From Aquabacterium humicola (GTDB lineage: Bacteria > Pseudomonadota > Gammaproteobacteria > Burkholderiales > Burkholderiaceae_C): a stretch of 64,000 bases of DNA. How positions within the stretch are numbered: position 1 is the first letter of the stretch; every line of letters begins with the position of its first letter. Under the pieces are notes generated by a model. The model ran no database searches, was not told the origin of the DNA, and saw nothing but the letters and a program-made list of their open reading frames with translations. Positions 1-64,000 of the stretch are shown in pieces. The translations under genes were made by a program, and so were the position numbers. The stretch is taken from NCBI RefSeq assembly GCF_030167915.1, contig NZ_JARGNB010000001.1, positions 1,364,001 through 1,428,000 on the forward strand, in the 5' to 3' direction.

Positions 1-938
1 GCCTCGGCCGCGGTGATGCCGCCGTCGGCGCACAGCGCGGCCAGCTCGCCGAAGACCGGCAGCGGCAGGCGCTGCACCGACGCGCCGGCGCGGCCGAGCA
101 ACATCAGCACACGCTCGAAGGCCGCGGCCACCGGCGCCGCGAGCTGCTCGGTGAACAGGCTCTCGGCCACCGCGAAGCGGAACGTGCGCGGCGCGCGGTC
201 GCGCCGGATGCGCAACGGCCGGCCGGCGACCACGCCGTCGACGCGCCAGCAGTCGTCGACGCAATGCGCGAGGCTGCCGATGGTGTCGCTGGCCGGGGAC
301 AGCGGAAACAGGCCGGCGCTCGGCACGCGGCCCAGCGACGGGCGGAAGCCGACCAGCCCGCACAGCGCGGCCGGCACCCGCAGCGAGCCGCCGGTGTCGG
401 TGCCGAGCGCGACGTGCGCCATGCGGTCGCTGACCGACACCGCGCCGCCGGAGGTCGAACCGCCCGGGATGCGCGCTTCGGCACGACGCCAGGGGTTGCG
501 CGGCGGCTGCCAGGCCGGGTGCGTGCCGGTGACCGAATACGCGAACTCGGACATCGACGTGCGGCCGACGAGGATCGCGCCGGCGCTGCGCAGGCGTTCG
601 ACGGCCACCGCGTCGCGCGTGGCCGGCGCCGCGGCGGCTCGCGTCGGCGAACCGGCGCGCGTGACCTGCCCGGCGATGTCGAAGTTGTCCTTCACGCTGA
701 CGATCACGCGGTCGAGCGGCGTGCGCAGCGTGCGCCCCCCGCCCTGCTGCAGCTGTGCGGCCCGGGTGCGCGCGGCGTCGGCATCGTGCTGCACGAAGAC
801 CCGCGCGCCTTCGCCCCGCGGCTCGGCGGTGTTGGCCAGCGCGATGTCCACCGCGTCGCCCGCGCGCAGCCAGCCGCCGCCGAGCGCCGCGTGGTATTCG
901 GCGATCGGCCCCAGCGGGTCGAGCGTGGGACCCCGCAT
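1..938 (-). CDS. Amidase-signature family hydrolase, C-terminus beyond window
   Basis: The N-terminal 312 or so codons of an amidase-signature (AS) enzyme are present; the gene continues past the left edge. AS enzymes hydrolyse amides with a Ser-cisSer-Lys triad. All three candidate residues are visible: Lys83 in VSVKDNFD, Ser163 in IPGGSTSGG and Ser185 in LGTDTGGSLRVPAALCG. The signature is slightly divergent (GGSTSGGAVS instead of GGSSGGSA). No signal peptide is seen, so a cytoplasmic place is inferred. The ATG start overlaps the stop of the upstream WD40 gene (TGATG), indicating translational coupling and making this the last visible gene of the minus-strand cluster that begins at 7375. 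The substrate is unknown; related families include allophanate hydrolase, aryl amidases and Glu-tRNA amidotransferase A. In this setting it may trim or hydrolyse an amide in a cluster product. The family is certain, the substrate is not. Confidence 0.93.
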   Translation of the reverse strand, partial: MRGPTLDPLGPIAEYHAALGGGWLRAGDAVDIALANTAEPRGEGARVFVQHDADAARTRAAQLQQGGGRTLRTPLDRVIVSVKDNFDIAGQVTRAGSPTRAAAAPATRDAVAVERLRSAGAILVGRTSMSEFAYSVTGTHPAWQPPRNPWRRAEARIPGGSTSGGAVSVSDRMAHVALGTDTGGSLRVPAALCGLVGFRPSLGRVPSAGLFPLSPASDTIGSLAHCVDDCWRVDGVVAGRPLRIRRDRAPRTFRFAVAESLFTEQLAAPVAAAFERVLMLLGRAGASVQRLPLPVFGELAALCADGGITAAE

Positions 939-2719
939 CACGCCAGCGTCTCCGCGGGCCGAGGCATCGGCACCGTGCGCGGCGCCGGGATGCGGTGCGT
1001 CGCGCCGTCGTACGAGCTGGCGATGAACCCCTCGCCCTCCGGATCGGCGACGATGCTCGAGATCCCGAAGGTCGACGGCCGCAGCGTCGGCAGCCATCGG
1101 TCCTCGATGCGGTCGTAGAGCGCCACCAGGCCGCGGTAGCCGGCGGTGGCGAGGGTGCGGCCGGAGGTCGACACCGCGATGCAGCGGATCGAATGCCGGT
1201 GCGGCGTGTTCAGGCAGCGCTGCTGCAGGTCGCGCCGCCACAGCCGCAGCTTGAAGTCGCGGCCGACGCTGGCGAAGCCGTCGGCGGTGGCGACGCAGCC
1301 GTTCGCGATGGCGCTGTGGCCGGCCGGCACGCGCTGCTGCAGGCGGCCGTCGGCCGCGTCGCTCAGGGCGACCGCGCCGTCGGCGCAGCAGGAGAAGACA
1401 CGACCGTGCGCCACGGCGACCCCCTTGATGGCGTTCTCGTGCGTGCGGACGTTGTCGATCAGTACCAGCATGCCTTCCCGCTGCGCGAAGTACAGCAGCT
1501 CGCCGGTGTAGGTGCCGACGACCAGCCGCGCTTCGCCGTCCTGCCGGTAGGCGGCCGCGCAGTTCAGCGGCGACGCGTGGCGGTGCAGCGGCCGTGCGCT
1601 GCGCGCGTCGAACAGCATGCCGGTCTGGCCGCCGGCATACAGCGTGTCGAAGCCCGGAACGAGGAAGTTGCACAGGCTGCCGAGATCGGCGACCGCGATG
1701 CCGTCGCGGCGCAGCACGCCGGCATCGCCGATGTCCCAGATGCTGCCGGCCGCGGCGCAGACCGCATTGAGGCTGCGGTCGCGGCGGATCGGGTCGAGCT
1801 GCCACTGGCCCGAGACCAGGTCGACGCTGGCGTAGGTCGAGCCGAAGGTGCCGAAGACCGCCTCGTGCTCGCCGGCCAGCGCGCAGCTGCGCGGCCAGAC
1901 GATGCCGGGAATACAGATGCGCGCGACTTCGGCCAGGCGCTGGCCGTGCTCGATCTGCCAGACCGAGAAGCTGCCGTCGTAGCTCAGGCACAGCACCCGC
2001 TGGCGTTCGGCATCGGCCTTCAGGAACTTGATGCCGGCGGCGTGCGCGCACTGGCGTTGCAGCACGCCCTTCTCGCCGACGAGGTAGATCGTGCCGGTGT
2101 CGTCGCCGCAGACGAGGCGCCCATCGCCCATCACCGCCAGCGCATCGCTCTGCGCGCCGCCGAGCTGCACACGCTCGATCTCGACCGCGCTGTCGGGGCA
2201 CCAGCGGCGCACGGTGCCGTCGTCGCTGCTGGAGACGAGCGATCGGCCTGCGTCGTCCCACGCCAGGGCCAGCACGTCGCCGTGGTGGCCGAGCATCATC
2301 GCCAGCGGCTGGCCGGTCATCGCGTCCCAGGTGCGCACGGTGTGGTCGTGCGACGAGGTGGCGATCCGCTTGCCATCGGGCGAGAACACGGCGGTGTCGA
2401 CGTCGTCGGCATGGCCGCTCATCACGGCCGTCAGCTGCATCGCCGGCACCGACCAGATGCGCGCGGTGTGGTCGCTGCTGGCGCTGACCAGGCGCTGGCC
2501 GTCGGGCGAGAAGGCGACGCTGTTGACGAGGTGGTCGTGCAGGCCCATCGCGACGGCCTGGCGCGTCGCGCGGTCCCACAGGATCACGCGGTTGTCGTAG
2601 CCGGCGGTGGCGATGTGCGTCGCGCTGCAGGCGATGCCGGCGATGGGGCCGAAGTGGGCCAGGCTGCCTGCGGCAGCGTGCTCCAGGCTGCCGGCGGCAG
2701 CCGTGTCGATGGTCTTCAT
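938..2719 (-). CDS. WD40-repeat beta-propeller protein A
   Basis: This 593-residue protein has classical WD40 repeats in its first 200 residues, for example GHADDVDTAVFSPDGKRIATSS followed by DHTVRTWD, with GH and WD dipeptides at about 40-residue spacing. Weaker repeats follow to the C-terminus, enough for one to two propellers. There is no signal peptide, so it is probably a cytoplasmic scaffold. The N-terminus has a small internal repeat (AAAGSLEH, then AAAGSLAH). The start lies nine bases after the GTP cyclohydrolase II stop and the stop overlaps the amidase start. WD40 proteins are unusual inside bacterial enzyme operons. A WD-repeat protein, ToxC, accompanies GTP cyclohydrolase II in the toxoflavin operon of Burkholderia glumae (known from that system). 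The parallel suggests a role in a GTP-derived pathway, but no direct homology can be shown here. Confidence 0.9.
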   Translation of the reverse strand: MKTIDTAAAGSLEHAAAGSLAHFGPIAGIACSATHIATAGYDNRVILWDRATRQAVAMGLHDHLVNSVAFSPDGQRLVSASSDHTARIWSVPAMQLTAVMSGHADDVDTAVFSPDGKRIATSSHDHTVRTWDAMTGQPLAMMLGHHGDVLALAWDDAGRSLVSSSDDGTVRRWCPDSAVEIERVQLGGAQSDALAVMGDGRLVCGDDTGTIYLVGEKGVLQRQCAHAAGIKFLKADAERQRVLCLSYDGSFSVWQIEHGQRLAEVARICIPGIVWPRSCALAGEHEAVFGTFGSTYASVDLVSGQWQLDPIRRDRSLNAVCAAAGSIWDIGDAGVLRRDGIAVADLGSLCNFLVPGFDTLYAGGQTGMLFDARSARPLHRHASPLNCAAAYRQDGEARLVVGTYTGELLYFAQREGMLVLIDNVRTHENAIKGVAVAHGRVFSCCADGAVALSDAADGRLQQRVPAGHSAIANGCVATADGFASVGRDFKLRLWRRDLQQRCLNTPHRHSIRCIAVSTSGRTLATAGYRGLVALYDRIEDRWLPTLRPSTFGISSIVADPEGEGFIASSYDGATHRIPAPRTVPMPRPAETLA

Positions 2720-2728
2720 GGACGCTCC

Positions 2729-3385
2729 TTACAGGCGATGGCCCTGCTTGCGCTTGGCATGCAGGTAGCGGTGGTTGTGCGGGTTCTCGTGGCGGCGGGT
2801 CGGCAGCACGGCGTCGACCTCGATGCCGTGGCGCTCCAGCCCCGCGGCCTTGTCGGGGTTGTTGGTCAACAGGCGCACGCGCTCGACCTGCAGCGCCTGC
2901 AGCATCTGCGCGGCGATGCCGTAGTCGCGGTGGTCGTCGCGGTAGCCGAGCGCCCGGTTGGCCTCGAAGGTGTCCAGGCCCTGCTCGCTCTGCAGCTGGT
3001 AGGCGCGCAGCTTGGCCACCAGGCCGATGCCGCGGCCTTCCTGGCGCAGGTACAGCAGGTAGCCGCCCTGCTCGCCGAACATCGCGACGCTTTCCTGCAG
3101 CTGCGGCCCGCAGTCGCAGCGCAGCGACGCGAAGACGTCGCCGGTCAGGCATTCGGAGTGGATGCGCACCAGCGGCACGCCGCCGGGCTCGACCGACGGG
3201 CCCGGAAAGCGCACCGCGACATGGTCCGGCGCCGGGCCGTTGCCGTGGCCGTGGCCGTGCGCGGCCTGCGCGCCGTGCAGGTCGAAGCTGTAGAAGCGGC
3301 CGTGGGCGCCGCCGGCGAGCGGGATCTCGGCGCTGGCCTTGATGGCCGGCGCGGCGCGGACCGGAGAGGGCAGGTCAATGACCAT
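2729..3385 (-). CDS. ribA: GTP cyclohydrolase II (RibA-type), cluster paralogue
   Basis: The 218-residue product matches GTP cyclohydrolase II, which opens the GTP imidazole ring to give formate, pyrophosphate and 2,5-diamino-6-ribosylamino-pyrimidinone phosphate. The zinc motif is intact: [20 protein letters not shown] supplies the three cysteines. The catalytic stretch [18 protein letters not shown], the DTFEAN segment and RLLTNNPDK are all present. There is no fused RibB domain. A Gly/His-rich insert ([10 protein letters not shown], about residues 42-51) is unusual. The gene overlaps the flavin reductase upstream by 11 bases and is nine bases from WD40 protein A. No other riboflavin gene is nearby, so the enzyme more likely feeds a dedicated pathway (for example a 7-azapteridine or deazapurine-like product) than housekeeping riboflavin. 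The symbol names the family only; toxB would be the analogue in toxoflavin operons. Confidence 0.93.
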
Positions 3386-3989
3386 AGGGGTAGGCCTTCA
3401 GGGCGCGCGCGAGCGTCGGCCGCACCGGGGCCAGCGCGCGCGCATAGGTGATCAACTGGCCGAGCGAGGTCTTCACGCGCAGCTCGAGCCGCTGGTGGTC
3501 GGCGGTCTTGTCGCCGGGAAACGCCGGGAACTGCTGTTCCACGTTGCGCACGATCAGGTGGTCGGGAATGAAGACGAGGTGCGCGTTCTTCGTGCACGAC
3601 GCGCGCAGCTCGGCGATCGGGTACGAGCCGCCGATGCCGGCCGACACCGCGATCAGCAGCACCGGCTTGTGCGCGACCTCGCCGTTGGTCAGCGCGAGCA
3701 GCGCGGCCTTCAGCGCCGGCGGCGCCATGCCGCCCCACTCGGGCACCACGATGACCAGCGCGTCGGCCCATTCGGCGGCTTCGCGCAGCGCGCCCAGCGC
3801 CTGCGTCTCGTGCTCGGCCGCGTCGTCCTCCCACTTCGGCAGGTCGAGCTGGGCGATGTCCAGCAGCTGCGACATCGCGCCGGGCTGCTCGTCGACGAAG
3901 CGCTGCATCACCTGCGCGATGCGCAGCGATTCGGAAGCCGGCCGCGGACTGCCGGCGAGGATCAGGAGACGGGTGTCGGGGGACTGCAC
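3375..3989 (-). CDS. NAD(P)H-dependent FMN reductase-like flavodoxin-fold oxidoreductase
   Basis: A 204-residue protein of the NADPH-dependent FMN reductase family (flavodoxin fold). The FMN-phosphate loop is seen near the N-terminus ([17 protein letters not shown]) and the second conserved loop as [18 protein letters not shown]. Such enzymes reduce free or bound flavin, quinones or azo groups. The start chosen is a GTG at 3989 because an AAGGAG ribosome-binding site lies seven bases before it and homology begins there; a longer open frame upstream is only the shadow of the MFS gene. The 3' end overlaps the GTP cyclohydrolase II start by 11 bases, so the two are probably translationally coupled. 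In the cluster it may supply the redox step in making a heteroaromatic product. The substrate is unknown. Confidence 0.88.
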
Positions 3990-4021
3990 GGTGGGCTCCT
4001 TCGGGGTTCGATCAGGCGCAC

Positions 4022-5335
4022 TCAGGGACGGCCGGGGCGGAAGGCCGCAGGGAAGAGACCGAGGTAGGCGGCGCGCTGGCCCGCTTCGCCGGCCATCAGC
4101 AGCGCACGCAGGTGCGGCGCGGCAGGAATTGCGAGCAAGGGCACCAGCGACAGGCCGGCGAAGCCGGCCAGCAGCCACGCCGGTTCGCTGCGCTGCGCCA
4201 GCCAGCCGGCGCCGACGTTGCCCGCCGGCACCAGCAGCGACGAGACGAAAGCGGCGTTGGCGACGATGCGCGTGCGCCAGGCCTCCGGCGTGGCGCCCAG
4301 GCGCAGCGCCGACAGGTTGGTGCCGACCAGCACCAGCGCGAAGCCGATGGCCGCGGTGGCCGGCACCAGCAGCGCCACCTGCAGCGGCGCCAGCGCCATC
4401 AGCGCGAACGCGGCGGGCAGCATCACCAGGCCGGCAAGCACGGTGCGCCAGGCGCCGAAGCGGGCATTGAGCGGCTTGACCGCGAACAGCGCGGCGACCG
4501 CGACGCCGACGCCGAGCGCCGCGTCGACGACACCGGCGACCCAGGCGCCCTGCCCCAGCAGCGCGAGCTGCGGCACGACGATGGCGACGAAGCACGCGAC
4601 CGCCGCGGTCAGGAAAGCCGACCCGATCGCGACGGCCAGCTCGGTGCGGATGCGGCACAGGCTGCGCAGGCCGTCGAGCGTGTCGCGCCACCACGCGCCG
4701 AACGACAGCGTGCCGGCGGGCGACGTCGCCGAGGCCTGCGGCAGGGTCGCACCGGCGCACAGCAGCGCACCGGCGATCAGCGCCGCCACCGCGAGCATGC
4801 AGGTGGCGCTCGCGCCCAGCCAGGCGGTGAGTCCGCCGCCGACGGCCGGGCCGAGGATGCGCGAGGCGGTGCCCAGCGCACGGCGGATGCGCACGCCGTC
4901 GGTGAGGCTGGCGTCGCCGACCAGCCGCGGCAGCGCGGCGTCGGCCACGGGGTCCCGCGCCGCGTCGAGGAACTGCGCGGGGATCAGCAGCGCGGCGAGC
5001 AGCACCGCATCGAAGGGCCCGCGCGCCACCACCGCCAGCAGCGCGATGCAGGCGATCTGCAGCAGGAAGGTGACCTGCACGACGCGGCCGCCGAAGCGGT
5101 CGCCCAGCGGCGCGGCCAGCGGGCCGATCAGCAGGTCGAAGCCGGTCGCCAGCGCCAGGATCGCGGCCAGCTGCAGCGGCTCGCGCGTGCTTTCCAGGCA
5201 CCACCACGCGCCGGCGAAGGACGCCAGGCGCAGCGCGAAGTAGCCGAGCACGATGCCGGACTGGAAGGCGTAGAAGGGCATCGGCAACGCGCCGCCTGCC
5301 GCGCCGCGATGCGCCGATGCGGTGTCCGCGTTCAC
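4022..5335 (-). CDS. Major facilitator superfamily transporter, probable exporter
   Basis: The product is 437 residues with about 12 hydrophobic segments and MFS features, for example the loop PLGDRFGGRVVQ between segments 2 and 3, resembling the MFS G-x-x-x-D-R-x-G-R-R signature. It resembles the DHA3/enterobactin-exporter type of MFS protein. The start is a GTG whose last bases form the stop of WD40 protein B (GTGA overlap); a methionine 18 codons further in (MPFYAFQSG) is an alternative. The gene is followed after 32 bases by the FMN reductase. In a cluster of biosynthetic genes it most likely exports the product or gives self-resistance. The direction and substrate are inferences. Confidence 0.88.
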   Translation of the reverse strand: MNADTASAHRGAAGGALPMPFYAFQSGIVLGYFALRLASFAGAWWCLESTREPLQLAAILALATGFDLLIGPLAAPLGDRFGGRVVQVTFLLQIACIALLAVVARGPFDAVLLAALLIPAQFLDAARDPVADAALPRLVGDASLTDGVRIRRALGTASRILGPAVGGGLTAWLGASATCMLAVAALIAGALLCAGATLPQASATSPAGTLSFGAWWRDTLDGLRSLCRIRTELAVAIGSAFLTAAVACFVAIVVPQLALLGQGAWVAGVVDAALGVGVAVAALFAVKPLNARFGAWRTVLAGLVMLPAAFALMALAPLQVALLVPATAAIGFALVLVGTNLSALRLGATPEAWRTRIVANAAFVSSLLVPAGNVGAGWLAQRSEPAWLLAGFAGLSLVPLLAIPAAPHLRALLMAGEAGQRAAYLGLFPAAFRPGRP

Positions 5336-7185
5336 AGGGCGCCTTGCGCGTCGCGCGCCAGGTAGACCGTCTTCAGCAGCGCCGGATCGATGGCGTCGCC
5401 GATGCGGTAGACCGACAGGAACTCGCGGCCGCCCATCAGCAGGAAGGCCTCGTCGGGGGCATCGCCGGGCAGCACCGCGAGGCCCTTCGGGAACGAATCG
5501 GGGCTGAACTGCACGCTCTTCAGCTCGGCGCTCTCGGTGTCGAAGGACAGCAGCTGCTGGCCGTAGGTAACGAGGTAGGTGCGGCTGCCGAAGGTGATGC
5601 CGTTCTCGACGGTGTTCATCACCCACTCGCGGTACTGCGTGCCCCATTGCACGCTGCGCGTATCGAGCAGGCGCGCGCCGAAGGCGCCGTTGCCGACCAT
5701 CAGCATGCGGCCGGGCGACAGCGCGCGCAGCCGCTTCGGATTGCCCTCCAGCTCGAGGCGCCCGAGCTCCGCCCAGCTGTCGGCATCGAGCACGCGCACC
5801 GCGCCCAAGCCGCCGAGCGAACGTTCGCCGATCACCAGGCGCGTGCCGTCGGCGTCCAGCGCCAGGCACCACACCGGGCGCTCGCAGCCCAGGCGGCGCA
5901 GCAGCGCGCCGCGGCGCAGGTCGATCTCGCTCAGGTGGCCGTCCTCGCTGGCGACGATCACGCTGTCGCCGTCGGGGCCGACCACGATGTCGCGCAGGAT
6001 GCCGCCGATCGCTTGCGTCCATTCGACGCGGCCATCACGATCGCTGCGGAAGACCGCCCCCGAGGTGCTGATGCCGACCAGCGCGCCGTCGTTCATCGTC
6101 AGCACGCGGCGCACGCGGCCGAAGCCGAGGTCCGGACTCTTGTGCAGCGCCAGCGCGACGTCGCCGCGCTGGCCCGGCTGCACGCCGATCGACAGCAGCG
6201 AGCCGGACTCCAGGCCGGCGCAGAAGCCCTGCCCGGCCATCGGGTCGATGCCCCACACCGCGTCGGTGCCGAAGGCCTGCGCCTTGATCGCGCCGGTGTC
6301 GGCATCGAGGGCGTAGAGCTCGCCCGATTCGAGCGTCGCGTACAGCGTGCGCTCAGGGCCTACGCGCACGTGGTTGACCTGGAACTTGAACGGGCCGAAA
6401 CGGCCGGCCAGACGCGGCGTCGCCTCGCGGTTGTCGACGCGGTAGATGTAGTGGTCGAAGCAGGCGATGTAGGCGGTGCCGCCGCAGCCGCTGAAGGCGA
6501 TCTGCTCGACGTCGTCGCGGGTGAACTGGAAGCGGTGCTGCACTGCGCCGTCGAGGCCGACGATCAGCACACCGCCATGGTTGTCGGTGCTGCACCACAG
6601 GCGGTCCCAGCGCGCGTCGTGCACCAGCGAATGGCTGGTGCCCAGCGGCGTCTCGGCGGCGTGCAGCACCTGCAGCCGCTGGTCCTCGCTGCCGGCCTGC
6701 CAGATGCCGCCGATCGTGTCGGCCGCGTAGATGCGGCCGTTGCGGTCGAAGCAGGCCGAGTCCAGCATCACGTTGTCTTCCGGGCACAGGGAGCGCTCGA
6801 AGGCCAGCGTGCCGACGCGCCAGGCCTGCAGTTCGCCGAAGGGGTTGGCGCACCAGATGCGCTCGCCGTCGAACGCCATCGCCTGCGACGGGTTGGGCGC
6901 GGCGGTCTCGCCGGCGAATTCCAGCGTGTACTGGCCGGTGGACACCATGCCGCGCGGCTGCAGCGTCGCGGCATCCCATTGCATCAGGTTGCCGAGGATG
7001 TCGCGGGTGAAGACGCGCCCGTCGCCGACAGCGATCGCGCTGATGCAGGCGCCGTGCTTCAGGGCCGGCGAGGTCTGCAGCAATTCGAGCCCGAGGCTCA
7101 GCTTTCGGACCAATCCACGATCGTCCGCGGCATAGACGAATGACGCGGATTCGTCGACAAACAGGTTCGTGATGCGAACGTCCAT
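5332..7185 (-). CDS. WD40/YVTN-like beta-propeller protein B
   Basis: The 617-residue product consists of repeated four-strand blades with patterns such as GHLSEIDLRRGALLRRL and GTRLVIGERSLGG, giving one large or two propellers. The WD dipeptides are less regular than in protein A. No signal peptide or membrane segment is seen. It is the first large gene after the small peptide gene at 7304-7375 and is separated from it by 118 bases that hold a strong stem-loop. Its stop overlaps the GTG start of the MFS gene. Having two different propeller proteins in one biosynthetic operon is unusual. They may scaffold the enzymes or bind the peptide or intermediate. I do not recognise a characterised relative beyond the propeller fold. 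Confidence 0.85.
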   Translation of the reverse strand: MDVRITNLFVDESASFVYAADDRGLVRKLSLGLELLQTSPALKHGACISAIAVGDGRVFTRDILGNLMQWDAATLQPRGMVSTGQYTLEFAGETAAPNPSQAMAFDGERIWCANPFGELQAWRVGTLAFERSLCPEDNVMLDSACFDRNGRIYAADTIGGIWQAGSEDQRLQVLHAAETPLGTSHSLVHDARWDRLWCSTDNHGGVLIVGLDGAVQHRFQFTRDDVEQIAFSGCGGTAYIACFDHYIYRVDNREATPRLAGRFGPFKFQVNHVRVGPERTLYATLESGELYALDADTGAIKAQAFGTDAVWGIDPMAGQGFCAGLESGSLLSIGVQPGQRGDVALALHKSPDLGFGRVRRVLTMNDGALVGISTSGAVFRSDRDGRVEWTQAIGGILRDIVVGPDGDSVIVASEDGHLSEIDLRRGALLRRLGCERPVWCLALDADGTRLVIGERSLGGLGAVRVLDADSWAELGRLELEGNPKRLRALSPGRMLMVGNGAFGARLLDTRSVQWGTQYREWVMNTVENGITFGSRTYLVTYGQQLLSFDTESAELKSVQFSPDSFPKGLAVLPGDAPDEAFLLMGGREFLSVYRIGDAIDPALLKTVYLARDAQGAL

Positions 7186-7251
7186 GGATTGGCTCGAAAG
7201 GGTCGAATGAAGGGAATGGCGGAATGCCGGTGGCGGTATTCCGAAGGGAGG

Positions 7252-7294
7252 GAAGGCGCCGGCCGCAACCGCGATGACGGCGGCCGGCGCCTTC
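7252..7294 (-). promoter_or_regulatory. 15-bp perfect stem-loop between peptide gene and operon
   Basis: A perfect 15-bp inverted repeat (arms 7252-7266 and 7280-7294, arm sequence GAAGGCGCCGGCCGC) encloses a 13-base loop. It begins ten bases after the stop codon of the peptide gene and ends 66 bases before WD40 protein B. No U-tract follows in the minus direction, so full termination is unlikely. Partial termination or protection of the upstream mRNA end is more likely, which would give more peptide mRNA than downstream enzyme mRNA. Similar hairpins often follow precursor genes in bacteriocin and RiPP operons. Confidence 0.8.
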
Positions 7295-7303
7295 AGGTCA
7301 CGA

Positions 7304-7375
7304 TCAGATCGACTTCGGCGGACGGATCGTGGGCGCCTTGGTCTTGGCCAGGTTCTTCAGGGTGTCGAACTTCAT
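7304..7375 (-). CDS. 23-residue peptide, candidate precursor peptide
   Basis: A 24-codon reading frame (including TGA) starts with ATG at 7375. The peptide begins MKFDTLKNLAK and ends APTIRPPKSI. It is Lys-rich and has a basic, amphipathic N-terminal half and a Pro-rich C-terminus (PTIRPP). It lies on the same strand as, and directly ahead of, the WD40-MFS-FMN reductase-RibA-WD40-amidase genes, 144 bases after the AraC regulator gene. A purine-rich stretch (GAAAGAGAAAG) about six bases before the ATG can serve as a weak ribosome-binding site. A strong hairpin follows the stop. The position and hairpin fit a precursor or carrier peptide for the cluster; a leader peptide for attenuation is the alternative. 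It contains no Cys, Trp or Tyr, which excludes lanthipeptide or PQQ-type chemistry. I know no family for it; coding status is inferred from context. Confidence 0.6.
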   Translation of the reverse strand: MKFDTLKNLAKTKAPTIRPPKSI

Positions 7376-7519
7376 GGTGCTTTCTCTTTCGGGGTTGAAC
7401 GCGACGACGTTGCCGCCTCGCAGTTGTAGGTGCCGAGGGAGAAAAGCCCGGTCCGATTTCTTCAAACGGTGCGATTGAAGCCGCGATGAAACAATGCAAA
7501 CCGCGGCCGGTGACGCAGG

Positions 7520-8353
7520 TCACAGATTGGCGGCGAGCAGCGCGGCCAGCGGCGCGAGCGCCGGCCATTGGCGCTCGAAGGCGCGCCGCAGTGCCGCGGG
7601 CGCATGGCCCGCGGCATCGCGCAATTCGCGCGACAGATGCGCGTGATCCGAAAAGCCGCAGGCTTCGGCCAGCTCCGGCAGCGGCGTGCCGCCCGGCGCG
7701 TGCAGGCCCCTGAGCGCGGTCTGCGCGCGGGCGATGCGCTGGTACGTCTTCGGCGGCACGCCGAACAATTCGCCGAAGCAGCGCTGCAGCTGCCGCGTGC
7801 TGAGCTGCAAACGCTCTCCGAGCTCGGCCACCGGCCGGCGCGCGATCTCGGGGCCGAGCGCGAGCAGCGCGTCGGCCCACGCGGGCAGCGCGGTGCGGCG
7901 ATCCAGCCGATTGAGCAGATAGGCTTCGAGCGCCCCGACACGCTCCTGCACGCTTCTCGCGTGGCGGGCGCGGTGCATCAGCACCTGCAGCGCCAGCGAC
8001 GGGATCGCGGCGCGGGCGTCGAGCACGCAGCCGGCCATGTCTGCGGGCGGCAGGCCCAGCAGCTCGCCGGCCCGCCCGGCGCGCAGCAGCACGCTGGTGC
8101 TCTGCGGCAGGGACACGTATTTCAGTCGGTAGGGTTTCGGCTGCAGGCCGAGCAGCGTGCACTCGGCGAAGTCACGGCCGTGGTCGGGGGCTTCGATGCG
8201 GCCCTCGTGCAGCAGCGCGAGCACGCTGATCGTGTGCGCGGGGAACTGCGCCTCGGGCGGTGTCTGCTTCGCCGCCGCTTCATCGCGCACGACGTAGCAC
8301 AGCACGTGCTCGCGCAACGCCGCACAGGGGTCGACGAGATGGAGCGCGGGCAT
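7520..8353 (-). CDS. AraC-family transcriptional regulator
   Basis: The 277-residue product has an N-terminal sensing domain of the DUF6597 type and a C-terminal AraC DNA-binding domain. Both HTH units are visible: PVAELGERLQLSTRQLQRCFGELFG and PLPELAEACGFSDHAHLSRELRD. It lies upstream of, and on the same strand as, the peptide gene, with 144 bases between them, so it is the likely activator of that cluster (inference). A 14-bp dyad (GTGACGCAGGTCAC, 7510-7523) overlaps its stop codon at the head of the intergenic region and could be part of a control site. The ligand is unknown. Confidence 0.9.
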   Translation of the reverse strand: MPALHLVDPCAALREHVLCYVVRDEAAAKQTPPEAQFPAHTISVLALLHEGRIEAPDHGRDFAECTLLGLQPKPYRLKYVSLPQSTSVLLRAGRAGELLGLPPADMAGCVLDARAAIPSLALQVLMHRARHARSVQERVGALEAYLLNRLDRRTALPAWADALLALGPEIARRPVAELGERLQLSTRQLQRCFGELFGVPPKTYQRIARAQTALRGLHAPGGTPLPELAEACGFSDHAHLSRELRDAAGHAPAALRRAFERQWPALAPLAALLAANL

Positions 8354-9007
8354 CTTGGTGCGTACGTCGGGGACGGGGCGGCACCAGTCTGCGGCGGGGC
8401 TGTATCAGCGAAGCTTCCCGGGGGGCTTGATCCGTTTCAAATGTGTCCCGTGACGTTTGCGGGCTTGCGGGCTTGCGAAGACGGAGCGGTCGGGCGACTC
8501 GGGGCGCGGGCCCGGCGGGACGGCTCCGGCGGTCGACCCTGGGGGGCCGACTCCCCTGCGGTCCTCGGTCGAGGAGGCCGCCGTCATCTCCGCGCTTCGC
8601 GCTGCGCACAGCGCCGGCGAGTCAGAACGCTGCCCCCTCGCCCTGCGGTCCTCGGCGCCTGCGACGACCCGCCGGGCCCGCGCCCCGAGCCGCCCTCTGG
8701 TGGGATGTCGGTGCATGCGGCCGCACGCCACCGTGTCTCGCAAAGGCGTGGGCGGGCAGGCGGCGTCGCGCGTTGGAGGCGCCGGCCTGCGGCGGTTCGG
8801 AGGGCGGCGCGCGAAGCGCGCTTCAACAACTGACTCGCCGGCGCTGTGCGCAGCGCGCCAGCGCGGAGCTAAATGGACGGCGCGCCCTCCGGACCGTCGC
8901 AGGCCGGGGAGTCGGCCCCCCAGGGGCCGACCGCCGGAATCGCGCGACGCCGCCTGCCCGCCCGCGCCTTTGTCGCTCCGCTCTTCGCAAGCAACAACAC
9001 GCGATGC
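8354..9007. repeat. Gene-free 654-bp region of nested and inverted GC-rich repeats
   Basis: No credible gene is present; open frames here are compositional. The region holds at least three pairs of inverted repeats: 8525-8556 with 8906-8938 (about 30 of 33 bases), 8599-8624 with 8831-8856 (26 of 26), and 8741-8772 with 8941-8972 (31 of 32). A 14-base direct repeat (CCTGCGGTCCTCGG) occurs at 8555-8568 and 8642-8655. The end of the right unit (GCTTGCGAAGA on the minus strand) also recurs near 8471. This looks like two or more copies of one composite intergenic repeat of about 130 bp in opposite orientations. The upstream control region of the AraC gene probably lies at 8354-8470. Similar C-run/G-run motifs occur near 13690, 17740 and 46660. 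Confidence 0.75.
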
Positions 9008-9307
9008 CTACAGCGTCGGCCAGCGCTCGAAGTCATCGAAGCGCGGAAACGGCGGCTCGACCACGGTCACCTGCTGGTCATCGACCAGCGCCGCCGGCAT
9101 GTCCTCGCGCATCCAGTCGCACATCGCCTGCAGCTGCGCGCGCGGCCCCTGCAAGGTCGCCTCGACCGAGTCGTCCATGCGGTTGCGCACCCAGCCGGTG
9201 ATGCCGAGCGAGCGCGCATGGCGCACGCAGGCCTCGCGATAGCCCACGCCCTGCACGCGGCCGCGCACGCGGACGAGCCAGCACTGGAGATCGTCGCTGC
9301 TTGCCAT
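9008..9307 (-). CDS. acyP: Acylphosphatase
   Basis: The 99-residue product has the acylphosphatase signature: VRGRVQGVGYREACVRHA, in which Arg binds phosphate, and GWVRNRMDDSVEATLQG, which supplies the catalytic Asn. These small cytosolic enzymes hydrolyse acyl phosphates such as carbamoyl- or acetyl-phosphate. The length matches the family (90-100 residues). It starts 12 bases after the halohydrin dehalogenase gene, so they are probably cotranscribed, though no functional link is known. About 8 residues of extra N-terminus precede the domain. Confidence 0.95.
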   Translation of the reverse strand: MASSDDLQCWLVRVRGRVQGVGYREACVRHARSLGITGWVRNRMDDSVEATLQGPRAQLQAMCDWMREDMPAALVDDQQVTVVEPPFPRFDDFERWPTL

Positions 9308-9319
9308 CGCCCTGCTCCT

Positions 9320-10000
9320 TCAGGCCACCCAGCCGCCGCACACCGGAAACACCTGCCCGACGAAACACGCGGCCGCGTCACTTGCGAGGTAGGCGGCGAA
9401 CAGCGCGTCCTCGTCGCCGCTGACCAGCCGGCCCAGCGGGACCTCGCGCTTCAGGCGTTCCTGGAACGCCGGGTTGGCCTGGACCTCGGGCGGGAAGTAC
9501 ATCGGGTTGTCGACGAAGTTCTGCGCGATGGCATTGCAGTTGATGCCCTCGCGCGCCAGCTCGGTGCCGGCCGCGCGCACCCAGGCCAGCTGCGCGCCGC
9601 GCGCGGCGCTGTAGGTCGAGGTGCGCTTCATGCCGCGCAGCGGCGCGGCGCTGCCGATCACGACGATGCGGCCGGCTTTCCTCGCGCGCATCTGCGGCAG
9701 CACCGCGCGCGCCAGCCGCGGCAGCGGGTCGACGAGGTGCGCGAAGGCCAGGCGCCATTCGTCGTCGGTCACTTCTGCCACCGGCGTCGTCGGCGCGGGC
9801 CACGCGAGGTGGGCGATCAGCACGTCGATGTCGCCGGCCGCGGCCACCGCCGCCTGCGCCGCCGACGGATCGTCGAGCGGGCGCTGGTCGGCGATCACCG
9901 TCGCGCCGAGCGCAGCGAATACGCGGCCGAGGGCCGGGCCCATGAAATCGCTGCTCTGCGTGATCAGCACACGGCGGCCCGTCAGGTCGATCAGGTTCAT
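9320..10000 (-). CDS. Halohydrin dehalogenase (SDR-derived, Ser-Tyr-Arg triad)
   Basis: The 226-residue product is a short-chain dehydrogenase-like protein that lacks the NAD(P) glycine motif and the YxxxK lysine. Instead it shows both hallmarks of halohydrin dehalogenases: a T-x4-F-x-G halide/nucleophile-site motif (Thr14-Phe19-Gly21 in ITQSSDFMG) and an S-x12-Y-x3-R triad (Ser117, Tyr130, Arg134). The C-terminal region (NPMYFPP, NPAFQERLKR and GQVFPVCGGW) also resembles HheC. Such enzymes convert vicinal halohydrins to epoxides and open epoxides with azide, cyanide or halide. The start ATG has a GGAGA ribosome-binding site seven bases upstream. A routine annotation would say SDR family oxidoreductase. 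The acylphosphatase gene follows after 12 bases. Activity is inferred from the motifs. Confidence 0.9.
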   Translation of the reverse strand: MNLIDLTGRRVLITQSSDFMGPALGRVFAALGATVIADQRPLDDPSAAQAAVAAAGDIDVLIAHLAWPAPTTPVAEVTDDEWRLAFAHLVDPLPRLARAVLPQMRARKAGRIVVIGSAAPLRGMKRTSTYSAARGAQLAWVRAAGTELAREGINCNAIAQNFVDNPMYFPPEVQANPAFQERLKREVPLGRLVSGDEDALFAAYLASDAAACFVGQVFPVCGGWVA

Positions 10001-10049
10001 GTTGCCATCTCCTTCATTCGGCACTTGATTGGGCGCTTGATCCGGCACC

Positions 10050-10436
10050 TCACTCCGCCACCACGAAGCGCAGCAGCGCGAAGCTGAGCGCGAAGACATA
10101 ACCGCAGGCGAAGCGATCGATGCCGTAGCGGGGCACGCCGCGCTGGCTGCGCCAGTAGCCGATCGCGGCCACCGCGGCGCCGGCGGCCACCGGGCCGAGC
10201 ACGAGGTAGCCGATCTGCGCTGCCTTGCCGCGGATCAGGTAGTCGGGAAACAGCCACAGGCTGATGCCGCCGGCGATCAGGCCGAACAGGATGTAGCCGG
10301 GGATGATCAGCCACAGGCTGTGCGCCTTCGGCAGCTTGTCCGGGTTGCGCACCGCGTGCACGCCGGCCTGTGCGAGCGATTCGAAGATCACCTGCAGCAG
10401 CAGCTCGCCGAAGATCTCGAAGAGGACTTCCAGCAT
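10050..10436 (-). CDS. Small membrane protein of unknown function
   Basis: The 128-residue product has an N-terminal amphipathic stretch (LFEIFGELLLQVIFESLAQ) and three probable membrane segments, about residues 42-62, 75-95 and 110-126. No conserved catalytic motif is seen and I do not recognise the family beyond small hypothetical membrane proteins of Burkholderiales. The gene lies 49 bases upstream of the halohydrin dehalogenase on the same strand and 63 bases from the divergent TssB-TssC fusion gene. Confidence 0.7.
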   Translation of the reverse strand: MLEVLFEIFGELLLQVIFESLAQAGVHAVRNPDKLPKAHSLWLIIPGYILFGLIAGGISLWLFPDYLIRGKAAQIGYLVLGPVAAGAAVAAIGYWRSQRGVPRYGIDRFACGYVFALSFALLRFVVAE

Positions 10437-10499
10437 GGGGTGGTTTGTACCGCGTCGCCAGGGCTAGGATCACACGATCCGACGAGGGGAGTCTTTGCG

Positions 10500-12161
10500 A
10501 TGAGCCACAGCTTCAACTTCGGCCGCTTCTCGGCCAGCGGTGCGGCGCCGCAGCGGCGCGGCGGCGGGCGCTTCCGCATCGCCTTGCTGGGCGATTTCTC
10601 CGGCCGCGCGCACCGCGGCGAGCTGCGGCGCGGCGCGGCGCTGGCGCAGGCCAGGCCGCTGAAGCTCGACGTCGATACGCTCGACCGCCTGCTCGCCGGC
10701 TTCGGTGCCGTGCTGCGGCTGCCGATGGACAGCGTCGGCGACGTGGTGGAGCTGAAGCCGCGCTCGCTCGACGACCTCCACCCGGATGCGCTGTACGACA
10801 GCCTGCCGATCTTCAGCCGCCTCGTGAGCCTGCGCCAGCGGCTGGCGCAGCCATCGACCTTCGCCGCCGCGGCGGCCGAGGTGCGCCAGTGGGACGACGT
10901 GGCCGCCGCCGAGCTGGCCGCCGCCGCCGCGGCCGAGGTGAACCAGCCCGCGCGCGGCGATGCGCTGGCGGTCGACGCGACCTTCGGCGACTTCTCGCGC
11001 CTGCTCGGCCGCGCCTCGGCCCCGGCGCCGGCCCCCGGGCCGCTGGACGAGATGCTCAAGCGCATCGTCGCGCCGCACCTGAAGCAGGCCGCGTCGCCCG
11101 ATGCGCCGGCGCTGACCGCGGCGGTCGACCGCGCGCTGTCGCAGGCGATGCGACGCGTGCTGCACCACCCCGACTTCCAGTGCCTGGAGGCCGCGTGGCG
11201 CACGCTGGACTTCGCGGCGCGGCGCATCGAGACCGACGAGGCGGTGCAGCTCGTCGCCTACGACCTCAGCGCCGAGGAGCTCGCCGCCGACCTGTCCAGC
11301 ACCGACCAGCTGCAGGACACGGCGCTGTACAAGCTGCTGGTCGAGCAGCCGTCGCTCGATGCGCACCAGGGCGCGCTCTCCACGCTGATCGGCTGTTATG
11401 GATTCGAGCTGACGCCGCCGCAGGCCGAGCTGCTGGGCCGCGTCGCGCAGATCGCCGCCGCGGCGCGCGCGCCGTTCTTCGCCGGCGTGGGCCGCGGCTG
11501 CATCGACGATGTCGAGGCCGGCCCGGTTCATCCGCGCATCACCGAAGCCGTCGGCCTGCTGCGTGCGCTGCCGGCGGCGCGCTTCCTGTCGCTGATCACG
11601 CCGCGGCTGCTGCTGCGCGCGCCCTACGGCAAGCGCTCCGATCCGGTCTCGCGCTTCAACTTCGAGGAATTCGACCCGGCCGCCGGCCTCGACCAGCTGC
11701 TGTGGGGCCCGCCGTCGCTGGCCGCCGCGGTGCTGCTGGCGCAGCATGTCGCCGAGCACGGCGCGCAGCAGCCGCCGCTGGCGCAGTACGGGCTCGACGA
11801 CCTGCCCTACTTCTATCACTACGACGCCGACGGCGAGGCCACCGCGGTGCCCTGCACCGAGCGGCTGCTGACCGAGCGCCACGTCGCCGCGCTGCAGGGC
11901 ATCGGCGTCGTGCCGCTGCTGGCACACAAGGGCCAGCCGGAGGTGCGCCTGGCCGGCTTCCAGTCGCTGGCCGGCGGCGCGCTGGCCGGCCCCTGGGGTG
12001 GCGACGCGGTGCTGAACACCGCCGCGCCGGCCGCGGCGGCCGTGGCCGAGGGCAGCGCCGACGCGGAGCTCGATGCACTGCTCGACGCGATGGGCGAACG
12101 CCGGCGCGCGCGCGGCGGCATGGACTTCAGCGTGCTGCTGTCGGACCTGCGCAAGTCGTGA
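10500..12161 (+). CDS. Orphan TssB-TssC fusion (type VI sheath-like protein)
   Basis: The 553-residue product joins two type VI secretion sheath proteins in one chain. Residues about 20-150 resemble TssB/VipA (RFRIALLGDFSGR, VELKPRSLDDLHPDALYDSLP). Residues from about 200 resemble TssC/VipB (RVLHHPDFQCLEAAWRTLDF, ELAADLSSTDQLQDTALYKLL, FLSLITPRLLLRAPYGK). Normally these are separate subunits that form the contractile sheath. No other T6SS gene (tssD, tssE, tssK, clpV or vgrG) lies in the window. The next gene, an anion permease, overlaps its stop by four bases (GTGA), so the two are translationally coupled. The role is unknown: it could be a divergent sheath of a distant T6SS or a recruited scaffold. 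Family assignment rests on motif similarity. Confidence 0.82.
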   Translation: MSHSFNFGRFSASGAAPQRRGGGRFRIALLGDFSGRAHRGELRRGAALAQARPLKLDVDTLDRLLAGFGAVLRLPMDSVGDVVELKPRSLDDLHPDALYDSLPIFSRLVSLRQRLAQPSTFAAAAAEVRQWDDVAAAELAAAAAAEVNQPARGDALAVDATFGDFSRLLGRASAPAPAPGPLDEMLKRIVAPHLKQAASPDAPALTAAVDRALSQAMRRVLHHPDFQCLEAAWRTLDFAARRIETDEAVQLVAYDLSAEELAADLSSTDQLQDTALYKLLVEQPSLDAHQGALSTLIGCYGFELTPPQAELLGRVAQIAAAARAPFFAGVGRGCIDDVEAGPVHPRITEAVGLLRALPAARFLSLITPRLLLRAPYGKRSDPVSRFNFEEFDPAAGLDQLLWGPPSLAAAVLLAQHVAEHGAQQPPLAQYGLDDLPYFYHYDADGEATAVPCTERLLTERHVAALQGIGVVPLLAHKGQPEVRLAGFQSLAGGALAGPWGGDAVLNTAAPAAAAVAEGSADAELDALLDAMGERRRARGGMDFSVLLSDLRKS

Positions 12162-13378
12162 CCGAGGCCATCGTCGCGATCTTCGCGATCGTCTACCTCG
12201 GCATGATCCTCGGCGGGCTGCCGTTCCTGCAGCTCGACCGCACCGGCATCGCGCTGCTCGGCGCGATCGCGCTGATCGGCATCGACGCTTTGAGCCTGGA
12301 GGAGGCCGCGCGCGCGATCCACCTGCCGACGGTGATCCTGCTGTTCGCCTTCATGGTGGTCTCGGCGCAGATGCGCCTGGGCGGCTTCTACGACCGGGTG
12401 ACGCGCCGCCTCGGCGAGCTGCCGCTGAGCCCGCCGCTGCTGCTGGGTGCGCTGATCGGCGTGGTCGCGGCGCTGTCGGCGGTGTTCAGCAACGACATCG
12501 TCTGCCTCGCCGTCGCGCCGGTGCTGATCGACGCCTGCCGCCGCCGCGGGCTGAACCCGCTGCCCTTCCTGCTGGCACTGGCCTGCGCGGCCAACATCGG
12601 CTCGGCGGCCACCCTGATCGGCAACCCGCAGAACATGCTGATCGGCGAAGCGCTGAAGCTGCCGTTCGCCGGCTACCTGCGCGACGCGGCGCTGCCGGTG
12701 GGGCTGGGATTGCTCTGCACCTGGGCGCTGATCGGCTTCGCATCGCGCGGGGCGCTGGGCGCGCCGCCGGTGGTCAGCGTCGACGCCGCGCCGGAAGCGG
12801 ATGCGCTGGATCGCTGGCAGACGATCAAGGGCCTCGGCGTGGCCGTGGTGATCGTCGGCTGCTTCCTGTTCACCTCGCTGCCGCGCGAGGTGGTGGCGCT
12901 GACCGGTGCCGGCGTGCTGCTGATGAGCCGCAAGCTGCACTCGCGCCAGATGCTCGGGCTGATCGACTGGGAGCTGCTGGTGCTGTTCATGGGCCTGTTC
13001 GTCGTCAACCATGCGCTGCAGAAGACCGGGCTGCCGGCGCAGGCGATGGCGGCGATGGCGGCGGCCGGCGTGCCCCTGCAGCAGCCGGGGCCGCTGTTCG
13101 CGGCGACCTTCGTGCTGTCGAACCTGGTGTCCAACGTGCCGGCGGTGATGCTGCTGCTGCCTGGCGCCGAGCATCCGCTGGCCGGCGCGACGCTGGCGCT
13201 GGTCAGCACGCTGGCCGGCAACCTGCTGATCGTCGGCAGCATCGCGAACATCATCGTCGTCGACGCGGCCGCGCAGCGCGGCGTGGCGATCGACTGGCGC
13301 ACGCATGCGCGCATCGGCATCCCGGTGACGCTGGCGACGCTGGCGATCACGGGGGCGTATCTGGCTTTGCGCAGCTGA
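12158..13378 (+). CDS. SLC13/ArsB-type ion transporter superfamily permease
   Basis: The 406-residue product has ten to twelve hydrophobic segments and the ion-transporter-superfamily signatures: SAVFSNDIVCLAVAPVLI and a mirrored SNLVSNVPAVMLLLP in the second half, plus ANIGSAATLIGNPQN. These occur in sodium:dicarboxylate/sulfate carriers and in ArsB/CitM-type permeases. The start is a GTG overlapping the stop of the TssB-TssC fusion. No arsenic or citrate genes are nearby, so the substrate stays open. Translational coupling to a T6SS sheath-like gene is unexpected and may mean a joint function in the inner membrane, or simple operon chance. Confidence 0.85.
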   Translation: MTEAIVAIFAIVYLGMILGGLPFLQLDRTGIALLGAIALIGIDALSLEEAARAIHLPTVILLFAFMVVSAQMRLGGFYDRVTRRLGELPLSPPLLLGALIGVVAALSAVFSNDIVCLAVAPVLIDACRRRGLNPLPFLLALACAANIGSAATLIGNPQNMLIGEALKLPFAGYLRDAALPVGLGLLCTWALIGFASRGALGAPPVVSVDAAPEADALDRWQTIKGLGVAVVIVGCFLFTSLPREVVALTGAGVLLMSRKLHSRQMLGLIDWELLVLFMGLFVVNHALQKTGLPAQAMAAMAAAGVPLQQPGPLFAATFVLSNLVSNVPAVMLLLPGAEHPLAGATLALVSTLAGNLLIVGSIANIIVVDAAAQRGVAIDWRTHARIGIPVTLATLAITGAYLALRS

Positions 13379-13385
13379 AGCCTGA

Positions 13386-13646
13386 TCAGTCCTTCCGGTG
13401 CGCCCAGGCGTCGATCCACATCGTCGCGCAGCGGTAGCCGTGCTCGAAGGCGTCATCGGCACTGCGGAAGTGGTGCTGCGGCGTGTCGACCTTGACCTCG
13501 GGCTCGCTCTCCGAGCCGCGGATGTGCACGCTGATCGGAAAGGTCTCGAGCCGGTCGTCGGCGATGGTCGACATGCGGATGCGGTACCCGCTGTGCGCCC
13601 CGATCGCCTCCAGGCGGTGACCGACGCGGTGGACCTCGTACTTCAT
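13386..13646 (-). CDS. Small hypothetical protein
   Basis: An 86-residue protein starting MKYEVHRVGHRLEAIG. It is soluble, acidic and charged, with a C-terminal half (RSADDAFEHGYRCATMWIDAW) that looks like a conserved small Burkholderiales family. The start was chosen at the methionine preceding the compact domain; the open frame upstream continues as a shadow through the repeat-like region 13647-13753. It converges with the anion permease, whose stop lies seven bases away. No function can be given. Confidence 0.65.
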   Translation of the reverse strand: MKYEVHRVGHRLEAIGAHSGYRIRMSTIADDRLETFPISVHIRGSESEPEVKVDTPQHHFRSADDAFEHGYRCATMWIDAWAHRKD

Positions 13647-13753
13647 CAGTGCACGCCCGGCCGCCCGAAGGGCACTGAGCGCCCCTCGGGGGCCGCGAAC
13701 GGAGTGAGCTTGGGGCACATCATTCGCGAGTGTGTCTCGGGCCGCGCGGCACA

Positions 13754-14674
13754 TCAACGGTAGGGCGGCGGGTCGGGCACGTAGCCCGGGTTCGACGGGA
13801 AGGGCCGCGGCCGCCCGGGCTGGTGGTAGACCAGCGGCGACGGGATGATGCCGGCAGCGACCAGGCGCTCGTGGCTGTCGTACTCCAGCTGGCTCAGCTG
13901 CTCGGGCGTGCTCGACGCACGTTCGAAGCGCGTGCGCTGCGACACCGACCATTCGCGCTGGCCGTGGCCGGTACCCAGGCGCGAGCCGGCCGACGCCACG
14001 GATTCGTCGGCGCTCTTCTGCGCATCGCGCGCGGACGGCATGGCGGGCTGCGCCGCCCCGGCGGGCGCCGGCGGCGCGGCGGGTTCGGCAGCGGCGCGGC
14101 TCTCGCGTTCGAAGCGGCCCGAATCCGAGCGCGACACCGGCGGCGCGGTGATCGGCGGCGGCGGCGCATAGACGCGCTCGCGGAACACCGCCATGCCGAT
14201 GACGCCGACGTTGTCCGGCCGGCCGGTGCGCGCGGCGTAGGACTGCTCGATCGGCGCGAACTCGAAGGCCGCGATCTGCGTGCCGCTCTTGCGCCAGCCG
14301 TTGATGTCGTAGCTGCGGTGCGGGTCCAGCACGTAGCCGACCTGGTTCCAGTCGGCCGTCTCGCCGGAGACCACGTTGATGCCGTCGACCGTCAGCACCA
14401 CCAGCACGCGCTGGCTGGTGACATTGCGCAGCCGCAGCGCGTAGCGGGCGCCGGGGCGGCCCGGCACGAAGCGGCGGCCGGCCTGTTCGTAGACCGGCAG
14501 GACCTGGCCGCTGTCGCGGTCGAACACCTCCAGCACGGCCAGGTGCGGAGAGGGCAGCGGCCGCACGCCGGAGGCGCTGGCACAGCCGGCGGCGAGCAGC
14601 GCAGCACCGGCGATCGTCGTGGCGACCATCGCCGCGAGCAGGGTGCGGCGGGCGGGAGTGTGGGAAGCGGGCAT
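13754..14674 (-). CDS. Exported lipoprotein of unknown function
   Basis: The 306-residue product has a long N-terminal signal ending in a lipobox (LLAAGC, Cys about residue 31). The first half (residues 40-170) looks like a compact beta-rich domain with LAVLEVFDRDSGQVLPVYE and YALRLRNVTSQRVLVVLTVDG. The second half is Ala/Pro-rich and low in complexity and ends in a tail PGYVPDPPPYR. A short hairpin lies just before the start. It is preceded on the same strand by the phospholipase-like gene, 169 bases away. I do not recognise a functional family; the folded part resembles proteins of unknown function found in gammaproteobacterial and betaproteobacterial envelopes. Confidence 0.75.
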   Translation of the reverse strand: MPASHTPARRTLLAAMVATTIAGAALLAAGCASASGVRPLPSPHLAVLEVFDRDSGQVLPVYEQAGRRFVPGRPGARYALRLRNVTSQRVLVVLTVDGINVVSGETADWNQVGYVLDPHRSYDINGWRKSGTQIAAFEFAPIEQSYAARTGRPDNVGVIGMAVFRERVYAPPPPITAPPVSRSDSGRFERESRAAAEPAAPPAPAGAAQPAMPSARDAQKSADESVASAGSRLGTGHGQREWSVSQRTRFERASSTPEQLSQLEYDSHERLVAAGIIPSPLVYHQPGRPRPFPSNPGYVPDPPPYR

Positions 14675-14689
14675 TCGGGGACCTCGTGA

Positions 14690-14710
14690 AAGGGTGGCTT
14701 GTCCACCCTT
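14690..14710 (-). promoter_or_regulatory. Hairpin in the leader of the lipoprotein gene
   Basis: Arms 14690-14697 and 14703-14710 (AAGGGTGG and its complement) form a perfect 8-bp stem with a 5-base loop, 15 bases upstream of the lipoprotein ATG. In mRNA it would sit directly ahead of the ribosome-binding region. It could mark a transcript end or influence translation. No U-run follows. Confidence 0.4.
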
Positions 14711-14749
14711 GCACGGCCGAGGTCCACGAACGGGGTTAGGTCGCCGGCG

Positions 14750-14777
14750 CCCGCGGGATGACCTTGGTCACCGCGGG
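14750..14777 (-). terminator. Strong hairpin after the phospholipase-like gene
   Basis: Arms CCCGCGG (14750-14756) and CCGCGGG (14771-14777), with an inner TGACC/GGTCA stem, make a stable hairpin about 67 bases past the stop of the gene at 14844. There is no U-tract, so it is at best a weak intrinsic terminator or an mRNA 3' end structure. Confidence 0.35.
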
Positions 14778-14843
14778 AACGGCTTCGCCGCGATCGTCGC
14801 GACGTGCCGGCCCTGGAAGCGGGTCATCGCGAGCTCCCGGCCA

Positions 14844-16187
14844 TCAGCGGGTCGGCAGCAGCGAACGCACGAAGCTGCGCGTATGCAGGCCGAACTGCTT
14901 CAGCAGCGGCGTGATCGCCGCTTCCATCGCCTGGGTCTGCTGCGGCGCGTCCTTCGCCAGTTCACCCCGCAGGTCGAGGCCGCTTTCGGTGACGCCGAAG
15001 TTGTAGCCCGGTTCGCTGGTGTACTTGGGCGGCAGCGCGTCGACCACCGCTTCGTCGGTGGCATCGGCCGCCGCGTGCGCGGCCTTCGCGATGGCCTGGC
15101 GCGGCGAATCGTCGTTGTAGACCACGCCGGCATCGAGCGAGGCGTCGCGCAGCGCGCGGAAGGCGGCGTTGTCGTCGCGGCCGGACAGGTGCGCCTCGCG
15201 CAGCCAGCGCAGCTGGTAGTTCTCGAGCGCGAGGTGGCGGTTGCTGACGAAGGTGATCGCGCGCGCCTTCGGCCCGCTGATGCCGACCATGTCGATCGTA
15301 TTGATGCCCAGCAGGCGCGCGGTGCCGACGCCGGGCAGCACTCGTGCGTGGTAGGGCTGCGTCAGGTCCTGCAGGTAGTGCAGCGCCCAGCCGGCGAAGC
15401 GCCAGCCCCAGTACGGATGGCCGCTCTTCAGCGCATGCACCGCCAGCGAGCGCCACAGGTGCACGCGGTACTCGGGAAAGGTGCGGCCGAGGAAGGGCGC
15501 GGCCCTGTAGACGATCGAGGCCTCGTGGAAGAAGCTCATGTGCATCGGCGCCTGGCTGGCGAACTCCACCGCCGGGTTGCCGAAGGGCTGCCTGCCGAAG
15601 CCGTAGGCGGCGCCGTGCGCGGTGCCGTTGTCGGACCACAGGCCGATGTCGAGGCCGTAGTCGGGCTCGTCGGAGGCCGTGGCCAGGATGTCGACCACCG
15701 CCACCGGCTCGCCCTCGCGCAGCGCGACGAAGGCGTCGGACTTGCTCGACTCCTGGGTCTTCAGCGGCGTCACGTCGGCCTGGCTCAACAGCGCGCGGCC
15801 GGCGCCCTGGCCGGGCCGGAGCTGCTGGAACAGCGACAGTTTCGAGCCCGGGTTGATGCGCAGCGCGGCGACGAAGCGCTTCAGCAGCTCGTCGGCCGAG
15901 GCCTGGGGGTCGGCGCGGAAGGCCAGCGCCGCCGGGCGCGCCGGGTAGTTCGGCACGCTGCGCAGGGCCCACTGCTCCTCGGCTTCCAGCAGCTGCTGCA
16001 GCGCCGGCGCTTCCGCCTTGACGAAGGCCGCGAGCGACTCGGCCGGCGCCGGCGGCAGCGCGGCCACCTCGGGCAGCGCGGCCAGCGCGGGCCAGGTGCA
16101 CAGCGCGTGGTTGCTCCAGGCCCGCGCGGCCGGGGCGGCGAGCGTCAGCGACAGCGCGGTGAGCAGCGTGGCGGTTCGCAACAGCAT
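14844..16187 (-). CDS. Secreted zinc-dependent phospholipase C/S1-P1 nuclease-like protein
   Basis: The product is 447 residues from the chosen start. A cleavable signal (LLTALSLTLAAPAARA) is followed directly by Trp-Ser-Asn-His, and an N-terminal Trp after cleavage is a zinc ligand in zinc-dependent phospholipase C and S1/P1 nucleases. The core motif ALHYLQDLTQPYHAR carries His, Asp and His metal-ligand candidates in the family spacing. The mature enzyme would act in the periplasm or outside. The ATG at 16187 (MLLRT) has an AGGGG site upstream; an ATG at 16205 is also possible. The protein is longer than typical nucleases, with extra segments between the metal motifs. It precedes the lipoprotein gene and follows the DUF2145 gene on the same strand. 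Fold assignment is fairly safe; the choice of phospholipid or nucleic acid is open. Confidence 0.75.
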   Translation of the reverse strand: MLLRTATLLTALSLTLAAPAARAWSNHALCTWPALAALPEVAALPPAPAESLAAFVKAEAPALQQLLEAEEQWALRSVPNYPARPAALAFRADPQASADELLKRFVAALRINPGSKLSLFQQLRPGQGAGRALLSQADVTPLKTQESSKSDAFVALREGEPVAVVDILATASDEPDYGLDIGLWSDNGTAHGAAYGFGRQPFGNPAVEFASQAPMHMSFFHEASIVYRAAPFLGRTFPEYRVHLWRSLAVHALKSGHPYWGWRFAGWALHYLQDLTQPYHARVLPGVGTARLLGINTIDMVGISGPKARAITFVSNRHLALENYQLRWLREAHLSGRDDNAAFRALRDASLDAGVVYNDDSPRQAIAKAAHAAADATDEAVVDALPPKYTSEPGYNFGVTESGLDLRGELAKDAPQQTQAMEAAITPLLKQFGLHTRSFVRSLLPTR

Positions 16188-16264
16188 CGGGATCGCCCCT
16201 TGCATGGCTTCCGGTGGGGAAGTCGAGTATCGGTACAGCACCTGGCGTGCTCCAGCACGGGCGT

Positions 16265-17170
16265 TCAATCGAGCGCCACCACGCGGTCGCCGGCGGCCGG
16301 CCGGCAACCGTCGGCGATCGGCAACCAGCCACGCCGCAGCACGACGCGGTCGCCGGCGTGGCAGACCTCGAGGCGCTGCGCGCCGGGCACGGTGGCCTGC
16401 ACGAAGGCTTCGATGGCCGACGGGAGGCTGGTGCGCATCACGCGGCGTTCGAGGTCCTCGGGCGGATGGTCGTCCTGGTGCAGCCACGGCACGAAGGGCG
16501 CCAGCGCCATCCAGGCGCCGACCTCGATCGGCGGCGGCGCATACCCCTGCCCGCGCAGCCAGGCCTGCGCCTGCACGCGGCGCGCCGGCACATCGGCGGC
16601 CTCCGGCAGCGCGCCGAAGGTGGCGGCCCACAGCTCGGCCAGCCACTGGTTGCAGTTCTGGTAGCGCGCGCTGAACGGGTAGGCGTTGGCGCTGTAGTCG
16701 GCAGCCAGCAGGGCCAGCGCACGCCGGTCGTCGAGCGCGCTGCGCTCCAGCGCGGCGGCTTCGGCGTCGGGCAGCAGCAGCAGCGACAGGTAGCCCTCGT
16801 GTGCATCGTCGATGCCCATCAGGAAGCCGGGCAGGCCCTGGTCGTAGAGCGACGGCCGCTGTTCGTCGCAGGCGAAATACAGCTGGCGCACCGACCACGG
16901 CGCGTTGCGGCTGGCCTTCAGGCTGATGCCGGCATGCGAGTAGCGCACGCCGAAGCGGGCGAGGTTCAGCCCCGAGCGGGCGACCAGCGCCAGGCGCGCA
17001 CCCGAGGCATCGAGCTCGTCCTTGACCAGCGCGGCGATGCGCAGCAGCCGGTCCTGCTCGGTGGCGCTGAAGGCCTCGGGCGCGGCGCAGGTGCGCGGCA
17101 GGCCGGCCTGCGCCAGCGTGGCGGCACCCGCCAGGCACAGCATGGTCGCCAGCCCGCGCAACGAGCGCAT
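16265..17170 (-). CDS. DUF2145 family exported protein
   Basis: The 301-residue product has a signal peptide (LATMLCLAGAATLAQA) and resembles the DUF2145 family, with DELDASGARLALVARSGLNL, RYSHAGISL, YDQGLPGFLMGIDD and RYQNCNQWLAELW as conserved segments. The pattern of His-Ala-Gly and Asn-Cys-Asn is reminiscent of papain-like NlpC/P60-type folds, but that is speculation. The function of the family is unknown. The start lies five bases after the stop of the small exported protein at 17176, so the pair is an operon. Confidence 0.8.
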   Translation of the reverse strand: MRSLRGLATMLCLAGAATLAQAGLPRTCAAPEAFSATEQDRLLRIAALVKDELDASGARLALVARSGLNLARFGVRYSHAGISLKASRNAPWSVRQLYFACDEQRPSLYDQGLPGFLMGIDDAHEGYLSLLLLPDAEAAALERSALDDRRALALLAADYSANAYPFSARYQNCNQWLAELWAATFGALPEAADVPARRVQAQAWLRGQGYAPPPIEVGAWMALAPFVPWLHQDDHPPEDLERRVMRTSLPSAIEAFVQATVPGAQRLEVCHAGDRVVLRRGWLPIADGCRPAAGDRVVALD

Positions 17171-17175
17171 GGGGA

Positions 17176-17658
17176 CTACAGCGCGACCGCGTTGGACCGC
17201 AGCTCGCGGTGCCAGTGGTCGGCCAGCACCAGGAAGAACGCACGACCGTCGTCCTGGCGCGCGAACTCCGTGCCGTAGGGCCGGGTGCGGGCGTTCACCA
17301 CGTCGCCCTGCGCGAGGCGCGCCTCGTCGGCCGCGGCCTGCGGCAGCAGCAGCGCGAAGGCTTCGGCACCGTTCGAGTCGTCCAGCGGCTGCAGCGCGAC
17401 GTGCAGCGTGCCGGGGCGATCGGGCAGCGCGGCCACCTCGATCACGCGGTAAGGACCCGCGGCGACACCGGTGGCCTTCGACGAGCCGCGGCTCGACCCC
17501 TGGATGGAGTCGGACACGCTGCCGACCGAGGTCGATGCGGTGGACGAGGCCGACGACGCGGTGCTGGCCGCTTCGGCGATCAGCGGCGTGACGGCGGCGC
17601 AGGCGGCACAGGCCGCGAGCAGCACGGCGAGCGATGGCGATTGAAACGAACGAGACAT
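17176..17658 (-). CDS. Small exported protein paired with DUF2145
   Basis: The 160-residue product has a signal peptide (VLLAACAACAAVTPLIAEA), a Ser/Thr/Ala-rich linker (residues 30-65) and a C-terminal domain with TRPYGTEFARQDDGRAFFLVLAD. The start at 17658 gives a proper signal peptide; a more distant ATG at 17853 would run through repeat-like DNA and is rejected. It is five bases from the DUF2145 gene and the pairing is probably functional, but no activity is known. Confidence 0.7.
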   Translation of the reverse strand: MSRSFQSPSLAVLLAACAACAAVTPLIAEAASTASSASSTASTSVGSVSDSIQGSSRGSSKATGVAAGPYRVIEVAALPDRPGTLHVALQPLDDSNGAEAFALLLPQAAADEARLAQGDVVNARTRPYGTEFARQDDGRAFFLVLADHWHRELRSNAVAL

Positions 17659-17993
17659 CAGACGACTCCGGACCAGCGACGAGGATACCCGCTCGGCAAC
17701 TTGGACCCCCACGTCGCTTCGCTCCTGCCCCCCCGAGCGGGCGCGGCCTGCAAGGCTCGGCCGCCTTGGGGCGGCCCGGCGGCGCCACGCCACCGACGCT
17801 TCGCGACGCCGGCGCGCAGGCCGTCGAACACCGCGGGACGCGACATCGGTCACGGGCGAGAGTCACGCCACGCCGAACGGGCCATGCCGCATGGCCCGTC
17901 CCGCACCCGGCCGCTGGCCTGTTCGGGCGATGTGACGAAGCGGCGCGATCGAGACACTGGACACCACTGAACAACCCCCTTCGACGAAAGACC
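17659..17993. other. 335-bp divergent intergenic region with palindrome and GC-rich repeat
   Basis: The region separates the divergent DUF2145 pair and the phospholipase D gene. Bases 17700-17800 are a GC-rich repeat-like stretch (TGCCCCCCCGAGCGGG, CCTTGGGGCGGCCC) of the same style as 8525-8560. A perfect 10-bp palindrome with a 3-base loop (ACGGGCCATG/CATGGCCCGT) occupies 17877-17899 and could be a regulator site or a hairpin. No gene and no clear sigma-70 promoter are seen. Confidence 0.5.
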
Positions 17994-19577
17994 ATGAACG
18001 CCCTGCTCCACACCGTCTCGCGCCTGGCGAACAAGCTGGTGCCGCTGGCCCTGCTGCTCGCCGCCGCCGGCTGTGCGAGCCTGCCGGCCGACGTGGTGCG
18101 TCAGCCGTCCTCGTCGATCGTGCAGCACGCGGCGCCGACGCCGCTGCAGCGCACGGTGGCCGCCAGCACGCCGCCGGAAGCGGCGGCGCTGTCGGGCTTC
18201 CGCCTGCTGCCCAGCGGCCCGCAGGCGCTCGATGCGCGGCTGGCGCTGGCCCAGCGCGCCGAAGCGACGCTGGACGTGCAGGCCTACCTGATCGCCGACG
18301 ACGTCTCCGGCCGCCAGCTGCTGGGTGCGCTGCGCGACGCCTCGCGACGCGGCGTGCGCGTGCGGCTGCTGGTCGACGACCTGCATGCCGCGCCGGTGCT
18401 GCCGCTGCTGGCCGGCCTGGCGGCGCAGCCGAATGCCGAGGTGCGGCTGTACAACCCGCTGCCGGTTCGCGCCGGTTCGCTCGCCGGCCGGGTGCTCGGC
18501 TCGCTGCACGAGCTGGAGCGCATCAACCACCGCATGCACAACAAGCTCTTCATCGCCGACAACACGCTGGCGCTGGCCGGCGGCCGCAACCTGGGCGACG
18601 AATACTTCATGCGCAGCGCGCAGTCCAACTTCATCGACATGGACGTGCTCGCCAGCGGCCCGGTGGTCGGCGATCTGGCCGGCGTGTTCGACGGCTTCTG
18701 GAACAGCGAACGCGCGTGGCCGGTGCTGGCGCTCGAAGGACGCGGCCAGGACGGCGCGGCCCTGCGCGCGCAGCTCGATCACGCGCTGGCCGGCAGCGAC
18801 GCGCCGCCCGCCGCGCCGCCCGAGGACGTGCTGGGCCGCCGCGCGGTGTCGATCGAGCTGGCCGCCGGCCGGCTGGACCAGGTCTTCGCGCCGGCGCGCG
18901 TGCTGGCCGACGCCCCGGACAAGGCCCGCTGCGACGCCGCCGACTGCGCCGCCGGCGCGGTCGACCAGGCGCTGGACCTGCTGCGCCACGCCGAGACCTC
19001 GGTGGCCCTGGTCTCGCCCTACTTCGTGCCCGGCGACGACGGCCTGGCGCTGCTGCGCGAGACCACCGCGCGCGGCGTCAAGGTGCAGCTGCTGACCAAC
19101 TCGCTCGGCGCCACCGACGAGCCGCTGGTGCATGCGGGCTACGCGCGCTACCGGCCGGCGCTGCTGGACCTGGGCATCGAGCTGCGCGAGCTGAGCCCGA
19201 CCCTGACCACCCGCACCACCGCGCTCGGCAGCTTCGGCCGCTCGCTGGCGCGGCTGCATGCGAAGGTCGCGGTGATCGACCGCCGCCAGGTGCTGATCGG
19301 CTCGCTGAACCTGGACCCGCGCTCGCGCCGGCTGAACACCGAAGTCGGCCTGCTCATCGACAGCCCGGCGCTGGCCCGCGAGCTGGCGCGCCTGTCGCGC
19401 CCCGACGTGCTGACCGGTGCCTACCGGCTGCGCCTGGACGACGAGCAGCGCATCGAATGGCTCGCGCAGCAGGACGATGGCGGCCTGCGCGTGCTGCGCG
19501 ACGAGCCGGACTCGTCCGCCGGCCTGCAGTTGAAGCTGGGGTTGCTGTCGCTGCTGGTCGGCGAGGACTGGCTTTGA
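17994..19577 (+). CDS. Phospholipase D family lipoprotein (cardiolipin synthase-like)
   Basis: The 527-residue product has a lipoprotein signal (LLLAAAGC) and two PLD catalytic motifs: HNKLFIADNTLALAGGRN (His near 182) and HAKVAVIDRRQVLIGSLN (His near 422). Both match H-x-K-x4-D with following Gly-Ser/Gly-Gly. The architecture is that of lipid-anchored PLD proteins related to ClsC-type cardiolipin synthases, which transfer phosphatidyl groups between lipids. The lipoprotein anchor would place it in the periplasm on a membrane. It stands alone, convergent with the HxlR gene (seven bases apart). Hydrolase or synthase activity cannot be told from sequence alone. Confidence 0.88.
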   Translation: MNALLHTVSRLANKLVPLALLLAAAGCASLPADVVRQPSSSIVQHAAPTPLQRTVAASTPPEAAALSGFRLLPSGPQALDARLALAQRAEATLDVQAYLIADDVSGRQLLGALRDASRRGVRVRLLVDDLHAAPVLPLLAGLAAQPNAEVRLYNPLPVRAGSLAGRVLGSLHELERINHRMHNKLFIADNTLALAGGRNLGDEYFMRSAQSNFIDMDVLASGPVVGDLAGVFDGFWNSERAWPVLALEGRGQDGAALRAQLDHALAGSDAPPAAPPEDVLGRRAVSIELAAGRLDQVFAPARVLADAPDKARCDAADCAAGAVDQALDLLRHAETSVALVSPYFVPGDDGLALLRETTARGVKVQLLTNSLGATDEPLVHAGYARYRPALLDLGIELRELSPTLTTRTTALGSFGRSLARLHAKVAVIDRRQVLIGSLNLDPRSRRLNTEVGLLIDSPALARELARLSRPDVLTGAYRLRLDDEQRIEWLAQQDDGGLRVLRDEPDSSAGLQLKLGLLSLLVGEDWL

Positions 19578-19584
19578 GCCGTCC

Positions 19585-20187
19585 CTAGCTGCCGCGTTTC
19601 CGGCCGGATGGCGCCGGGCTGGCGGTGCTGTCGTCGCCGGTCACCCGCGGCCCGGCATCGCCCGCCGCAGCCACGCCCGCAGCCGCGGCAGCCGCCGCGG
19701 CGAACCGTTCGGCCAGCACCGCCGTGCCCTCGCCGTGACGCCCGCCGGGGCCGGCGCGGAACTCGAGCGCGTGCAGCGCCAGCGGCTCGCCGCAGACCGA
19801 GCAGTGCGGCACCGCCGCGGTCACCGCGCCGCAGCGCGCATGCACCACCTGCAGCGGCGCGCCGGCCGCGCCGGCCAGCCACTTGTCGCCCCAGGCCATC
19901 AGCGACAGCAGCACCGGCCAGAGGTCGCGGCCGCGCTCGGTCAGCACGTAGCGCGCGGCGCGGCGGTCGTCGGGCAACGGCTGGCGCTCGACGAGGCCGG
20001 CATCGGCCAGCCTGCGCAGCCGCGCGGCCAGCACGTTGCTGGCGAGGCCGAGGTCGCGCTGCAGCTCGTCGAAGCGATCGATGCCGAGGAAGAGATCGCG
20101 CACGATCAGCGGCGTCCACCACTCGCCGACGAGGTCGAGCGTGCGGGCGATCGAGCAGGCGAAATCGGCGTAGGAGCGGCGTTCCAT
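19585..20187 (-). CDS. HxlR-family winged-helix transcriptional regulator
   Basis: The 200-residue product begins with an HxlR winged-helix domain (CSIARTLDLVGEWWTPLIVRDLFLG, FDELQRDLGLASNVLAARLRRLADAGLVER, YVLTERGRDL). A longer C-terminal part has a possible metal site (ARCGAVTAAVPHCSVCGEPL) and ends in an Ala-rich tail. It is divergent from the SnoaL-like gene with 77 bases between them, and those hold two clear palindromes, so it probably represses both itself and that gene. Confidence 0.9.
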   Translation of the reverse strand: MERRSYADFACSIARTLDLVGEWWTPLIVRDLFLGIDRFDELQRDLGLASNVLAARLRRLADAGLVERQPLPDDRRAARYVLTERGRDLWPVLLSLMAWGDKWLAGAAGAPLQVVHARCGAVTAAVPHCSVCGEPLALHALEFRAGPGGRHGEGTAVLAERFAAAAAAAAGVAAAGDAGPRVTGDDSTASPAPSGRKRGS

Positions 20188-20203
20188 CGGGGTCGTCGTT
20201 GTT

Positions 20204-20254
20204 GGCTTGCTTGAAGCAAGCTTTATCGCTACATTGACTTGCTTCAAGCAAGCC
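20204..20254. promoter_or_regulatory. Double palindromic operator between hxlR-type and SnoaL-like genes
   Basis: Two palindromes share the same core: GCTTGCTTGAAGCAAGC (20205-20221, perfect 8-1-8) and CTTGCTTCAAGCAAG (20238-20252, perfect 7-1-7). Their centres are 32 bp apart, about three helical turns. Together 20204-20220 and 20238-20254 also make a perfect 17-bp inverted repeat. The spacing suits two dimers of the adjacent HxlR protein on one face of the DNA, controlling the divergent pair. Confidence 0.85.
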
Positions 20255-20264
20255 TTGTGGGGAC

Positions 20265-20759
20265 ATGATGTACGCGCTGATCGTCGAACGCAAGCTGCGC
20301 GCCATCTTCGCGGCGCTGAACCGCGGCGAGTTCGAGGCCATGTTGGCTGGCCTGGCGCCGGACTTCGAGTACCGCTTCGAGGGCGATTCGCCGATCGGCG
20401 GGCTGCGCTCCAGCCGCGACACGATGGCCGCGTGGTGGCAGCGCCTGTACCGCCTGTTCCCAGGGCTGCAGTTCGAGGTGCAGGCAGTCGACGTGCTCGG
20501 CCCGCCATGGAACACCCGCATCCACGTGCGGCTGGAGTTCCGCGTGCCGCATGCCGACGGCGGGCCGTACCGCAACGTCGTGATGCAGCAGATGCGCATG
20601 CGCTGGGGCCGCATCACCCACATCCACACGCTGGAGGACACGTTGCGCTGCAGCCGCTTCCTGGCCTGGCGGGCCGCGCAGGGCGAGACCGAAGCCGCAG
20701 CCCCGCCGATCACCGACCGCGCCTGGCCCGAGGCCGGGCCGTTCATGGCGGCCGGTTGA
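20265..20759 (+). CDS. SnoaL-like/NTF2-fold polyketide cyclase-family protein
   Basis: The 164-residue product has an NTF2-like cone fold pattern: LRAIFAALNRGEFEAMLAGLAPDFEYRFEGDSPIGGLRSSRDTMAAWWQRL followed by beta strands ending in a conserved HIHTLEDT. SnoaL-like proteins are small-molecule binders, isomerases or dehydratases. The start is the first of two ATGs, with GGGG upstream. It is divergent from the HxlR gene and shares its operators, so it is probably repressor-controlled. The substrate is unknown. Confidence 0.8.
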   Translation: MMYALIVERKLRAIFAALNRGEFEAMLAGLAPDFEYRFEGDSPIGGLRSSRDTMAAWWQRLYRLFPGLQFEVQAVDVLGPPWNTRIHVRLEFRVPHADGGPYRNVVMQQMRMRWGRITHIHTLEDTLRCSRFLAWRAAQGETEAAAPPITDRAWPEAGPFMAAG

Positions 20760-20789
20760 TTCCCGGCCGCGCGGCGCGATGATCGGGAC

Positions 20790-21356
20790 ATGGACAAGAC
20801 CGCCGCCCCCGATCCCGAAGCCCTGCTGTTCACCGAGCGCCTGCGGCTGGAGCCGATCCGGGTCGCCCACGCGGCCGAGTTGATCCCGCTGCTGTCGGAT
20901 GCACGGCTGTACGCATTCATCCCACAGGACCCACCGGCCGACGTGGCCGCGCTGGAACGGCGTTATGCCCGGCTCGAGCGCCGTGCGTCGGACGACGGCA
21001 CGCAGCGCTGGCTGAACTGGGCGCTGCGCGCGACGGACCTGGCCGGCGAGCCGCTGATCGGCACCGCACAGGCCACCGTGCTGGCGGACCAGCGCGCGCT
21101 GATCGCCTACGACCTCGGCCACGCGCACCAGGGTCGCGGCTACGCCACCGAGGCCTGCAGCCGCGTGCTGGCGCTGCTGTTTCACGGCTACGCGGTGCAG
21201 CGCGTGATCGCCGAGTGCGACACGCTGAACGCGCCGTCGATCCGGCTGCTGGAACGCCTGGGCTTCGTGCGCACCGGCGTCACGAAGGACGCCGACCACT
21301 TCAAGGGCCGCACGAGCGACGAGTACCGCTACGTGCTCGACCGGCCGGCGTGCTGA
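20790..21356 (+). CDS. GNAT-family N-acetyltransferase
   Basis: The 188-residue product resembles the RimJ/RimL-type acetyltransferases: it opens FTERLRLEPIRVAHAAELIPLLSD, carries the acetyl-CoA loop DLGHAHQGRGYATEACSRVL, and ends with ERLGFVRTGVTKDADHFKGR. It lies 30 bases after the SnoaL-like gene and may be cotranscribed. Its 3' end overlaps the convergent agmatinase-type gene by 28 bases. The acceptor is unknown. Confidence 0.9.
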   Translation: MDKTAAPDPEALLFTERLRLEPIRVAHAAELIPLLSDARLYAFIPQDPPADVAALERRYARLERRASDDGTQRWLNWALRATDLAGEPLIGTAQATVLADQRALIAYDLGHAHQGRGYATEACSRVLALLFHGYAVQRVIAECDTLNAPSIRLLERLGFVRTGVTKDADHFKGRTSDEYRYVLDRPAC

Positions 21357-22291
21357 CCGCGCTGCTGCGCCAGCCGGCCGCAGAGGTAGGTCCAGACGAA
21401 GCTCGCCGCGGCGTACGAGGTCAGCTGCGCGTGGTCGTAGGCCGGCGCGACTTCGACGCAGTCCATGCCGACGAAGGGCAGGTCCGCCAGCTCTTCCAGC
21501 ACGGTCAGCACCTGCGCGCTGGTCAAGCCGCCGGGCTCGGGCGTGCCGGTGCCGGGCGCGAAGGCCGGATCGAGGCAGTCGATGTCCAGGCTCAGGTAGA
21601 CGGGCGGGTTGCCGTGCGCGGCCAGCCGTTCGCGGATCGCCCCGAGCACCGGCTGCAGCTGCGCCGGGCTTTCCAGCCCGCGCAGGTCGCGCGCGGTGAA
21701 GATCTGGCCGCCGCGCGCGCGCACGTAGTCGCGCGCGGCGCGCTCGCCGGCCGAGCGGATGCCCAGCTGCGTGAAGCAGGCATCCAGCACCAGGCCTTCC
21801 TGCATCGCTTCGTAGACCCAGGTGCCGTGGCCGCTCGGCTCGCCGAAATGGTCGGTCCAGGTGTCGCAGTGGGCGTCGAAGTGGATCACCGCCAGCGGCC
21901 GGCCGAGTTGCGTCTTCAGCGCGCGCAGGATGGGCAGCGTCACCGAGTGGTCGCCGCCCAGCCACACCATGTGGCGCGCGGCCAGCAGCGCCGGCAGCTG
22001 CAGCGCCAGCGCCGCGCGCATCGGCTCGAGGCCGGTGTTCGGCAGCGCGAGGTCGCCCAGGTCGTCCAGCGCCTCGACCGGCGTGGTGTCGAACAGCGGA
22101 TGGATGCCGTCGCACAGCATGTGGCTCGCGTCGCGGATCGCGCGCGGGCCGAAGCGGGCGCCGGGGCGGTTGGTGGTCGAGCCGTCCCAGGCGAGGCCGG
22201 CGAGGCCGAAGGGCCGGACGGCGGGCGCGGGGGCGTGTGCATCGACGGCGGGCACGCGCAGGAAGCTTGCGGAGGACAAGAATGCCAACAT
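21329..22291 (-). CDS. Agmatinase/ureohydrolase family enzyme
   Basis: The 320-residue product has all binuclear manganese motifs of ureohydrolases: GGDHSVT, FDAHCDTW, and SLDIDCLDPAFAPGTGTPEPGG. The GTGTPEPGG stretch is typical of agmatinase-type rather than arginase-type enzymes; guanidinobutyrase and guanidinopropionase share it. Such enzymes release urea from a guanidino compound, which would suit the urease at the right end of the window. The ATG at 22291 is preferred; an in-frame ATG at 22348 would overlap the divergent LysR gene. That LysR starts 35 bases away and is a likely regulator. Confidence 0.88.
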   Translation of the reverse strand: MLAFLSSASFLRVPAVDAHAPAPAVRPFGLAGLAWDGSTTNRPGARFGPRAIRDASHMLCDGIHPLFDTTPVEALDDLGDLALPNTGLEPMRAALALQLPALLAARHMVWLGGDHSVTLPILRALKTQLGRPLAVIHFDAHCDTWTDHFGEPSGHGTWVYEAMQEGLVLDACFTQLGIRSAGERAARDYVRARGGQIFTARDLRGLESPAQLQPVLGAIRERLAAHGNPPVYLSLDIDCLDPAFAPGTGTPEPGGLTSAQVLTVLEELADLPFVGMDCVEVAPAYDHAQLTSYAAASFVWTYLCGRLAQQRGQHAGRSST

Positions 22292-22326
22292 GCGGGCGAG
22301 GGTAGCCCGATGCCGCGAGCCGAAGA

Positions 22327-23346
22327 ATGACGAGCCGAACAAGTTCACTGGAGGCGCAGGTCCTGTTTGCGGGCGACGCCGCGCGCGCGTTCGCGCCGGT
22401 CGGCGATGCCGAGTTGCGCCAGCTGCGCCTGTTCTGCGTCGTCGTCGCCGCCGGCGGGCTCTCGGCGGCCACCGCCGAGCTGCAGGCGGACCTGTCGACC
22501 GTCAGCCGGCAGTTCAAGGAGCTCGAGGCGCGCATCGGCACCCGGCTGGCCGAACGCGGCCGCGGCGGCTTCGTGCTGACCCCCGCCGGCGAGCTGCTGC
22601 ACCGCAGCGCGCTGAAGCTGCTGGACTCGCTGCAGGCCTTCCGGGACGATGTCGCGCGGCTCGCCCACCCGCCCGGCGCGCGGCTCAGGATGGGCATCGT
22701 CGATGCGCTGCTGACCGCCCCCGGCAACCCGCTGAGCAGCGCGCTGTCGGACTGCGTCGATGCGCTGCCGGACCTGGCGATCGAGCTGGTGACGCTGCGG
22801 CCGATCGAGATCGAGCGCCGCATCCTCACCGGCGAGCTCGATGCCGGCGTGCTGGCGGCGCACCCGCCGGCCGCCGGGCTGCAGCAGCTGCGCCTGTATG
22901 CCGAGCCGAACAGCCTGTACGTCGCGCCCGGCCACCCGTGGTTCGCGCGGGACGACCGCACGATCTCGTCGGCCGACCTGGACGCGATGGGCTGCGTCGT
23001 CGATCCGTACTCCACCGACCTGCCGCACCGCCACCGCCCGCCGGCCGGCGCCACGCGCGCCGATACGATCGAAGGGGTCGCGCTGCTGGTGGCCAGCGGC
23101 CGCCATGCCGGTTTCCTGCCCGATCACTTCGTCGCCGCGTCCGCGCCGCTGCGGCGGCTGCGGCGGGTGAAACCGGCGCTCTTCAGCTACGCGCAGGACA
23201 TCGTGCTCACCTGCCGCCGCGGCAAGGCCGAGCCAGCGCTGCGGCAGCTGCTGCGCGTGCTGGCGGGCGAACAGACCCGCGTTCAGGCCCGGGACACGGC
23301 CCACGATCAGGTCCGCGATCCGGCCCAGGATCCGGCCGACGAATAG
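22327..23346 (+). CDS. LysR-family transcriptional regulator
   Basis: The 339-residue product has a LysR winged-helix domain starting unusually late (LRQLRLFCVVVAAGGLSAATAELQADLSTVSRQFKELEARIG, from about residue 30) and an effector domain after residue 110. The C-terminus is a charged degenerate repeat (ARDTAHDQVRDPAQDPADE) encoded by near-repeated GC-rich DNA. Its target is probably the divergent ureohydrolase gene, 35 bases away, as is usual for LysR pairs. Confidence 0.9.
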   Translation: MTSRTSSLEAQVLFAGDAARAFAPVGDAELRQLRLFCVVVAAGGLSAATAELQADLSTVSRQFKELEARIGTRLAERGRGGFVLTPAGELLHRSALKLLDSLQAFRDDVARLAHPPGARLRMGIVDALLTAPGNPLSSALSDCVDALPDLAIELVTLRPIEIERRILTGELDAGVLAAHPPAAGLQQLRLYAEPNSLYVAPGHPWFARDDRTISSADLDAMGCVVDPYSTDLPHRHRPPAGATRADTIEGVALLVASGRHAGFLPDHFVAASAPLRRLRRVKPALFSYAQDIVLTCRRGKAEPALRQLLRVLAGEQTRVQARDTAHDQVRDPAQDPADE

Positions 23347-23418
23347 CCCACTGAAAAGGCGCGCCGCCGCCGCGGATCAGGCCGCGCCCGCTGGTCAAGC
23401 GGCGCGCGCCGGCGCAGG

Positions 23419-24795
23419 ATGCGGGCCGTCCGCGCCGCCGTCGCGCGGGCCGAGGTCGAAGTGCGCCGCCGCCGCCCGCCACCCCCGCCCCCCGTGCCGC
23501 CCTGGCGCGGCGAGTCGGGCCTGCGCTGGGGCGCGGTGGCGATGCTGGCGCTGGCGGTGCTGATGTACTGGGCCGGCCACCCTGCCGCGCCGCCGTCGCC
23601 CGGCGCCGTGGTGCTGCGCGATGCGCGCACGCCGCCTGGCGCGCCGGCGCCACGCCCGCGACCGGCCATGGACCCGGCCATGGCCACGGCGGTCTCCCCC
23701 GCGGCGATGTCGCCGCCACTGCAGCACACGCCTGCGACGCCGCGCACGACGAACCAGCCCGGCGTCGAAGTCTGCGGCTGGGGCCGCGTCGACCTGCCCG
23801 GAGACGATCCCTTCCCGCTGCAGCGCATTCCGCCGGCGCAGCGCACGGCCGCGCTCGACGCCGCCGAGCAGCGGCTGCTCGCCGACCCCGACGTGCGCGT
23901 GCAGGCGGCCGGCCTGCTGATCGGCCTGCGCGGCCGCGGCCCGGGCGGCCGCCAGCGCATCGAGCGCCTCGCCTGGCTGGCCGCCGGCCTGCCCGATCCG
24001 GTGGTCTACGCGTTCGCGCTGCGCGCCTGCCAGGGCGTGGTCGCCGACCGCGACGGCAGCGCCTGCGGGCTGCTCGGCCGCGCCCAGGCGGCGCGGCTCG
24101 AGCCGGACAACGCGCCGCCCTGGCTGGAGCTGGCCGCCGAAGCCGCGGCACGGGGCGACGCAGCGGCCGAGCGCGATGCGATGGAACGCGCCGCGCAGGC
24201 CACGCGCAGCGAGGTGCACCTCGCGCAGCTGCCCGCGCTGGTGGTGCGTGCGCTGGCGCCACCGGTGCCGGTCCTGCAGCGCACGCTGGCATCGAGCATC
24301 GCGATCAACCTGCACGACACCTGGCGCCTGTCGCCGGTGGCGTCGGCCCAGGCGCGCGACTACTGCGCCGCCGGCGTCGACGCCCTGGCCACCGAGCCCT
24401 CGCGCCAGGCCAGCTGCCGCGCGCTCGCCCGCGTGCTCGGCGACCAGGGCCGCAGCCTCGCCGAGCTGGCGACGGCGCTGGCCATCGCCCGCTCGACGCA
24501 GCTGACCGCCGCCGGGCCGTCGGCCTGGCAGCTCGAGCACGACGCGCTGGTCGAGGTGGGCACGCCCGAGAGCGCCGACCCGAACGACCTCGGCTGCGCC
24601 GCGCTGGCCTCGGCGCAGGGCTGGTGGCAGAGCGTGGCCGACGATGGCGAGCGCCGCGCGCTGCGCGAACGCCTGGAGGCCAGCGGCCGCAGCCTGCAGG
24701 ACTGGAGCGATCGCCACCGCCGACACCTGGCGATGGCCGGCGCCGCGGCGGCGCTGGCGGCCACGCCCGAGCCGGGCGGCGACCCGGCGCGGTGA
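23419..24795 (+). CDS. Membrane-anchored protein of unknown function
   Basis: The 458-residue product starts with an Arg/Pro-rich cytoplasmic stretch, one membrane helix (residues 38-52) and a Pro/Ala-rich linker to about residue 110. The rest is an all-helical periplasmic domain with Ala-rich repeats reminiscent of TPR/Sel1-like arrays (for example QAAGLLIGLRG, AARLEPDNAPPWLELAAEAAARGD). No catalytic motif is seen. The start could be later. A GCCGGG/CCCGGC hairpin overlaps its 3' end, 11 bases before a run of seven T at 24800-24806, and may be a weak terminator. Confidence 0.7.
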   Translation: MRAVRAAVARAEVEVRRRRPPPPPPVPPWRGESGLRWGAVAMLALAVLMYWAGHPAAPPSPGAVVLRDARTPPGAPAPRPRPAMDPAMATAVSPAAMSPPLQHTPATPRTTNQPGVEVCGWGRVDLPGDDPFPLQRIPPAQRTAALDAAEQRLLADPDVRVQAAGLLIGLRGRGPGGRQRIERLAWLAAGLPDPVVYAFALRACQGVVADRDGSACGLLGRAQAARLEPDNAPPWLELAAEAAARGDAAAERDAMERAAQATRSEVHLAQLPALVVRALAPPVPVLQRTLASSIAINLHDTWRLSPVASAQARDYCAAGVDALATEPSRQASCRALARVLGDQGRSLAELATALAIARSTQLTAAGPSAWQLEHDALVEVGTPESADPNDLGCAALASAQGWWQSVADDGERRALRERLEASGRSLQDWSDRHRRHLAMAGAAAALAATPEPGGDPAR

Positions 24796-24913
24796 GACCT
24801 TTTTTTGCGCGGGCTGCGCCTTTCGCCACATCGACGCGGCCGCGCCGCGGGGACCACGATGCTATCGTTGCCGACTCGGTGGGCTTCCCCTACGCGGGCC
24901 ACCGCGCCAGACA

Positions 24914-25717
24914 ATGCGAACGTTGCAGGACCCTTCTTTGTGCAGCCTCGGGCGGACCGGCGTCGCCACCGCGGGCCTGCTGCTCGGGGCGGCCGTGCAG
25001 GCGCAAACGGCGCAAACGGCGCAAACGGCCTCAACGCCGCCAACGGCCCCACCCGGCGCGATCACGCTGCACTACCAGGAGCGCCCGCCCTACTCGTACA
25101 CCACCGCCGACGGCCAGGTCCAGGGGCTGCTCGTGGCGCCGACGGTGCGTGCCTTCCAGCGCGCGCAACTGCCCTTCCACTGGGTCAAGACGCCCAGCCA
25201 GCGCCAGCTGGTGCTGATCCAGGCGAGCACCCCGTCGATGGAATGCGGCATCGGCTGGTTCCGCAACCCCGAACGCGAACAGCTCGGCCGCTTCAGCCTG
25301 CCGCTGTACCAGGACCGCCCCTACGTGGCGCTCACCCGGCGCAACGCCAGCTGGCCGGCGAGCCGCACGCCGGCCGACCTGCTCAACGATGCCGCGCTGC
25401 CGCTGCTGGTGAAGGACGGGTATTCGTACGGCCCGCTGCTCGACGGCCTGATCACCCAGCACGCGGCGAACGTGCGGCGCACCTCGGCTGAAAGCGCGCA
25501 GATGGCGCGCATGGTGCTCGCCGGCCGCGCGGCGTGGATGATCATCGCGCCGGAGGAGGCCGACGCCCTGCTGGCCGAGCTGGGCCCCCTCGGCGCGCAA
25601 CTGCAGCTGAGCGCGCTGCCCGGCGTGCCCGACGGCCAGTACCGCCACCTGTACTGCAACCGGGCGGTGCCCGAAGCGCTGATCGAGCGCCTGAACCGCG
25701 TGCTCGGCGAGCGCTAG
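24914..25717 (+). CDS. Periplasmic solute-binding protein-like (SBP_bac_3 type)
   Basis: The 267-residue product has a signal peptide ending near QAQ and a periplasmic-binding fold with an early ITLHYQERPPYSY motif, typical of amino-acid-binding-like proteins that act as sensors or as stand-alone domains. Three tandem copies of a 9-base unit (CAAACGGCG-like, 25004-25030) encode a QTAQTAQTA stretch after the signal. No permease or ATPase gene accompanies it; instead a GGDEF-EAL gene follows after 14 bases. The pair probably forms a signal input and output unit: ligand binding in the periplasm and c-di-GMP turnover inside. Confidence 0.8.
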   Translation: MRTLQDPSLCSLGRTGVATAGLLLGAAVQAQTAQTAQTASTPPTAPPGAITLHYQERPPYSYTTADGQVQGLLVAPTVRAFQRAQLPFHWVKTPSQRQLVLIQASTPSMECGIGWFRNPEREQLGRFSLPLYQDRPYVALTRRNASWPASRTPADLLNDAALPLLVKDGYSYGPLLDGLITQHAANVRRTSAESAQMARMVLAGRAAWMIIAPEEADALLAELGPLGAQLQLSALPGVPDGQYRHLYCNRAVPEALIERLNRVLGER

Positions 25718-25731
25718 GGCCTGTCGACGCG

Positions 25732-27723
25732 ATGCACTGGCCCCGGCTGTCGATCCGCACCACGGTGCTGCTGGCGATCGCCGCGGCCGTGCTGATCCCG
25801 GCCGCGGCACTCTGGCGCTTCGACCAGGGCCTGATCCGCGAGGTGCAGCAGCCGCTGATCCAGCAGCACCGGCAGGCGGTGCTGGTGATGGCCTCGAACG
25901 TGCTGGTCGAGCCGCTGTGGACCATCGACAGCAACCAGGTGCAGTCGGCGCTGAAGCGCACGCTGGACGAGCCCTCGGTGCTCGCGGTGCGCCTGGCCGA
26001 GCGGCGGCCGCTGGCGCCGCCGCTGGTGCTCAGGCGCCCGGGCACCGATGAGGATGCCGGCCGGCCGATGCGCACCGAGATCGTGCGCGAAGGCGAGGTG
26101 CTGGCCGACCTGGAGCTGCGCTTCGACGACCGCGAGCTCGACCGCATCCTCGCCGCGCGGCGTGCGGCCACCCTGCAGCTGGTCGCGTTGCAGGTGCTGC
26201 TGGCCACCGCGGTGCTGCTGGGCGTGTTCTACCGCCGGCTGCTGCTGCCGATCGAGCGGCTGAAGCGCCAGGCCAGCGCGATGGCGCACCGCGACGAGGT
26301 GGCGCCGATGACCTGGCGCGGCGACGACGAACTGGCCGAGCTGGGCCAGCACCTCAACGAAGTGCATGCGCAGATCAACGGCCTGTTCACCGAGATCGAG
26401 GCCAAGAAGGCGGCGCTCGAGACGATGGCGCTGCACGACCCGCTGACCGGGCTCGCCAACCGCACGCTGTTCGCCGAGCTGGCGCTGGCCGCGGTGGCCG
26501 CGGCGCGGCGCGACGGCGGCCGGCTGGCGCTGCTGTTCCTGGACCTCGACCGCTTCAAGTCGGTCAACGACCAGCTCGGCCATGCCGCCGGCGACGAGCT
26601 GCTGGTCGCGCTGGCCGGACGGCTGCGTGCCGCGGTGCGCGAATCCGACGTCGTGTGCCGGCATTCGGGCGACGAGTTCACGATCCTGCTGCACGACGCG
26701 CACCAGTGGGACGAGGTCGCGGCCACCGCCGACCGGCTGCTGAAGTCGATCGAGGCGCCGATGATGGTGCGCGAGCAGGAGGTCACCGTCTCGGCGAGCA
26801 TCGGCATCGCGCTGTTCCCCGACGACGCCGCCGACCACGAGGAGCTGCTGCGCCACGCCGACACCGCGATGTACGCGGCCAAGCGCCTGGGCCGCGCGCG
26901 CCACAGCTTCTTCCGCAGCGAGTTCAACAGCCAGCTGCAGGCGACGCTGCGGCTCGAGAAGGAGCTGCAGTACGCGCTGGTCAACGACGAGTTCGTGCTG
27001 CACTACCAGCCGCTGGTGGCCGCGGACAGCGGTGCGGTGCTGGGTTGCGAGGCGCTGATCCGCTGGCAGCATCCGCTGCGCGGCCTGGTGCCGCCGGGCC
27101 AGTTCATCGGCGCGGCCGAACAGTGCGGGCTGATCAGCGAGCTCGGCACCTGGACCGTGCGCGCGGCCTGCGCGCAGATCGCCGAGTGGAAGCGGGCCGG
27201 CTTGAACGTCGGCGCCGTCGCGGTCAACGTCTCGGCGCTGGAGTTCCGCCACCATCGCCTCGTCGACACGCTGACGCAGGCGATGGCCGACTTCGGCGTG
27301 CAGCCGGCGGAGCTGGAGATCGAGCTCACCGAGAGCGTGCTGATGACCGACACCGACACCACGCAACGCATCGTCGAGCGGCTGCATGCGCTGGGCCTGC
27401 GGCTGGTGGTCGACGACTTCGGCACCGGCTACTCGTCGCTGGCCTACCTGAAGCGGCTGCGGCCTTCGAAGATCAAGATCGACCGCAGCTTCGTGCGCGA
27501 CCTGCCGGCCGACGAGGACGACCGCGTGCTGGTGCGCGCGATCGTGCAGCTGGCGCGGGCGCTGGGCATCGTGGTCGTCGCCGAGGGCGTCGAGACCGAA
27601 CCGCAGCGCGAGTTCCTGTGCGGCATCGGCTGCAACGTGCTGCAGGGCTTCCTGCTGGCGCGGCCGCAGCCGGCGCCCCAGTTCGAGCAGATCGTGCGCG
27701 CGGCGCTGGTCGACGCCCGCTGA
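25732..27723 (+). CDS. Membrane GGDEF-EAL cyclic-di-GMP protein
   Basis: The 663-residue product has a membrane helix (residues 8-28), a periplasmic loop to about 155, a second helix, a HAMP-like linker, a GGDEF domain (about 245-400) and an EAL domain (about 415-660). The active-site loop reads RHSGDEF (near 310): the first Gly is replaced by Ser while the catalytic Gly-Asp-Glu are kept, so cyclase activity may be reduced or kept. The EAL part has CEALIRW, ELTESVLM, DDFGTGYSSLAYLKRL and VVVAEGVET, consistent with an active phosphodiesterase. The gene follows the solute-binding protein by 14 bases, which is a probable ligand sensor for it. Confidence 0.93.
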   Translation: MHWPRLSIRTTVLLAIAAAVLIPAAALWRFDQGLIREVQQPLIQQHRQAVLVMASNVLVEPLWTIDSNQVQSALKRTLDEPSVLAVRLAERRPLAPPLVLRRPGTDEDAGRPMRTEIVREGEVLADLELRFDDRELDRILAARRAATLQLVALQVLLATAVLLGVFYRRLLLPIERLKRQASAMAHRDEVAPMTWRGDDELAELGQHLNEVHAQINGLFTEIEAKKAALETMALHDPLTGLANRTLFAELALAAVAAARRDGGRLALLFLDLDRFKSVNDQLGHAAGDELLVALAGRLRAAVRESDVVCRHSGDEFTILLHDAHQWDEVAATADRLLKSIEAPMMVREQEVTVSASIGIALFPDDAADHEELLRHADTAMYAAKRLGRARHSFFRSEFNSQLQATLRLEKELQYALVNDEFVLHYQPLVAADSGAVLGCEALIRWQHPLRGLVPPGQFIGAAEQCGLISELGTWTVRAACAQIAEWKRAGLNVGAVAVNVSALEFRHHRLVDTLTQAMADFGVQPAELEIELTESVLMTDTDTTQRIVERLHALGLRLVVDDFGTGYSSLAYLKRLRPSKIKIDRSFVRDLPADEDDRVLVRAIVQLARALGIVVVAEGVETEPQREFLCGIGCNVLQGFLLARPQPAPQFEQIVRAALVDAR

Positions 27724-27841
27724 AGCGCGGCTAGGACATTCCCGGCTGTCGAGGCCGCATCGCGGCATGGGAACATGCCAGGCGGCCGCGCGCATGCTTC
27801 TTGCGAGCGGCGCCGTCGACCGACCCCAGGAGACCCGACCC

Positions 27842-28897
27842 ATGTCCGCACCGATCCGCCGTCGCACCGCGCTGCACGGCGCCGCCGCCCTCGCGCTCGC
27901 CCTGTCCGCCACCACGCTGCCGGCGCAGGCGCAGGAAACGCCGATCCGCTTCCAGCTCGACTGGCGCTTCGAAGGCCCCGCGGCCTTCTTCCTGTGGCCG
28001 GTGGCCAAGGGCTACTTCAAGGACGAGAAGCTCAACGTCACGGTCGACGCCGGCAGCGGCTCGGGCAACGCGGTGAACCGCGTCGCGTCGGGCGCCTACG
28101 AGATGGGCTTCGCCGACCTCGCCGCGCTGATGGAGTTCCACGCCAACAACCCCACCGCGCCGAACAAGCCGGTGGCGGTGATGATGGTCTACAACAACAC
28201 GCCGGCGGCGGTGTTCTCGCTGAAGAAGACCGGCATCAACAAGCCGCAGGACCTGGCCGGCAAGAAGCTCGGCGCGCCGGTGTTCGACGCCGGCCGGCGC
28301 GGCTTCCCGATCTTCCAGAAGGCCAACTCGATCGGCGCGGTCAACTGGATCAGCATGGACCCGCCGCTGCGCGAGACCATGCTCGCCAAGGGCGACGTCG
28401 ACGCGATCACCGGCTTCTACTTCACCAGCCTGCTGAACCTCGAGGCCCGCGGCGTGAAGGCCGAGGACGTGTCGGTGATGGCCTACCCGCAGTTCGGCGT
28501 CAAGCTCTACGGCAACGCGATCATCGTCTCCGAGAAGTTCCTGAAGGAGAAGCCGGACGCGGTGAAGGCCTTCCTGCGCGCCTTCAGCAAGGCCGCGAAG
28601 GACATCGTCAACAACCCGAAGGCCGGCGTCGCGGTGGTCAAGGAACGCGACGGCATCATCAATGCCGAGCTCGAGGAACGGCGCCTGCGCCTGGCGATCC
28701 AATCGGCCATCGCCACCGCGGACGCGCGCACCGAAGGCTTCGGCAACGTCAGCCCGCCGCGCCTGGCGCTGATGGCCAGCCAGGTGGCCGACGCCTACAC
28801 CACCAAGGGCCGCATCGATCCCGATGCGATCTGGAACGGGAACTTCCTGCCGAGCGCCGACGAGCGGAACATCTTCGCCGGCAGCGGCAAGAAGTGA
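27842..28897 (+). CDS. NitT/TauT-family ABC transporter substrate-binding protein
   Basis: The 351-residue product has a Tat-like/Sec signal (RRRTALHGAAALALALSATTLPAQA) and an NMT1/THI5-like binding domain (FQLDWRFEGPAAFFLWPVAKGYF, VTVDAGSGSGNAVNRVASGAYEMGFAD). The sequence resembles binding proteins for taurine, pyrimidine precursors or riboflavin; the acidic Trp/Phe-rich pocket favours an aromatic or heterocyclic ligand, but that is inference. Its stop overlaps the ATPase gene start (GTGA). With the next two genes it forms a complete importer. Confidence 0.9.
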   Translation: MSAPIRRRTALHGAAALALALSATTLPAQAQETPIRFQLDWRFEGPAAFFLWPVAKGYFKDEKLNVTVDAGSGSGNAVNRVASGAYEMGFADLAALMEFHANNPTAPNKPVAVMMVYNNTPAAVFSLKKTGINKPQDLAGKKLGAPVFDAGRRGFPIFQKANSIGAVNWISMDPPLRETMLAKGDVDAITGFYFTSLLNLEARGVKAEDVSVMAYPQFGVKLYGNAIIVSEKFLKEKPDAVKAFLRAFSKAAKDIVNNPKAGVAVVKERDGIINAELEERRLRLAIQSAIATADARTEGFGNVSPPRLALMASQVADAYTTKGRIDPDAIWNGNFLPSADERNIFAGSGKK

Positions 28898-29703
28898 GCT
28901 TCGTCGACTTCAAGGGCGTCTGGCTCGCCTACAACGACGAGCTGCTCGCGAAGGGCCAGTTCGCGGTCGAGGACATCACGCTGCAGGTGACCGAGGGCGA
29001 GTTCATCGCCATCGTCGGGCCCTCGGGCTGCGGCAAGTCCACCTTCATGAAGCTGGCCACCGGGCTGAAGCGGCCGAGCCGCGGCAGCATCGTGATCGGC
29101 GGCCAGCCGGTGAACGGGCCGCTGAAGATCACCGGCATGGCCTTCCAGGCGCCCAGCCTGCTGCCCTGGCGCACGACGCTCGCCAACGTCATGCTGCCGC
29201 TGGAGATCGTCGAGCCCTACCGCTCGAGCTTCAAGCAGAAGAAGGCCGAGTACGAGGCCAAGGCGCGCACGCTGCTGCAAAACGTCGGCCTCGCCGGCTA
29301 CGAGGACAAGTTCCCGTGGCAGCTGTCCGGCGGCATGCAGCAGCGCGCCAGCATCTGCCGCGCGCTGATCCACGAGCCGAAGATGCTGCTGCTCGACGAG
29401 CCCTTCGGCGCGCTCGACGCCTTCACCCGCGAGGAGCTGTGGTGCACGCTGCGCGACCTGCAGGCGGCGCAGAAGTTCAACGTGATCCTGGTGACCCATG
29501 ACCTGCGCGAGAGCGTGTTCCTGGCCGACACCGTCTACGTGATGAGCAAGAGCCCCGGCCGCTTCGTCGTGCGGCGAGAGATCGACCTGCCGCGCCCGCG
29601 CGATCTCGAGCTCACCTACACGCCCGCCTTCACCGACCTCGTGCACGAGCTGCGCGGGCACATCGGCGCGGTGCGCAATACGTTCGCCAAGGCGGCCGCA
29701 TGA
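28894..29703 (+). CDS. NitT/TauT-family ABC transporter ATP-binding protein
   Basis: The 269-residue product has Walker A (GPSGCGKST), Q-loop (MAFQAPSLLPWRT), signature LSGGMQQR and Walker B (LLLDEPFGALD). Its close relatives are SsuB/TauB. The start is a GTG overlapping the upstream stop; the usual longer N-terminus is present from there. An insert with FKQKKAEYEAKA after the Q-loop is typical of a subgroup in Burkholderiales. It energises the permease at 29700. Confidence 0.93.
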   Translation: MSFVDFKGVWLAYNDELLAKGQFAVEDITLQVTEGEFIAIVGPSGCGKSTFMKLATGLKRPSRGSIVIGGQPVNGPLKITGMAFQAPSLLPWRTTLANVMLPLEIVEPYRSSFKQKKAEYEAKARTLLQNVGLAGYEDKFPWQLSGGMQQRASICRALIHEPKMLLLDEPFGALDAFTREELWCTLRDLQAAQKFNVILVTHDLRESVFLADTVYVMSKSPGRFVVRREIDLPRPRDLELTYTPAFTDLVHELRGHIGAVRNTFAKAAA

Positions 29704-30476
29704 GCCTGCAGAGCAAGCGCCTCGAAGCCTGGGCGCCCTGGGTGCTGATGGCGGCGGTGATCCTGCTGTGGCAGGCGATCTGCTCGGCCTTTTCAGTCAG
29801 CGAGTTCATCTTCCCGAGCCCGGCGCGCATCTGGGAACAGTTCGTCGAGTTCAAGGGCGAGATCGCCAAGCATGCGTGGCGAACGTTCTGGGTGACGCTG
29901 GCGGGGTTCGGGCTGGCGATCGTCATCGGCGTGCTGCTGGGGTTCCTGATCGGCAGCTCGCGCCTGGCCTACGCGGCGATCTACCCGCTGATGACGGCCT
30001 TCAACGCGCTGCCCAAGGCGGCCTTCGTGCCGATCCTCGTCGTCTGGTTCGGCATCGGGGTCGGCCCGGCCGTGCTCACCGCGTTCCTGATCTCCTTCTT
30101 CCCGATCACCGTCAACATCGCCACCGGCCTGGCGACGCTGGAGCCCGAGCTCGAGGACGTGCTGCGCGTGCTGGGCGCACGGCGCTGGGACGTGCTGGTG
30201 AAGGTCGGCCTGCCACGCTCGATGCCCTACTTCTTCGGCTCGCTGAAGGTCGCGATCACGCTGGCCTTCGTCGGCACGACGGTCAGCGAGATGACCGCCA
30301 GCAACGAAGGCATCGGCTACCTGCTGGTTTCCGCCGGCTCGGCGATGCAGATGGGCCTGGCCTTCGCCGGGCTCGTCGTCGTCGGCGTGATGGCGATGCT
30401 GATGTACGAGCTCTTCTCGTACCTCGAGAAGCGCATCACCGGCTGGGCGCATCGGGGGTCGCAGGGGAACGCGTGA
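29700..30476 (+). CDS. NitT/TauT-family ABC transporter permease
   Basis: The 258-residue product has six hydrophobic segments and the EAA loop (EPELEDVLRVLGARRWDVLVKVGLPRSMPYFFGSLK). The ATG overlaps the ATPase stop (ATGA). It completes the importer with the two genes upstream. No enzyme gene follows in the operon, so the substrate cannot be read from context. Confidence 0.93.
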   Translation: MSLQSKRLEAWAPWVLMAAVILLWQAICSAFSVSEFIFPSPARIWEQFVEFKGEIAKHAWRTFWVTLAGFGLAIVIGVLLGFLIGSSRLAYAAIYPLMTAFNALPKAAFVPILVVWFGIGVGPAVLTAFLISFFPITVNIATGLATLEPELEDVLRVLGARRWDVLVKVGLPRSMPYFFGSLKVAITLAFVGTTVSEMTASNEGIGYLLVSAGSAMQMGLAFAGLVVVGVMAMLMYELFSYLEKRITGWAHRGSQGNA

Positions 30477-30612
30477 GCACACGCGCCGCCGACTGTCGCT
30501 CCATTTGACAGTTGGGACGCCCCGCGTCCGGTCAGCGCACCGCGGGCCGTGTGCCGGCCCGCCCCGAACGCCAGATCGCGCGTCGCGATGCCGGCAGCGG
30601 CACGGACGCGCA

Positions 30613-31038
30613 TCAACCCGGGCGGCGCAGCAGGCGCTGGCTCTGGCGCAGGCTGATGTGCACGCCGAAGCGGCGCTCGACGTGGGCGCGGACGAGCTTG
30701 CCGCACCAGTGGTCGTACGCCAGGCCCTGGCTGCTGGGCGGCAGCGCGAACTCGGCGCGCAGTTGCAGCAACTGCGACCGCGTCAGCCGTGCGGGGCGGC
30801 CCCTGCCGTGCGTGACGTGCAGCGACTCGCAGCCCTCCAGGCGATAGCACCGCACCCAGCGCTCGACGCTGCGGCGACTGCAGCCGAAGCACCGGGCCAC
30901 GCGCGCGCACGACAGGCCTTGCGACACCAGCAGCACCGCCTGCACGTGATGAAGGAAGCGCAGGTCGTCGCCGCCGCGCAGGCAGGCGCGCAGCGCGGCG
31001 CGCAACGGCGCATCGGGAAGGGCTGCGGTGTCCGGCAT
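30613..31038 (-). CDS. Orphan IS630-type helix-turn-helix protein
   Basis: The 141-residue product resembles the N-terminal DNA-binding half of IS630-family transposases: FLHHVQAVLLVSQGLSCARVARCFGCSRRSVERWVRCY, then RGRPARLTRSQLLQLR and a second winged-helix part ending KLVRAHVERRFGVHISLRQSQRLLRR. There is no DDE catalytic domain in any frame nearby and no terminal repeats were found, so it is either a remnant or a domesticated DNA-binding protein of the kind common in Burkholderiales. The intergenic 30477-30612 has only short hairpins. Confidence 0.75.
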   Translation of the reverse strand: MPDTAALPDAPLRAALRACLRGGDDLRFLHHVQAVLLVSQGLSCARVARCFGCSRRSVERWVRCYRLEGCESLHVTHGRGRPARLTRSQLLQLRAEFALPPSSQGLAYDHWCGKLVRAHVERRFGVHISLRQSQRLLRRPG

Positions 31039-31181
31039 CGTGCAGGTCCAGGCCGGCAAGGCTACTCCGCGCGCGGCGGGAGCGACAGCGGTTCCGTCAT
31101 CGAGGCTCGACCATCCGCACGAGGGCCTGGAATATGCGTCACCGCGTTCCCATACAAGCGCGCAAGCGCAGGGAGACAGGC

Positions 31182-32003
31182 ATGTCGACCAGATCACCCA
31201 CCCTTACCGCGCTTCGACTCGCGAGCGCCGTTGCCGCGGTCGCCCTGATGGCCTCGCCCGCCCTGGGCGGCACCGCCAGCGGACGCATCACGCTGGAGAA
31301 CGGCACGGATCAACTCGCCAACGACGTGCACCTCGAGCTGGAAGGCGGCCGGTTCACCGCAGCCACCACCGGCCTGATCCCCGGCATGACCGGCGGCGTC
31401 TCGCCCAAAGACTCGCACAACGCCGGCTTCGCCGGCTTCACCGCCTTTCCAGGCGAATCGGTCGACATCCACATCGACACCACGATTTCCAACAACGTCG
31501 CGCTCGACCTCAGCTACTACTGGACAAAGGACGGTGACGCGATCAAGTTCGGCACGCCCGGCAACCTGAAGAAGTACTTCCGCTTCGGCGGCGTGCTGGT
31601 CAGTCAGAGCGCAGGGGGTGCCGGGTACGACTGGGAGTTCCTCAACACCACCGACGACACGGGCCTCTCGCTGTCGAGCCTGACCTACGCGATGGTGTCC
31701 TCGACGTTCGACATCGACAACGACACGCCCGGCAGTTCGCACACGCTGTCCGACCTGGTGCTGGCACCCGGGGACGGAACCGGGTCGCTGTTCTCGGCTT
31801 TCAGTGCCGGCGCGAACGCGCTGTACCTGGCCGGAACAGCCGTCGACGACTTCGGCGCGCGCTTCGACTTCCGCTACCTGCTCCAGGTGCCGGAACCCGC
31901 GTCGCTGCCGTTGGCGGCGCTGGGCCTGGGCCTCATCGCCTGGGGCCGCAGGCCGTGGCGCCGGCGCACGGAGCCGGCGTGCCCGCCACTCACTCCAGCG
32001 TGA
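31182..32003 (+). CDS. PEP-CTERM sorting-domain protein
   Basis: The 273-residue product has a signal peptide ([20 protein letters not shown]), a beta-rich, Gly/Thr/Ser/Asp-rich body and a C-terminal PEP-CTERM tail: [20 protein letters not shown] followed by RRPWRRR. That tail is the sorting signal for exosortase, which anchors or releases proteins in exopolysaccharide-producing Gram-negative bacteria. The exosortase gene is not in the window. The ATG at 31182 has an AGGGAGA site. Its 3' end overlaps the convergent dodecin gene by 14 bases. The body function is unknown. Confidence 0.9.
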
Positions 32004-32196
32004 AGCCCACCTTCATCGTCACCTGCCAGTGCGCGACCTTGCCGTCGACGACGTGGCCGCGGGTCTCGATCACCTCGAACCAGTGGATGTTGCGCACGGT
32101 CTCGTTGGCCTTGGCGATCGCGTTGTTCACGGCATCCTCGATGCCGGTCGGCGACGATCCGGTGAGTTCGAGCAGCTTGTAGACGTGGTTGCTCAT
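31990..32196 (-). CDS. Dodecin flavin-binding protein
   Basis: The 68-residue product has the dodecin pattern: [26 protein letters not shown], the flavin-stacking Trp in [14 protein letters not shown], and [14 protein letters not shown]. Dodecins form hollow dodecamers that store flavin or flavin breakdown products. Length and motifs match the family exactly. It is monocistronic, convergent with the PEP-CTERM gene. Confidence 0.95.
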
Positions 32197-32326
32197 CGCG
32201 GGTCTCCTGTTGTGAAGTCGTCCGGCGGCCACCGCGCCGCGGGCTCGGCCGACGGCAGCTTAAGAGCCCCGGCGTCGCAGCGCAATGCGCGGCCACGCGG
32301 CGCGGCGCAGGTATGCTGCGACGCCT

Positions 32327-32989
32327 ATGGCGACGCACGCGGACCCGCTCGGCCCCGACGGCTGGCAACGCGCCTGGCGCGAGGCCGGCGCGCAGCGGGT
32401 CGACGACACGCTGCGCGACGTGCTGCTCGCGAGCTACCAGGAGCCGCACCGCGGCTACCACACGCTGCAGCACCTGCGCGAATGCCTCGCGCTGCTGCCG
32501 CACCTGTCGCAGCAAGCCGAGCGCCCGGCCGAGATCGCGCTGGCGCTGTGGTTCCACGACGCCATCTACGACCCGGCGCGGCACGACAACGAGCAGCGCT
32601 CGGCCGACTGGGCCCGCTCGGCGGCGTGGGCTTGCGGCGCGCCCGACGAGGTGGCGCAGCGCCTGCATTCGCTGGTGATGGCCACGCGCCACGCCGTCGA
32701 GCCGGTCGGCGTCGATGCGGGCGTGCTGGTCGACATCGACCTCGCGATCCTCGGCGCGCCCGGCGCGCGCTTCGACGAGTACGAGCGCCAGGTGCGCACC
32801 GAGTACGCGCTGGTCGACGACCACGCGTTCCGCGCCGGCCGGCTGCGCGTGCTGCAGCAGTTCGCCGAGCGGCCGCGTCTGTATGCGACCGCTGCCGCGC
32901 ACCGCCGCTTCGAGCGCGCGGCGCGCGCGAACCTGGCGCGGTCGATCGCCGCGCTGCTGGCGTTGCCGGCCGCGTCTGAAGAACGCTAG
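32327..32989 (+). CDS. HD-domain phosphohydrolase-like protein
   Basis: The 220-residue product resembles the family of predicted metal-dependent HD phosphohydrolases (YHTLQHLRECLALL, ALWFHDAIYDPARHDNEQRSA, LHSLVMATRHAVEP, DIDLAILGAP, YVRTEYALVDDHAF-like end). His and Asp of the HD pair lie in WFHDAIYD. The nucleotide substrate is unknown. It is convergent with the response regulator, with 12 bases between them holding two CGGTCAGC repeats. Confidence 0.85.
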   Translation: MATHADPLGPDGWQRAWREAGAQRVDDTLRDVLLASYQEPHRGYHTLQHLRECLALLPHLSQQAERPAEIALALWFHDAIYDPARHDNEQRSADWARSAAWACGAPDEVAQRLHSLVMATRHAVEPVGVDAGVLVDIDLAILGAPGARFDEYERQVRTEYALVDDHAFRAGRLRVLQQFAERPRLYATAAAHRRFERAARANLARSIAALLALPAASEER

Positions 32990-33001
32990 CCGGTCAGCCG
33001 G

Positions 33002-33979
33002 TCAGCCGATCAGCTTCAGCACCCGTGCCGCCGCCGCGGTGCGTGTCTCGACGTCCATCTTCTGCAGGATGTGCTCCATGTGCTTGGTGACGGTGCGCGG
33101 GCTCATCGCCAGGATCTCGCCGACGTCGCGGTTGGTCTTGCCCTTGGCCACCCAGTACAGCACCTCGGCCTCGCGCACCGTCAGCCCGAAGGCCTGCATC
33201 ATCGCGTCGAAGGCCGCGGCATCGTCGGCTTCGGTGGCGACGATCAGCCACTCGGCCTCGTCCGGGCCGGGGCTGGGGTCGTCACCGATCAGGCTGTGCA
33301 GTTCCAGCGTCAGGCGCCGGCCGCCGCGCGCGCTGACCAGCGGCTGCGGCGCCGTGCCCGTGCCCGTGCCCGCGCCGGTCACCGCGGCCACCTGCTCGCG
33401 CAGCCAGTCGATCAACGGCACCGGGGCGGCGCTGCCGGCGCTGCCGAAGTAGTCGCGCAGCAGCGCGCGCGCGAGCGCGGTCTGCCACACCAGGCGGCCG
33501 TCGGCCGGCCGCACGACGAGCGTCGCATGGCCGAAGGCATCGAGCGCATGGCGGGCCTGGTGCTGCGCACGCGCGGTCTGCGTGTGCGCGGCAATGCGCG
33601 CGAGCACCTGGCGCGGCTCCAGCGGCTTGGTCACGTAGTCGACGCCGCCGGCGCCGAAGGCCGCGAGCACGTGTTCGGTCTCGGTCAGGGCGGTCATGAA
33701 GATGATCGGGATCGCCGCGGTCTCGGGGTCGGCCTTCAGGCGCCGCGCGACCTCGAAACCGTCCATGCCCGGCATCATCGCGTCGAGCAGCACGACGTCG
33801 GGCTTCGCCTGCTGGGCCCGGGCGATCGCGCTCGGCCCGTCGCGGGCGACCAGCACCGTGTGGCCGGCTTCGTCGAGCGCGTCGTGCAGCAGCGACAGGT
33901 TGTCGGGCACGTCGTCGACGATCAGCACGAGGTCGCCGGCGCCGCGGTCCAGCGGCGGCGGGGGGTGGTGTTCAGGCAT
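33002..33979 (-). CDS. Response regulator, REC plus LuxR-type HTH
   Basis: The 325-residue product has an N-terminal receiver (LVLIVDDVPDNLSLLHDAL; phosphoacceptor Asp in VVLLDAMMPGMDGFE; MTALTE; KPLEPRQV), a middle segment of about 120 residues without a clear family, and a C-terminal LuxR HTH (LTVREAEVLYWVAKGKTNRDVGEILAMSPRTVTKHMEHIL). Its start overlaps the end of the permease-kinase gene by eight bases, so it is translationally coupled to it and is its partner. It would activate genes for uptake or use of the permease substrate. Confidence 0.93.
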   Translation of the reverse strand: MPEHHPPPPLDRGAGDLVLIVDDVPDNLSLLHDALDEAGHTVLVARDGPSAIARAQQAKPDVVLLDAMMPGMDGFEVARRLKADPETAAIPIIFMTALTETEHVLAAFGAGGVDYVTKPLEPRQVLARIAAHTQTARAQHQARHALDAFGHATLVVRPADGRLVWQTALARALLRDYFGSAGSAAPVPLIDWLREQVAAVTGAGTGTGTAPQPLVSARGGRRLTLELHSLIGDDPSPGPDEAEWLIVATEADDAAAFDAMMQAFGLTVREAEVLYWVAKGKTNRDVGEILAMSPRTVTKHMEHILQKMDVETRTAAAARVLKLIG

Positions 33980-36900
33980 CGCTGGCCTCCTTCAGCGCGA
34001 GCGCCAGCTGCGCGGTGATCGTCTCCAGCTCGAAGCCGCGCGCCAGTGTGCGCAGGCGTTCGAGCCACGGCGCGCACTCGGGATGGTCGGCGGCCAGCGC
34101 ATCGAGCTTCTTCAGGATGCCGCGCACATAGCCCAGGCGCACCAGCTCGTCGAGCGCGCGCAACGCGGCGGCGGGCGGCCGCACGGTGCTCGCCTGCGCG
34201 GTGGGCACCGCGGCCGGCACGTCGGCCGGCGCCTGCACCCATTGCAGCTGCAGGCGCCGCTCGAGCCAGCCGAGCAGCTCGTCCATGCGCACCGGCTTGA
34301 CGAGGAAATCCGCCGGCGTGATGCCGAGGTCGTTCTCCAGCCCCTTGTCGTAGGCATTGGCCGAGACGATCGCCGCCGGCGCGTCGCTCAGGCCCTCGTC
34401 GCGCAGCCGCCGCAGCGTGGTCCAGCCGTCGATGCCGGGCATCGCGAGGTCGAGGAAGACCGCGTCGACCGCGGTCCCGCGCAGGGCCTGCAGGGCCTCC
34501 TCACCCGACGCCGCCTGCAGCAGCTCGAAGCCCAGCGGCGCCAGCCGGTCGATCAGCAGCCCGCGGTCGGCCTCCTCGTTGTCGACGACGAGCAGGCGGC
34601 GGCGCAGGCCGTGAAAGCCGGTCACGCGCCGCGGCGCGAGCCGGTGCCGGTGTTCGTGGCCGGCGGCGAGCTCGGGCAGGTACAGCTTGATCGAGAAGCA
34701 GGTGCCGACGCCCGGCGTCGAGCGCACGCGCAGCTCGCCGCCCATCAGCTCGGTCAGCATGCGCGCGATCGTCAGGCCCAGGCCGGTGCCGCCGGCCGAC
34801 GCGAGGCCGGCCGCGGTGCCGCGCTCGAAGGGCTCGAACACGCGCTGCAGCTCGGCGTCGCCCATGCCGGGGCCGGTGTCCTCGATCTCGAAGCGCGCCA
34901 TCTCGCCCGCGTAGGCGCTGCGCAGGGTCACGCGGCCGGCGCGGGTGAACTTCACCGCGTTGCCGAGCAGGTTGATCAGGATCTGCCGCAGCCGCTTCTC
35001 GTCGGCGCGCACCAGCGCCGGCAAGGTGCCGCTGCGCTGGTGCTCGAAGCCGAGGCCTCGCGCCGCGGCCTGCAGCTCGAACATGCGCGCGATCTCGTCG
35101 AGGCCCTCGGCGAAGCGCATCGGCGACGGCTCCAGCGCCAATCGCCCGCTCTCGATGCGCGCGATGTCCAGCGTGCCTTCGATCAGGCTCAGCAGGTGGT
35201 CGCCACCGCGGCGGATCACCTGCACCGCGTCGCGCCGGTGCGCCGGCACCGCGGGGTCGTCCTCCAGCAGCTGCGCGTAGCCGAGGATCGAGTTCAGCGG
35301 CGTGCGCAGCTCGTGGCTGATGGTGGTGATGTAGCGGCTCTTGGCCTGGTTCGCCGCGTCGGCCACCGCCTTGGCCTGCTGCAGCTGCGCATCGGTGCGC
35401 TGGTGCGACTGGATCTCGCGCTGCAGCGCTTCGGCCTGGTCCTGCAGCGCGCGCGTCTGGCGGCGCGATTCCTCCTGCGCCACCTGGCGGCTGCGCTGCG
35501 CGAGCACCAGCCACCAGGCGACCATGCCGGCGACGACCAATAACACCAGAAAGGCCTGGCCGTAACCCTGGCGCAGCAGCGGCGCGATGATGGCGGCCTC
35601 GTCGGGGCCGGCGGCGGTCAGCGTGCGCAGGCCCAGCAGGTACAGACCGCCCAGCAGCGCGCCCAGCAGCGGCACGCCGGCGAACATCAGCAGCAGGTAG
35701 TGCGCGAGGCCACTTTCCAGGTACGGCGCCATCGGCCGGGGCAGCAGGCGCTTGCACAGCCGCAGCCATTGCGCGGACAGCCGCGCGTCGGGCTTGCACA
35801 GGTCGTCGCAGCGCGCATCCAGCGTGCAGCACAGCGAGCAGATCGGGCCGCCGTAGGCCGGACAGCGGGCCATGTCCTCGGGTTCGTAGTCGCGTTCGCA
35901 GATGCAGCAGCGGGCCAGGCGCGGGCCTCGCAGGGTCGCGTTCAGCGCGGCGTTCAGCGGCGTGCCCTCGTCGTCGGGCAGTGCCTCGGCGCGCCGCGCG
36001 AGGTAGTAGCGCCCGCGCGTCGCCCACGCCAGCAGCGGCGACGCGAGCATCGCGGTGACCAGCGCGATCATCGCGGAGAAGGCCTGCGCCGTCGGGCCGA
36101 AGGCGCCCAGGTGCGCGGCCACCGACAGCAGCGACGCGATGCCCATCGCGCCGACGCCGACCGGGTTGATGTCGTAGAGGTTCGCACGGCGGAACTCGAT
36201 GCCCGGCGGCGACAGCCCGAGCGGCTTGTTGATCACGAGGTCGGCGACGACGGCCATCATCCAGGCGATCGCGATGTTCGAGTACAGCCCCAGCACGTGG
36301 CCCAGCGCCTGGAAGACGTTCATCTCCATCAGCACCAGCGCGATCAGCGTGTTGAACACCACCCACACCACGCGCCCCGGGTGGCTGTGCGTCAGCCGCG
36401 AGAAGAAGTTGCTCCACGCCAGCGAACCCGCATAGGCGTTGGTGACGTTGATCTTCAGCTGCGAGATGACGACGAAGAGCGCCGTCGCGGCCACCGCCCA
36501 GCCGTAGTCGCTGAACACGTACTCCCAGGCCGCGAGGTACATCTGGTTCGGATCGACCGCGCGCTCCGGCGGCACCATGTGCTTGAGCGCGAGGTAGGCC
36601 AGCACCACGCCGGCCATCATCTTCGCGACCCCGACGATCACCCAGCCCGGCCCGCCGAGCAGCGTGCCGAACCACCAGCGCGCCGCATTGGCCTTGGTCT
36701 TCTCGGGCATGAAGCGCAGGTAGTCGACCTGCTCGCCCATCTGCGTGATCAGCGCGATGCCCACCGTCAGCGCGGCGCCGAAGGCATGCAGGTCGAAGCC
36801 GGCGAAGTGGCCCGAGACACCCCCGAAGCTCGTCAGCCCGGTCAGTTCGTCCGGGCTCTTCCACAGCACGAAGGCGAAGGGCAGCACCAGCAGCACCAGC

Positions 36901-37466
36901 CACAGCGGCTGCGTCCACACCTGCAGCCGGCTGATCGCGGTGACGCCGTGCGTGACCAGCGGAATCACCACCAGCGCGCAGAGGCCGTAGCCCCAGGCCG
37001 GCGGGATGTCGAAGGCCAGCTCCAGCGCATAGGCCATCACCGCCGCTTCGAGCGCGAAGAAGATGAAGGTGAAGCTGGCGTAGATCAGCGAGGTGATCGT
37101 CGAGCCCAGGTAGCCGAAGCCGGCGCCGCGCGTCAGCAGGTCCATGTCGACGCCATGGCGCGCGGCATAGACGCTGATCGGCAGCCCGGCGAGGAAGATG
37201 ATCAGCCCGGTGGCGATGATCGCCAGCGCCGCGTTGCTGAAGCCGTGCTGCACCAGCAAGGTCGCGCCGACCGCCTCGAGGATCAGGAAGGACGCGGCGC
37301 CGAACGCGGTGTTCGCCACCCGCCATTCGCTCCACTTGCGAAAGGTGCGCGGCGTGAAGCGCAGCGCGTAGTCCTCCATCGTCTCGCGCGCGACCCAGCT
37401 GTTGTAGTCGCGGCGGAAGGTGATGACGCGCTGCGGGGCGGCGGTGGCGGGGGGCATCGAGGACAC
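33972..37466 (-). CDS. NCS1-type permease fused to hybrid histidine kinase
   Basis: The 1164-residue product begins with a full NCS1 nucleobase/allantoin-type permease of about 12 membrane segments (residues 30-490; for example VYAARHGVDMDLLTRGAGFGYLG and the INVTNAYAGSLAWSNFFSRL stretch). A Cys-rich segment (about 520-560; CCICERDYEPEDMARC, CSLCCTLDARCDDLC) follows and may bind zinc. Then come two more membrane helices, a coiled coil, HisKA (SHELRTPLNS, His near 716), HATPase (NLLGNAVKF, DTGPGMG, GTGLGLT) and a receiver (Asp near 1005 in VFLDLAMPG) with a C-terminal tail. The design is like CbrA, a transporter-kinase fusion known from Pseudomonas, but with an NCS1 instead of an SLC5 transporter. 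It probably senses or imports a purine, pyrimidine, hydantoin or allantoin. It is coupled to the LuxR-type regulator downstream. Confidence 0.92.
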   Translation of the reverse strand: MSSMPPATAAPQRVITFRRDYNSWVARETMEDYALRFTPRTFRKWSEWRVANTAFGAASFLILEAVGATLLVQHGFSNAALAIIATGLIIFLAGLPISVYAARHGVDMDLLTRGAGFGYLGSTITSLIYASFTFIFFALEAAVMAYALELAFDIPPAWGYGLCALVVIPLVTHGVTAISRLQVWTQPLWLVLLVLPFAFVLWKSPDELTGLTSFGGVSGHFAGFDLHAFGAALTVGIALITQMGEQVDYLRFMPEKTKANAARWWFGTLLGGPGWVIVGVAKMMAGVVLAYLALKHMVPPERAVDPNQMYLAAWEYVFSDYGWAVAATALFVVISQLKINVTNAYAGSLAWSNFFSRLTHSHPGRVVWVVFNTLIALVLMEMNVFQALGHVLGLYSNIAIAWMMAVVADLVINKPLGLSPPGIEFRRANLYDINPVGVGAMGIASLLSVAAHLGAFGPTAQAFSAMIALVTAMLASPLLAWATRGRYYLARRAEALPDDEGTPLNAALNATLRGPRLARCCICERDYEPEDMARCPAYGGPICSLCCTLDARCDDLCKPDARLSAQWLRLCKRLLPRPMAPYLESGLAHYLLLMFAGVPLLGALLGGLYLLGLRTLTAAGPDEAAIIAPLLRQGYGQAFLVLLVVAGMVAWWLVLAQRSRQVAQEESRRQTRALQDQAEALQREIQSHQRTDAQLQQAKAVADAANQAKSRYITTISHELRTPLNSILGYAQLLEDDPAVPAHRRDAVQVIRRGGDHLLSLIEGTLDIARIESGRLALEPSPMRFAEGLDEIARMFELQAAARGLGFEHQRSGTLPALVRADEKRLRQILINLLGNAVKFTRAGRVTLRSAYAGEMARFEIEDTGPGMGDAELQRVFEPFERGTAAGLASAGGTGLGLTIARMLTELMGGELRVRSTPGVGTCFSIKLYLPELAAGHEHRHRLAPRRVTGFHGLRRRLLVVDNEEADRGLLIDRLAPLGFELLQAASGEEALQALRGTAVDAVFLDLAMPGIDGWTTLRRLRDEGLSDAPAAIVSANAYDKGLENDLGITPADFLVKPVRMDELLGWLERRLQLQWVQAPADVPAAVPTAQASTVRPPAAALRALDELVRLGYVRGILKKLDALAADHPECAPWLERLRTLARGFELETITAQLALALKEASDA

Positions 37467-37584
37467 GGCAGGGCTGCGATCAAGAAACGCACCAAGCTGG
37501 GCGTCTGGTTCGCGCCCCGGAATCGATGCATCGTGGTGCGCGAGGCACCATCGCGGCGCATCGGCGCACCGCCAGCGGTCGTTT

Positions 37585-40500
37585 TCAGCCGAGCGTGATC
37601 TCGAGCCGGTTGTCGCGCGGTCGCAGCGCGTCCTGCCAGTCGGCCATCGCCACGTCGACCCCCGGCGCCCGGTAGCGGTTCGATCCCGGCGTGATCGGCA
37701 GCGGCCGGCCGTTCAGCACCACGCCGAGCGGGCCATGGCCGCGCGGCCCGACGCGGTAGCGCACCTGCAGCGCGATGCCGGCCAGCGGCAGCCGCACGTC
37801 CAGCCGGTCGAGCGCCGGCGGCAGCACCGGGTCGATGTGCAGCCGGTGCGTTTCCACCGTGAGGCCGAGCAGGCGCTGCACGACCAGCCGCCAGGCGATG
37901 CCCGCGCCGCTGCTGTAGATGCGCCAGCCGCCTTCGAGCGCGACGCCGCCCTGCCTGACCCGCGCGTAATGCGCCTGCGCCTCGACGCGGTCGGCGAAGG
38001 CTGCGTCGCTGCTCGAGTAGTAGCAGTTGCGCTGGCGTGGCGCGGCGCTGGGCACCAGCGCCTCCAACCCGATGGGGTTGGCCAGCCGCAGCGCGTGCAG
38101 CAGGGCGTCGCCACGGCCCAGCTGCGCCAGCGCCTCGGCCCAGCGCAGGTGCGCGTGCATGTACATCAGCCCGATCTCGCGGCCGAAGTAGCTCGCGCTC
38201 TCGCCGCGCTGGAACAGCTGCATCACGCCGCCGCGGTAGGTCAGCGGATGATCGAACAGGCGCAGCCCGTCGGGGCCGGTCAGCTCGGCCGCTATCAGCG
38301 CGGCGTGCGCGTCGGCCTGCTCGGGCGTGAACAGCTCGTCGATGATCGCGTGCACCATCGCCAGCGCGCTGTAGCGGATGCCGGTGCGCTGGTCGCGCGG
38401 ATGCAGCAGCCATTGCACGCGGCCGGGGTCATCGAAGGACGCGTAGCCGGCCAGCACGCCGTCGGCGATCAGCAGGCGCTGGAAGTCCGCGCGCACCGCG
38501 TCGGCCTCGGCCTGCATCGCCGCGGCCGCGTCGGGCCGGCCCAGGCGCTGCCAGGCCTCGCGCCAGGCCGCCAGCACCTCGTGGTGCAGCGTCACCGTCC
38601 AGGCGCTGCACAGGTGCTCGCGCATCGCCGGGTCCGCCGGCTGCAGCGCGTCGTTCCAGTCGCCGTGGCCGTAGGCGGCCAGCGCGGTGCCGTCGATGCG
38701 GCGGCGGTTGATCACCGCGAACGCGCGCTCGACATGCACGCGCAGCGGCGCCCGCTCGGCGGCGCTGCCGGCGGCCGCGTGGAAGGGCAGCACGACGTCG
38801 AGCAGCGCGGCATCGCCGGTCGCCGCCAGGTGCCGGGCCAGCGCCAGCAGCGGCCAGAACACGATGTCGCCGTGCGAATCACCGGCCCGCACGGCGGCAT
38901 CGCGTTCGAAGAACATGAACCACTGCGGCCAGTCGCCGTCGGTGTTCTGGGCCGCGAACACGCGCCGCAGCAGGTCGGCGATCACCTCGTGGCGGCCGAG
39001 CGCGCGCAGCCATTCCACCGGCCCCTGGCAGACGTCGCGCGTGCCCCAGCCGCCGCCGGAGAACTGCTCGAGCCCGCGCGGCGACAGGTAGTGCACCAGC
39101 GCGTTGTGCGTGAGCCAGGGCAGCCAGTCGGCCAGCTGCCGCACCGCCTGCGCGGCGGCGCCGCGGCCGGGCGGCCGCAGCACGAGGTCCGCGCCGGGCG
39201 GCGCCGCGTCGGCCGGCAGCGACAGCGGCCGCGCATCGATCAGCGCCGCCTCGTAGTCGAGCACGATCGCCGGCGCCGCGTCGAAGCGCAGGCACAGCAC
39301 CGGCTGCTCGCGGCTGCGGCCATCGCCGTACAGCCGTTCGTCGCCGCCGACGTCGGACCAGCGCGAGTCGCCGATCGCGCGGATCACCAGGCCACCGGCC
39401 GGGAACCGTTCAGCCATCGTGCTGCCGGGCGGCGCCTCGACGCGCAGCGTGGCATCGTCGAGCGCGCGCCATGCCACGCGGCCGCGCGCCAGTCCGTCGT
39501 CGTCACCCAGCGCGATGTGGTGCAGCAGCAGCAGGCGCGGCCGCAGCGGGCCGTCGACCTCGATGCGCAGCCGCTGGCAGGCCGGCCGCGCGTCGGCGCT
39601 GGTGGTGATGCGCAGCACGCCGCGGCCATGGCGGTACAGCCACTGCGCCTGCTGCGGCTGCACGCCCCAGGCCGATGGCAGCTCCAGCCGGCGCCAGCCG
39701 TCGCCGAAGTCGGCCAGCATGCGCAGTCCGAATCCGCGCTGCAGGCCGAGGTAGCCGCGCTGCGTCGACAGCAGGCGGTTGGCGCTGGCATGGCCCTGCG
39801 TGAAGCTGCTCTGGAACACGCCCGCCATCCACACCGTGCCGGCGACCGCCGCTTCATCGGGCACCGTGTGGTGGCCGCTGCGCAGCAGGTGGCCATGCGG
39901 GCGCAGCACCGCGGCGTCCTTCGCCGGCAGCACGACGTGCGTGGCCTCGCCGCAGAAGAACGACAGCAGCCGGCCGCCGGCATCGCGCTCGACATGGCGC
40001 CAGCCGCTGCCGAAGCAGCGGCGCAGCAGCGCCTCGCCGGCGGCGGGTGCGTCGAGCGGCGGCGCGCTCAGCAGCAGGCTGGGCGGCTCCGGCGCGGCCA
40101 CCGGTGCGCCCTCGGGCGGCGTCCACTGCGCCTCGGGCAGCGCCAGCACCTGGTCGACGCGGCCCAGGTCGGCCGGTCCGCTCGGCGCCGCATGGTCGGC
40201 CTCGAACCAGCCGAAGAAGCCGTGCCGCGCCGCTTCACCCGGCTGCAGCGTGAAGCGGTGGGTCTGCAGCGCGACCAGGCTGTGCTCGTGCTGCAGGCGG
40301 CGGCTCGGCAGCACGGCCGGCAGCGCGTCGGCCGGCAGCCCGTGGCGGCGGTCGGCGCCGGCGAGCTGCAGCGCATCGGTGGCGTAGGCCGCGGCCTCGC
40401 CGAGGCAGCCGCTCAGCAGCCACGGGCAGCGGCCGTCGACCGGCGCGTTCTGCCGCGACGCCACCAGCCAGCCGTGGCGCTCGTGCGCGATCGGCTGGTG

Positions 40501-41007
40501 GTCGATGTACTGGCTGACGTAGGCCTCGTTCAGCCGCACCGCCGGCCAGCGCGCCAGCGCGACGTCCTGCAGGTAGACGAGGTCGAGGCTGCACGGGCTC
40601 TCGCCCTGATGGTCGATGGCCAGGTGCCAGAACCAGGCGGTGGCCGCGCGGGCCGGCACCAGCTCGAGGCGCAGGCGCAGGCCCTGCCAGCGGCCTTCGC
40701 GCCAGCGCCGCCCGGCGTCGCCGGCGCCCTCGCCCTGATCACCGCCCGCGCCGCCGCCGAACCAGCGCAGCGGCGCCAACGGGCCGCACAGCGGCAGCGC
40801 CTCGAAGCGGCCGTCGGGCGCGAAGCGGCGCAGCACCAGGCCGGCCGGGCCGGGCTCGAGCTCGGTGCCGGCGAACAGGTTGATGTTCACGTCGCCGACG
40901 GCCAGCCGGTGCAGCCCGCCATGGGCGTTCAGCTCGGCCCGGAATCCACCGGCGCGGGCCAGCCAGGGTCGTGCGGGCACGGCGCCGGGGTCGACGGAAT
41001 CGCTCAT
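37585..41007 (-). CDS. GH94 glycoside phosphorylase, probable 1,2-beta-oligoglucan phosphorylase
   Basis: The 1140-residue product is a GH94 phosphorylase. It has the catalytic-acid signature AAYGHGDWNDAL (near residue 780), the FSGGGWGTRDVCQGP segment and GLEALVPS/RQRNCYYSSSDAAF near the C-terminus. GH94 enzymes split beta-glucosides with phosphate, giving glucose-1-phosphate. The length of about 1,100 residues, without the membrane part of cyclic glucan synthases, suits 1,2-beta-oligoglucan phosphorylase, and the GH144 gene in the locus supports that choice; cellobiose or laminaribiose phosphorylases are shorter (about 800-900). No signal peptide, so it is cytoplasmic. The ATG at 41007 is used; further upstream the frame crosses the control region. 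An operator-like site lies ten bases before it. It is divergent from GH1. Confidence 0.88.
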   Translation of the reverse strand: MSDSVDPGAVPARPWLARAGGFRAELNAHGGLHRLAVGDVNINLFAGTELEPGPAGLVLRRFAPDGRFEALPLCGPLAPLRWFGGGAGGDQGEGAGDAGRRWREGRWQGLRLRLELVPARAATAWFWHLAIDHQGESPCSLDLVYLQDVALARWPAVRLNEAYVSQYIDHQPIAHERHGWLVASRQNAPVDGRCPWLLSGCLGEAAAYATDALQLAGADRRHGLPADALPAVLPSRRLQHEHSLVALQTHRFTLQPGEAARHGFFGWFEADHAAPSGPADLGRVDQVLALPEAQWTPPEGAPVAAPEPPSLLLSAPPLDAPAAGEALLRRCFGSGWRHVERDAGGRLLSFFCGEATHVVLPAKDAAVLRPHGHLLRSGHHTVPDEAAVAGTVWMAGVFQSSFTQGHASANRLLSTQRGYLGLQRGFGLRMLADFGDGWRRLELPSAWGVQPQQAQWLYRHGRGVLRITTSADARPACQRLRIEVDGPLRPRLLLLHHIALGDDDGLARGRVAWRALDDATLRVEAPPGSTMAERFPAGGLVIRAIGDSRWSDVGGDERLYGDGRSREQPVLCLRFDAAPAIVLDYEAALIDARPLSLPADAAPPGADLVLRPPGRGAAAQAVRQLADWLPWLTHNALVHYLSPRGLEQFSGGGWGTRDVCQGPVEWLRALGRHEVIADLLRRVFAAQNTDGDWPQWFMFFERDAAVRAGDSHGDIVFWPLLALARHLAATGDAALLDVVLPFHAAAGSAAERAPLRVHVERAFAVINRRRIDGTALAAYGHGDWNDALQPADPAMREHLCSAWTVTLHHEVLAAWREAWQRLGRPDAAAAMQAEADAVRADFQRLLIADGVLAGYASFDDPGRVQWLLHPRDQRTGIRYSALAMVHAIIDELFTPEQADAHAALIAAELTGPDGLRLFDHPLTYRGGVMQLFQRGESASYFGREIGLMYMHAHLRWAEALAQLGRGDALLHALRLANPIGLEALVPSAAPRQRNCYYSSSDAAFADRVEAQAHYARVRQGGVALEGGWRIYSSGAGIAWRLVVQRLLGLTVETHRLHIDPVLPPALDRLDVRLPLAGIALQVRYRVGPRGHGPLGVVLNGRPLPITPGSNRYRAPGVDVAMADWQDALRPRDNRLEITLG

Positions 41008-41016
41008 CGACGGGAA

Positions 41017-41030
41017 TGTAATCGGTTTCA
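41017..41030 (-). promoter_or_regulatory. Second LacI-type operator-like site, upstream of GH94
   Basis: TGTAATCGGTTTCA shows five of seven matched pairs around a central CG, the usual form of LacI-family sites, and resembles the stronger site at 41125 on its core (GAAACCGATTAC versus GAAAACGTTCTC). It sits nine bases before the GH94 start. Confidence 0.5.
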
Positions 41031-41118
41031 GCCGACGCTTGAAGCGGACCCTGCCAGGGCTTTCGAGGTGGGCTCGATTCTCCGCATTTACCCTCGAAAC
41101 ATTTCCGGCATCGGTCCC

Positions 41119-41146
41119 TATCATGTTGTGAGAACGTTTTCACAAC
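41119..41146 (+). promoter_or_regulatory. LacI-type operator overlapping the GH1 promoter
   Basis: The palindrome GTTGTGAGAACGTTTTCACAAC (41125-41146; symmetric but for one pair) has the central CG and outer TTGTGA/TCACAA arms typical of LacI-family operators. A good -10 box (TATCAT, 41119-41124) directly precedes it, so transcription would start inside the operator. The GH1 ATG is 11 bases downstream. The LacI-family gene at 42519 is the likely repressor. Confidence 0.8.
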
Positions 41147-41157
41147 GCCCCGCCCCG

Positions 41158-42510
41158 ATGCCCGACACCGTCTTCCCGCCCGGCTTCCTGTGGGGCGCCG
41201 CGACCTCGGCCTACCAGGTCGAAGGCTCGCCGCTGGCCGATGGCGCGGGCATCAGCAACTGGCACCGCTTCGCGCACACGCCGGGGCGCATCGCCGGCGG
41301 CGACACCGGCGACATCGCCTGCGACCACTACCGCCGCATGCCCGAGGACGTCGCGCTGATGCGCACGCTGGGGCTGAACGCGTACCGCTTCTCGGTGGCC
41401 TGGTCGCGCGTGCTGCCCGAAGGCCGCGGCCGCTTGAATGCCGCCGGGCTCGGCTTCTACGAGCGCCTGGTCGATCAGCTGCTCGGCGCCGGCATCACGC
41501 CGATGCTGACGCTTCACCACTGGGACCTGCCGGCCGCACTGGACGACCGCGGCGGCTGGCTGAATCCCGACAGCGCCGACTGGTTCGCCGACTACGCGGC
41601 GCTGGTGGGCCGTGCGCTGGGCGACCGCGTCGCGCTGTGGACGACGCTCAACGAACCCTGGGTCATCGCCGACGGCGGCTTCATGCACGGCGTGCTCGCG
41701 CCGGGCCACCGCTCGGCCTGGGAAGCGGCGCTGGTCGCGCAGCGCCTGCTCTGCGCGCACGGCCGCGGCGTGCAGGCGCTGCGCGCCGAATGCAGCGGGC
41801 CGCAGCACCGCATCGGCCTGGTGGTCAACATCGAGCCCAAGCGCGCCGCCAGCGATCACCCGGCCGACCGCGCCGCCTGCGAACGCGCGCACGCCTACAT
41901 GAACCGGCAGTACCTGGACCCGGTGCTGCGCGGCGAACGGCCAGCCGAGCTGGCCGCGCTGTTCGGCCCGGCGTGGCCGGCCTGCAGCGACGAGGACATC
42001 GCGCTGATGCGCACGCCGATCGACTGGGTCGGCATCAACTACTACACCCGCGGCGTGATGGCGCACGACGAGACCACCTGGCCGCTGCAGGCGCGCCACG
42101 TGCGCCAGCCCGGCGCCACCTACACCGAGACCGGCTGGGAGGTGCATGCGCGCGCGCTGACCGAGACGCTGCTGTGGGTGCGCGAGCGCTACGGCGACAT
42201 CCCGCAGTACGTCACCGAGAACGGCGCGGCGTTCTACGACCCGCCGGTCGCCGGCCCGGACGGCATCGCCGACCCGCTGCGCCTGCAGTACCTGCGCGAT
42301 CACCTCGGCGCGGTCGCCGACGCGATCCGCGCCGGCGTCGACCTGCGCGGCTACTTCGCCTGGTCGCTGCTGGACAACCTGGAATGGGCGCACGGCTACG
42401 CGAAGCGCTTCGGCATCGTGCACGTCGACTTCGCGACCGGACGGCGCACGCCGAAGGCCAGCGCGCGCTGGTATGCGAAGGCGATCGCGCGCCACGGCGC
42501 GGGGCTGTAG
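41158..42510 (+). CDS. GH1 beta-glucosidase
   Basis: The 450-residue product is a complete GH1 enzyme: FLWGAATSAYQVEGSP at the N-terminus, acid/base Glu near 166 in TTLNEPWV, and nucleophile Glu near 354 in QYVTENGAAF. There is no signal peptide, so it acts in the cytoplasm, hydrolysing imported beta-glucosides (here probably sophorose or short beta-1,2-oligoglucans). Start ATG at 41158. The LacI gene begins eight bases after its stop, and the promoter carries an operator. Confidence 0.95.
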   Translation: MPDTVFPPGFLWGAATSAYQVEGSPLADGAGISNWHRFAHTPGRIAGGDTGDIACDHYRRMPEDVALMRTLGLNAYRFSVAWSRVLPEGRGRLNAAGLGFYERLVDQLLGAGITPMLTLHHWDLPAALDDRGGWLNPDSADWFADYAALVGRALGDRVALWTTLNEPWVIADGGFMHGVLAPGHRSAWEAALVAQRLLCAHGRGVQALRAECSGPQHRIGLVVNIEPKRAASDHPADRAACERAHAYMNRQYLDPVLRGERPAELAALFGPAWPACSDEDIALMRTPIDWVGINYYTRGVMAHDETTWPLQARHVRQPGATYTETGWEVHARALTETLLWVRERYGDIPQYVTENGAAFYDPPVAGPDGIADPLRLQYLRDHLGAVADAIRAGVDLRGYFAWSLLDNLEWAHGYAKRFGIVHVDFATGRRTPKASARWYAKAIARHGAGL

Positions 42511-42518
42511 GACACACG

Positions 42519-43625
42519 ATGGCCACCCGCACCGTTGCCCGCCCCGCCCCGCGCAGCCCCGCTCGCAGCACCCGGCGTGCGCAGCCCGCGCTCGCGCCGG
42601 CGGGCCCGGGCGCCGACTCCGCCGCGGCGCCGGCGACCATCCGCGACGTCGCACGCCAGGCCGGCGTCTCGGTGGCCACCGTCTCGCGCGTGGTCAACGC
42701 CGCATCGAACGTCACGCCCGAGACGCGCGAACGGGTCAACGCCGCGGCCGCCGCGCTGCGCTTCACGCCGTCGTCGGCCGCGCGCAGCCTGATCACGCGC
42801 CGCACCCAGACCATCGGCGCGCTGCTGCCCGATCTCTACGGCGAATACTTCTCCGAGCTGATCCGCGGCATCGACCTGAAGGCGCGCGCGCGCGGCCTGC
42901 ACCTGCTGGTCTCGAGCTCGCATGGCGACGTGCATGAGGCCGCCGCGGCGCTGCGCGCGATGCATGGCCGCGTCGACGGCCTGCTGGTGATGTCGCCGCA
43001 CCTGGACAGCGCCTCGCTCGGCGCCAACCTGCCGCAGGGCGTGCCGGTGGTGCTGATCAATACCCGGCTGGCGGATGCGGGGTACTCGTCCTTCGCCGTC
43101 GACAACCACGCCGGCGCGTTCGCGATGACGCGGCACCTGGTGCAGCGTGGCCACCACCGCATCGCCTTCATCGGCGGGCCGGCCAACAACTACGAGGCCC
43201 AGGAGCGCCTGCGCGGCTACCGCAGCGCGCTGGCCGAGCTGCGGCCCGGCACGCCCGAGCTGGTGTTCGACGGCGACTTCACCGAGGAATCGGGCTGGCG
43301 TGCCGGCAGCGAGATCGCGATGCTGGCCGAGCGGCCCGACGCGGTCTTCTGCGGCAACGACATGATGGCCATCGGTTGCCTCGCCGCCTTCGCCGAGGCC
43401 GGCGTGCGGGTGCCGCAGGACATCGCGCTGGCCGGCTTCGACGACATTCCGATCGCGCGTTATGTCACGCCGCCGCTGACCACGGTGCGCGTGCGCATCG
43501 CCGACCTGGGCGGCCTGGCGCTCGAGCGCCTGGCCGGCGCGATCGACAACCCCGGCCGCAGCACCGCGCAGCACCAGACGCTGCGCGCCGAGCTGGTGGT
43601 GCGCCAGTCCTGCGGACCCGGCTGA
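42519..43625 (+). CDS. LacI-family transcriptional repressor of the glucan locus
   Basis: The 368-residue product has an Ala/Pro/Arg-rich N-terminal extension of about 38 residues, then the LacI HTH (TIRDVARQAGVSVATVSRVVN) and hinge, and a periplasmic-binding-like effector domain (ALLPDLYGEYFSELIRGIDL, GFDDIPIARYVTPPLTTVR). The extension is unusual in length. Located between GH1 and the receptor gene, it probably represses the locus through 41125-41146 and responds to a glucan breakdown product. Confidence 0.94.
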   Translation: MATRTVARPAPRSPARSTRRAQPALAPAGPGADSAAAPATIRDVARQAGVSVATVSRVVNAASNVTPETRERVNAAAAALRFTPSSAARSLITRRTQTIGALLPDLYGEYFSELIRGIDLKARARGLHLLVSSSHGDVHEAAAALRAMHGRVDGLLVMSPHLDSASLGANLPQGVPVVLINTRLADAGYSSFAVDNHAGAFAMTRHLVQRGHHRIAFIGGPANNYEAQERLRGYRSALAELRPGTPELVFDGDFTEESGWRAGSEIAMLAERPDAVFCGNDMMAIGCLAAFAEAGVRVPQDIALAGFDDIPIARYVTPPLTTVRVRIADLGGLALERLAGAIDNPGRSTAQHQTLRAELVVRQSCGPG

Positions 43626-43692
43626 GCCGCCCGCCCGCCGCGCGCCGTTTCCCCTTTTCTCCGAACGACCCCCCCAACGCCCAGGAGACACC

Positions 43693-46629
43693 ATGACGAG
43701 ATCGCGAAAAGGTTTTCATGTGCACGCCCTCGCCGCGGCCGTCGTGCTCGCGCTGTCCGGTGCCGCGCAGGCCCAGTTGAGCAGCGCCACCGTGCAGGGC
43801 CAGGTCACCAGCGGCACCGCGCCGGCGCAGGCCGGGCTCGAGGTGGTGGCGATCAACACCGCCAACGGCAACCGCTACCGCACGACCACGCGCAGCGACG
43901 GCAGCTACGTGCTGACCGGCCTGTCGCCCGGCAGCTACGAGATCCGCGTCGGCAGCCAGGCGACCGAGCGCATCACGCTGCAGGTGGGCGAGACCGCGTC
44001 GCTCGACCTCGCGCTCGGTGCGGCCGGTCAGCAGGTGACGATCATCGGCACGGCGCAGCGCGCCGGCGTGCGCGCGCCCGAGGTCGGCACCAACGTGACG
44101 ACGCGGCAGATCGAGTCGCTGCCGCAGGTCACGCGCAACTTCCTGGCCTTCGCCGACCTCGCGCCCGGCGTGCGCTTCGACGTCGAGAACAACGGCCAGC
44201 AGAAGCTGCAGGGCGGCGCGCAGAACCGGGACAACGTCAACGTCTTCATCGACGGCGTCGGCCAGAAGAACTACATCCTGCGCGGCGGCATCGCCGGGCT
44301 CGACTCGACGCGCGGCAATGCCTTCCCGCAGTCGGCGATCGCCGAGTACAAGGTGATCTCGCAGAACTACAAGGCCGAGTTCGACCAGGTCTCCAGCGTC
44401 GCGATCACCGCCGTCACCAAGTCCGGCAGCAACGAGCTGCACGGCGAGGCCTACATCGACCGTACCGGCACCAACTGGACCGCGAAGGACCCGTTCGAGA
44501 AGAAGGCAGAGGCCAACGGCGTCAAGCGGCCCGAGGCGACGCAGAAGCAGTACGGCTTCTCGATCGGCGGCGCGATCAAGCCCGATGCGCTGCACTACTT
44601 CGTCGCCTACGACGGCAAGGACATCGAGCAGCCGCGCCAGGTGATCCTGCAGGCGCAGGACGTGCTGCCCAATGCCGGCGTGGTGCCGCAGCTGATGGCG
44701 CAGCAGGGCAGCACGGTGCAGAAGTTCAAGGAGGACCTGCTGTTCGCGAAGCTCGATGCGCAGATCGACGCCGACCAGCGCCTGGACTTCTCGATCCGCT
44801 ACCGCGACGAATCGGACAAGGTGCCCGAGGACAACCTGCTGAGCCTGCCGGGCAACGACAAGAACCGCACCAACAAGGAAAACCGCGCCACCCTGCGCCA
44901 CGAGTGGACGCGCGGCGACTTCCTGAACGAGGCGCGCGTGGGCTACGAGGACTACACCTGGGCGCCGTTGTCCAACGCCGCCGAGCCGATGATCCGCTAC
45001 AAGGGCTCGCCGACGACCAACCTCAACAATACGCGCGACGTCGCGATCGGCGGCGGCTCGCCGGACATGCAGCGGCGCAAGCAGAAGGGCTTCTTCGTCA
45101 GCGACGACCTCACCTTCACCGGCCTCGCCGGCCACACGATGAAGGGCGGTGCGAAGCTCAAGGCGCTGGAGTTCGACCTCTCGGGCACCTTCCGCGGTCT
45201 CGACGTGATCCAGACGGTGATCGACCGCAACAACGGCAGCATCTACTACAACCCCGCCACCGGCAACTGCATCGGCTCGAACGCCAAGCCGCCCGTCAAC
45301 GGGCGCACCCTCGAGACTGACCAGTGCAAGGTCGACCCGGCGATCGCACCGGCCGGCGTCAGCTTCAAGAACAAGCAGTTCGGCCTGTACTTCCAGGACG
45401 ACTGGCGCGTCACCAAGCAGCTCGAGCTCAACCTCGGCCTGCGCTGGGACTACGAGGACAACGCGCTCAACGACAACTACGTGACGCCGGCCGATCGCGT
45501 CGCCGCGTTGTTCGCGCCCGACGTCACGCGCGAAGGCATCACGCCGCCGGCGGGCCAGACCTACGCGCAGTCGCTCGCCAAGGGCGGCATCCGCATCGAG
45601 GACTTCATCGCCAATGGCAACAGCCGCAAGGCCTATACCGGCGCGTGGCAGCCGCGCGTGGGCTTCAGCTTCGACGTCAAGGGCGACCGCAGCACCGTGC
45701 TCTTCGGCGGCGCCGGCCGTGCCTACGACCGCGCGATGGCCAACCACGCGCTCGACGAGATGCAGAAGAACGCGCAGCCCCACGGCGAGATCTGGCTGAT
45801 CCGCAACGACCACGACATGCCCTACACCGACCAGTTCAGCCTCGGCGTGCGCCAGGCGGCCGGCGTGTGGAACCTGGAGGTCGCGGCCACGCGCAGCCAC
45901 GCACGCAACCAGTTCAACTGGTACCACGGCAACCGCGACCCGAACGGCGGCTTCGGCAACAAGCCGCCGATCGACCCGCTGTGGGGCGGCCCCGCCGGCT
46001 ACGGCTCGGTGGTGCTGGGCGACTTCGTCTCGCAGGCCAAGACCGACACGATCTACTTCAAGGCCGACAAGCCCTACACGGAGGCCTCCGGCTGGGCCGC
46101 GTCGATCGCCTACACCTACAGCGACGCGAAGACCACCAACCGCCAGTGGACCAACGACATCTTCAACTGGACCTACGGCAAGCCGGGCCAGGGCGGCTGG
46201 AACCCGTCGCTCGACGTCGACAAGCACCGCGTCGTCGCCACCGCGTTCACCGACAAGCTGATCCCGTGGGGCGTGATGCTGTCGGGCAAGGCGACCTACG
46301 GCTCGGGCCGCGTGCGCCAGCTCACCGACTGCTCGCGCGGCTTCGACGGCCCGAACGGCTGCATCTACCGCGCCGGCGAGAAGGACGACTTCAAGCAGGT
46401 GGACCTGGGCCTCGCGAAGGACGTCAAGCTGCCGTTCGGCCGCATCACCGTGCGCCTGGACGTGCTGAACGTCTTCAACAGCGTCAACTACGGTGGCTAC
46501 GACGACTGGATCGGCGGCCCGGGCAATCCGCAGAACGCCTATGGCGGTGACAACGCGAACTTCGGCACGCCGAACAGCCGCGGCGGGCCGATGCGCACCT
46601 ACAAGCTGGGCCTCAGCTACAAATGGTGA
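43693..46629 (+). CDS. TonB-dependent receptor with carboxypeptidase-like N-domain (Oar-like)
   Basis: The 978-residue product has a signal peptide (ALAAAVVLALSGAAQAQ), a CarboxypepD_reg-like Ig domain (about 37-100; VQGQVTSGTAPAQAGLEVVA, SDGSYVLTGLSPGSYEIRVG), a plug (ESLPQVTRNFLAFADLAPGV) and a 22-strand barrel ending in aromatic KLGLSYKW. It takes large ligands across the outer membrane using TonB energy. In this locus it is the likely port for beta-1,2-glucan or oligosaccharides. It follows LacI by 67 bases, with an AGGAGA site. Near its start, GCGAAAAGGTTTTC resembles a LacI half-site pair. The stop is overlapped by the GH144 frame. Confidence 0.92.
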   Translation: MTRSRKGFHVHALAAAVVLALSGAAQAQLSSATVQGQVTSGTAPAQAGLEVVAINTANGNRYRTTTRSDGSYVLTGLSPGSYEIRVGSQATERITLQVGETASLDLALGAAGQQVTIIGTAQRAGVRAPEVGTNVTTRQIESLPQVTRNFLAFADLAPGVRFDVENNGQQKLQGGAQNRDNVNVFIDGVGQKNYILRGGIAGLDSTRGNAFPQSAIAEYKVISQNYKAEFDQVSSVAITAVTKSGSNELHGEAYIDRTGTNWTAKDPFEKKAEANGVKRPEATQKQYGFSIGGAIKPDALHYFVAYDGKDIEQPRQVILQAQDVLPNAGVVPQLMAQQGSTVQKFKEDLLFAKLDAQIDADQRLDFSIRYRDESDKVPEDNLLSLPGNDKNRTNKENRATLRHEWTRGDFLNEARVGYEDYTWAPLSNAAEPMIRYKGSPTTNLNNTRDVAIGGGSPDMQRRKQKGFFVSDDLTFTGLAGHTMKGGAKLKALEFDLSGTFRGLDVIQTVIDRNNGSIYYNPATGNCIGSNAKPPVNGRTLETDQCKVDPAIAPAGVSFKNKQFGLYFQDDWRVTKQLELNLGLRWDYEDNALNDNYVTPADRVAALFAPDVTREGITPPAGQTYAQSLAKGGIRIEDFIANGNSRKAYTGAWQPRVGFSFDVKGDRSTVLFGGAGRAYDRAMANHALDEMQKNAQPHGEIWLIRNDHDMPYTDQFSLGVRQAAGVWNLEVAATRSHARNQFNWYHGNRDPNGGFGNKPPIDPLWGGPAGYGSVVLGDFVSQAKTDTIYFKADKPYTEASGWAASIAYTYSDAKTTNRQWTNDIFNWTYGKPGQGGWNPSLDVDKHRVVATAFTDKLIPWGVMLSGKATYGSGRVRQLTDCSRGFDGPNGCIYRAGEKDDFKQVDLGLAKDVKLPFGRITVRLDVLNVFNSVNYGGYDDWIGGPGNPQNAYGGDNANFGTPNSRGGPMRTYKLGLSYKW

Positions 46630-48140
46630 TCCCCCCCGGAACGGCCTGGCGGCCGCTTCCCCCCCAGGGGGGCGACCCCAGCGGCCCGGCAGAGCCGGAT
46701 CCGCGGCGTCCGCTTGACGGCGGTGCGCATGGCGTAAGCCGACGCGAGGTGCTCGTCGCCGGCCTCGCGCCGCTGGTCGGCACGGCCTGCGCGGCGGCGC
46801 CCGAAGCCTCGCCGCTGGCCGGCGACGAGGCGCTGCTCGACGACCTGGAGCAGCGCACCTTCCGCTGGTTCTGGGAGACGACCAACCCGGTCAACGGCCT
46901 GGTGCCGGACCGCTGGCCGAGCCCGTCGTTCTGCAGCATCGCGGCGGTCGGCTTCGGCCTCAGCGCCTGGGCGATCGGCGCCGCGCAGGGCTGGATCACG
47001 CGGGCCCAGGCGAGCGAGCGCACGCTGGCGACGCTGCGCTTCTTCCGCGACAGCAAGCAGGGTCCGCAGGCGCGCGGCACCAGCGGCCACAAGGGCTTCT
47101 ACTACCACTTCCTCGACATGCGCAGCGGCGAGCGCTGGGCCGACTGCGAGCTGTCGACGGTGGACACCGCGCTGCTGCTGGCCGGCGTGCTGCACGCGGC
47201 GTCGTTCTACCAGGCGAATGACGCGGCCGAGACCGAGATCCGCCAGCTCGCCGATGCGCTGAGCGAACGCGTCGACTGGCGCTGGGCGCAGCCGCGCGGC
47301 CCGGCGATCTGCCATGGCTGGCGGCCCGAGCACGGCTTCCTGCCCTACGACTGGACCGGCTACAGCGAGGCGATGCTGGTCTACCTGCTGGCCCTCGGCG
47401 CACCGGCGCGGGCGGTCGCAAGCGACGCCTGGGGCGCGTGGACCAGCACCTACGCCCGCCACTGGACCACCTTCCACGGCCAGACGCACCTGCACTTCCC
47501 GCCGCTGTTCGGCCACCAGTACACGCACTGCTGGGTCGATTTCCGCGGCATCCGCGATGCGTGGATGCGCGAGCACGACCTCGACTACTTCGAGAACAGC
47601 CGCCGCGCGACGCTGGCGCAGCGCGCCTATGCGCAGGCCAATCCTCTGGGCTGGGCCGGCTACGGCGGCGACATCTGGGGCATCACCGCCTGCGACGGCC
47701 CTGCCGACGTGACGAGGCGATTCCGCGGCACGCCGCGGCGCTTCATCAGCTACGCCGGCCGCGGCGCCGGCCTGCATGACGACGGCACGCTGGCGCCCAC
47801 CGCAGCGCTGGCCTCGCTGCCGTTCGCGCCGGAGATCGTCAAGCCCGCGCTGCGCGCGCTGCGCGAGCGCTACGGCGCGGCGATCTACAACCGCCACGGT
47901 TTCGTCGATGCCTTCAACCCGAGCTTCGACCATGCCGACGTGGCGCTGAAGCACGGCCAGCTGGTGCCGGGCGTCGGCTGGGTCGACACCGACCACCTCG
48001 GCATCGACCAGGGGCCGATCACGCTGATGGCGGCGAATGCCCGCCGCGACGAGGTGTGGCGCATCATGCGCGGCAATGCGCAGGTGCGCCGCGGCCTCGA
48101 ACGCGCGGGCTTTCGCGGCGGCTGGCTGGCGCAGGGCTGA
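46623..48140 (+). CDS. GH144 endo-beta-1,2-glucanase-like enzyme, exported
   Basis: The 505-residue product carries the glucoamylase-like (PF10091-type) domain seen in GH144 endo-beta-1,2-glucanases: LLDDLEQRTFRWFWET, AAVGFGLSAWAIGA, GFYYHFLDMRSGERW, ELSTVDTALLLAGVL, YDWTGYSEAMLVYLLALGAP, FGHQYTHCWVDFRG and WGITACDGP. Export is shown by a Tat-like motif SRREVLVAG and a lipobox near VGTAC. The start is uncertain: the only in-frame starts (ATG 46623, GTG 46626) overlap the receptor stop, and the first 35 codons run through GC-rich repeat-like DNA (46640-46720), whose encoded peptide is not like a normal leader. It would cut beta-1,2-glucan in the periplasm for the ABC importer that follows eight bases later. 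The fold is secure; GH144 specificity is inferred. Confidence 0.87.
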   Translation: MVIPPGTAWRPLPPQGGDPSGPAEPDPRRPLDGGAHGVSRREVLVAGLAPLVGTACAAAPEASPLAGDEALLDDLEQRTFRWFWETTNPVNGLVPDRWPSPSFCSIAAVGFGLSAWAIGAAQGWITRAQASERTLATLRFFRDSKQGPQARGTSGHKGFYYHFLDMRSGERWADCELSTVDTALLLAGVLHAASFYQANDAAETEIRQLADALSERVDWRWAQPRGPAICHGWRPEHGFLPYDWTGYSEAMLVYLLALGAPARAVASDAWGAWTSTYARHWTTFHGQTHLHFPPLFGHQYTHCWVDFRGIRDAWMREHDLDYFENSRRATLAQRAYAQANPLGWAGYGGDIWGITACDGPADVTRRFRGTPRRFISYAGRGAGLHDDGTLAPTAALASLPFAPEIVKPALRALRERYGAAIYNRHGFVDAFNPSFDHADVALKHGQLVPGVGWVDTDHLGIDQGPITLMAANARRDEVWRIMRGNAQVRRGLERAGFRGGWLAQG

Positions 48141-48148
48141 GATCACCG

Positions 48149-49480
48149 ATGGACAGGCGGACCGGTTGCACGCGGCGCACGGTGCTGGCGAGCATGGCGG
48201 CGCGTGCCGCGCCGCTGGTGGCCAGCGCGATCGCCGCGCCGGCGCTGGTCGGCTGCGCGCGCCGCGGCCACGCGCCGCTGCGCTTCTGGGCCATGGGCCG
48301 CGAGGGCGAGGTGGTCGGCGAACTGCTCGAGGGCTTCCGCCGCGCGCATCCGGCGATCGATCTGCGCATCGAGCAGCTGCCATGGACCGCCGCGCACGAG
48401 AAGCTGCTGACCGCCTTCGCCGGCGACGCGACGCCCGACCTCGCGCAGCTGGGCAACAGCTGGGTGCCCGAGCTCGCCGCGCTCGACGCGCTGCAGCCGC
48501 TGGATCACTGGCTGGTGACGCAGCCGGGCCTGGCACCGGGCGACTGGTTCGACGGCATCTGGCGCACCAACGTGGTCGACGGCCGGCTGCTCGGGCTGCC
48601 GTGGTACGTCGATACGCGGCTGCTGTTCTGGCGCCGCGACCTGTTCGCGCGCGCCGGGCAGGCCGCCGCGCCGCGCAGCTGGGCCGAGTGGACCGCTGCG
48701 CTGGACGCGCTGCAGCGCAGCGGCATCGCGCATCCGCAGCTGCTGCCGCTGAACGAGTACGAGCCGCTGCTGGCGCTGGCGCTGCAGCAGGACGAGCCGC
48801 TGCTGCGCGACGGCGGGCGCTTCGGCCACTTCCGCAGCGCGGGCTTCGTGCGCGCGGCCGACTTCTTCCTGGACCGCTATCGCAGCGGCCACGCGTCGGC
48901 GGTGACCAATGTGCAGATAGCAAACCTCTGGCAGGAGTTCGGGCGCGGCACGTTCGTGGCGTTCATCTCGGGCCCCTGGAGCATCGGCGAGCTCGATCGC
49001 CGCATCGGCATCGAGCGGCGCAATCACTGGTCCACCGCCCCCCTGCCCGGCCCCAACGGCCCCGGCGCGTCCACCGCCGGCGGCTCCAGCCTGGTGGTCT
49101 TCCGCCGCTCGAAGCGCCAGGCCGACGCGCTGGCCGTGCTGGCCTGGCTCGCGCGGCCCGAGGTGCAGCAGCGCTTCCATGCGCTGACCGGCAACCTGCC
49201 GCCGCGCCGCAGCACCTGGACGCTGCCGGCCGAGGCCGGCGTGCCGCTGATCGACGAACCCCGCGCCCGCGCCTTCGCCGAGCAGCTGGAGCGCGTGAAG
49301 CCGACGCCCGCGGTGCCGGAGTGGGAGCGCATCGGCCAGGAGATGCAGCAGCTCGCGCAGCGCGCGGTGCACGAGCGCTGGCCCGGCGCACGGCTCGGTG
49401 CGGCGCTGGATGCGCGGGTCGACGGCTTCCTCGAGAAGCGCCGCTGGATGCTGGCGCGGCGGCCGGCGACGACCACATGA
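48149..49480 (+). CDS. Sugar ABC transporter substrate-binding lipoprotein
   Basis: The 443-residue product is a family 1 (MalE/UgpB-like) binding protein with a lipoprotein signal (ASAIAAPALVGC) and conserved segments LRFWAMGREGEVVGELLEGFRR, LLTAFAGDATPDLAQLGNSWVPELAAL and VAFISGPWSIGEL. It presents oligosaccharide, probably beta-1,2-oligoglucan, to the permeases. Its stop overlaps the permease start by four bases. Confidence 0.94.
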   Translation: MDRRTGCTRRTVLASMAARAAPLVASAIAAPALVGCARRGHAPLRFWAMGREGEVVGELLEGFRRAHPAIDLRIEQLPWTAAHEKLLTAFAGDATPDLAQLGNSWVPELAALDALQPLDHWLVTQPGLAPGDWFDGIWRTNVVDGRLLGLPWYVDTRLLFWRRDLFARAGQAAAPRSWAEWTAALDALQRSGIAHPQLLPLNEYEPLLALALQQDEPLLRDGGRFGHFRSAGFVRAADFFLDRYRSGHASAVTNVQIANLWQEFGRGTFVAFISGPWSIGELDRRIGIERRNHWSTAPLPGPNGPGASTAGGSSLVVFRRSKRQADALAVLAWLARPEVQQRFHALTGNLPPRRSTWTLPAEAGVPLIDEPRARAFAEQLERVKPTPAVPEWERIGQEMQQLAQRAVHERWPGARLGAALDARVDGFLEKRRWMLARRPATTT

Positions 49481-50367
49481 AGACGCGCACGCTCGCCGCC
49501 TGGACCTTCACCGCGCCGGCGCTGGCGGTGATCGGCCTGTTCTTCCTGGGGCCGGTGGCCGCCGGGCTGGCCCTGAGCCTCACCGACTTCGACCTCTACG
49601 CGCTGGCCGACCTGCGCAACCTGCGCTTCGCCGGCCTCGACAACTACGCGCAGGTGCTGGCGATGCCGCTGTTCTGGCGCGCGCTGCGCAATACGCTGGA
49701 ATTCGTCGTGCTCGGCGTGCCGCTGTCGATCGGGCTGTCGCTGGGTTGCGCGGTGCTGCTGCAGTCGCCGCTGGCGCGCTTCAAGCCCTTCTTCCGCACC
49801 GCGCTGTTCGCGCCGGTGGTGACGACGCTGGTCGCCGTCGCGGTGATCTGGCGTTATCTGCTGCACACGCGCTATGGGCTGGTCAACGCCGGGCTCGGCA
49901 CGCTGGGCCTGCCGCCGGTCGACTGGCTCGGCGATCCGCGCTGGGCGATGCCGGCGATCGTGCTGTTCGCGGTGTGGAAGAACTTCGGCGCCAACATGAT
50001 CATCCTCGTCGCCGCGCTGCAGGCGATTCCCGACGAGCTGTACGAAGCCGCGCGCATCGACGGCGCGTCACGCTGGCAGCAGTTCCTGCACGTCACGCTG
50101 CCGATGCTCGGCCCCACCTTGCTGATGGTCAGCGTGCTGACGATGGCGGGCTACTTCCAGCTCTTCGCCGAGCCCTACGTGATGACGCAGGGCGGCCCGG
50201 TGCAGAGCACGGTGTCGGTGCTGTACCTGATGTACGAAGAAGGCTTCCGCTGGTGGAACCTGGGCCAGGCCTCGGCGATCGCCTTCCTGCTGTTCGTGCT
50301 GATGGTCGCGGTGACGCAGCTGATGCTGCGGCTGGGGCGCCGTGCCGAGGACGCGGCCGCGGCATGA
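49477..50367 (+). CDS. Sugar ABC transporter permease (MalF/UgpA type)
   Basis: The 296-residue product has six membrane segments and the permease EAA loop (AIPDELYEAARIDGASRWQQFLHVTLPML). It is the first of two coupled permeases; both junctions are ATGA overlaps. No ATPase gene occurs in the locus, so a shared MsmK/UgpC-type ATPase encoded elsewhere is needed (known for this importer class). Confidence 0.94.
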   Translation: MKTRTLAAWTFTAPALAVIGLFFLGPVAAGLALSLTDFDLYALADLRNLRFAGLDNYAQVLAMPLFWRALRNTLEFVVLGVPLSIGLSLGCAVLLQSPLARFKPFFRTALFAPVVTTLVAVAVIWRYLLHTRYGLVNAGLGTLGLPPVDWLGDPRWAMPAIVLFAVWKNFGANMIILVAALQAIPDELYEAARIDGASRWQQFLHVTLPMLGPTLLMVSVLTMAGYFQLFAEPYVMTQGGPVQSTVSVLYLMYEEGFRWWNLGQASAIAFLLFVLMVAVTQLMLRLGRRAEDAAAA

Positions 50368-51194
50368 AGCGCTCGCGCCCGCGCGATCCCGTCGCCTGGC
50401 TGGTCAACGGCCTGCTGGCGATCGCCGCCGCGTTCGCGATCGGGCCGCTGCTGTGGATGCTGAGCGTGAGCTTCATGGCCGCCGGCGAGGCCAGCCACTA
50501 CCCGCCGCCGCTGCTGCCGAAGGCGCCGACGCTCGCGCACTACCGCGCGCTCTTCGACAGCGTGGGCCTCGCGCGCTACTTCGCCAACAGCCTGGTGATC
50601 GCGCTGGGCATCACCGCGCTGTCGCTGCTGTTCAACCTGATGGCCGGTTATGCCTTCGCGAAGCTGCACTTCCGCGGCCGCGAGCCGCTGTTCAAGGCGC
50701 TGCTCGCGGCGCTGGTGATCCCGGGGCAGGTGGCGATGATGCCGCTGTTCCTGATGCTCAAGAGCCTGGGGCTGGTCAACACCTGGGCCGGCGTGATCGT
50801 GCCCGGCATGGCCGGCATCTTCGGCATCTTCCTGGTGCGCCAGTACGCGCGCAGCGTGCCCGACGCGCTGATCGAGGCCGCGCGCATCGACGGCGCCGGC
50901 GAAGGCCGCATCTTCTTCCAGATCGTGCTGCCGCTGCTGAAGCCGGTGGTGGTGACGCTGGCGGTGTTCGGCTTCCTCGGCAGCTGGAACGACTTCATGT
51001 GGCCGCTGATCGTGCTGACCGACGGCGACCTGCACACCTTGCCGGTCGCGCTGGCCTCGCTGTCGCGCGAGCATGTGCAGGACAACGAGCTGATGATGGC
51101 CGGCGCGGTGGTCACGGTGCTGCCGGTGCTGGTGCTGTTCCTCGCGCTGCAGCGGCATTACATGCAGGGGCTGGTGATGGGATCGGTGAAGTGA
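50364..51194 (+). CDS. Sugar ABC transporter permease (MalG/UgpE type)
   Basis: The 276-residue product has six membrane segments and the EAA motif (SVPDALIEAARIDGAGEGRIFFQIVLPLLKP). It pairs with the upstream permease. Its stop overlaps the start of the 1002-residue exported protein (TGATG), coupling import to that enzyme. Confidence 0.94.
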   Translation: MKRSRPRDPVAWLVNGLLAIAAAFAIGPLLWMLSVSFMAAGEASHYPPPLLPKAPTLAHYRALFDSVGLARYFANSLVIALGITALSLLFNLMAGYAFAKLHFRGREPLFKALLAALVIPGQVAMMPLFLMLKSLGLVNTWAGVIVPGMAGIFGIFLVRQYARSVPDALIEAARIDGAGEGRIFFQIVLPLLKPVVVTLAVFGFLGSWNDFMWPLIVLTDGDLHTLPVALASLSREHVQDNELMMAGAVVTVLPVLVLFLALQRHYMQGLVMGSVK

Positions 51195-54100
51195 TGCGCG
51201 CGGCGCTGCTGCTGGCCCTGGCGCTGGGCCGGGCCGGCGCCACGTGCGCGGCGTCGACCGAACTGCTCGACGACTTCCGGGATCGCGCGCGCTGGCAGGC
51301 CTCGGCGTCGGACCAGGTGCAGGCGACGATCGCGCCCGGCCCGCGCGGTGGCCTGTGCCTGCAGTACGACTTCCACGGCGTCTCGGGCTACGCGGTCATG
51401 CGCCGCACGCTGCCGCTGGACCTGCCGCCGCACCACGGATTCACGCTGCGGCTGCACGGCGACGGTCCGCGCAACGCGTTCCAGGTGAAGTTCGTGGATG
51501 CCAGCGGCGACAACGTCTGGTGGCGCAACCTGCCGTCGTTCGAGCCGCCCGCGCAGCCGACCGACCTGCGCATCCGCCAGCGCCAGATCCAGTTCGCCTG
51601 GGGGCCGACCGAGGACAAGGTGCTCAGGCGCGCGGCGGCCATCGAACTGGTGGTGGCCAGCGGCGACGGCGGCCGCGGCCGGCTGTGCTTCGACCGGCTG
51701 GCGATGCATCGGCTCGATCCGCCGGGTCCCGCGGTCGAAGCCTCGATCACGCGATCCGCCGGGGAAACCCGGCTCGACCTCGGCCGCGCCACCGAGTTCA
51801 ACGGTGTCGCCTGGCGCTGGGCCGGTGCCGGGCCGCACGACGCCACCGTGCAGGCCTCCGACGACGGCCGGCGCTGGCGCACGCTGCAGGCCCTGCGCGG
51901 CAGCCGGCGCGCGCTGCAGGCGCTGTGGCTGCCGGAGCAGGAAGCACGCTTCGTGCGTGTGCTGTCGCGCTCGCGCGTCGAGGACCTGCGCGCGCCCTCG
52001 CCTGCCGACTGGCCGGACCGCAACGCGCTGCTGCGCACGCTGGCGGCGGCTGCGCCGAAGAGCGCCTACCCGCGCGCCTTCCACGGCGAACAGAACTACT
52101 GGACGCTGGTCGGCGTGGACGGCGGCGCGGCGCGCTCGGCGCTGATCTCGGAGGACGGCGCGATCGAGCCGCGCATCGCCGGGCCGTCGCTGGAGCCGCT
52201 GCTGACGCTGGCCGACGGCACGCGCATCGGCTGGGCCGAGGTGCAGCGCACGCACGAGCTGCACGACGAGCACCTGCCGCTGCCCATCGTGCACTGGCGC
52301 CATCCGCGCATCGCGATGCGCATCGACGCCGCCGCCGACGGACCGCGCGACGCGCCGCAGCTGCTGCTGCGCTACACGGTTCATAACGTCTATTGGGAGC
52401 GCCAGTCGCTGACCCTGTCGCTCGGCCCGCGGCCGTGGCAGGTCAACCCGCCGCAGCAGTTCCTCAATACCGCCGGCGGCTTCGCGCCGGTACGGCAGCT
52501 GGCCTGGCGCGGCGGCCTGCTGGCGGTGAACGGCCGCCCGTGGCTGCGCACGGTGCAGCCGCCGGCCGAGGTGCGCGCCGCGGCCGGCGACATCGCCGAT
52601 GCGGTGGTCGACAGTGCGCCGCCGCTGGCGACGCTGGCCGATGCCGGCGGCGGCGCCAGCGCGCGCCTGGCCTGGCCGATGACGCTGGCGCCGGGGGAGA
52701 AGCGCACGGTGCACCTCGTGCTGCCGCTCGGCGACGCGCCCGCCGCGGCGACGACGGCCGCCGACATCGACCGCCGCTTCGAGGCCGCCGCCGCGCACTG
52801 GCGCACACGGCTGAACCGCGTGCGGTTCACGTTGCCGCCGCAGGCGAAGCCGCTGCACGATTCGGTGCGCAGCGCGCTCGCGCACATGCTGCTGTCGCGC
52901 GACGGGCCGGCGCTGCAGCCGGGCACGCGCAGCTACGCGCGCAGCTGGGTGCGCGACGGCGCGATGATGGTGGCCGGCCTGCTGCGCCTGGGCGAGGTCG
53001 AGGCGGCCCGGGACTTCGTGCGCTGGTACGCCGGCCACCTGTTCGCCAACGGCAAGGTGCCGTGCTGCGTCGACCGCCGCGGCGCCGATCCGGTGGCCGA
53101 GAACGACAGCCACGGCCAGTTCATCTTCGCGGTGGCCGAGCTCTGGCGCCACACCGGCGACCGCGCGCTGCTGGCCGAGCTGTGGCCGAAGGTCGATGCG
53201 GCGGCGCGCTACATGGAGTCCCTGCGCCAGTCCGAGCGCAAGCCGGGGCCGCCGGGCTTCTTCGGGATGATGCCGGCGTCGATCAGCCACGAGGGCTACT
53301 CGGCCAAGCCGATGCACAGCTACTGGGACAACTTCTGGGCGCTGGCCGGCTGGCGCGATGCGGTGCGGGTGGCCGACGTGCTCGGCCATGACGGCCGGGC
53401 GCGCGAGCTCGCCGCGCAGCATGCGGAATTCCGCCGCGACCTGCGGGCCTCGCTGGCGGCGACGATGGCCCACCACCGCATCGCGCACCTGCCCGGCGCC
53501 GCGGAGCTGGGCGACTTCGACCCGAGCTCGAGCACGCTGGTCTTCAGCCCCGCCGGCGCCGAGGACCTGGTGCCGCGCGCCGCGCTCGAGGCGACCTGGC
53601 AGCGCTACTGGGACGACGTGGCCACGCGCCGCGAGCGCAGCGACTGGGCCGACTACACGCCCTACGAACTGCGCTCGGTGTCCGCGCTGCTGCGGCTGGG
53701 CCGGTCCGAGCGCGCGCACGCGATGCTGCGCTTCTTCCACGACGACCAGCGCCCGGCCGGCTGGCACCAGTGGGCCGAGGTGGTCGGACGCGGTGCACGC
53801 GAGCCGCGCTTCATCGGCGACATGCCGCATGCGTGGATCTCGTCGGACTACCTGCGCTCGGTGCTCGACCTGTTCGCCTACGAGCGCGACAGCGACCAGG
53901 CGCTGGTGCTGGCCGCGGGCGTGCCGGCGGCCTGGCTCGACCAGGGGCCGGTCGGCATCGCCGGCCTGTCGACCGCGCACGGCCCGCTGGGCTGGCGGCT
54001 GCAGCGCGACGGCGATGCCGTGCAGCTGACGATCTCGCCCGGGCTGCGGCCGCCGCCCGGTGGGCTGTGGCTGGCCTGGAACGGCGCGCTGCACCGCGTG

Positions 54101-54202
54101 CCCGCAGGTGCGGCGTCGCTTCGGCTGCCGGCACCAGGCGCTGCGCAGCGCACCGATGCGGCCCCGTCGGCACTCGATCGGGACGCTTCGGCACCCCGTT
54201 AG
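51194..54202 (+). CDS. Secreted (alpha/alpha)-barrel-like protein, candidate glycoside hydrolase
   Basis: The 1002-residue product has a signal peptide (LLLALALGRAGATCAA), an N-terminal beta-sandwich (about 25-165; ELLDDFRDRARWQASASDQVQ, GGLCLQYDF, carbohydrate-binding-like), a discoidin-like segment (about 180-255), a central beta domain and a C-terminal helical barrel from about residue 560. The barrel has signatures seen in GH15/GH63-type and debranching enzymes: RSYARSWVRDGAMM (Asp near 587) and PVAENDSHGQFIF (Glu near 635), which are candidate acids. No known family can be named with confidence. It is the last gene of the beta-1,2-glucan operon and probably attacks that glucan, a branched or cyclic form of it, or a substituent, in the periplasm or outside. 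Confidence 0.8.
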   Translation: MRAALLLALALGRAGATCAASTELLDDFRDRARWQASASDQVQATIAPGPRGGLCLQYDFHGVSGYAVMRRTLPLDLPPHHGFTLRLHGDGPRNAFQVKFVDASGDNVWWRNLPSFEPPAQPTDLRIRQRQIQFAWGPTEDKVLRRAAAIELVVASGDGGRGRLCFDRLAMHRLDPPGPAVEASITRSAGETRLDLGRATEFNGVAWRWAGAGPHDATVQASDDGRRWRTLQALRGSRRALQALWLPEQEARFVRVLSRSRVEDLRAPSPADWPDRNALLRTLAAAAPKSAYPRAFHGEQNYWTLVGVDGGAARSALISEDGAIEPRIAGPSLEPLLTLADGTRIGWAEVQRTHELHDEHLPLPIVHWRHPRIAMRIDAAADGPRDAPQLLLRYTVHNVYWERQSLTLSLGPRPWQVNPPQQFLNTAGGFAPVRQLAWRGGLLAVNGRPWLRTVQPPAEVRAAAGDIADAVVDSAPPLATLADAGGGASARLAWPMTLAPGEKRTVHLVLPLGDAPAAATTAADIDRRFEAAAAHWRTRLNRVRFTLPPQAKPLHDSVRSALAHMLLSRDGPALQPGTRSYARSWVRDGAMMVAGLLRLGEVEAARDFVRWYAGHLFANGKVPCCVDRRGADPVAENDSHGQFIFAVAELWRHTGDRALLAELWPKVDAAARYMESLRQSERKPGPPGFFGMMPASISHEGYSAKPMHSYWDNFWALAGWRDAVRVADVLGHDGRARELAAQHAEFRRDLRASLAATMAHHRIAHLPGAAELGDFDPSSSTLVFSPAGAEDLVPRAALEATWQRYWDDVATRRERSDWADYTPYELRSVSALLRLGRSERAHAMLRFFHDDQRPAGWHQWAEVVGRGAREPRFIGDMPHAWISSDYLRSVLDLFAYERDSDQALVLAAGVPAAWLDQGPVGIAGLSTAHGPLGWRLQRDGDAVQLTISPGLRPPPGGLWLAWNGALHRVPAGAASLRLPAPGAAQRTDAAPSALDRDASAPR

Positions 54203-54215
54203 GGCGTCGCGCGCC

Positions 54216-55574
54216 TCAGGCCTTTCCCGTTCGCGACAGGCGCAGCTCCACGCGCAGCCCACGCCCGTCGAAACCGTCGCCGAGCACCACGTCGGCCGCA
54301 TGCTGCGCGGCCGCGCGCTCGACGATCGTCAGCCCGAGGCCACTGCCGGGCACGTCCTGGTCCGGCGGGCGGTAGAAGCGCTCGAAGACCTTGGCGCGCA
54401 GGGCGGCCGGGATGCCCGGGCCCTGGTCGGTGACGGCGATGCGCACCGCGTCGTCGTCGGCGCGCAGCTCGACGACCACCCGGCTGCCCGAGGGCGAATA
54501 CTTCACCGCGTTGTCCAGCAGGTTGTCGATCAGCGAGCCCATGGTCTCGCGGTGCAGCGGCAGCACGCAGGCTTCGGGCGCCAGCAGCTCGACCTCGATG
54601 CCGCGCCGCTGCGCGAGGTCGGCGGCCAGCACGATGCGGTCGCGCAGCAGGTCGACGAGGTCGACGTCGCGGCGGTCGAGCGTCTGCGGATCGGCCTCGG
54701 AGCGGGCCAGCGACAGCACCTGGTGCACCATGTGCCCGGCCTGGCGCACGCCGTCGGCCAGGCGCTGGCGTGCGGCCTCACGGCGTCCAGCATCGTCGCT
54801 GGCCAGCGTGTCGGCATTGGCCTGGATCACCGCCAGCGGCGTCTTCAAGCCGTGCGCCGCATTCAGCAGGAAATCGCGCTGTCCGTCCTGGTGATCGCGC
54901 AGCCGCGCCAGCAGTGCGTTCACCGCGTCGACCAGCGGCGCCAGCTCGACGTACGGCGAGGCCGACAGCGGCTTGAGGTTCGCCGGCGTGCGCGCGGCGA
55001 TCTGCTGGCCGACGCGGCGCAGCGGCCGGAAGCCCAGGCGCAGCACCAGCCACGCGGTCAGCGCGAGCACCGGCAGGCTGAGGAACAAGGGCCGGCTGTA
55101 GTAGGTCAGCCCCTGCAGGCCGAAGTGCCAGTCGCCCGGCACCTCCTGCCAGCGCCGCACGCGCAGCCGCTGCTCGGGCAGCGCGAGCTCGACGTAGAGC
55201 CAGTCGGCATCGCTCGCCGTCTGCGCCGGATCGGGCGGCTTGCGGCGGGCGAGGTCGGGCGACGCGAACTCGTGCACCAGCGCACCGTCGCGCAGCACCT
55301 GCAGCAGGATGGTCGGCGGCTCGTAGCCCATCTGGTGCCACTCGTCCGCGCGCAGCCGTTCCAGCTCGGCCAGGTGCGCGGTGCCGGCGCCCTGGCGGAA
55401 CTGCAGCAGCACGTGCTCGGCCCACACGCGGTTCCAGGCCTGGCCGTTGCGCGCCTGCACGACCTTGATGTAGTAGACCTCGTTGACCATCAGCGCCAGC
55501 CACACGGCCAGCGCCGCGCCGACGAAGACGGCGAGCGTGCGCTTGAACAGCGATCGGGTCGGCGCCGGACTCAT
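54216..55574 (-). CDS. Two-component sensor histidine kinase
   Basis: The 452-residue product has two membrane helices (about 13-35 and 165-185) around a periplasmic sensing domain, a HAMP-like linker, a HisKA H-box in the variant form AAHGLKTPLAVIQANAD (His near 240) and HATPase boxes (NLLDNAVKYSP, DQGPGIP, GSGLGLTIV). It resembles QseC/PhoQ-type kinases. The ATG at 55574 follows the regulator stop by seven bases. It is divergent from, and probably controls, the receptor locus at 56380. Confidence 0.93.
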   Translation of the reverse strand: MSPAPTRSLFKRTLAVFVGAALAVWLALMVNEVYYIKVVQARNGQAWNRVWAEHVLLQFRQGAGTAHLAELERLRADEWHQMGYEPPTILLQVLRDGALVHEFASPDLARRKPPDPAQTASDADWLYVELALPEQRLRVRRWQEVPGDWHFGLQGLTYYSRPLFLSLPVLALTAWLVLRLGFRPLRRVGQQIAARTPANLKPLSASPYVELAPLVDAVNALLARLRDHQDGQRDFLLNAAHGLKTPLAVIQANADTLASDDAGRREAARQRLADGVRQAGHMVHQVLSLARSEADPQTLDRRDVDLVDLLRDRIVLAADLAQRRGIEVELLAPEACVLPLHRETMGSLIDNLLDNAVKYSPSGSRVVVELRADDDAVRIAVTDQGPGIPAALRAKVFERFYRPPDQDVPGSGLGLTIVERAAAQHAADVVLGDGFDGRGLRVELRLSRTGKA

Positions 55575-55581
55575 CGCGCCG

Positions 55582-56238
55582 TCAGGGCTCCACGGCGTAG
55601 CCCACGCCGCGCACCGTGCGGATGTAGCCCTCGCCGATCTTCTTGCGCAGGTTGGCCATGTGCACGTCCAGCGCATGGCCGTCGCTGCCGGGCAGCGCGC
55701 GCACCTCCAGCTCGCGCCGCGTCAGCACGCGGTCGGTGAACTTCAGCAGCGTCGCCAGCAGCTCGAACTCGGTCTTCGACAGCGCCACCGGCGTGCCGCC
55801 CCGGGTGACGCGGCGGCGCTTCTCGTCGAGCACCAGGTCGCGCGCGATCCACAGCCCCTCGTCTGCCTCGCCGCCCAGTCCGGCGCGACGCGCCACCGCG
55901 CGCAGCCGCGCCAGCAGCTCGGCGCCGACGAAGGGCTTGACCAGGTAGTCGTCGGCACCGCTGTCCAGGCCCTGCAGCCGGTCCTCGATGCCGTCGCGCG
56001 CGGTGATCACGATGACCGGCATCTGCCGGTCGTGCTGGCGCACGTGGCGCAGCAGGTCCAGCCCGTCGCCATCGGGCAGTCCGAGGTCGAGCAGCATCGC
56101 GTCCGGCCGCTGCTCGTCGAACCAGAAGCGCGCGTCGGCGACGCGCCGCACCCACAGCGCCTCGTGGCCGCCGTCCTGCAGCACCGCCTGCAGCGAGCGG
56201 CCGAGCGTCAGGTCGTCCTCGACCAGGCACACCTTCAT
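55582..56238 (-). CDS. OmpR/QseB-type response regulator
   Basis: The 218-residue product has a receiver (MKVCLVEDDLTLG, Asp in AMLLDLGLPDGDG, ITARD, KPF) and a winged-helix output (LSKTEFELLATLL, VLTRRELEVRALPGSDGHALDVHMANLRKKIG, IRTVRGVGYAV). It belongs to the QseB/PmrA branch. A direct repeat of the PmrA/QseB type lies 58 bases before its start. It makes an operon with the kinase. Confidence 0.95.
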   Translation of the reverse strand: MKVCLVEDDLTLGRSLQAVLQDGGHEALWVRRVADARFWFDEQRPDAMLLDLGLPDGDGLDLLRHVRQHDRQMPVIVITARDGIEDRLQGLDSGADDYLVKPFVGAELLARLRAVARRAGLGGEADEGLWIARDLVLDEKRRRVTRGGTPVALSKTEFELLATLLKFTDRVLTRRELEVRALPGSDGHALDVHMANLRKKIGEGYIRTVRGVGYAVEP

Positions 56239-56295
56239 TCGGATCCTCCAGCCCGGGGAATTCTGCCGGAGGGGGTCGCGCACGCGGCGTCGGGT

Positions 56296-56312
56296 CTTGA
56301 GGGAACCTTGAG
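56296..56312. promoter_or_regulatory. OmpR-family regulator box CTTGAG-N5-CTTGAG
   Basis: A perfect hexamer direct repeat CTTGAG with 5-base spacing lies between the divergent two-component genes and the receptor gene. The form equals the PmrA/QseB box (CTTAAG-N5-CTTAAG). A weaker second copy, CTGAAG-N5-GCGAGG, follows at 56319-56335, so the pair forms two tandem units of about 22 bases. It probably serves self-control and control of the receptor operon. Confidence 0.7.
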
Positions 56313-56379
56313 ACGGCGCTGAAGGAACCGCGAGGCGGCGCGGCCGATAGTGCCGGCTGCACCACTGGAGGGTTTTTCG

Positions 56380-59067
56380 ATGAAGCGTTCCGCCGCCACC
56401 TCGGCCAGCAGGCCACCGGCCTGGGTACCCCATGTTCTGCGCCTGGCCGTGTGCAGCCTGCTCGGCGGCAGCGCCGGCCTGCACGCGCAGACCGCGCCCG
56501 CGGCGGACAAGGCCGACAAGGCGCCCGCGAACGAGCTGCCCACCGTCACCGTGACGGCCACGCGCACGACGACCAACCTGCTGAAGACGCCGGTGGCGGT
56601 GACCGCGCTGAACCCGGACGACCTGGTGCGCGACAACGTCAAGGCGCTGATGGACCTGAGCGCGATGGTGCCCAACCTGCAGCTCGGCCTGTCGAACGCC
56701 GATTCGGGCGTGCTGGCGGCGATCCGCGGCGTCACGTCGACCAACTTCACCGAGATCGGCGACCCCGCCGTCGGCATCCACATCGACGGCATCTACTCGC
56801 CGCGGCCGCAGGGCTCGCTGGCGCTGATGTTCGACCTCGAGCAGGTGGAGGTGCTGCGCGGCGCGCAGGGCACCCTCTTCGGCCGCAACTCGACGGCCGG
56901 CGTCATCAACATCATCCCGGCCCGGCCGGAGTTCAGGAACAACCACGGCTGGGCGTCGCTGCAGCTGGGCAACTACAACGCGAAGCAGCTGCGCGCGGCC
57001 TACAACCTCGGCGTCAGCGACAACTTCGCGCTGCGCCTGGGCGCGATGGTCGACAAGCGCGACAGCTGGCTCAACCAGCAGCAGGACCTGCGCGACCGCG
57101 GCGTCAGGCTGCCGGGTCCCGGCGACAGCGGCGTGTTCACGCCCGACGGCAAGCCCGACGCCGACCAGCGCCTGAACCGCAAGCTGTCGCGGTCGGAGTA
57201 CTACAACAACTCGGACCAGGCCGGCCTGCGCCTGACCAGCCGCTGGGCGATTGCCAGGAACCTGGAGTGGACCTCGGGCCTCGAGCACTACAAGAACCAC
57301 GGCGCCGGCGACATCGGCCTGAAGGACTGCAAGATGGCCGAAGGCACGCGCTGGGCCTGCGGCCCCGAAGGCCAGTGGCACGCCATCATCAACGTGCCGG
57401 GCAAGCTCGACATGACGATCGACACGTGGCGCAACACGCTGACGTGGAAAGTGAGCGACATGACCGAGCTCACCTACAAGTCGGCCTTCGCGAAGCAGCG
57501 CCGCGTGCAGCACCACGACGACGACGGCGGCCAAAACTGGCTCGACGACGAGGTCGGCGTGATGTACGAGTGGGGCAACTGGGGCAACCAGCACGCGATC
57601 GACTGGGCCAGCTACACGCTGGCCTCGAACTACCGCTCCTGGGTGCACGAGCTGCAGCTCAAGCAGCAGGGCAGCGACTGGCGCTACGTCGCGGGCCTGT
57701 TCACGATGAACGAGAAGAACGCGATCGACTTCGCGCAGGACAACCTGGTCGCCGCGCCGTACGCGATGCCGCAGGGCCAGTTCTACGGGCAGCCCGACCG
57801 CCGCGTCGAGTCGAAGGCCCTCTTCTTCCAGGGCGACAAGCAGCTGGCGAAGGACCTGACCGCCACGCTGGGCATGCGATATACGCGCGACCGCCGCAGC
57901 GACGTCGGCGGCATCAGCGCCGGCCTGTGGGATGCCAGCACGCCGTGGTACTACAACGGCAAGTACACGCCGCCGGTCGCGCCGGGCCTGGGCACGCCGC
58001 ACAACGGCACGGACCTCACCTTCGGCATGGGCCCGTTCGCGGGCCTGGGCGTCTACCCGGCGCCGACCGAGAACACGCACAGCGCCGACTGGCGCAAGAC
58101 CACCTGGCGCGGCGGCCTGCAATACGACATCGACAAGACGCGCATGGTCTACGTGTCTCTGGCCACCGGCTACCGGCCCGGCGGCTTCGGCGACAAGTTC
58201 GACACCTGCGGTGGCGGCACCTGCACCGACGGCAGCACGCAGAAGTACAGCTTCCTCGAGTACGGTCCCGAGACGACGAAGAACCTCGAGTTCGGCTACA
58301 AGGGCCGCCACCTGGACAACAAGCTGGACCTGAGCGCGGTCGCCTTCTTCACGAAGTACCAGGGCATGCACGTGACCGGCATGAACGCGGTCGGCCAGCG
58401 CAAGCTGCGCGAGGGCGAGACCTGCCCCGACTGGAACCCGGCCTGCGACGTCGTCACCGCCTGGAAGACCGAGAACATCGGCGATGCCGACATCCGCGGC
58501 ATCGAGCTGGAGTTCAAGGCGCTGCCGTGGACCGGCGGCAAGGTGACCGGCTTCTTCGCGCTGCTCGACACCAAGGTGAAGTCGTACCCCACCTACGACG
58601 ACAACTGGATGTGCGGCTACCGCGCGCAGTTCGGCGCCGAGCCCTGCGCGCCGATCTACCTGGGCGAGGATCCGGCCAAGCGCGGCCGCGCGATCCGCGA
58701 CGTGCGCGGCAACCAGCTGCCCTATGCGCCGAAGGTCGCGGTGGGCCTGACGGTCACGCACGACTTCGCGCTCGGCGACCTCGTCGTCTCGCCCACGGTC
58801 AGCGCGCGCTGGCAGAGCAAGATGTACTTCACCGTGCGCAACCTCGACAACCCGCGCATCGGCGACTACATGGACGCGTACACCAACTGGAATGCATCGG
58901 TGCGCCTCGCGCCGGCCGATGGCAAGTGGGACGTCGAGCTGTGGGGCAACAACCTGACGAACAACATCGTCAGGAACTGGATGGGCCAGGGCAACGCCGG
59001 CGGCTACACCTACAACAGCTACAACCCGCCGCGCATGTTCGGCATCCGGGGCACCTGGTATTTCTGA
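56380..59067 (+). CDS. TonB-dependent receptor, second locus
   Basis: The 895-residue product has a signal peptide, a TonB box (LPTVTVTATR), a plug (VPNLQLGLSNADSGVLAAIRGV, EVLRGAQGTLFGRNSTAGVIN) and a barrel ending in FGIRGTWYF. It resembles receptors for siderophores or nutrients of the FecA/Sphingomonas type. The linked acyltransferase, UTRA-fold and chitinase-like genes favour a chitooligosaccharide or other amino-sugar ligand. The next gene overlaps its stop (TGATG). Its promoter lies in the 141 bases shared with the two-component system. Confidence 0.92.
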   Translation: MKRSAATSASRPPAWVPHVLRLAVCSLLGGSAGLHAQTAPAADKADKAPANELPTVTVTATRTTTNLLKTPVAVTALNPDDLVRDNVKALMDLSAMVPNLQLGLSNADSGVLAAIRGVTSTNFTEIGDPAVGIHIDGIYSPRPQGSLALMFDLEQVEVLRGAQGTLFGRNSTAGVINIIPARPEFRNNHGWASLQLGNYNAKQLRAAYNLGVSDNFALRLGAMVDKRDSWLNQQQDLRDRGVRLPGPGDSGVFTPDGKPDADQRLNRKLSRSEYYNNSDQAGLRLTSRWAIARNLEWTSGLEHYKNHGAGDIGLKDCKMAEGTRWACGPEGQWHAIINVPGKLDMTIDTWRNTLTWKVSDMTELTYKSAFAKQRRVQHHDDDGGQNWLDDEVGVMYEWGNWGNQHAIDWASYTLASNYRSWVHELQLKQQGSDWRYVAGLFTMNEKNAIDFAQDNLVAAPYAMPQGQFYGQPDRRVESKALFFQGDKQLAKDLTATLGMRYTRDRRSDVGGISAGLWDASTPWYYNGKYTPPVAPGLGTPHNGTDLTFGMGPFAGLGVYPAPTENTHSADWRKTTWRGGLQYDIDKTRMVYVSLATGYRPGGFGDKFDTCGGGTCTDGSTQKYSFLEYGPETTKNLEFGYKGRHLDNKLDLSAVAFFTKYQGMHVTGMNAVGQRKLREGETCPDWNPACDVVTAWKTENIGDADIRGIELEFKALPWTGGKVTGFFALLDTKVKSYPTYDDNWMCGYRAQFGAEPCAPIYLGEDPAKRGRAIRDVRGNQLPYAPKVAVGLTVTHDFALGDLVVSPTVSARWQSKMYFTVRNLDNPRIGDYMDAYTNWNASVRLAPADGKWDVELWGNNLTNNIVRNWMGQGNAGGYTYNSYNPPRMFGIRGTWYF

Positions 59068-60218
59068 TGTCCGGCCCCGGACTTCCCAGGTTGGCGGCCG
59101 GGCGCAACGCCGCCATCGACCTGTTCCGCGCGCTGACGGTGCTGGTGATGGTCATCGTCAACGACTGGTCCGGCGTGCCGGGGCTGCCGGCGTGGGCGGC
59201 GCACATGCCGGCGGATGCCGACGCGATGAGCGTCGTCGACGCGGTGTTCCCGGCCTTCCTGTTCATCGTCGGGTTGTCGATCCCGTTCGCGCTGCAGCAG
59301 CGCGCCGATGCGGGCCAGGGGCCGGCGGCGATGCTGGGCCATGCGGCGCAGCGCGCGCTCGCGCTGATCGTGCTGGGCGTGTTCATGGTCAACGCCGAGC
59401 AGGCGGCCGGCCCGGGCATGCCGCTGCCGATGGCGGGCTGGGCGCTGGCGTCCTACGTCGGCGCCTTCCTGCTGTGGGGCTCGCTGCTCGGCGGGCCGGC
59501 GCTGGCGCGCGGCTGGCGGATCGCCGGTGCGCTGTTGCTGGTCGTGCTGGCGCTGGTCTACCGCGACGCCAGCGGCTCGACGATGCAGCCGCACTGGTGG
59601 GGCATCCTCGGGCTGATCGGCTGGGCCTACCTGCTGGCCTGCGCGGTGTATGTCGCGCTGCAGGGCCGGATGCCGGCGCTGCTGGCGGCGATCGCGCTGT
59701 GCGTCGGCTGGTACGCCGCGGTCGCGCCGGTGCTGGGCCAGGGCGGGCATGCATCGCACACCGCGATCGTGCTCGCCGGCTGTGTCGCCGCGCGGCTGCT
59801 GTTCGATGCGCAGCAGCCGCGCACCACCGCCGCGCTGGCCTTAGCCGCGGTGCTGGCGGTCGCGGCCGCCGCACTGCGGCCGGGCTTTCCGATCTCGAAG
59901 ATCCACGCCACGCCGAGCTGGGCGCTGTACAGCGCGGCGGCCTGCATCCCGGTCCTCATCGCATTGCGCGCCTGGCTGCAGCGCGCGCCGGCCTGGAGCG
60001 AACGCGCCGCCGCGCTGCTGGCGCCGGTGGCCGCGAACCCGCTGCTGGCGTACCTGATCCCGTTCGTGATCGACGCGTCGGCGGCGCTGGTCGGCTGGCG
60101 GCGGCCCGCGCTGCTGCGCGAAGGCGCGCCGGGCATCGCCATCGCCCTCTTCTACGCCGCCGGCGTGCTGCTGGCCACGCGCTGGCTGGTCGCGCGCGGC
60201 GTGCGGCTGCGCATGTAG
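59067..60218 (+). CDS. DUF5009/NagX-like membrane acyltransferase
   Basis: The 383-residue product opens with RNAAIDLFRALTVLVMVIVNDW and has VVDAVFPAFLFIVGLSIPFAL, the pattern of the heparan-alpha-glucosaminide N-acetyltransferase/DUF5009 family, with about ten membrane segments. Bacterial members (NagX) occur in N-acetylglucosamine and chitin catabolic clusters, so a role in transport or acyl exchange on amino sugars is the best inference. It is translationally coupled to the receptor gene. Confidence 0.85.
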   Translation: MSGPGLPRLAAGRNAAIDLFRALTVLVMVIVNDWSGVPGLPAWAAHMPADADAMSVVDAVFPAFLFIVGLSIPFALQQRADAGQGPAAMLGHAAQRALALIVLGVFMVNAEQAAGPGMPLPMAGWALASYVGAFLLWGSLLGGPALARGWRIAGALLLVVLALVYRDASGSTMQPHWWGILGLIGWAYLLACAVYVALQGRMPALLAAIALCVGWYAAVAPVLGQGGHASHTAIVLAGCVAARLLFDAQQPRTTAALALAAVLAVAAAALRPGFPISKIHATPSWALYSAAACIPVLIALRAWLQRAPAWSERAAALLAPVAANPLLAYLIPFVIDASAALVGWRRPALLREGAPGIAIALFYAAGVLLATRWLVARGVRLRM

Positions 60219-60227
60219 GGGTGCACG

Positions 60228-60737
60228 ATGGATGCCGCGCTGACCTGGTTCGAGCCGGCCGTGCGTGCGCGCGACGGCTGGCCCGGCCTGGACGACGGCT
60301 GGCTCGACGACGGCCATACGCGCTGGCACGACGGCGGCCTGGTGCGCGCCAGCGACGACGAGCGCTGCGCGCTGTCGCTGGGCCGCGCCGCCGTCGTGCT
60401 GCGCGGGCGCTGGCTGCAGGAACGCGGCGGACGGCCACTGGGCCTGATCAGCCGCAGCCTGCCCAGCCCCGGCGGCTCGCGCACGCTGGCGCCGGCCATC
60501 GTCTCCCTGATGCTCACCCTGCCCGGCCCGCCCGCGGCGCGCACACTGCAGCGCGCGAGCGCGGTGATCGCCGGTGCCGGCCATGCGACGCTTCGGCGCC
60601 TGCTGAAGCTGCCGCTCGGCGCGCCGCTGCTGGTGCTGCGCCAGTGGCGTTATGCCGACGGCGGCCGGCCGATCGAGACGCGCACCGCGTTCTGGCGCGC
60701 GGACGCGGCGAATGTCCTGATGGAGTTGCGTGACTGA
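60228..60737 (+). CDS. UTRA/chorismate-lyase-fold protein without DNA-binding domain
   Basis: The 169-residue product has a C-terminal half like the UTRA effector domain of GntR regulators: LKLPLGAPLLVLRQWRYADGGRPIETRTAFWRAD. The first 60 residues do not form a winged helix. The fold is also that of chorismate lyase, but the operon of amino-sugar genes argues for a ligand-binding protein. It begins nine bases after the acyltransferase and its stop overlaps the chitinase start. The function is not known. Confidence 0.6.
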   Translation: MDAALTWFEPAVRARDGWPGLDDGWLDDGHTRWHDGGLVRASDDERCALSLGRAAVVLRGRWLQERGGRPLGLISRSLPSPGGSRTLAPAIVSLMLTLPGPPAARTLQRASAVIAGAGHATLRRLLKLPLGAPLLVLRQWRYADGGRPIETRTAFWRADAANVLMELRD

Positions 60738-61444
60738 TGAAGTCGATGACGTCGATTGTTCTCGGGTGCTTGCTGCTGGCGGCCTGTGCCGGCCGTCCTG
60801 AACCAGCGGCCACCGCGCCCTTCGTGCCGACGGCCGCGCAGTTCGAGCGCCTGTTCCCGGGGCGGCTGCCGTTCTACACCTACGACGGCTTCGTCGCCGC
60901 GGTGCGTGCGATGCCAGGTTTCGCATCGACCGGCCCCGACAGCGTGCGCCGTCGGGAGATGGCCGCCTTCCTGGCGCAGATCGCGCACGAGTCCGATTCG
61001 TTGCGCGCGCTGCGCGAGTATGCGAAGGAACACTGGGACCACTACTGCAACCCGCGCGAGGCCGGCGGCTGCGCAGCGGGCCGCCAGTACTACGGCCGCG
61101 GGCCGATCCAGCTGTCGTGGAACTTCCAGTACCGCGCGGCCGGCCAGGCCATCGGCGTCGACCTGTGGGCCGAGCCCGACCTCGTCGCCAGCGATCCGAA
61201 GATCGCCTGGCAGACCGCCGTCTGGTACTGGATGACGCAGCCCGGCCCGGGCCGCATGACGGCGCACGAGGCGAACATCGGCGGCTTCGGCTTCGGCGAG
61301 ACCACGCGCAGCATCAACGGCGCGCTGGAGTGCGACAAGCCGGGCGACGCCGACGTGCAGCGCAAGCTCGCGCGGCGCATCGCCTTCTACCGCGCGGCGG
61401 CGGCGCTGTTCGAGGTGGACCCCGGCGACCGGCTCGCATGCTGA
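60737..61444 (+). CDS. GH19 chitinase-like lipoprotein
   Basis: The 235-residue product has a lipoprotein signal (LGCLLLAACAG) and GH19 motifs: AAFLAQIAHESDSLRALREY (catalytic Glu in HES), YYGRGPIQLSWNFQY, and ARRIAFYRAAAAL at the end. GH19 enzymes cut chitin or, in endolysin-like members, peptidoglycan. The lipid anchor places it on the outer membrane. It follows the UTRA-fold gene by overlap and its stop is overlapped by the lactonase start by seven bases. This context supports a chitin-use locus. Confidence 0.9.
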   Translation: MKSMTSIVLGCLLLAACAGRPEPAATAPFVPTAAQFERLFPGRLPFYTYDGFVAAVRAMPGFASTGPDSVRRREMAAFLAQIAHESDSLRALREYAKEHWDHYCNPREAGGCAAGRQYYGRGPIQLSWNFQYRAAGQAIGVDLWAEPDLVASDPKIAWQTAVWYWMTQPGPGRMTAHEANIGGFGFGETTRSINGALECDKPGDADVQRKLARRIAFYRAAAALFEVDPGDRLAC

Positions 61445-62547
61445 CCGCGTACATCGGCAGTTATGCGCCGAACGGCGGCGGCATCCATGGCGTTCACATC
61501 GAAGCCGGCAGCCCGCCGCTGCTGGCGGGCGAGGCCTGGATCGCCGACGGCGACAGCCCGAGCTGGCTGACGGTCAATGCCGCCGGCACGCACCTGTACG
61601 CGGTGCACGAGCTGCATCGCGCACCGGGCAACGCAGAAGGCCGCGGCGAGGGCCGCCTCAGCAGCTACGACCTCAGCAGCGGGCGGCCGCGGCTGCTCGG
61701 CCGCACCGGCTCCGGCGGCGTGCGGCCGGTGCACCTCGGCCTGCATCCGGAGGGCCGCCATGCCTTCGTCGCCCACTACGACAGCGGCGACGTCTGCGTG
61801 CTGGCGATCGATGACGACGGCTGCCTCGGACCGGTGCTGGACCGGCGTGCGCTGGCCGACGCCTGCGGACCGCAGGCACGGCCCGGTGCCGCGCAGGCCG
61901 AGCAGGCCCCGCCGGGCAGCTTCGCCTGCAGCGGGCACGAGGCCTCGCATGCGCACATGGCGCTGCCCGCCCCCGGCGGCCGCTTCGTGCTGTGCACCGA
62001 CCTCGGCCTCGACCGGCTCGTCGTGTTCCGCTTCGACGCCGGCCGCGGCCGGCTGCTGGAACCACGGGTGATGCCCACGTCGCCCGGCGCCGGCCCGCGC
62101 CACCTCGTCTTCCACCCGCAGAACCCGTCGCGGGTCTACCTGCTGAGCGAAGAAGCCTCGACGCTCGCCTGGCTGCGCTTCGACGACGGCGCGCTGCAGC
62201 CGCTCGGCGAGACCAGCAGCCTGCCGGCGGGGTTCGCCGGCACGGCATACGCCTCCGACCTGCGCTGCTCGCCCGACGGCCACCACCTCTACGCGCTGAA
62301 CCGTCTGCACGACAGCATCGCGCACTTCTCGCTGGCGCCCGACGGCACGCCGACGCTGCGCGACACCCACTGGTGCCGCGGCAGCTACCCGCGCACGCTG
62401 GCGCTGCTGCCGGGCGGCCGCGGCCTCGTCGTCTGCAATCAGCGCAGCGACCACCTCGCGTGGTTCGCGCTCGATGGCGACGGCGTGCCGCGCTTCACCG
62501 GCCGCTGGACCGGTGTCGGCGGTGCGGCATCGGTGGTCTTCGGCTGA
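61438..62547 (+). CDS. Lactonase-family beta-propeller (6-phosphogluconolactonase-like)
   Basis: The 369-residue product has the lactonase (YbhE/Pgl-type) seven-blade pattern: [111 protein letters not shown]. It has no signal, so cytoplasmic. The start overlaps the GH19 stop. It probably hydrolyses a sugar lactone. It ends 70 bases before ureA. Confidence 0.88.
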
Positions 62548-62562
62548 GGGAACGCACCACGC

Positions 62563-62577
62563 TGGCACAGGGCTTGC
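62563..62577 (+). promoter_or_regulatory. Sigma-54 promoter of the urease operon
   Basis: TGGCAC-AGGGC-TTGC matches the sigma-54 consensus (TGGCAC-N5-TTGC) at all ten positions, with GG and GC 12 bases apart as required. It lies between the lactonase stop and ureA, 41 bases before the ATG, on the correct strand. Urease operons are often nitrogen-controlled through NtrC and sigma-54. Confidence 0.75.
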
Positions 62578-62617
62578 GACGATGCGGGGCCGCCGACGGC
62601 TCCGCCAGAATCGCCCC

Positions 62618-62920
62618 ATGGACCTGACCCCACGCGAGAAAGACAAGCTGCTCATCTTCACCGCCGCGCTGCTGGCCGAGCGCCGCAAGGCGCGCGGGTT
62701 GAAGCTCAACGTGCCGGAGGCGATCGCGCTGATCACCGCCGCGATCATGGAAGGCGCGCGCGACGGCAAGACCGTCGCCGCGCTGATGAGCGAGGGCAAG
62801 ACGGTGCTGACGCGGTCCGACGTGATGGACGGCGTCGCCGAGATGATCCCGGAGATCCAGGTCGAGGCGACCTTTCCCGACGGCACGAAACTGGTGACCG
62901 TCCACCAGCCCATCGCCTGA
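62618..62920 (+). CDS. ureA: Urease gamma subunit
   Basis: The 100-residue product has the urease gamma pattern: [50 protein letters not shown] and [22 protein letters not shown]. It is the smallest subunit of the nickel urease that splits urea to ammonia and carbamate. No ureD gene lies directly upstream as it does in many Burkholderiales; the lactonase is there instead. Confidence 0.98.
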
Positions 62921-62934
62921 GGAGGAGGCCGACG

Positions 62935-63240
62935 ATGATCCCCGGAGAACTGCTGACCGATGACGGCGAGCTGCCGCTGAACCCGAACCGCCGCACGATC
63001 ACGCTGGTGGTCGAGAACGCCGGCGACCGGCCGATCCAGGTCGGCTCGCACTACCACTTCGCCGAGACCAATGCCGCGCTGCGCTTCGACCGCGCCGCCG
63101 CGCACGGCATGCGGCTGAACATCGCCAGCGGCACCGCGGTGCGCTTCGAGCCGGGCCAGCAGCGCACGGTGGAGCTCGTCGACTACGCCGGCGCGCGCGA
63201 AGCCTGGGGCTTCCGCGGCCTCGTGCAGGGAGCGCTGTGA
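62935..63240 (+). CDS. ureB: Urease beta subunit
   Basis: The 101-residue product begins [19 protein letters not shown] and has [20 protein letters not shown] and [16 protein letters not shown], all typical of urease beta. It starts 14 bases after ureA with a GAGGAGG site and its stop overlaps ureC (TGATG), as usual in three-gene bacterial urease operons. Confidence 0.98.
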
Positions 63241-64000
63241 TGGCAACGATCGGCAGACGCGCCTACGCCGAGATGTTCGGCCCGACCATCGGCGACCGCC
63301 TGCGGCTGGCCGACACCGCGCTGGTGCTGGAGGTCGAGGACGACCTGACCTTGCGCGCCGGCGGCTACGGCGAGGAAGTGAAGTTCGGCGGCGGCAAGAC
63401 CATCCGCGACGGCATGGGCCAGGGCCAGCGCATCAACGGCCCAGGGCCGCACGAGGCCTGCGACCTGGTGATCACCAACGCGCTGATCGTCGACCACTGG
63501 GGCATCGTCAAGGCCGACATCGGCATCAAGGGCCAGCGCATCGCGGCGATCGGCAAGGCCGGCAACCCGGACGTGCAGCCGGGCGTCGACATCGTCATCG
63601 GCCCGGGCACCGAGATCCTGTCGGCCGAGGGGCTGATCGTCACCGCCGGCGCGATCGACACGCACATCCACTTCATCTGCCCGCAGCAGATCGAGGAAGC
63701 GCTGATGTCGGGCGTGACGACGATGTTCGGCGGCGGCACCGGGCCGGCCACCGGCACCTTCGCGACCACCTGCACGCCGGGCCCCGAGAACATCCGCCGC
63801 ATGCTGCAGGCGGCCGATGCCTTCCCGATGAACCTCGGCTTCCTCGGCAAGGGCAATGCCGCGAAGCCCGACGCGCTGCGCCAGCAGATCGACGCCGGCG
63901 CGATGGGCCTGAAGCTGCACGAGGACTGGGGCACGACGCCGGCGGCGATCGACAACTGCCTGGACGTCGCCGAGGCCACCGACACGCAGGTGTCGATCCA
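63240..64000 (+). CDS. ureC: Urease alpha subunit, C-terminus beyond window
   Basis: The first 253 codons of urease alpha are present. The first nickel ligands are in [15 protein letters not shown], and the lysine that becomes carbamylated is in [12 protein letters not shown]; both are intact. The window ends after DTQVSIH. The start overlaps the ureB stop. Accessory genes (ureE, F, G) probably follow to the right. Confidence 0.98.

Follow-up and report, generated by a model that had tools for sequence, protein, structure and literature searches.

A conserved peptide gene in a toxoflavin/pseudoiodinine-like gene cluster of Aquabacterium humicola suggests a RiPP-type branch of the family

The window, i.e. 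the whole 64-kb stretch of Aquabacterium humicola DNA that was analysed, begins with a run of genes on the minus strand. The first-pass annotation had given these genes a single order on one strand, and every gene that it named was located accordingly. Further genes lie just beyond the window edge. The features are as follows.

7520..8353, minus strand: AraC/HTH_18 regulator, with 72 % identity to the protein at the same position in Aquabacterium terrae
7304..7375, minus strand: gene for a 23-residue peptide, MKFDTLKNLAKTKAPTIRPPKSI, a proposed RiPP-type precursor
about 7252..7294, minus strand: strong hairpin (stem score 17) between the peptide gene and prop1
5332..7185, minus strand: prop1, a PQQ_2/BamB-like protein and the second beta-propeller, which marks the peptide-bearing clusters
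4022..5335, minus strand: MFS exporter, by family assignment
3375..3989, minus strand: NADPH-dependent FMN reductase family flavoprotein (FMN_red)
2729..3385, minus strand: GTP cyclohydrolase II (GCHII), Zn ligands C79, C90 and C92 intact, putative PsdD-like role by analogy
938..2719, minus strand: WD40 protein, putative PsdE-like role by analogy
1..938, minus strand: signature amidase (PF01425), running beyond the window edge to L003:18568
C1:1362485-1363552 (L003:17485-18552), outside the window, after the amidase: FGE/SUMF1-like (FGE-sulfatase family) gene, putative PsdC-like role by analogy
L003:16639-17442, outside the window, after the FGE-like gene: methyltransferase

Prop1 and the MFS gene overlap by 4 bases (GTGA) and the FMN_red and GCHII genes by 11 bases, a 9-base gap separates the GCHII and WD40 genes, and the WD40/amidase junction is TGATG, with the amidase starting at 938. 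A. terrae has all the proteins in the same order, at 72-88 % identity, and the peptide at the same place. As the peptide ORF and the hairpin also lie directly upstream of prop1 in all eight prop1 loci, the arrangement is more than chance, and the operon is confirmed to be real and conserved. The recurrence of the ORF at this place also supports the earlier proposal that the peptide belongs to the pathway. Two different propellers are indeed present, as had been claimed; however, the one first called a WD40 protein (5332-7185) is a propeller that matches PQQ_2/BamB-like models rather than WD40. The idea that prop1 is simply a full-length WD40-protein paralogue was rejected, as the profile match spans only 89 columns.

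The FGE-like protein encoded just past the window edge matches PF03781 (E 3.1e-42). Because the operon continues with this gene, the core is taken to consist of GCHII, the WD40 protein and the FGE-like protein. In 8/8 prop1 loci this trio was found, as GCHII, an FGE-like gene and a further propeller close by. Plasmid tblastn searches with the WD40 protein (E 1e-30) and FGE (E 1e-60) gave 10 records each, 9 of them common to both, and FGE is carried by both of the prop1-bearing plasmids. Full-length relatives of the WD40 protein share 40-47 % identity with it in nine of the ten plasmid records and 26 % in Halobacillus. This family co-occurs with FGE and GCHII, and its likeness to ToxC/PsdE is one of gene context, not of alignment. 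Formylglycine-generating enzyme has a copper-binding Cys pair after a GGS[FY] motif. The pair is absent from all 12 FGE-like proteins compared, and a GGSF.RF.D[LM].R..RRHG-type stretch stands in its place.

The toxoflavin tox cluster of Burkholderia and Pseudomonas protegens encodes GCHII, the WD-repeat protein ToxC and the FGE-like protein ToxD. Compared by gene make-up, the tox cluster has a methyltransferase and RibD where this locus has the peptide, prop1 and the FMN reductase. G735 and Azospirillum carry methyltransferase-FGE-GCHII-WD40-RibD, the make-up expected of the toxoflavin type. ToxC has been described as a proposed N-N oxidase (PMC12154649). In the pseudoiodinine cluster psdABCDEFG of Pseudomonas mosselii 923, psdD is described as GCHII, psdE as WD40 and psdC as SUMF/FGE-like, and the psdC and psdE mutants are reported to be rescued by 1,6-didesmethyltoxoflavin (PMC9911603). 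By that description the same trio stands in one operon there, together with two methyltransferases, a VOC protein and RibD, whereas the peptide, second propeller, FMN reductase and amidase present here are not named in it (PMC9911603). The toxoflavin-type pathway previously suggested from GCHII and WD40 has gained the FGE-like partner as support. The statement that no such cluster had been described holds for the peptide module, but is wrong for the core trio.

A methyltransferase had been recorded as absent. One does lie just outside the window, but it is not conserved: a search of the A. terrae stretches gave no match, and across the stretches of all eight loci its sole match was itself. For this reason it is kept outside the cluster and was ruled out as a ToxA. 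Of the stretches around the eight prop1 loci, only that of Roseateles was matched by the two RibD queries. As neither RibD nor a conserved methyltransferase was found, the locus is not filed as a toxoflavin cluster. The amidase is confined, among the eight loci, to the window and A. terrae, with no match in the other six.

Prop1 was found in eight genomes or plasmids, from Burkholderiales, Exilibacterium and its order, Halobacillus and Streptomyces. Among relatives it was recovered in 3 of 199; the class gave 1 of 369, the phylum 2 of 398 (including G577) and the order of Exilibacterium 3 of 125. Two small searches gave 1 of 1 and 1 of 2, and the order of G577 gave 0 of 61, in a search rated uninformative. 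A scan of contigs by two exact motifs, which misses divergent copies such as G1229 and G1199, matched 148 stretches, of which 3 encoded a relative. The second propeller of G577 was not accepted as prop1 and is not counted among the eight loci: it scored 1.9e-22 with the first profile, but had no match with the fuller profile at 1e-15, and a scan for adjacent small ORFs gave only one of 12 residues, on the opposite side. In Streptomyces the core genes lie about 8 kb from prop1 with an IS element between, the second propeller is very divergent, and the FMN reductase has no match in the stretch. The prop1 module is the peptide gene, the hairpin, prop1 and usually the FMN reductase. The WD40 and FGE trees, in which G577 was labelled as a prop1 cluster and G1229 and G1199 are absent, do not group the prop1 clusters (4 changes each; 148 and 215 of 500 label shuffles needed as few). 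A single origin of the prop1 clusters is thus not supported, and the module may have been added on more than one occasion.

Between A. terrae and the window, 19 of the 22 peptide codons are identical, 1 differs synonymously and 2 nonsynonymously. Between Roseateles and Exilibacterium the residue is retained at 13 of 22 codons, 10 of which differ synonymously. These comparisons show that the peptide gene is conserved and, in one pair, under selection at the protein level. As a background control, 132 gene gaps in 14 stretches were examined, and a tiny ORF plus stem was found before 11 genes, 4 of which were prop1; the other seven all lacked a Shine-Dalgarno match. This control recovered four of the six prop1 genes that its stretches contain, crude gene calling having missed those of the window and Roseateles. 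No comparable small ORF or peptide was found in seven clusters with the same core and no prop1, using a filter that would miss the peptides of the window and A. terrae, whose Shine-Dalgarno sequences are weak. Across the eight loci the peptides differ greatly, with lengths of 13-65 residues; they show no pattern of residues that would fix an attachment site and no C-terminal residue common to all.

RiPP-like features are found at some of the relatives. G1229 and G1199 encode precursors of 61-65 residues with double-glycine leaders, ...LTVEETNQVAGG and ...LTIDETQQVAGG, respectively. The NCBIfam model 'CTB family bacteriocin' matches the G1229 leader at E 0.0016, below the family cut-off, and no family matches that of G1199. 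A C39-peptidase ABC exporter (PF03412, 9e-37) and an HlyD adaptor adjoin the peptide locus in G1199, one of the two loci with such leaders; the G1229 contig ends inside the FMN reductase. G1199 thus shares leader and exporter, and G1229 the leader, with the double-glycine-leader, C39-exported RiPPs. The window peptide has no double-glycine leader, six of the eight peptides, this one included, have no recognisable leader, and the window encodes no processing or export protein of C39 type. A conserved peptidase was not seen among the prop1 loci. In Halobacillus an MNIO (DUF692, PF05114, 9e-27), shared with the MNIO RiPPs, directly follows prop1; the protein after it has no Pfam and no PDB sequence match.

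We consider it more likely than not, judging from gene content and conservation, that the cluster represents a RiPP-type offshoot of the toxoflavin/pseudoiodinine family, in which the peptide takes part in making, and probably carries, a GTP-derived heterocycle before export. Given its family and intact Zn site, GCHII would open GTP to a diaminopyrimidine, and the pseudoiodinine genetics suggest that the WD40 and FGE-like pair would build an N-N bonded ring (PMC9911603). The small ribosomal peptide would be the pathway's own precursor or carrier, its amine possibly filling the place proposed for free glycine in pseudoiodinine, so that the heterocycle would be made on or joined to the peptide. 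Prop1, found in no locus without the peptide, most likely binds and presents it. The FMN-reductase-like flavoprotein may adjust the redox state of the flavin-like ring, and the product would be exported by an MFS or RND protein or, for peptides with a double-glycine leader, by a C39-peptidase ABC exporter. We infer every chemical step of this proposal. The peptide-attached heterocycle suggested by the first-pass annotation is strengthened, but attachment itself stays conjectural.

The peptide could instead serve as a sacrificial scaffold or as an amino-group donor, with the ring built on it and then released as a small molecule by PEARL- or PQQ-like logic. We regard this as rather unlikely. 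In its favour, the peptides are short and variable, the operons of the window and A. terrae include an amidase, and the core trio is described as making a small molecule in pseudoiodinine (PMC9911603). However, a double-glycine leader beside a C39 exporter suggests that the peptide itself is exported, the amidase is unmatched in the other six loci, and the peptides lack a shared C-terminal residue.

We hold it improbable that the product is a free toxoflavin- or reumycin-like small molecule and that the tiny ORF and the hairpin are regulatory, the ORF as a leader peptide and the hairpin as an attenuator of prop1 and the downstream genes. PP and Arg-rich stretches are ribosome-arrest motifs. 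The peptides are tiny in six loci, PP occurs in four and Arg-rich stretches in two, and a hairpin follows the peptide in 8/8, with T-runs in or abutting those of A. terrae, Roseateles and G1229. Against this, five of the eight hairpins have no clear T-run, that of the window among them, and all end 21-162 nt before the prop1 start (66 nt in the window), so most do not reach the prop1 ribosome site. Leader-bearing precursors at the same place in two loci, one beside a C39 exporter, and the MNIO RiPP enzyme after prop1 in Halobacillus also argue against a purely regulatory peptide.

The cluster GCHII matches PF00925 (E 2.6e-51), and C79, C90 and C92 are invariant in 11 aligned rows. The only other PF00925 homologue in the assembly is a DHBP_synthase + GTP_cyclohydro2 (RibB) fusion without the Zn motif, which leaves the cluster copy as the only one with the Zn cysteines. 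Nevertheless, a riboflavin housekeeping role with unrelated neighbours is very improbable and was rejected. Of the 14 genomes surveyed, this one among them, 6 contain just one match to the GCHII family, and it lacks the Zn motif; in five of these six (G023 gave no clear reading) the same ORF shows a RibB motif, like the second copy here. In addition, the cluster copy keeps company with WD40 and FGE across phyla. Neither refuting condition of the first-pass annotation was borne out: the cluster genes remain linked in relatives, across the prop1 loci, and this enzyme is unlikely to be the one that serves riboflavin.

For the RiPP-type reading, the novelty lies in the peptide module and not in the core. 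We know of no RiPP class that uses GCHII, WD40 and FGE-like proteins together, and the cluster, which pairs toxoflavin-type enzymes with a small ribosomal peptide, is rare, with no description of it found. More tentatively, and with rather less than even confidence, we suggest a new RiPP class, in which the N-N-forming WD40 and FGE-like pair, with prop1, would act on a ribosomal peptide and a GTP-derived diaminopyrimidine to give exported peptides with a triazine- or azapteridine-type ring, i.e. a flavin-like redox group. If this is true, nucleotide metabolism would feed directly into ribosomal peptide modification, prop1, a propeller without an assigned function, would become a peptide-handling protein, and the N-N bond step of toxoflavin-type pathways could be tested with a tethered substrate. 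Prop1 is a genomic marker for finding peptide-bearing clusters.

The first-pass annotation of the window had listed the genes of a minus-strand operon, and re-inspection confirmed both the inventory and the order: AraC regulator, 23-residue peptide ORF, hairpin, second beta-propeller (PQQ_2/BamB-like; prop1), MFS, FMN reductase, GTP cyclohydrolase II (GCHII), WD40 protein and amidase. The window corresponds to C1:1364001-1428000. Beyond its left edge, the same operon of this 7.39 Mb genome includes an FGE-sulfatase (SUMF1-like) gene, followed by methyltransferase, LysE and GST genes. A methyltransferase or deaminase had been envisaged on this side; the FGE-like gene and a methyltransferase were indeed found there, but the latter has no match in Aquabacterium terrae S2 (L008/L010). 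The expectation that the genes stay together in relatives is borne out in this congener, where the whole order, AraC-peptide-prop1-MFS-FMN reductase-GCHII-WD40-amidase-FGE, is retained with 72-88 % protein identity. The flanks are common to both species as well: acylphosphatase and SDR genes border one end of the cluster, and GST plus a further ORF without a Pfam match border the other. Features referred to in the window are:

5332-7185, minus strand: prop1
8354-9007, between the AraC and acylphosphatase genes: GC-rich, no gene identified, segments that by eye are near-repeats
10497-12161: single open frame with both type VI secretion sheath domains, VipA (weak match, just below the cut-off) then VipB, as if a TssB-TssC fusion

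Searches found prop1 to be rare (3/199 relatives, 1/369 genomes in the class, 3/125 in the order of Exilibacterium). It was found in 2/398 in the phylum, one being a distant propeller in genome G577, and in 2 of 72,556 plasmid records, and a scan of genome contigs by two exact motifs returned three loci. Leaving out G577, there are eight distinct prop1 loci:

the window
Aquabacterium terrae
Roseateles oligotrophus
Exilibacterium tricleocarpae
Halobacillus litoralis plasmid pLDW-31
Streptomyces sp. NBC_00316 plasmid
genome G1229
genome G1199

All eight also encode GCHII, an FGE-like protein and a further propeller within the fetched stretch, and all but the Streptomyces stretch include FMN reductase (7/8). 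A RibD match was found only in Roseateles. The prop1 clusters do not form a group in trees.

Directly upstream of prop1, a peptide ORF is followed by a hairpin in 8/8 loci (stem scores 9.5 to 17). The peptides are short in six loci (MKFDTLKNLAKTKAPTIRPPKSI; MKFDTLKNLANTKAPTIRPPKQI; MLIKKQNLAAKQFTEKKVYVPPVDGTGNN; MLVKKVNLSKKSFTNKAVYAPPIFN; MKKATKKPVRRVVNVEQ; MKKPIRRNVRNNK), and G1229 and G1199 have putative precursors of 65 and 61 residues, respectively. The eight share no common pattern except Lys and a general richness in Pro, Arg and Asn. The Roseateles and Exilibacterium ORFs encode the same residue at 13 of 22 codons compared, with synonymous differences at 10 of the 13; within the limits of a single pair, this indicates translation of the peptide and selection at the protein level. 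In a control of 132 gene gaps in 14 stretches, a tiny ORF and stem preceded 11 genes, 4 of them prop1 genes, with 2/6 prop1 genes in these stretches missed owing to crude gene calling. None of the other seven had a Shine-Dalgarno match, and this is likewise true of A. terrae, one of the four prop1 cases. In clusters with the same core and no prop1 (seven loci, plus G577), just two small ORFs were preceded by a Shine-Dalgarno match and neither was similar; the filter used would overlook the window's own peptide (weak Shine-Dalgarno).

A peptide ORF followed by a hairpin could be a mere attenuator. However, this is hard to reconcile with the double-glycine leaders of the G1229 and G1199 peptides (LTVEETNQVAGG and LTIDETQQVAGG), with the HlyD adaptor and C39-peptidase ABC exporter that follow FMN reductase in G1199 (the one locus with exporter evidence), and with the MNIO/DUF692 protein, of the MbnB/TglH/ChrH RiPP family, after prop1 in Halobacillus. 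The peptide looks like a RiPP precursor. Among the literature matches listed, none describes a pathway combining GTP cyclohydrolase II, WD40 and RiPP, or toxoflavin with precursor peptides; subscription papers are mostly outside this coverage and absence from print is not implied.

The possibility that the GCHII is the genome's only copy and serves riboflavin had also been raised. It is not the sole copy, as the window's genome has one other PF00925 match, a RibB-fused homologue without the Zn motif. The Zn cysteines are present in the cluster GCHII and invariant in the 11 aligned rows. Of the 14 genomes examined (the window's among the 14), 6 have a single PF00925 match, without the Zn motif, and 5 of these 6 have a RibB motif in the same ORF. 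Riboflavin synthesis in this family therefore does not seem to depend on a cluster-type copy, and a dedicated role for the cluster GCHII is likely, short of proof.

GCHII, WD40 and FGE-like proteins are together the trio of toxoflavin biosynthesis (toxB, toxC, toxD). The cysteine pair that binds copper in true formylglycine-generating enzymes is missing from all 12 FGE-like proteins, so formylglycine formation by them is unlikely. In public plasmids, WD40 (E 1e-30) and FGE (E 1e-60) queries each retrieved 10 records, 9 of them common, and the two proteins therefore travel together. Azospirillum and genome G735 have a methyltransferase-FGE-GCHII-WD40-RibD type cluster. By gene make-up, the same trio is found in pseudoiodinine biosynthesis (psdD, GCHII; psdE, WD40; psdC, FGE-like), as described in PMC9911603. 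There, psdC and psdE mutants regained the product when fed 1,6-didesmethyltoxoflavin, so the FGE-like and WD40 proteins act before the azapteridine, and the paper's proposal is that one of these proteins, or both, links the pyrimidine to glycine through an N-N bond. A one-sentence mention in PMC12154649 has ToxC as a proposed oxidase for the N-N bond.

Variants were seen elsewhere. The region upstream of the Roseateles cluster (L009, 2600-5880) encodes a RibD homologue, a LuxI-like synthase (30 % to its Agrobacterium counterpart) and a LuxR regulator, with transposase-like ORFs, identified by eye, in between; LuxI/LuxR also adjoin the FGE-GCHII-WD40 set of Agrobacterium (L019). G1229 has a questin-oxidase-like gene (PF14027) between WD40 and FGE (L059, 5415-6488). 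In G577 (L027, 8446-10847), the distant second propeller adjoins methyltransferase, VOC and MFS genes; before it lies an ORF that has no more than 134 residues and ends in ...SLKRLGKPLSPGSATGLAVTMNQ, possibly another precursor type. Two further stretches (L028, 9644-14214; L029, 9390-14640) encode WD40 and FGE-like proteins, a different FMN-reductase-like protein and an ATP-grasp protein whose C-terminal domain is of the L-amino-acid-ligase type; GCHII had no match in the L028 stretch and is broken by unknown bases in L029. These are perhaps a third variant, in which a ligase joins amino acids in place of a ribosomal peptide.

We propose that GCHII would supply a diaminopyrimidine, from which the WD40 and FGE-like proteins would form an N-N bonded ring. 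A peptide amine may take the place of free glycine, or the completed ring may be attached to the peptide, with prop1 as the putative peptide-handling protein. The FMN-reductase-like protein would set the redox state, and the export route would vary with the host, being the MFS in the window.
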